Assembly (NCBI GenBank): GCA_018667995.1
Contig: JABIQT010000676.1
Location: 1-13,303, forward strand
Length of the DNA stretch: 13,303 nt
Direction of reading: 5' to 3'
DNA from: Candidatus Latescibacterota bacterium
GTDB lineage: Bacteria > JAAXHH01 > JABIQT01
Shown: in pieces, positions 1-13,303 of the stretch
Layout of the letters: the number at the start of each line of letters is the position of its first letter
Numbering within the stretch: the first letter of the stretch is position 1
Position numbers and translations under genes: made by a program
The notes under the pieces: model-generated
Told to the model about the DNA's origin: nothing
The model's database searches: none
What the model saw: only the letters and a program-made list of their open reading frames with translations

Positions 1-2
1 CC

Positions 3-716
3 AATGGCGGACGGGTTCTTGCCTCAACCGCAACACGATCGTTCAAGGTCACCGTCAGATCCGGGGATCAGGACACCGCAACCGCCGATCAGCTCTCAGA
101 GCTCTTTGCGCCGTTGACCAAGGGATTACTTCTGACGCACACCAATCTGTTTGTCGAATATCTTATTGAGAAGGACGGAAATCTCGCTCTGACAGTGCGA
201 GACAGAGATTCCGATCAAACACTCGAAAGGAAGGTGCCGCGGGATCTGACCTTTGGTACTGACGAGCTGCACTATTTGTACTCCGAAGCCCTCAGACTAT
301 CTGTCCGAATAGCGCCGGAAGAACCGTATCTTGTCCGCGCACTTGCTGACTATTATATTTCGTTTCGAAGGTTCAAGGAAGGCATCGCGGAATTTCGCGA
401 TATCACGTCCGATCTGCCGGACAAACCTTTACCTCACTTTCAACTCGGTGTCATATACGATCGTGCGAACGATCTGGAAGCTGCCTACCTTGCCTTTGAG
501 CAGGCCAATATTAGAGCTCCGGGCGAGACCATAACCATGTATAATCTTGGTGTAACCGCATCGGAGTCCGGGCGATCCGCTAAGGCAGAACATTGGTTCA
601 AAGCCGTTCTCCAAAAGGATTCAGGTATGGAGAAGGCGAAGAGGCAACTCGAACTTCTATCCCGTAGGAAGAACATGAGGGCATTTAGAATTCAGAGCCC
701 TACGTCTAACGTGTGA
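3..716 (+). CDS. TPR-repeat protein, 5' end outside the window
   Basis: The frame is open from the left edge (first full codon at position 3) to TGA at 714-716, giving 237 visible residues, so the true start lies upstream. A TTG at 114 could be read as a start, but the codons before it are open and protein-like, so I treat the gene as 5'-partial. Visible residues about 108-209 hold three tetratricopeptide-like helical pairs, for example LPHFQLGVIYDRANDLEAAY and MYNLGVTASESGRSAKAEHW, each with the small/large residue pattern of TPRs. The preceding part is not recognised and looks beta-rich. TPRs bind other proteins; the partner is unknown. The downstream PorV-like gene follows closely, so a shared cell-envelope role is possible but inferred. 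The C-terminal tail is basic and probably disordered. Confidence 0.75.
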   Translation, partial: NGGRVLASTATRSFKVTVRSGDQDTATADQLSELFAPLTKGLLLTHTNLFVEYLIEKDGNLALTVRDRDSDQTLERKVPRDLTFGTDELHYLYSEALRLSVRIAPEEPYLVRALADYYISFRRFKEGIAEFRDITSDLPDKPLPHFQLGVIYDRANDLEAAYLAFEQANIRAPGETITMYNLGVTASESGRSAKAEHWFKAVLQKDSGMEKAKRQLELLSRRKNMRAFRIQSPTSNV

Positions 717-763
717 AGACTTCGGAGCCTGGTTTAATCGGGCAATCGTATGAGCGGGCACTT

Positions 764-1669
764 ATGAAATACACGCTAATAATAATCGCAGTGCTGGGCA
801 TTGCCGGAATCTCGGTGGCGCAACCAGCCAGTCAAGCCGGCACAGCCAGTGCTCAATTTCTTAAGATAGGCATCGGTGCTCGCCCCATTGGCATGGGTGG
901 TGCCTATACCGCACTGTCCAGTGACGCGAACAGCATGTACTGGAATCCAGCTGGGCTTACGGGCTTCAACGGCACCCAAGTCTCAGTAATGCACAATAAG
1001 TGGTTTCAGGGCATCAATTACGAGTTTCTAGGTATCGCCTACGCAGACAGCAACGAATCGGCCTTTGCCTTTGGACTCAGTTTCCTGTGGATGGACGATA
1101 TCTCCGTCACCACGTTCAGTGATCCATTGGGGGCGTCTGGTAACACATTTACAGCCAGGGACCTATCTTTCGTATTCTCCTATGGGCATCAATTCACCCA
1201 ATACCTCTCCCTGGGAGCGTCGGTGAAGCGAATCCGTTCTGAGATCGCCGAGAAGAGTGCCACTACCACGGCTTTTGATGCAGGAGCCAAACTCTCAACA
1301 CCACTTCGCGGACTGACCTTAGGCGCGACCATTCAGAATATTGGATCCGGTCTGAAGTTTGTAACAGAGAGCGACAAGCTACCCCTCATTTATAAGTTTG
1401 GCGCCGCATTTACGTATCTCGATATGGCCACAATCTCCGTGGATATAGGAAAACCCATAGATAACAGGTTTCGTGTCAATGCTGGAGGCGAATTCGTACT
1501 GCTCGATGTTCTCGCACTCCGAGCGGGATACAATTCAGCCAACGAGTTGGATCGCGGTATGACAGGTGGAGCAGGCATTAAATTTCAAAGAATTGGCTTG
1601 GATTACGCCTTCGTCCCCTACGGCGTGCTAGGAAACAGTCACCGCTTTTCGGCATCCTACCGATTCTAA
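764..1669 (+). CDS. PorV/PorQ-family outer-membrane beta-barrel protein
   Basis: A 301-residue protein that starts with a clear signal peptide (MKYTLIIIAVLGIAGISVAQ). The mature start has the family hallmark GARPIGMGGAYTALS followed by YWNPAGL, at about residues 38-65. The rest alternates short amphipathic strands, and the protein ends in Phe (SASYRF), as outer-membrane barrels usually do. Related proteins in FCB bacteria include PorV, which links type IX-secreted proteins to A-LPS attachment, and uncharacterised FadL-like barrels; which role applies here cannot be told. An upstream in-frame GTG at 713 overlaps the TPR stop and would add 17 polar residues before the signal peptide. I therefore prefer ATG 764, although its Shine-Dalgarno is weak. 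It is probably co-transcribed with the TPR gene. No strong terminator follows, only a small hairpin at 1682-1699. Confidence 0.85.
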   Translation: MKYTLIIIAVLGIAGISVAQPASQAGTASAQFLKIGIGARPIGMGGAYTALSSDANSMYWNPAGLTGFNGTQVSVMHNKWFQGINYEFLGIAYADSNESAFAFGLSFLWMDDISVTTFSDPLGASGNTFTARDLSFVFSYGHQFTQYLSLGASVKRIRSEIAEKSATTTAFDAGAKLSTPLRGLTLGATIQNIGSGLKFVTESDKLPLIYKFGAAFTYLDMATISVDIGKPIDNRFRVNAGGEFVLLDVLALRAGYNSANELDRGMTGGAGIKFQRIGLDYAFVPYGVLGNSHRFSASYRF

Positions 1670-1681
1670 ATCAGTCGACAT

Positions 1682-1699
1682 ACAAGTCCCCGAACTTGT
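1682..1699. repeat. Short perfect inverted repeat after the PorV-like gene
   Basis: ACAAGT (1682-1687) and ACTTGT (1694-1699) are exact reverse complements around a CCCCGA loop, 12 bp past the stop codon. No T-tract follows, so it is not a standard intrinsic terminator. It may mark the 3' end of the transcript or an operator. Confidence 0.4.
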
Positions 1700-1738
1700 C
1701 ATTGGTGTGCGCAATAAACTATCCTCAATGATTTTTAC

Positions 1739-1769
1739 TTTGAAAATCCCAAAAAAAAAGTATCTTTAG
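1739..1769 (+). promoter_or_regulatory. FCB/Bacteroidetes-type promoter candidate
   Basis: TTTG at 1739-1742, an 18-nt spacer containing an A9 run, and TATCTTTAG at 1761-1769. This is close to the Bacteroidetes consensus TTTG-N(17-23)-TAnnTTTG. Transcription would begin near 1776 and read into a structured leader and a small peptide ORF. It lies in a gene-free stretch with no competing ORF. This is a match by eye only. Confidence 0.45.
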
Positions 1770-1784
1770 TAGCTTAAAGTGCAT

Positions 1785-1899
1785 CCGCGCATGTGTATGT
1801 CGAATCTCACGCACACGCGGTTCAATTCATTTTCATTCACACAATTCGTCTGCATGCAACACACCATATGTGCGATTTTCGAATTCCAGATTAACGCAC
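1785..1899 (+). promoter_or_regulatory. Structured leader with two hairpins
   Basis: Hairpin A pairs CCGCG (1785-1789) and TGTG (1792-1795) with CACA (1812-1815) and CGCGG (1816-1820), leaving a CA bulge. Hairpin B pairs GTGCG (1870-1874) with CGCAC (1895-1899) across a 20-nt loop and ends three bases before the AAGGAGG Shine-Dalgarno of the 38-codon ORF. I recognise no known riboswitch class. A role in translation or stability of the peptide mRNA is inferred. Confidence 0.35.
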
Positions 1900-1916
1900 G
1901 GAAAGGAGGCGGCACG

Positions 1917-2033
1917 ATGGCAATGAATCTCTTCTATTGCCCAAGAGTCCCGGCAGTAAGTAATGCCAAGCTTCAAGTCAAGGGTTCAAATGGACTCGAA
2001 TTCCCGTCTCCGGAGTGTTGGTGCAGCGCCTGA
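1917..2033 (+). CDS. Small 38-residue peptide, unknown function
   Basis: An ATG ORF of 38 codons preceded by AAGGAGG at 1903-1909 with an ideal 7-nt spacer, the best ribosome-binding site in the window. The same frame is open further upstream from a GTG at 1779, but the Shine-Dalgarno decides for ATG 1917. The peptide starts MAMNLFYCPRVPA, has a polar middle (NAKLQVKGSNGLEF), and ends PSPECWCSA, giving a C-x-C pair near the C-terminus and one Cys at residue 8. It is not clearly hydrophobic enough for a membrane peptide. It has its own promoter candidate upstream and an intrinsic terminator 41 bp downstream. It could be a secreted or modified peptide, a leader peptide controlling the downstream sigma-like gene, or a structural RNA with an incidental ORF. 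I do not recognise the family. Confidence 0.5.
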   Translation: MAMNLFYCPRVPAVSNAKLQVKGSNGLEFPSPECWCSA

Positions 2034-2074
2034 TAGTATATTAAGGAGTGCTGCCTCAATTTTCCCCTCCGGAG

Positions 2075-2103
2075 CCGCGGGACGCAAATCACGCGGTTTT
2101 TTT
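2075..2103 (+). terminator. Intrinsic terminator after the small peptide ORF
   Basis: The stem CCGCG (2075-2079) / CGCGG (2092-2096) encloses a 12-nt loop and is followed directly by seven T residues (2097-2103). It sits between the 38-codon ORF and the sigma-like gene, whose start is only 44 nt beyond the T-tract, so it could act as a full terminator or as an attenuator for that gene. Confidence 0.6.
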
Positions 2104-2147
2104 AATGTCCGAAATTATCAGTGTTTTAACCGGGGGAAGGCCACTCA

Positions 2148-2579
2148 ATGTTTAATCCAGAGTTTTGGGAAATACAGTTGGAACAGTTCGCCCTGGAGCA
2201 ATTCTCAAACGAATCAGGTATCTGGTTCGAAACGGGAAGGGACCAGGAGGATCGATACGATCGCGAAGATCGAGTTTCGGATCTGGCCGATCAAGTTTAC
2301 GGATTCCTGTCAGAGTTCTTAACGCAGAAGCAGACTGAGGTCGTGATATTGTATTTTCTGTACGGCAAGACTCAGCAGGAGATCTCGGCAATCATTGGCA
2401 TATCCCGGAGGGTCGTAAGCCAGCATCTTTTCGGAATATGCCGCAACGGCAAGCACATCGGCGGGGCAATGAACAAGTTGCGCAAGCTGTGTGCACAAAG
2501 GGGAATTGATCTGGACAGGCGTCATGCCTGCGATCGGGAGATGCTTCGACATCCCTCCGACATCCTGGCTCGTTTTTAG
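2148..2579 (+). CDS. Small sigma-70 region-4-like HTH protein
   Basis: A 143-residue protein starting at ATG 2148 after a purine-rich GGGGGAAGG. Residues about 55-115 resemble the sigma region 4 helix-turn-helix: LTQKQTEVVILYFLYGKT, then QQEISAIIGISRRVVSQHL, ending in a basic NKLRKLC segment. The spacing between the recognition helix and the basic segment is longer than in a typical sigma region 4 because of a Gly-rich insert (NGKHIGGA). The N-terminal 50 residues are aromatic and acidic (MFNPEFWEIQLEQF) and show no region 2 core-binding motif, so this is unlikely to be a complete ECF sigma factor. It may be a stand-alone DNA-binding regulator or anti/co-sigma partner. It stands alone, with a terminator on each side, next to the 38-codon peptide ORF. 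Confidence 0.6.
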   Translation: MFNPEFWEIQLEQFALEQFSNESGIWFETGRDQEDRYDREDRVSDLADQVYGFLSEFLTQKQTEVVILYFLYGKTQQEISAIIGISRRVVSQHLFGICRNGKHIGGAMNKLRKLCAQRGIDLDRRHACDREMLRHPSDILARF

Positions 2580-2625
2580 TGGTAACCCATATCATGATGT
2601 CGGACAATGTCCCTGCCATAAGAAG

Positions 2626-2661
2626 AAAACCGCCGTGCTTTCCAGCACGGCGGTTTTTTTT
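2626..2661 (+). terminator. Strong intrinsic terminator after the sigma-like gene
   Basis: A perfect 14-bp stem pairs 2626-2639 (AAAACCGCCGTGCT) with 2644-2657 around a TTCC loop, and a run of eight T residues spans 2654-2661. The A-run on the left means it could also work on the opposite strand. It cleanly separates the sigma-like gene from the kelch operon. Confidence 0.93.
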
Positions 2662-2745
2662 GCGCATTTGATTGGCTCGAGCGCACATATCCATGGAAGC
2701 TACTACGCTGATCGTCTATCTTCATCTTTCGCGAGCAGAGCCGCA

Positions 2746-2769
2746 AATTGCGCTTATAGCAATTAGGAG
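2746..2769 (+). promoter_or_regulatory. Hairpin next to the kelch-gene ribosome-binding site
   Basis: AATTGC (2746-2751) and GCAATT (2759-2764) form a perfect 6-bp inverted repeat with a 7-nt loop. It ends directly at AGGAG (2765-2769), the likely Shine-Dalgarno for ATG 2781 (11-nt spacer, rather long). It may be an operator or affect ribosome access. Both ideas are inference. Confidence 0.35.
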
Positions 2770-2780
2770 CAGAAGATCTG

Positions 2781-4514
2781 ATGAAGGTAGTCACTTTCGG
2801 TCCCATTGCGGAGATTCCTGTAGCCTGCTATGGAGATACGGCGGAGCGGTTGTGGTTGGCAATGCCTCATACCGGTCTGTGCCTGGCTATCGATGCCTCG
2901 ATACATCTGGTGCATGAAGGACCATGTAGCAGTCTGGGATGCGGTCCCGATGAAACACTCCACTATCGCCTCGGAGAAAACATCTTCTCAAGAACCGTGC
3001 GCGGGCAGGCACCTGGCAATGCGAAATCACAAGGTGCAGTCTCGACAGGTACAGGGGAGAGGACATCGCTCGTGGCAGACCCTCTTATTGCGAACGACAC
3101 TCTGGATCTCATGGAGTCCATTGCTCGTGACCAGCATGGTAACTTCTGGGGGCTTGCTACTCAGAATCCGGAGATAATACAGGTTATTCCTGCAACGGCC
3201 ACCGATACCTGGCAACGTGTTGAAGTACCGGCAGCCTACTCTGATATTGCTTGGAAGGGAATAATCGCTGATCATTGGGGATTCATCTGGTTTTGGGGCG
3301 AAACTTGTCTCGTACGCCACGACCCCAGGTCGTCCTCGCTCGATTGGGTCGCATTCAGCGCTGTTGGGCTAAGTGTGAACCAGATAGCCTCGGTGGACCT
3401 TTCACCAGAAGGTCGGCTCATGGCTGGCATGGACTCAGGCCAGGTAGCAGAGCTTGACATCTCATCGGACGGCGTTTCGCACTATACACCCATCATCCCC
3501 GATCCTCTGTCATCCGCACCTGTCGAATTCGTACACACAGATGGATTCGGTAACATCTGGTTCGTCTCGGACGGATACCTCCGCTGTCGAATGACCTCCA
3601 GTGGCCATGCCACTTCACGTTGGCGCCAAACAGCCAGACTGCCAAGCGGCAATCACGACATCTTCGCGACCTCCCATGAGCAGACCCTTTACATAGCCGG
3701 CGGATTGACCCACTATCACGGTTATCCTGCGCAAATGCATGTATTTGACGAACTGCTCGGATGTGACAACACCTACAGTCCAAACTGGACGGTAGCTACG
3801 ACTATGCCGTCCGCCCGATGTTACAGTGGAATCGCTGTGCTTGGAGATTCTGTCTGGGTCGTTGGCGGGGCGGCAAACATGAAGCATCCCGAAGATCCCT
3901 ATGGCGAGCGAACACCCCTGAACACCATACTCAGGTATACTCCGGCGAAGAACTGTTGGGACGAAGGACCGAATATGGGAGTGCCTCGCATCGAGCCCGT
4001 AGTGGCTACCGTATGTGGCCGAGTCTACGCCGCAGGAGGTGCGGACGAGAATGAAGTTACACTTGCTTCTATGGAGAGTATGGGGTTGGACGAGCCATAC
4101 TGGCGCCAGGAGCCGGATCTCCCCGTACCCATGCGACAGTTTGCAGGCTGTGTCCTGCATGAAATGCTATACGTCTGCGGCCCGGAAGGGTTCTTTGCCT
4201 ATGACCCCATGTCGAAACATTGGCGCACAGATTTACCGCAGCCCATATATCTCCCACAGGCACCTTTGATGGACGCTCACGGCAACGCTGTATGGATCCT
4301 GGGAGGATACAAAAGTAGTAAGACGTTCTTTTTCCAACCGGAAAACGAAACGTGGTCTTCTGGTCCAGACCTGCCTACCGATCAATCCTGGGGCGCCGCC
4401 GCATCTTTGCACGGAAAACTTATGGTCATCGGTGGTGCCCACTGGTCGGAAGCTCACGATACCTTTATATTTGACGATCGCGTCTTCACGCTTATAGAAC
4501 AGAATCGTGTTTAA
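2781..4514 (+). CDS. Double beta-propeller protein with C-terminal kelch domain
   Basis: A 577-residue protein without a signal peptide, so probably cytoplasmic. Residues about 110-270 contain propeller repeats of the two-component-regulator type: ARDQHGNFWGLATQN, ADHWGFIWFWGETCLVRHD, LSPEGRLMAGMDSGQVAELD and TDGFGNIWFVSDGYLRCR. Residues about 295-570 hold six kelch blades with Gly-Gly ends, at about 307 (LYIAGG), 361 (VWVVGG), 418 (VYAAGG), 467 (LYVCGPEG, degenerate), 508 (VWILGG) and 550 (LMVIGG). Many blades end in the usual W-x-x-x-x-x-(L/M)P pattern. Kelch propellers bind proteins or sugars, and some are enzymes, such as the sialic-acid mutarotase NanM. This is the first gene of a three-gene unit, overlapping the hydrolase gene by 8 nt and followed by a sugar epimerase, so a sugar-linked role is plausible but unproven. 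Confidence 0.75.
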   Translation: MKVVTFGPIAEIPVACYGDTAERLWLAMPHTGLCLAIDASIHLVHEGPCSSLGCGPDETLHYRLGENIFSRTVRGQAPGNAKSQGAVSTGTGERTSLVADPLIANDTLDLMESIARDQHGNFWGLATQNPEIIQVIPATATDTWQRVEVPAAYSDIAWKGIIADHWGFIWFWGETCLVRHDPRSSSLDWVAFSAVGLSVNQIASVDLSPEGRLMAGMDSGQVAELDISSDGVSHYTPIIPDPLSSAPVEFVHTDGFGNIWFVSDGYLRCRMTSSGHATSRWRQTARLPSGNHDIFATSHEQTLYIAGGLTHYHGYPAQMHVFDELLGCDNTYSPNWTVATTMPSARCYSGIAVLGDSVWVVGGAANMKHPEDPYGERTPLNTILRYTPAKNCWDEGPNMGVPRIEPVVATVCGRVYAAGGADENEVTLASMESMGLDEPYWRQEPDLPVPMRQFAGCVLHEMLYVCGPEGFFAYDPMSKHWRTDLPQPIYLPQAPLMDAHGNAVWILGGYKSSKTFFFQPENETWSSGPDLPTDQSWGAAASLHGKLMVIGGAHWSEAHDTFIFDDRVFTLIEQNRV

Positions 4515-5286
4515 CATCTCTCATCATTCCTCCGAATTCAGCATACCGCACGGCGATGATTCCATCGACGTACGATTTCATACGCCTAATGCTCCCAAGC
4601 CTGATGGTGAGAGGGCTCTGTTGCTTTCGTTTGCGGGCGAAAAACAATCGAGCCTGACAGCCGATCGGTTCTCTCTAGTGGCGCAAGAGTTCGTGTCTCA
4701 CGGACACGCCGCATTGAGCTTCGATTTGCCGAATCACGGCGACCAGGTGGATGAACACGGCGAAGGCATAACCGGTATGCGGAACGCGCTCGTAGCAGGC
4801 GAGGATCCGTTCCAGCTTTTCGTAGATCGTGGTAGAGCCGTCATCGATTATTGTCTGGATCGCGGACTGGCGACCTCCGACCGAATCGTCGTCTGCGGCA
4901 CCTCGCGGGGGGGCTATATGGCGCTGAGGCTTCTAGCTGCAGATGCCAGAATCAGGGCAGGTGCTGGCTTTGCTCCAGTGACGGACTGGCGTGATCTGGA
5001 TGAATTCAGACGAGACCGAGAAAGGCAGGACATGGCTTTGCTGAACCTATCCACACAGGCAGCAAATCTTGCGGAACGCGCCGTATTCCTTGTAATTGGC
5101 CATGGCGACGATCGCGTCAATACCGCAAGTTGCTGCCAACTATTCGTTGATATACAGCAAGAGCGGAAGCAAAGAGATATCAGGCAAGGAGCCGTCGACT
5201 TCTATTGCACCGACGACCCCGGCCACAGCTGCGGCCGCGCCTGGTATCAGAAAGGCGCCGAATTCCTACTGGAGCAAATCACATGA
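4507..5286 (+). CDS. Alpha/beta-hydrolase, dienelactone-hydrolase/esterase type
   Basis: A 259-residue alpha/beta-hydrolase. The nucleophile elbow is G-T-S-R-G-G with Ser133, the acid is in GHGDDRVN (Asp201 or Asp202), and the His is in DPGHSC (His240), so the triad is complete. Oxyanion-region sequence LLSFAGEKQSS lies at about 39-49, and DLPNHGDQ at 73-80 is the usual strand-4 loop. No signal peptide is visible. The only usable start is GTG 4507, eight bases inside the end of the kelch gene and without its own Shine-Dalgarno; a TAG lies in frame at 4495 and the next Met is residue 91. Its translation is therefore probably coupled to the kelch gene. It ends in an ATGA overlap with the epimerase gene. 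The likely substrate is an ester on a sugar, such as an acetyl group, but this rests on context only. Confidence 0.8.
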   Translation: MFNISHHSSEFSIPHGDDSIDVRFHTPNAPKPDGERALLLSFAGEKQSSLTADRFSLVAQEFVSHGHAALSFDLPNHGDQVDEHGEGITGMRNALVAGEDPFQLFVDRGRAVIDYCLDRGLATSDRIVVCGTSRGGYMALRLLAADARIRAGAGFAPVTDWRDLDEFRRDRERQDMALLNLSTQAANLAERAVFLVIGHGDDRVNTASCCQLFVDIQQERKQRDIRQGAVDFYCTDDPGHSCGRAWYQKGAEFLLEQIT

Positions 5287-6503
5287 TCCACAGAGGCAGA
5301 CCCACAGAACTTGCAGGTATGTCGTTAGAATCCCTTCGAGACAAATACCACGCAGATCTTTTTGATCGGTACCTTCCCTTCTGCGACCGCTACGCCATCG
5401 ACCACGAAATCGGTGGCTTCATGTGCACATTGGACCACGACGGCACGCTCGCCAATACAGACAAGAACATGTGGTACCAGGGGCGAGGACTGTGGGTCTA
5501 CTCCTTTCTATACAACAATTTTGGCGGGGACCAGTATCTCGAAATTGCCAGAAAAGTCAAAGACCTCATCTGCAATCATGGTCATGATGGGAACGGCGGA
5601 TGGTATGGTACACTAGCAAAAGATGGAAGTGCGAAGAGTGCGGTGGATGATCGTGGGTACACCGGTCTGTTCATCGCGGAGGGTCTGCAGGAATACCATC
5701 GCGCGACGGGTGATCGAGAAAGCCTCGACTTATCCAAAGAGACACTCCAGCAGATGCTTGCCACCCTGGAAAATCCCAACCGGGACATCGACGAAGGATA
5801 TGTGCCTCGGTCCTACCCCGGGATGAGAACGCTTGGAAGCCACATGGTGTTGATTCTCATTCTCACACAGATTCTGTCCCAGGATAATGACGAAGAGCTT
5901 GAGAAACTGGCAGGGCACGTTAGAGAGAATATATTAGACCGATTCTGGAATCCCGAGTACGGTCTCACCAACGAGGCACTCACCCACGACTATGAGCGAC
6001 CGGATGACGAGAATGAGGATTTTATTTATCTCGGCCACGCCATGGAAACGCTATGGATGATGCTTCATGAAGCCATCCGACTCAAAGACAAAACCTTATT
6101 CGATCTGGTGGCAGAACGATTCAAACGGCATGTGGAGACTGCCTGGGACGATGTGTACGGTGGGGTGTTCCGAGCCATGAAAGTGCACGGATCCTACGTA
6201 TTCGACAAGGTGCTATGGGCTCAGGAGGAGGTACTTATCGGTACGTTAATTCTCATCGAACATACAGACGATCCCTGGGCTGTTCAATGGTTCGGGAAGA
6301 TGTACCAATACGTACAGGACCGATTCTGCCTGCATGGCCGCGGCCTCCCTCATTATCAGACCAGTGGCGACCGTAAGGTCACCTTTACGCCGCATGTCAG
6401 TCGCAAGGAGAATTACCACCACCCGAGGCATCTGATGCAGAACCTCCTGGCCCTGAATCGTATTATAGACCGAGGGGGCAAGCGTTCCACTTTGTGGGAT
6501 TAG
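5283..6503 (+). CDS. AGE-family sugar 2-epimerase/isomerase
   Basis: A 406-residue protein of the N-acylglucosamine 2-epimerase / cellobiose 2-epimerase family, an (alpha/alpha)6-barrel that interconverts C2 epimers or aldose-ketose pairs. Family signatures are DKNMWYQGRGLWVYSFLYN (about 60-78), GHAMETLW (251-258, His252 and Glu255 in the catalytic GHxxE position), WAQEEVL (312-318) and KENYHHPRHLMQNLLALN (375-392, the second catalytic His region near His379/380). Length matches the family. An upstream GTG in frame at 5205 would give a longer ORF. I choose ATG 5283 because it overlaps the hydrolase stop as ATGA, has GGAG at 5271-5274 with an 8-nt spacer, and puts the family start in the right place. 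The exact substrate (GlcNAc/ManNAc, cellobiose, mannose or an acid sugar) cannot be read from sequence. Confidence 0.9.
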   Translation: MIHRGRPTELAGMSLESLRDKYHADLFDRYLPFCDRYAIDHEIGGFMCTLDHDGTLANTDKNMWYQGRGLWVYSFLYNNFGGDQYLEIARKVKDLICNHGHDGNGGWYGTLAKDGSAKSAVDDRGYTGLFIAEGLQEYHRATGDRESLDLSKETLQQMLATLENPNRDIDEGYVPRSYPGMRTLGSHMVLILILTQILSQDNDEELEKLAGHVRENILDRFWNPEYGLTNEALTHDYERPDDENEDFIYLGHAMETLWMMLHEAIRLKDKTLFDLVAERFKRHVETAWDDVYGGVFRAMKVHGSYVFDKVLWAQEEVLIGTLILIEHTDDPWAVQWFGKMYQYVQDRFCLHGRGLPHYQTSGDRKVTFTPHVSRKENYHHPRHLMQNLLALNRIIDRGGKRSTLWD

Positions 6504-6546
6504 CGGGCAAGCTGTTGACGATTGAATTGCTATGCATGATACCGTG

Positions 6547-8106
6547 CTATAGCCAGCGCTCTGCCCACTCCTTTGACGTCACGAGCGCAGCCTCTAATTC
6601 AGCCTGGTGTTCGGGCAATGTGTCTTGAACGATCGCCAGTGTGGGAATGGCGGCTAAATCCACCTCGGGCGGAACAAACGGATTGTGACCCGATTCATAT
6701 ACGCCTGTGGAGCCCTGACCCGGTGCGCCGCAGTAGAGATGATAGGCACTGCGGCAGTATCTGTGAAACGGATGATCATGAGGAAGATGAGCGCCGTGCT
6801 GAAACAGAGGAAATAGTGGCAGATGGAGATCACACCCATTCTCACCGAAAATGAGATACTCCTCATAGCGGTTGTGCAGCGACTCGATGAGGCGAGATAG
6901 CCCGTCCAGCAAGTCATTCTCGGGATCTCGAGGCATCCATCCGCTGATATCAAGCATGGCCCCATCCGTACCAAATGTATCGGTGACCCAAGAAATCCGA
7001 TTCAGCATGTGCTGTCGGAAGGTTACTTCCCCCAGATTCAGAGCCTGCCAGATTGGTTCCGTCGACAGATCCTCATCCCAGTCTGTCCAATCACAGATTT
7101 CCGGCATCCCGAGTTGCATTCGGGATACGGCGGGCTCCAGGTGCAGCGTTCGCGTATTGGTGTAGTTTGATGCGACGGCCCCGAACATCGGGGCGACGTG
7201 CATACCAAGCTTGTGGGCCCCGTCCACCAGCCGGTGAAGCGCAGCCGCGCCTCCACAAGCCTCGGAAGGTTCGTATATCGGGTAGTTCCAATAATATCGG
7301 CCGTCCCAACCAGGCAGATAGAGCAGAACCTGCCGGCCGTCTATGCGCTCAGCAATCCATTTCAGAATCTGAAGCTGTCGCTCAAAAGTATTGAATACGT
7401 ATCCGCTCCACCCTTCGCAGTGCATGTTCAGGACAAGGCTTATCTGGCGAAACCAACAAGGCACATCCGGACGATCACTCCATGCTTGCAGGCCGATATC
7501 CCGTTCCAGCATGCCGTACCACAGATCCTTTGCGCCCTCCGAATCTCCAGGCAGCAGAAGTCGCCATTTCGAACCAGACATGGTTGCAGATCTAACCTGG
7601 CTTCCATTGTCTTCGGAAAGATTGAAGACATGATTACCGGAATACTCCCGATATACACACCACCGGCGATACCGCGGCGCCGCCGAATCCGGCAAGACCG
7701 CCACGCGACCAGTCTCTGTTTCGATCTCTGGATATGCGGTCGTACTCAGATCCGAACTGGGCCAGCAAGTGATCTTTTCATCTGCTTCGGCCACGGGCTT
7801 GGCCAGATCCCGAATAAGGATTGAGAGTCCTTTTATATCGTGCTGGTGCCGGCCTGTGGCCTGAAATGTCAACGTGTCTCCCTCACGCCGCAATTCGGCG
7901 GAGAAACTGCCCTCCTCTTTACGCTGGCCGCCCGCATAGCGTAATCCATCCGCCTCCACTCGGATTCCCCGCGACACACCAGTAACGGCGACCCTATCAG
8001 GATCAATTCCAAATACGTTCTCGAAAGTCACGATTCGAAAAGCGAATCGCAGATCCGAGAATGCAACGTAGAAATCGGCAAAATCGAAACCGAATTTTTG
8101 GATCAT
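6547..8106 (-). CDS. Glycosidase-like TIM-barrel protein, family uncertain
   Basis: A 519-residue minus-strand protein; ATG ends at 8106 with GGAG six bases upstream. It has no signal peptide. The N-terminal half (about 1-220) is beta-rich and resembles the beta-sandwich of clan-D or similar glycosidases. From about residue 225 a barrel-like pattern follows: LLYLPGWDGRYYWNYPIYEP (261-280), LVDGAHKLGMHVAPMFGA (293-310), FGTDGAMLDISGW (378-390) and YLIFGENGCDL (417-427). The strand-end acids Asp386 and Glu422 sit where a nucleophile and an acid/base would be expected. The layout resembles unclassified glycosidase-like families such as the DUF6259 type, but I cannot confirm membership. It is convergent with the epimerase gene (43-nt gap), inside a carbohydrate cluster, and probably has its own promoter at 8245-8273. 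Confidence 0.6.
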   Translation of the reverse strand: MIQKFGFDFADFYVAFSDLRFAFRIVTFENVFGIDPDRVAVTGVSRGIRVEADGLRYAGGQRKEEGSFSAELRREGDTLTFQATGRHQHDIKGLSILIRDLAKPVAEADEKITCWPSSDLSTTAYPEIETETGRVAVLPDSAAPRYRRWCVYREYSGNHVFNLSEDNGSQVRSATMSGSKWRLLLPGDSEGAKDLWYGMLERDIGLQAWSDRPDVPCWFRQISLVLNMHCEGWSGYVFNTFERQLQILKWIAERIDGRQVLLYLPGWDGRYYWNYPIYEPSEACGGAAALHRLVDGAHKLGMHVAPMFGAVASNYTNTRTLHLEPAVSRMQLGMPEICDWTDWDEDLSTEPIWQALNLGEVTFRQHMLNRISWVTDTFGTDGAMLDISGWMPRDPENDLLDGLSRLIESLHNRYEEYLIFGENGCDLHLPLFPLFQHGAHLPHDHPFHRYCRSAYHLYCGAPGQGSTGVYESGHNPFVPPEVDLAAIPTLAIVQDTLPEHQAELEAALVTSKEWAERWL

Positions 8107-8239
8107 GGAGCGCTCCGTAACTAGGTGACAATGGTAGACGCCGCAGGAATGTATGGGACGCTTGAAATAGTGTGAATCGGGGCAATCTCCGCCGAATTCC
8201 TAAGTTCATCTAATATCACAGCCGGAGCGCCAAATTGGT

Positions 8240-8267
8240 TTGACATTATAGCTAATGTGGTCATGAT
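8240..8267 (+). promoter_or_regulatory. Promoter candidate for the PhyH-GH28 run
   Basis: TTGACA at 8240-8245 is a perfect sigma-70 -35 box, with CATGAT (4 of 6) after a 16-nt spacer. It lies about 310 nt before the first PhyH gene and would make a long leader that includes the inverted-repeat group. Match by eye. Confidence 0.4.
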
Positions 8268-8273
8268 TCTCAT
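8245..8273 (-). promoter_or_regulatory. Promoter candidate for the glycosidase-like gene
   Basis: Read on the minus strand, TATAAT (8250-8245) is a perfect -10 box, with ATGAGA (8273-8268, 4 of 6 to TTGACA) after a 17-nt spacer. It overlaps the plus-strand promoter candidate almost completely, so only one polymerase could bind at a time. Its leader to ATG at 8106 would be about 130 nt. Confidence 0.42.
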
Positions 8274-8339
8274 ATTGCTCCATACACTATAACGAACACG
8301 CAGGCTAGAATCGCCTATTTTTGAAAACTGAGGTGTCGA

Positions 8340-8393
8340 ATCCCGATGGGATGAGATTCCTCTCTGATATCAGAAAAGCATGATGGATCCATC
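8340..8393. repeat. Group of three inverted repeats upstream of PhyH 1
   Basis: ATCCC-GAT-GGGAT lies at 8340-8352. TCTGATATCAGA at 8363-8374 and GATGGATCCATC at 8382-8393 are each perfect 12-bp palindromes, 19 bp centre to centre. They have unrelated sequences. They could be operators for dimeric regulators between the promoter and the PhyH gene, or small RNA hairpins in its leader. Confidence 0.45.
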
Positions 8394-8580
8394 CGGAAAT
8401 CCCAGTAGTTTCGGTTTGTACTTGACGGCATAGTCAAACATCACCCTATTCCAGTGCCACCTGCTGACATATACATGGACGAGAGACGGGCGAAGGCGGT
8501 CGTCTTTCGTATAGGCACATAGGATCCTTCGCACAGTAGCGGACCGCTGAACAACCTTATTCAAAAGTAGGAGAACCGAG

Positions 8581-9387
8581 ATGATTTCCGGAAAGATCCA
8601 GAAAGGCCAGACTCTGGACGATTCGGCACAAAAAGAGGTGCTGGAGGCGTTCCACCGTGATGGTTTCGCATTGATTCCCAACGTCCTCAGTTCGGGCGAA
8701 GTATCAGCACTTAGAGAAGTGACCGACAGGTGTTTCGCCGATCCAGTGCTGTCCAAAACGAAATACACCAGCGCCTCCGGCGACGGAGCAGATGGCTTCG
8801 TATTGCGGAATACGCTCGAATTGGACGTAGTATTTGTAGAGATGCTCATGCGTGAGCCCATTCTGAGCTTGGCACAGTCCATTGTTGGAGAGGACTGCAA
8901 GTTCTGTGGACAGAATGTGATTCGGAATCCGAAGGGTAAAGCCATAGCCGTTTGGCATGTAGATGACCGAGTCGAATTTCCTTTGCCCGATAATGTACCA
9001 CGTCACGATGCGCGTATTCAAATGCCTGTGCAATGGTTTACCATACAGATGGCTTTGAGCGATATCGAAACTGTTGAGGACGGTCCAACCCAATTCGTAC
9101 CAGGCAGTCAATATTCAGGACGACACCCCAACAGCCAGGAAGACCCGAGTTTTGAAGGAAAGGGCCCAGTGTCAATGATGTGCAAGGCCGGTGACGTGTA
9201 TCTGCAAAACAACCAATGCTGGCATAGAGGTGCGCCCGTCAGTTCAGACCGGACCCGTTACGTATTTCAGTCTCAATACGCTGCTAGTTGGGCCCATCGA
9301 CGCTTTGGTGAATACAACCGCGTACCCGTGCCACCATCGATACTCGACAAATCTGATAAAAATCTCAAGAATCTTCTTGGCGTGTAG
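8581..9387 (+). CDS. PhyH-family Fe(II)/2-oxoglutarate dioxygenase 1
   Basis: A 268-residue phytanoyl-CoA-dioxygenase-like enzyme. These enzymes use Fe(II), O2 and 2-oxoglutarate to hydroxylate or demethylate small molecules. The metal-binding triad is intact: His126-Val-Asp128 in VWHVDDR and His215 in CWHRGAP. Arg226 (DRTR), 11 residues after the distal His, is in the usual 2-oxoglutarate position. DGPTQFVPGSQYSGRHP (about 167-183) and AGDVYLQNNQ are further family segments, and the start FHRDGFALIPNVLS is typical. ATG 8581 has AGGAG with a 7-nt spacer. It is the first gene of a five-gene plus-strand run. The substrate is unknown. Neighbouring carbohydrate genes suggest a modified sugar or plant/algal compound, but this is inference. 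Confidence 0.9.
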   Translation: MISGKIQKGQTLDDSAQKEVLEAFHRDGFALIPNVLSSGEVSALREVTDRCFADPVLSKTKYTSASGDGADGFVLRNTLELDVVFVEMLMREPILSLAQSIVGEDCKFCGQNVIRNPKGKAIAVWHVDDRVEFPLPDNVPRHDARIQMPVQWFTIQMALSDIETVEDGPTQFVPGSQYSGRHPNSQEDPSFEGKGPVSMMCKAGDVYLQNNQCWHRGAPVSSDRTRYVFQSQYAASWAHRRFGEYNRVPVPPSILDKSDKNLKNLLGV

Positions 9388-9458
9388 ACACGGCCACGGA
9401 ACCAGGCAAGCTGTACCAGCATCTGGGATCTCTCGCACCTATTGTCAGTTTTACTTCC

Positions 9459-9463
9459 GGAGG
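9459..9463 (+). promoter_or_regulatory. Ribosome-binding site that decides the PhyH 2 start
   Basis: GGAGG at 9459-9463. The in-frame ATG at 9466 is only 2 nt away, too close for normal initiation. The next in-frame ATG, at 9475, is 11 nt away and is preferred. The longer frame from TTG 9442 lies upstream of the site and would ignore it. Confidence 0.55.
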
Positions 9464-9474
9464 TTATGGGACAT

Positions 9475-10272
9475 ATGGCTGCGTTCGAAGAACGTCGGTC
9501 TTTGATAGATGCCGACGAAAATAGGATTCAAGAATGGGTCGCTACCTTCCATCGCCAGGGCTACCTATTCCTTGAGCAGGTGTTGCCACTCAGCTGGTGC
9601 GAGGAATTGAAGAATGATCTCGACCGTGCCCTGGAAAAACTTGAGGAACCTCATGATCCCGCCCTCCAACTGGTAAGCCGCATGTTCGAGCAGAGCACCG
9701 CCAATCTGAGGCTCTTTGATCTGGATCCTATTGCCGACTTTGCTGAGGCTCTCGTCTCGCCCGACTGCCATGTGATCCACAACAATTCATTCCTGTCCCA
9801 TCCCGGTTCGGGAATAACAACATGGCATCAGGACGATGCGCCACACTACGTGGTAAACGATGGAAAACCACCCGACAATATCCATCTACCCGTACTATTT
9901 TTCACCGCCAACTATTACCTCACCGACGTCACGAAAGAGGAACACGACGGCACTGAGGTGATACCAGGATCTCACCTCTTCGGCCAACCGCCTCCGGATG
10001 ACATTTCTGGTACTCCCTGGGAATCAACTGTCGCACCAAACTTCGGAAAGGCCGGAAGTGTAGTCATGTTTAACAATCAGGTGTGGCACCGAGGTGGGAA
10101 GAATATGGGACAGCGCACCCGTTACATTACGCAGGTGACCTATGCCCGCCGAATCATAGGGCACATGTATTATCCCTTCATGAACTACGAAATGCCGGAG
10201 CATGTACATCAGGACGCAGATCCCCGGCTAAAACGATTGCTGGGCTTTCTTCCGCACGGGGCCTACGGATAG
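9475..10272 (+). CDS. PhyH-family Fe(II)/2-oxoglutarate dioxygenase 2
   Basis: A 265-residue enzyme from ATG 9475 (a 2-nt-spaced ATG lies at 9466), homologous to the preceding gene in layout but clearly diverged. The metal triad is complete: His118-Gln-Asp120 in TWHQDDAPHY and His205 in VWHRGG. Arg216 (GQRTR), 11 residues after the distal His, fits the 2-oxoglutarate site. Other family segments are FHRQGYLFLEQVLP near the start, GTEVIPGSH and KAGSVVMFNNQ. The C-terminus ends LKRLLGFLPHGAYG, and the first PhyH ends LKNLLGV, so the two share the tail pattern. It lies 87 nt after PhyH 1 and 109 nt before the GH28-like gene and is probably in the same transcript. Tandem PhyH pairs often act on different positions or substrates, but this is inferred. 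Confidence 0.88.
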   Translation: MAAFEERRSLIDADENRIQEWVATFHRQGYLFLEQVLPLSWCEELKNDLDRALEKLEEPHDPALQLVSRMFEQSTANLRLFDLDPIADFAEALVSPDCHVIHNNSFLSHPGSGITTWHQDDAPHYVVNDGKPPDNIHLPVLFFTANYYLTDVTKEEHDGTEVIPGSHLFGQPPPDDISGTPWESTVAPNFGKAGSVVMFNNQVWHRGGKNMGQRTRYITQVTYARRIIGHMYYPFMNYEMPEHVHQDADPRLKRLLGFLPHGAYG

Positions 10273-10381
10273 CGATATCAGCGATAGGTAAGACAGTTCG
10301 TCGGTGTACGTCATTCAGATCACTTCCATTACCTAACGGATCCTGGAGCCGAAACGTACTCTGGATCAGAAAACACCCCAC

Positions 10382-11752
10382 ATGAATACGTTTAATGTTT
10401 GCGACTTTGGAGCCACGGGTCAGAAATCAGATTCCGCACAATCAGCCATTCAGGAGACTATAGACGCCTGCTGTGCGGCCGGTGGGGGCATGGTCTATTT
10501 TCCCCCGGGAGCCTATACAACCGGTACTCTCCACCTGAAAACCCACGTCCGAATTTTCGTGGAAGCCGGCGCGACGGTTTATTCATCAAAGAATGCGGGC
10601 GATTATTCGGTGAAAGCACTCTTCTACGGAGAAGACATCCAGAATATCACACTCGAGGGACGTGGAATTATCGACGGGCAAGCCGAGTATGACTGGCGAT
10701 TGAGCGATCACGACGACCGATACATTCTCGACAATCAGCGCCAAATGGAGGCCCTTGGTAAACCGCTCATGCGGGCCTTTCCTACGGAAAACAGTATAGG
10801 AAATCTGGTGCATCTCATTCGGTGCAAGGACGTCGTAATTCGGGACCTGTCATTCATCGATTCTCCCTCATGGACAATCCATCCCTATGCGTGCGAGAGA
10901 CTTACCATAGAAGGTGTATACGTTCGTACCAGTAGGGAAGCCGGAGTCTGGGCGGACGGAATCGATCCTGACGGCTGCAAGGATGTGCGTATCGCAAACT
11001 GTACCATAGAAACCGGCGACGATGCCCTGGTATTCTATTCCAGCGACATCTACGGTCCTGCTCTGCCCTGCGAGAACATTACGGTGACGAACTGTAGACT
11101 GAGTTCCGCTTCCAGTGCCCTGAAATTCTGTGACGGCATCAAGAATTGTGTTCGTAACGTCACAATCGACAACTGTATCATCACGGATTCTAACCGCGGG
11201 ATAGCCTTCATGGAATTTGATGGCGGCTATGTAAGTGACATCGTCATTTCGAACATGGTTATTAATTGCAGACGCTACGACTGGTTCTGGTGGGGAAACG
11301 GTGATCCCTTGCACTTCCTTGTCAAGCAGCGAAGTGAAATGCACCCGGAGATGGAGGGGGCCGACGAACCGTCCGCGGGCACCATACGAAATGTGCTCCT
11401 CAAGAATATCATCGCCAGAGGGGCTGGGCCCTGTGAAATCGCCGGCCATCCGGACAGCTCATTGGATGGCATCACGATGGAGAATATAAAACTGACTCTG
11501 TTCGACGATCCTGAGGCGCCTTTCAACCGAGGGGGAGACGCATTAACCTTCAAGCACGCTCGTAATCTCCGCCTATCGAATATAGAGGTGGTCTGGGATA
11601 ATATCGTGACGGATGGCTGGAAGAGTGCTTTCTGTTTCGAAGACATCGAGGGATTGGTTGGAAATGACTTGCAAGGCGTGGCCGCCGATGAGGGGCCACC
11701 CATACGCTTCGAGCGGACCGAAAGCATCTCCGGCAATGTGGAACAAACATAG
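10382..11752 (+). CDS. GH28-like right-handed beta-helix protein, altered active site
   Basis: A 456-residue protein of the GH28 polygalacturonase fold, which cleaves galacturonan-type links. The start has the classical DFGATG (8-13), AAGGGMVYFPPGAYTTGTLH (32-51) and LEGRGIIDGQ (91-100). Residues 190-197 (WADGIDPD) and 211-214 (TGDD) keep the carboxylates Asp192, Asp213 and Asp214 used by GH28. However, the usual G-H-G is replaced by SSASSALKF (241-249), and the R-I-K segment by RGIAFMEFDGG (272-282), so the catalytic-site His and the Arg/Lys pair are missing. Many beta-strand repeats of the NVTIDNC and DIVISN kind follow. There is no signal peptide. ATG 10382 has no clear Shine-Dalgarno. It may hydrolyse a different uronic-acid link, act as a lyase or epimerase-like beta-helix, or bind only. 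The dehydratase follows 9 nt later. Confidence 0.82.
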   Translation: MNTFNVCDFGATGQKSDSAQSAIQETIDACCAAGGGMVYFPPGAYTTGTLHLKTHVRIFVEAGATVYSSKNAGDYSVKALFYGEDIQNITLEGRGIIDGQAEYDWRLSDHDDRYILDNQRQMEALGKPLMRAFPTENSIGNLVHLIRCKDVVIRDLSFIDSPSWTIHPYACERLTIEGVYVRTSREAGVWADGIDPDGCKDVRIANCTIETGDDALVFYSSDIYGPALPCENITVTNCRLSSASSALKFCDGIKNCVRNVTIDNCIITDSNRGIAFMEFDGGYVSDIVISNMVINCRRYDWFWWGNGDPLHFLVKQRSEMHPEMEGADEPSAGTIRNVLLKNIIARGAGPCEIAGHPDSSLDGITMENIKLTLFDDPEAPFNRGGDALTFKHARNLRLSNIEVVWDNIVTDGWKSAFCFEDIEGLVGNDLQGVAADEGPPIRFERTESISGNVEQT

Positions 11753-11761
11753 GGAGCGAGC

Positions 11762-12877
11762 ATGAAGATCACGCATATAAAGCCATTCCTGGCTGGCCGA
11801 TATCTGCTGGTTCGCGTCTACACGGACGAGGGCCTCATCGGTAATGGCGAGGCTGGATTATGGGCACACCACAAGACCGTGTATCACGCCCTACAGGAAC
11901 TTGAGACTTACTACGTTGGGAAAGATCCAGCACGTATGGAGCATCATTTCCAGGTTGTATCTCGGAATACGCACTTCATGGGCGCCGTCCTCAGCGCGGC
12001 GATGAGTGCCATCGACATTGCGCTCTGGGATATCCTCGCAAAGTCGGTCAATCTACCGGTTTACCAGATGTTAGGGGGTAAGTGCCGAGATAGGGTGAAA
12101 GTCTTTACCAATGTATCGGGAGGATCATTGGAAGCATTGGCGGAGAGTGCAAGGAAAGGGGTCGCTGACGGATTCACATCGTTACGCATGACGCCCTTTT
12201 TCCAAGGCTTTGAGCAGAAGACAAGTACAGCCTTGGTATCCGAGGCTGTGTCCATGGTGGGAACGGTCCGTGAAGCCGTGGGTGACGATATCGATCTTGG
12301 CCTTGAAATACACAGGAATCTAAACCCCGATGCCGCCATCATGCTTGCTACAGAGCTCAGGCCCTTCAAGATTCTCTACTACGAGGATCCACTAGCGCCG
12401 GAGAGCATCGAGGCGCTCGAGTATATTGCCCGGCACATCGATCTACCAATGGCTACTGGTGAACGCTTTTACAATACGTTTCAGTTCAAAGATCTGATCG
12501 ACCGTAAGATAGTGAGTCTCATCCGTCCAGATCTTTCCCTTGCCGGTGGTTTCACGCAGGTTAAGAAAATCGCGAGCATCGCCGAACCCGCATTCGTCGG
12601 CATCTTTCCCCATCTCATGGGCAGCCCGGTAAACAATGCCGCGTTTGCACATCTGGGTATGGCCATTCCCAACTATACCCACACGGAAGCCAATCCCCAT
12701 GAAGGTATTCTCGCAGAAATCGTGGAGGAATCATTTAAAGTAGAGAATGGCTACCGCACGGTTCCGGATCGACCTGGAATAGGAGTGGAGATTGATGAAT
12801 CTGTGCTGAAGAAGATCCCTTACGAACCACCTTCTTTTAATGGTAGTTTCCAGGAAGATGGTTCCGTCGCTCACTGA
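11762..12877 (+). CDS. Enolase-superfamily sugar-acid dehydratase (mandelate racemase type)
   Basis: A 371-residue protein with the capping domain followed by a barrel. Family marks are GNGEAGLW (27-34), SAIDIALWDILAKSVNLPVY (82-101), LGLEIHRNLN (179-188), YYEDPLAP (206-213), TGERF (232-236), RPDLSLAGG (255-263) and FPHLMGSPV (282-290). Glu182, Glu208 and Glu234 fit the three Mg2+ ligands, and His284 with Asp257 forms the acid/base dyad seen in galactonate-dehydratase-like members. The KxK pair of true mandelate racemases is absent at 140-145, again as in acid-sugar dehydratases. The reaction is most likely loss of water from an aldonic or aldaric acid to a 2-keto-3-deoxy acid. GGGAG lies 5 nt before ATG, and the gap to the GH28-like gene is 9 nt, so they are co-transcribed. 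Confidence 0.86.
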   Translation: MKITHIKPFLAGRYLLVRVYTDEGLIGNGEAGLWAHHKTVYHALQELETYYVGKDPARMEHHFQVVSRNTHFMGAVLSAAMSAIDIALWDILAKSVNLPVYQMLGGKCRDRVKVFTNVSGGSLEALAESARKGVADGFTSLRMTPFFQGFEQKTSTALVSEAVSMVGTVREAVGDDIDLGLEIHRNLNPDAAIMLATELRPFKILYYEDPLAPESIEALEYIARHIDLPMATGERFYNTFQFKDLIDRKIVSLIRPDLSLAGGFTQVKKIASIAEPAFVGIFPHLMGSPVNNAAFAHLGMAIPNYTHTEANPHEGILAEIVEESFKVENGYRTVPDRPGIGVEIDESVLKKIPYEPPSFNGSFQEDGSVAH

Positions 12878-12889
12878 CCATCTTCCTGG
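12850..12889 (+). repeat. Perfect 12-bp hairpin across the dehydratase stop codon
   Basis: CCAGGAAGATGG (12850-12861) and CCATCTTCCTGG (12878-12889) are exact reverse complements around a 16-nt loop that ends with the TGA (12875-12877). The Shine-Dalgarno GGAG of the next gene (12891-12894) begins 2 nt after the stem. No T-tract follows, so it is probably not a terminator. Effects on mRNA stability or downstream translation are inferred. Confidence 0.7.
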
Positions 12890-12900
12890 CGGAGTCTGGC

Positions 12901-13303
12901 ATGTCCGATCCCCTATTGCTCGAATTCCCTGCTGAAGAGTACGAATCGCGCATTCGAAACCTGACACGTACCATGGAGGAACAGAACCTGGACGCGGTGA
13001 TTCTGACGTCACGCGATCAGACCAGATACTTCTGCGGATTCCAGATTATCGTCTGGATCAGCAATTTATCCAAACCCGGGGCGTTGGTCATTACCCGGGC
13101 CGGCAAGACGATCTTTGTCGGTCCCTATGCACGAATCAGTACCGTCGAAGTCACCGCCAAGGTGGACGAACTGAATCCCTGGGACCCCAAGGGCCGTGAC
13201 GGTCTCCCTACGAGTTGTGCCGAGGCCGTACATCATGCGCTGCTTACGAATGGTGTTTCGCAAGGCCAGTTGGGCATGGAGATAGGCCCGGAAATGAGAA
13301 TGC
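12901..13303 (+). CDS. M24/creatinase-family peptidase N-terminal part, 3' end cut by the window
   Basis: An open frame from ATG 12901 (GGAG with a 6-nt spacer) to the window edge, giving 134 residues with no stop. YESRIRNLTRTMEEQNLDAV (14-33) and ILTSRDQTRYFCGF (34-47) match the creatinase/prolidase N-terminal domain, which has Y-x-x-R-x-x-x-(L/M) followed by LDA(V/L) and N/R-x-x-Y-x-(S/C)GF. LSKPGALVITRAGKTIFVGP (56-75) continues it. The C-terminal pita-bread metal domain would lie outside. Family members include Xaa-Pro peptidases, creatinase and DMSP lyase DddP; the catalytic part is needed to choose. It is 23 nt from the dehydratase and likely in the same operon. Confidence 0.83.
   Translation, partial: MSDPLLLEFPAEEYESRIRNLTRTMEEQNLDAVILTSRDQTRYFCGFQIIVWISNLSKPGALVITRAGKTIFVGPYARISTVEVTAKVDELNPWDPKGRDGLPTSCAEAVHHALLTNGVSQGQLGMEIGPEMRM

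Follow-up and report, generated by a model that had tools for sequence, protein, structure and literature searches.

A candidate ribosome-read attenuator leader of a helix-turn-helix regulator gene in Candidatus Latescibacterota

The locus studied here lies in a 13,303-nucleotide stretch of Candidatus Latescibacterota DNA, referred to as the window, and it raises the question of whether a short, well-formed open reading frame (ORF) encodes a peptide with a function of its own or belongs to an RNA that controls the next gene. A preliminary description had presented positions 1739-2103 as a self-contained unit encoding a 38-residue, Cys-containing peptide. The unit is not self-contained, since 1740-2147 is the 5' leader of a gene for a helix-turn-helix (HTH) protein at 2148-2579. 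Comparative sequence analysis and RNA folding form the evidence throughout. Based on these, 1740-2147 would be a ribosome-read attenuator leader of the HTH regulator gene, to which we give a probability of about 0.7, and we hold with high confidence that the locus is an attenuator leader rather than the gene of a functional peptide.

All parts of the leader are on the + strand. The promoter candidate that had been noted, TTGAAA (1740-1745) and TATCTT (1761-1766), is present in the sequence, but it is weak, with a 15-nt spacer, and a consensus promoter scan did not call this pair and called another site only. As one example among some of the homologous loci, L023 has a better promoter, TTGACA..TATCAT, at the equivalent place. 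The promoter candidate is followed by an operator-like box, AAAGTGCATCCG-cgca-TGTGTATG (1776..1799), the core of which precedes the leader in nearly all of the 16 genomes sampled from the phylum. The near-ideal Shine-Dalgarno (SD) sequence, AAAGGAGG (1902..1909), and the 38-codon ORF (1917..2033), which begins with ATG at 1917 and ends in ECWCSA-TGA (TGA at 2031-2033), are as first described, and a strong SD is present in all 16 genomes. A longer in-frame GTG ORF at 1779-2033 (84 aa) was rejected, having no Pfam match and no SD. The tail of the 38-codon ORF contains the 5' arm of a putative anti-terminator helix, CCCGTCTCCGGAG (2003..2015), which was defined by pairing and by invariant codons. 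An apical stem, P2 (TGCAGCGCC ... GGAGTGCTGC, 2022..2054), is supported by folding and covariation and has the stop codon close to its loop. The 3' arm, CTCCGGAG-CC-GCGGG (2067..2081), was defined by pairing and overlaps the intrinsic terminator, CCGCG...CGCGG-TTTTTTT (T7; 2075..2103). The presence of this terminator after the ORF was confirmed by sequence and folding; a simple terminator scan missed it on the + strand because of its long loop region. The HTH gene starts 44 bp past the T-run and is preceded by CCGGGGG (2130..2136), its probable SD region. It encodes a 143-aa protein with a Sigma70_r4-type helix-turn-helix and no WhiB match in Pfam, and the protein scored below the cut-off of every curated NCBIfam model shown. 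A further terminator, CCGCCGTGCT-TTCC-AGCACGGCGG-T8 (2630..2661), lies downstream of the HTH gene; thus, the unit appears to be monocistronic, consisting of the leader and one regulator. The leader peptide and a 481-bp segment each occur in one copy in the genome.

The phylum sample consisted of 16 genomes from five genera, with 12 genomes in the best-sampled genus. A homologue of the HTH protein was found in all 16 genomes, as was the same order of leader elements: box, SD, short ORF, CTCCGGAG in the ORF tail, stop codon, second CTCCGGAG, terminator and HTH gene. Because this order is common to every genome, the arrangement is beyond chance. The box is AAAGTGCATCC or a close variant, the ORF ranges from 25 to 38 codons, and in G014 and G015 the second CTCCGGAG is shorter or differs slightly. 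The start, frame and stop position of the leader ORF are kept in 15 of the 16 genomes. In the remaining genome, G002 (L015), codon 3 is apparently a TGA, at which ribosomes would stop short of the 5' arm; this TGA may be a sequencing error. Searching relatives with the peptide by tblastn returned weak matches (E 0.04-0.9), which were set aside because the true HTH-locus homologues were not among them; the true leader-peptide homologues were missed as their sequences are too divergent.

The pairing of the two arms was well conserved in the phylum. The 5' arm, CYCGU-CUCCGGAG (2003-2015), pairs with CUCCGGAG-CC-GCGRG (2067-2081) in 97.3% of cells, against 28-58% for slid controls, and within each genome the 5' arm sequence is unique or nearly so. 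Only one arm pair is compensatory, being C-G in four genera and U-A in the fifth, and is broken in G012; this position is unpaired in the terminator. P2 also covaries, and its covariation score was attained by 0 of 500 shuffles. Searches against Rfam at gathering and relaxed thresholds gave nothing credible, only a chance-level match on the minus strand. The 13-bp arm helix and the terminator share CCGCG. The window sequence (G000) reaches its lowest energy with the full arm helix (-39.7 kcal/mol, z -2.99, 0/200 shuffles). In most other genomes, the minimum-energy fold is a shortened 8-bp arm helix together with the terminator. Since these two can coexist, arm pairing need not block termination in most other genomes, and since their combination folds lower, any exclusion of the terminator there would have to be kinetic. 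This coexistence is the main weakness of the attenuator reading. In every genus, CCTCCGG of the 3' arm can also form 7 bp with the sequence that precedes the HTH start codon, which is CCGGAGG, or CCGGGGG in the window. No covariation of this pairing was found in the phylum, as 628 of 5040 swaps were equally good, and CCGGAGG is present at 5 of 34 other SDs. Given the failed swap test and this background count, pairing of the 3' arm with the SD of the HTH gene is only suggestive in the window's phylum.

Orthologues of the HTH gene with a leader ORF were found in a second phylum, in which 65 of 84 genomes have homologues of the HTH protein at about 41-48% identity. In families f42, f171 and f172, the HTH gene is also preceded by a leader ORF with a strong SD, and the ORF tail, GGYRCCUCUGCC, pairs with GGCAUAGGYRC before the HTH gene. 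In the f42 set, 97.3% of this helix is paired and all changes are one-sided. Both arms were present at 33 loci. Of the 33 ORFs, 21 run through the 5' arm in frame 1, 11 in frame 0 and one in frame 2, and all have their stop codon between the arms. At each of the 28 loci of the first set, the start context reads CUAUG[C/U]C and is complementary to the 3' arm, GGCAUAG; folding without the 5' arm paired the start codon with the 3' arm in 11 of 11 sequences. Thus, the 3' arm in the second phylum has two partners, the ORF tail or the start codon. A likeness in SPxxW/WC was considered as peptide homology between the phyla and was rejected, since other species of the second phylum read the same RNA in other frames. 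Not every homologue has this leader. Family f169 (L158-L161) has neither the leader ORF nor the GGCATAG arm, and the single f170 locus has a different hairpin that sequesters the SD. The same gene in G202 (L069 / L163) has a different leader, in which a 10-bp hairpin, CUUAUCUCCU/AGGAGAUAAG, covers the SD; upstream are two candidate small ORFs, one encoding MLKSPRWLAT and one of 28 codons.

The good SD, the stable start and length, the terminator after the ORF and a tail motif, PSPECxW, kept in most genomes of the phylum would all suit a 38-residue Cys peptide that is itself functional (as a signal, toxin, bacteriocin or modified peptide) and has a dedicated promoter and terminator. The substitution pattern argues against this. 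Purifying selection on the peptide body was not found in the 12-genome genus, in which pN/pS was 1.81 for the ORF body (codons 2-25) and 1.14 for the tail, in comparison to 0.06 for the HTH gene, while codons 27-29 (TCT CCG GAG), which are in the 5' arm, had zero substitutions, synonymous sites included. An unconstrained ORF body next to invariant 5' arm codons indicates that the RNA is conserved and not the peptide. Thus, the comparison of homologous loci proposed in the preliminary description gave a divided result: the frame and SD are kept in 15 of 16 genomes, whereas the ORF body takes substitutions regardless of codon position. Conservation of the Cys residues was also partial, with the first Cys (TGT) present in 14 of 16 genomes but Cys or Trp lost in two other genera, and conservation of the stretch with the first Cys is explained by RNA pairing. 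The tail of G014 is GRPSP-stop, without Trp and Cys, and that of G015 is cut short to GRC-stop. As first noted, the peptide belongs to no recognised family, with no match in Pfam or PHROG, and no peptide-maturation or export genes were recognisable among the other genes of the window. The apparent premature stop in G002 and the three frames in which second-phylum ORFs read the conserved RNA also count against a peptide product. The frame changes and pN/pS values largely refute a functional peptide, which we regard as extremely unlikely; of the roles first proposed, signal, toxin, modified peptide and leader, only the last survives. Judging from these sequences, the ORF is kept as a translated track and its product is not. 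A tidy-looking small-peptide gene can therefore be an RNA switch with an irrelevant peptide, and a change of frame with the RNA conserved is a clean test between the two.

An attenuator could also respond to a specific signal, by a codon stall or nascent-peptide arrest in the tail that senses cysteine, tryptophan or a small molecule. Tails in the window's phylum often end in CxWxxP-stop, and Pro-stop resembles the stall site of TnaC. The TGT and TGG codons, however, pair in the arm/P2 hairpin, so the RNA explains them, and the tails of G014 and G015 have different endings. No conserved run of regulatory codons was found in the leader ORF across the phylum, nor one shared with all of the second phylum. 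No conserved nascent-peptide sequence was found either: the body is unconstrained, the tails differ by genus, and three frames are used in the second phylum. In addition, a ribosome stalled in the tail would hide the 5' arm, so that starvation would switch the gene off. Such a specific signal is unlikely. Another reading is that the RNA is recognised by a protein or ligand, such as the HTH product or a metabolite, with the ORF a mere passenger. In its favour, conservation is higher in the arms than in the ORF, the terminator is compatible with the 8-bp helix, and G002 may have lost its ORF. Against a passenger role, an SD and an ORF that crosses the 5' arm, with its stop between the arms, are kept in 15/16 and 33/33 cases in the two phyla, and no Rfam family was matched at the gathering score; recognition by a protein or ligand is considered very unlikely.

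The attenuator leader read by ribosomes would operate as follows. RNA polymerase would make the leader as a ribosome translates the 38-codon ORF, the tail of which contains the 5' arm (CCCGUCUCCGGAG); the stop codon is in the loop, followed by the 3' arm (CUCCGGAG-CC-GCGGG). A ribosome located on the ORF tail would cover the 5' arm, so that the CCGCG/CGCGG-U7 terminator forms and the regulator is OFF; in any read-through RNA, the SD could be covered by CCUCCGG, which would also be OFF. When ribosomes fall short of the tail, through poor initiation or an upstream stall, the 13-bp arm helix would form first and take the CCGCG strand from the terminator, turning the regulator ON. The two structures would thus exclude each other in vivo, and the leader peptide would be a by-product. 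This polarity, with the ribosome on the tail as OFF and the paired arms as ON, is likely. In both phyla a free 3' arm would mean OFF, through the terminator in the first and a blocked start codon in the second. Since neither a particular amino acid nor a codon run is conserved, general translation impairment is proposed as the signal, although we rate general translation stress at even odds. More tentatively, the leaders of both phyla may represent an ancient translation-stress sensor that turns the same orphan HTH regulator ON when a frame-indifferent leader ORF is left unfinished. Its output would be a terminator in one phylum and start-codon sequestration in the other, and the regulator would control its own gene and a small regulon through a AAAGTGCATCCG-N4-TGTGTA box. 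If true, this would provide a sensing device and a candidate regulon for an uncharacterised regulator of two phyla known mostly from draft genomes.

The leader resembles those of whiB7 and toiL in its logic, by analogy, and is not a WhiB7 system. In the whiB7/wblC attenuator of Actinobacteria, the regulator is induced when ribosomes run into trouble in the uORF (PMC13236596, citing Lee et al. 2022). The likeness is a short uORF and a terminator-type leader before a transcription regulator gene, while the locus studied here has a Sigma70_r4-type HTH instead of WhiB, occurs in other phyla and is a candidate for induction by translation stress. The toiL uORF of E. coli topAI senses stress without specificity for one amino acid, and its RNA switch around the downstream ribosome-binding site is like the second-phylum version (PMC12121999). 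However, toiL controls a toxin-antitoxin operon by Rho-dependent termination, whereas the window has an intrinsic terminator (PMC12121999). The ilvB1 (PMC13236596) and trp leaders have a mutually exclusive anti-terminator and terminator, with a ribosome at the stop codon masking the anti-terminator arm, which is the arrangement proposed for the leader studied here; unlike these, the window has no regulatory codon run and no biosynthetic gene downstream.

The box upstream of the leader may extend to other genes. Autoregulation of the HTH gene via this putative operator is plausible. In the second phylum, 60 of 81 genomes have a near-identical box, AAAGTGCATCCGAAAATGTGT, at the HTH gene and at other places, with up to seven copies per genome within two mismatches, while the reversed-pattern control gave 0 in nearly all genomes and one match in total. 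Upstream of the second-phylum HTH gene, the box AAAGTGCATCCGAAAATGTGTATA (L099-L128) often occurs twice. It is also found before genes for an ABC-2 permease, a DAO oxidoreductase, an RsgA-like GTPase and a PcfJ-like protein, as well as uncharacterised genes. In some copies the similarity extends into about 60 nt of flanking sequence, and the second-phylum box may be a dispersed repeat. The box was also considered as a two-part sigma promoter, which was rejected because its halves are only about 4-5 nt apart. In the window's phylum, exact copies outside the HTH locus are few and mostly coding-looking. Exact AAAGTGCATCCG boxes in apparently non-coding sequence were found at L037 (G000:C618:384), where the box is followed by TATAAATGTGTGATAG, and L039 (G001:C55:11938), and these two loci are possible members of a regulon.

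By sequence resemblance only, a DUF4202-like gene appears to come after the HTH gene in several genomes (L061, L062 and L064), not in the window, and an upstream PorV/UPF0164-like gene is common to the window and G001. Elsewhere in the window, a 519-aa ORF at 6547-8106 on the minus strand had no Pfam match at E up to 0.001, and it is surrounded by a sugar-related block comprising GH28, mandelate racemase-like, GlcNAc 2-epimerase and two PhyH genes.
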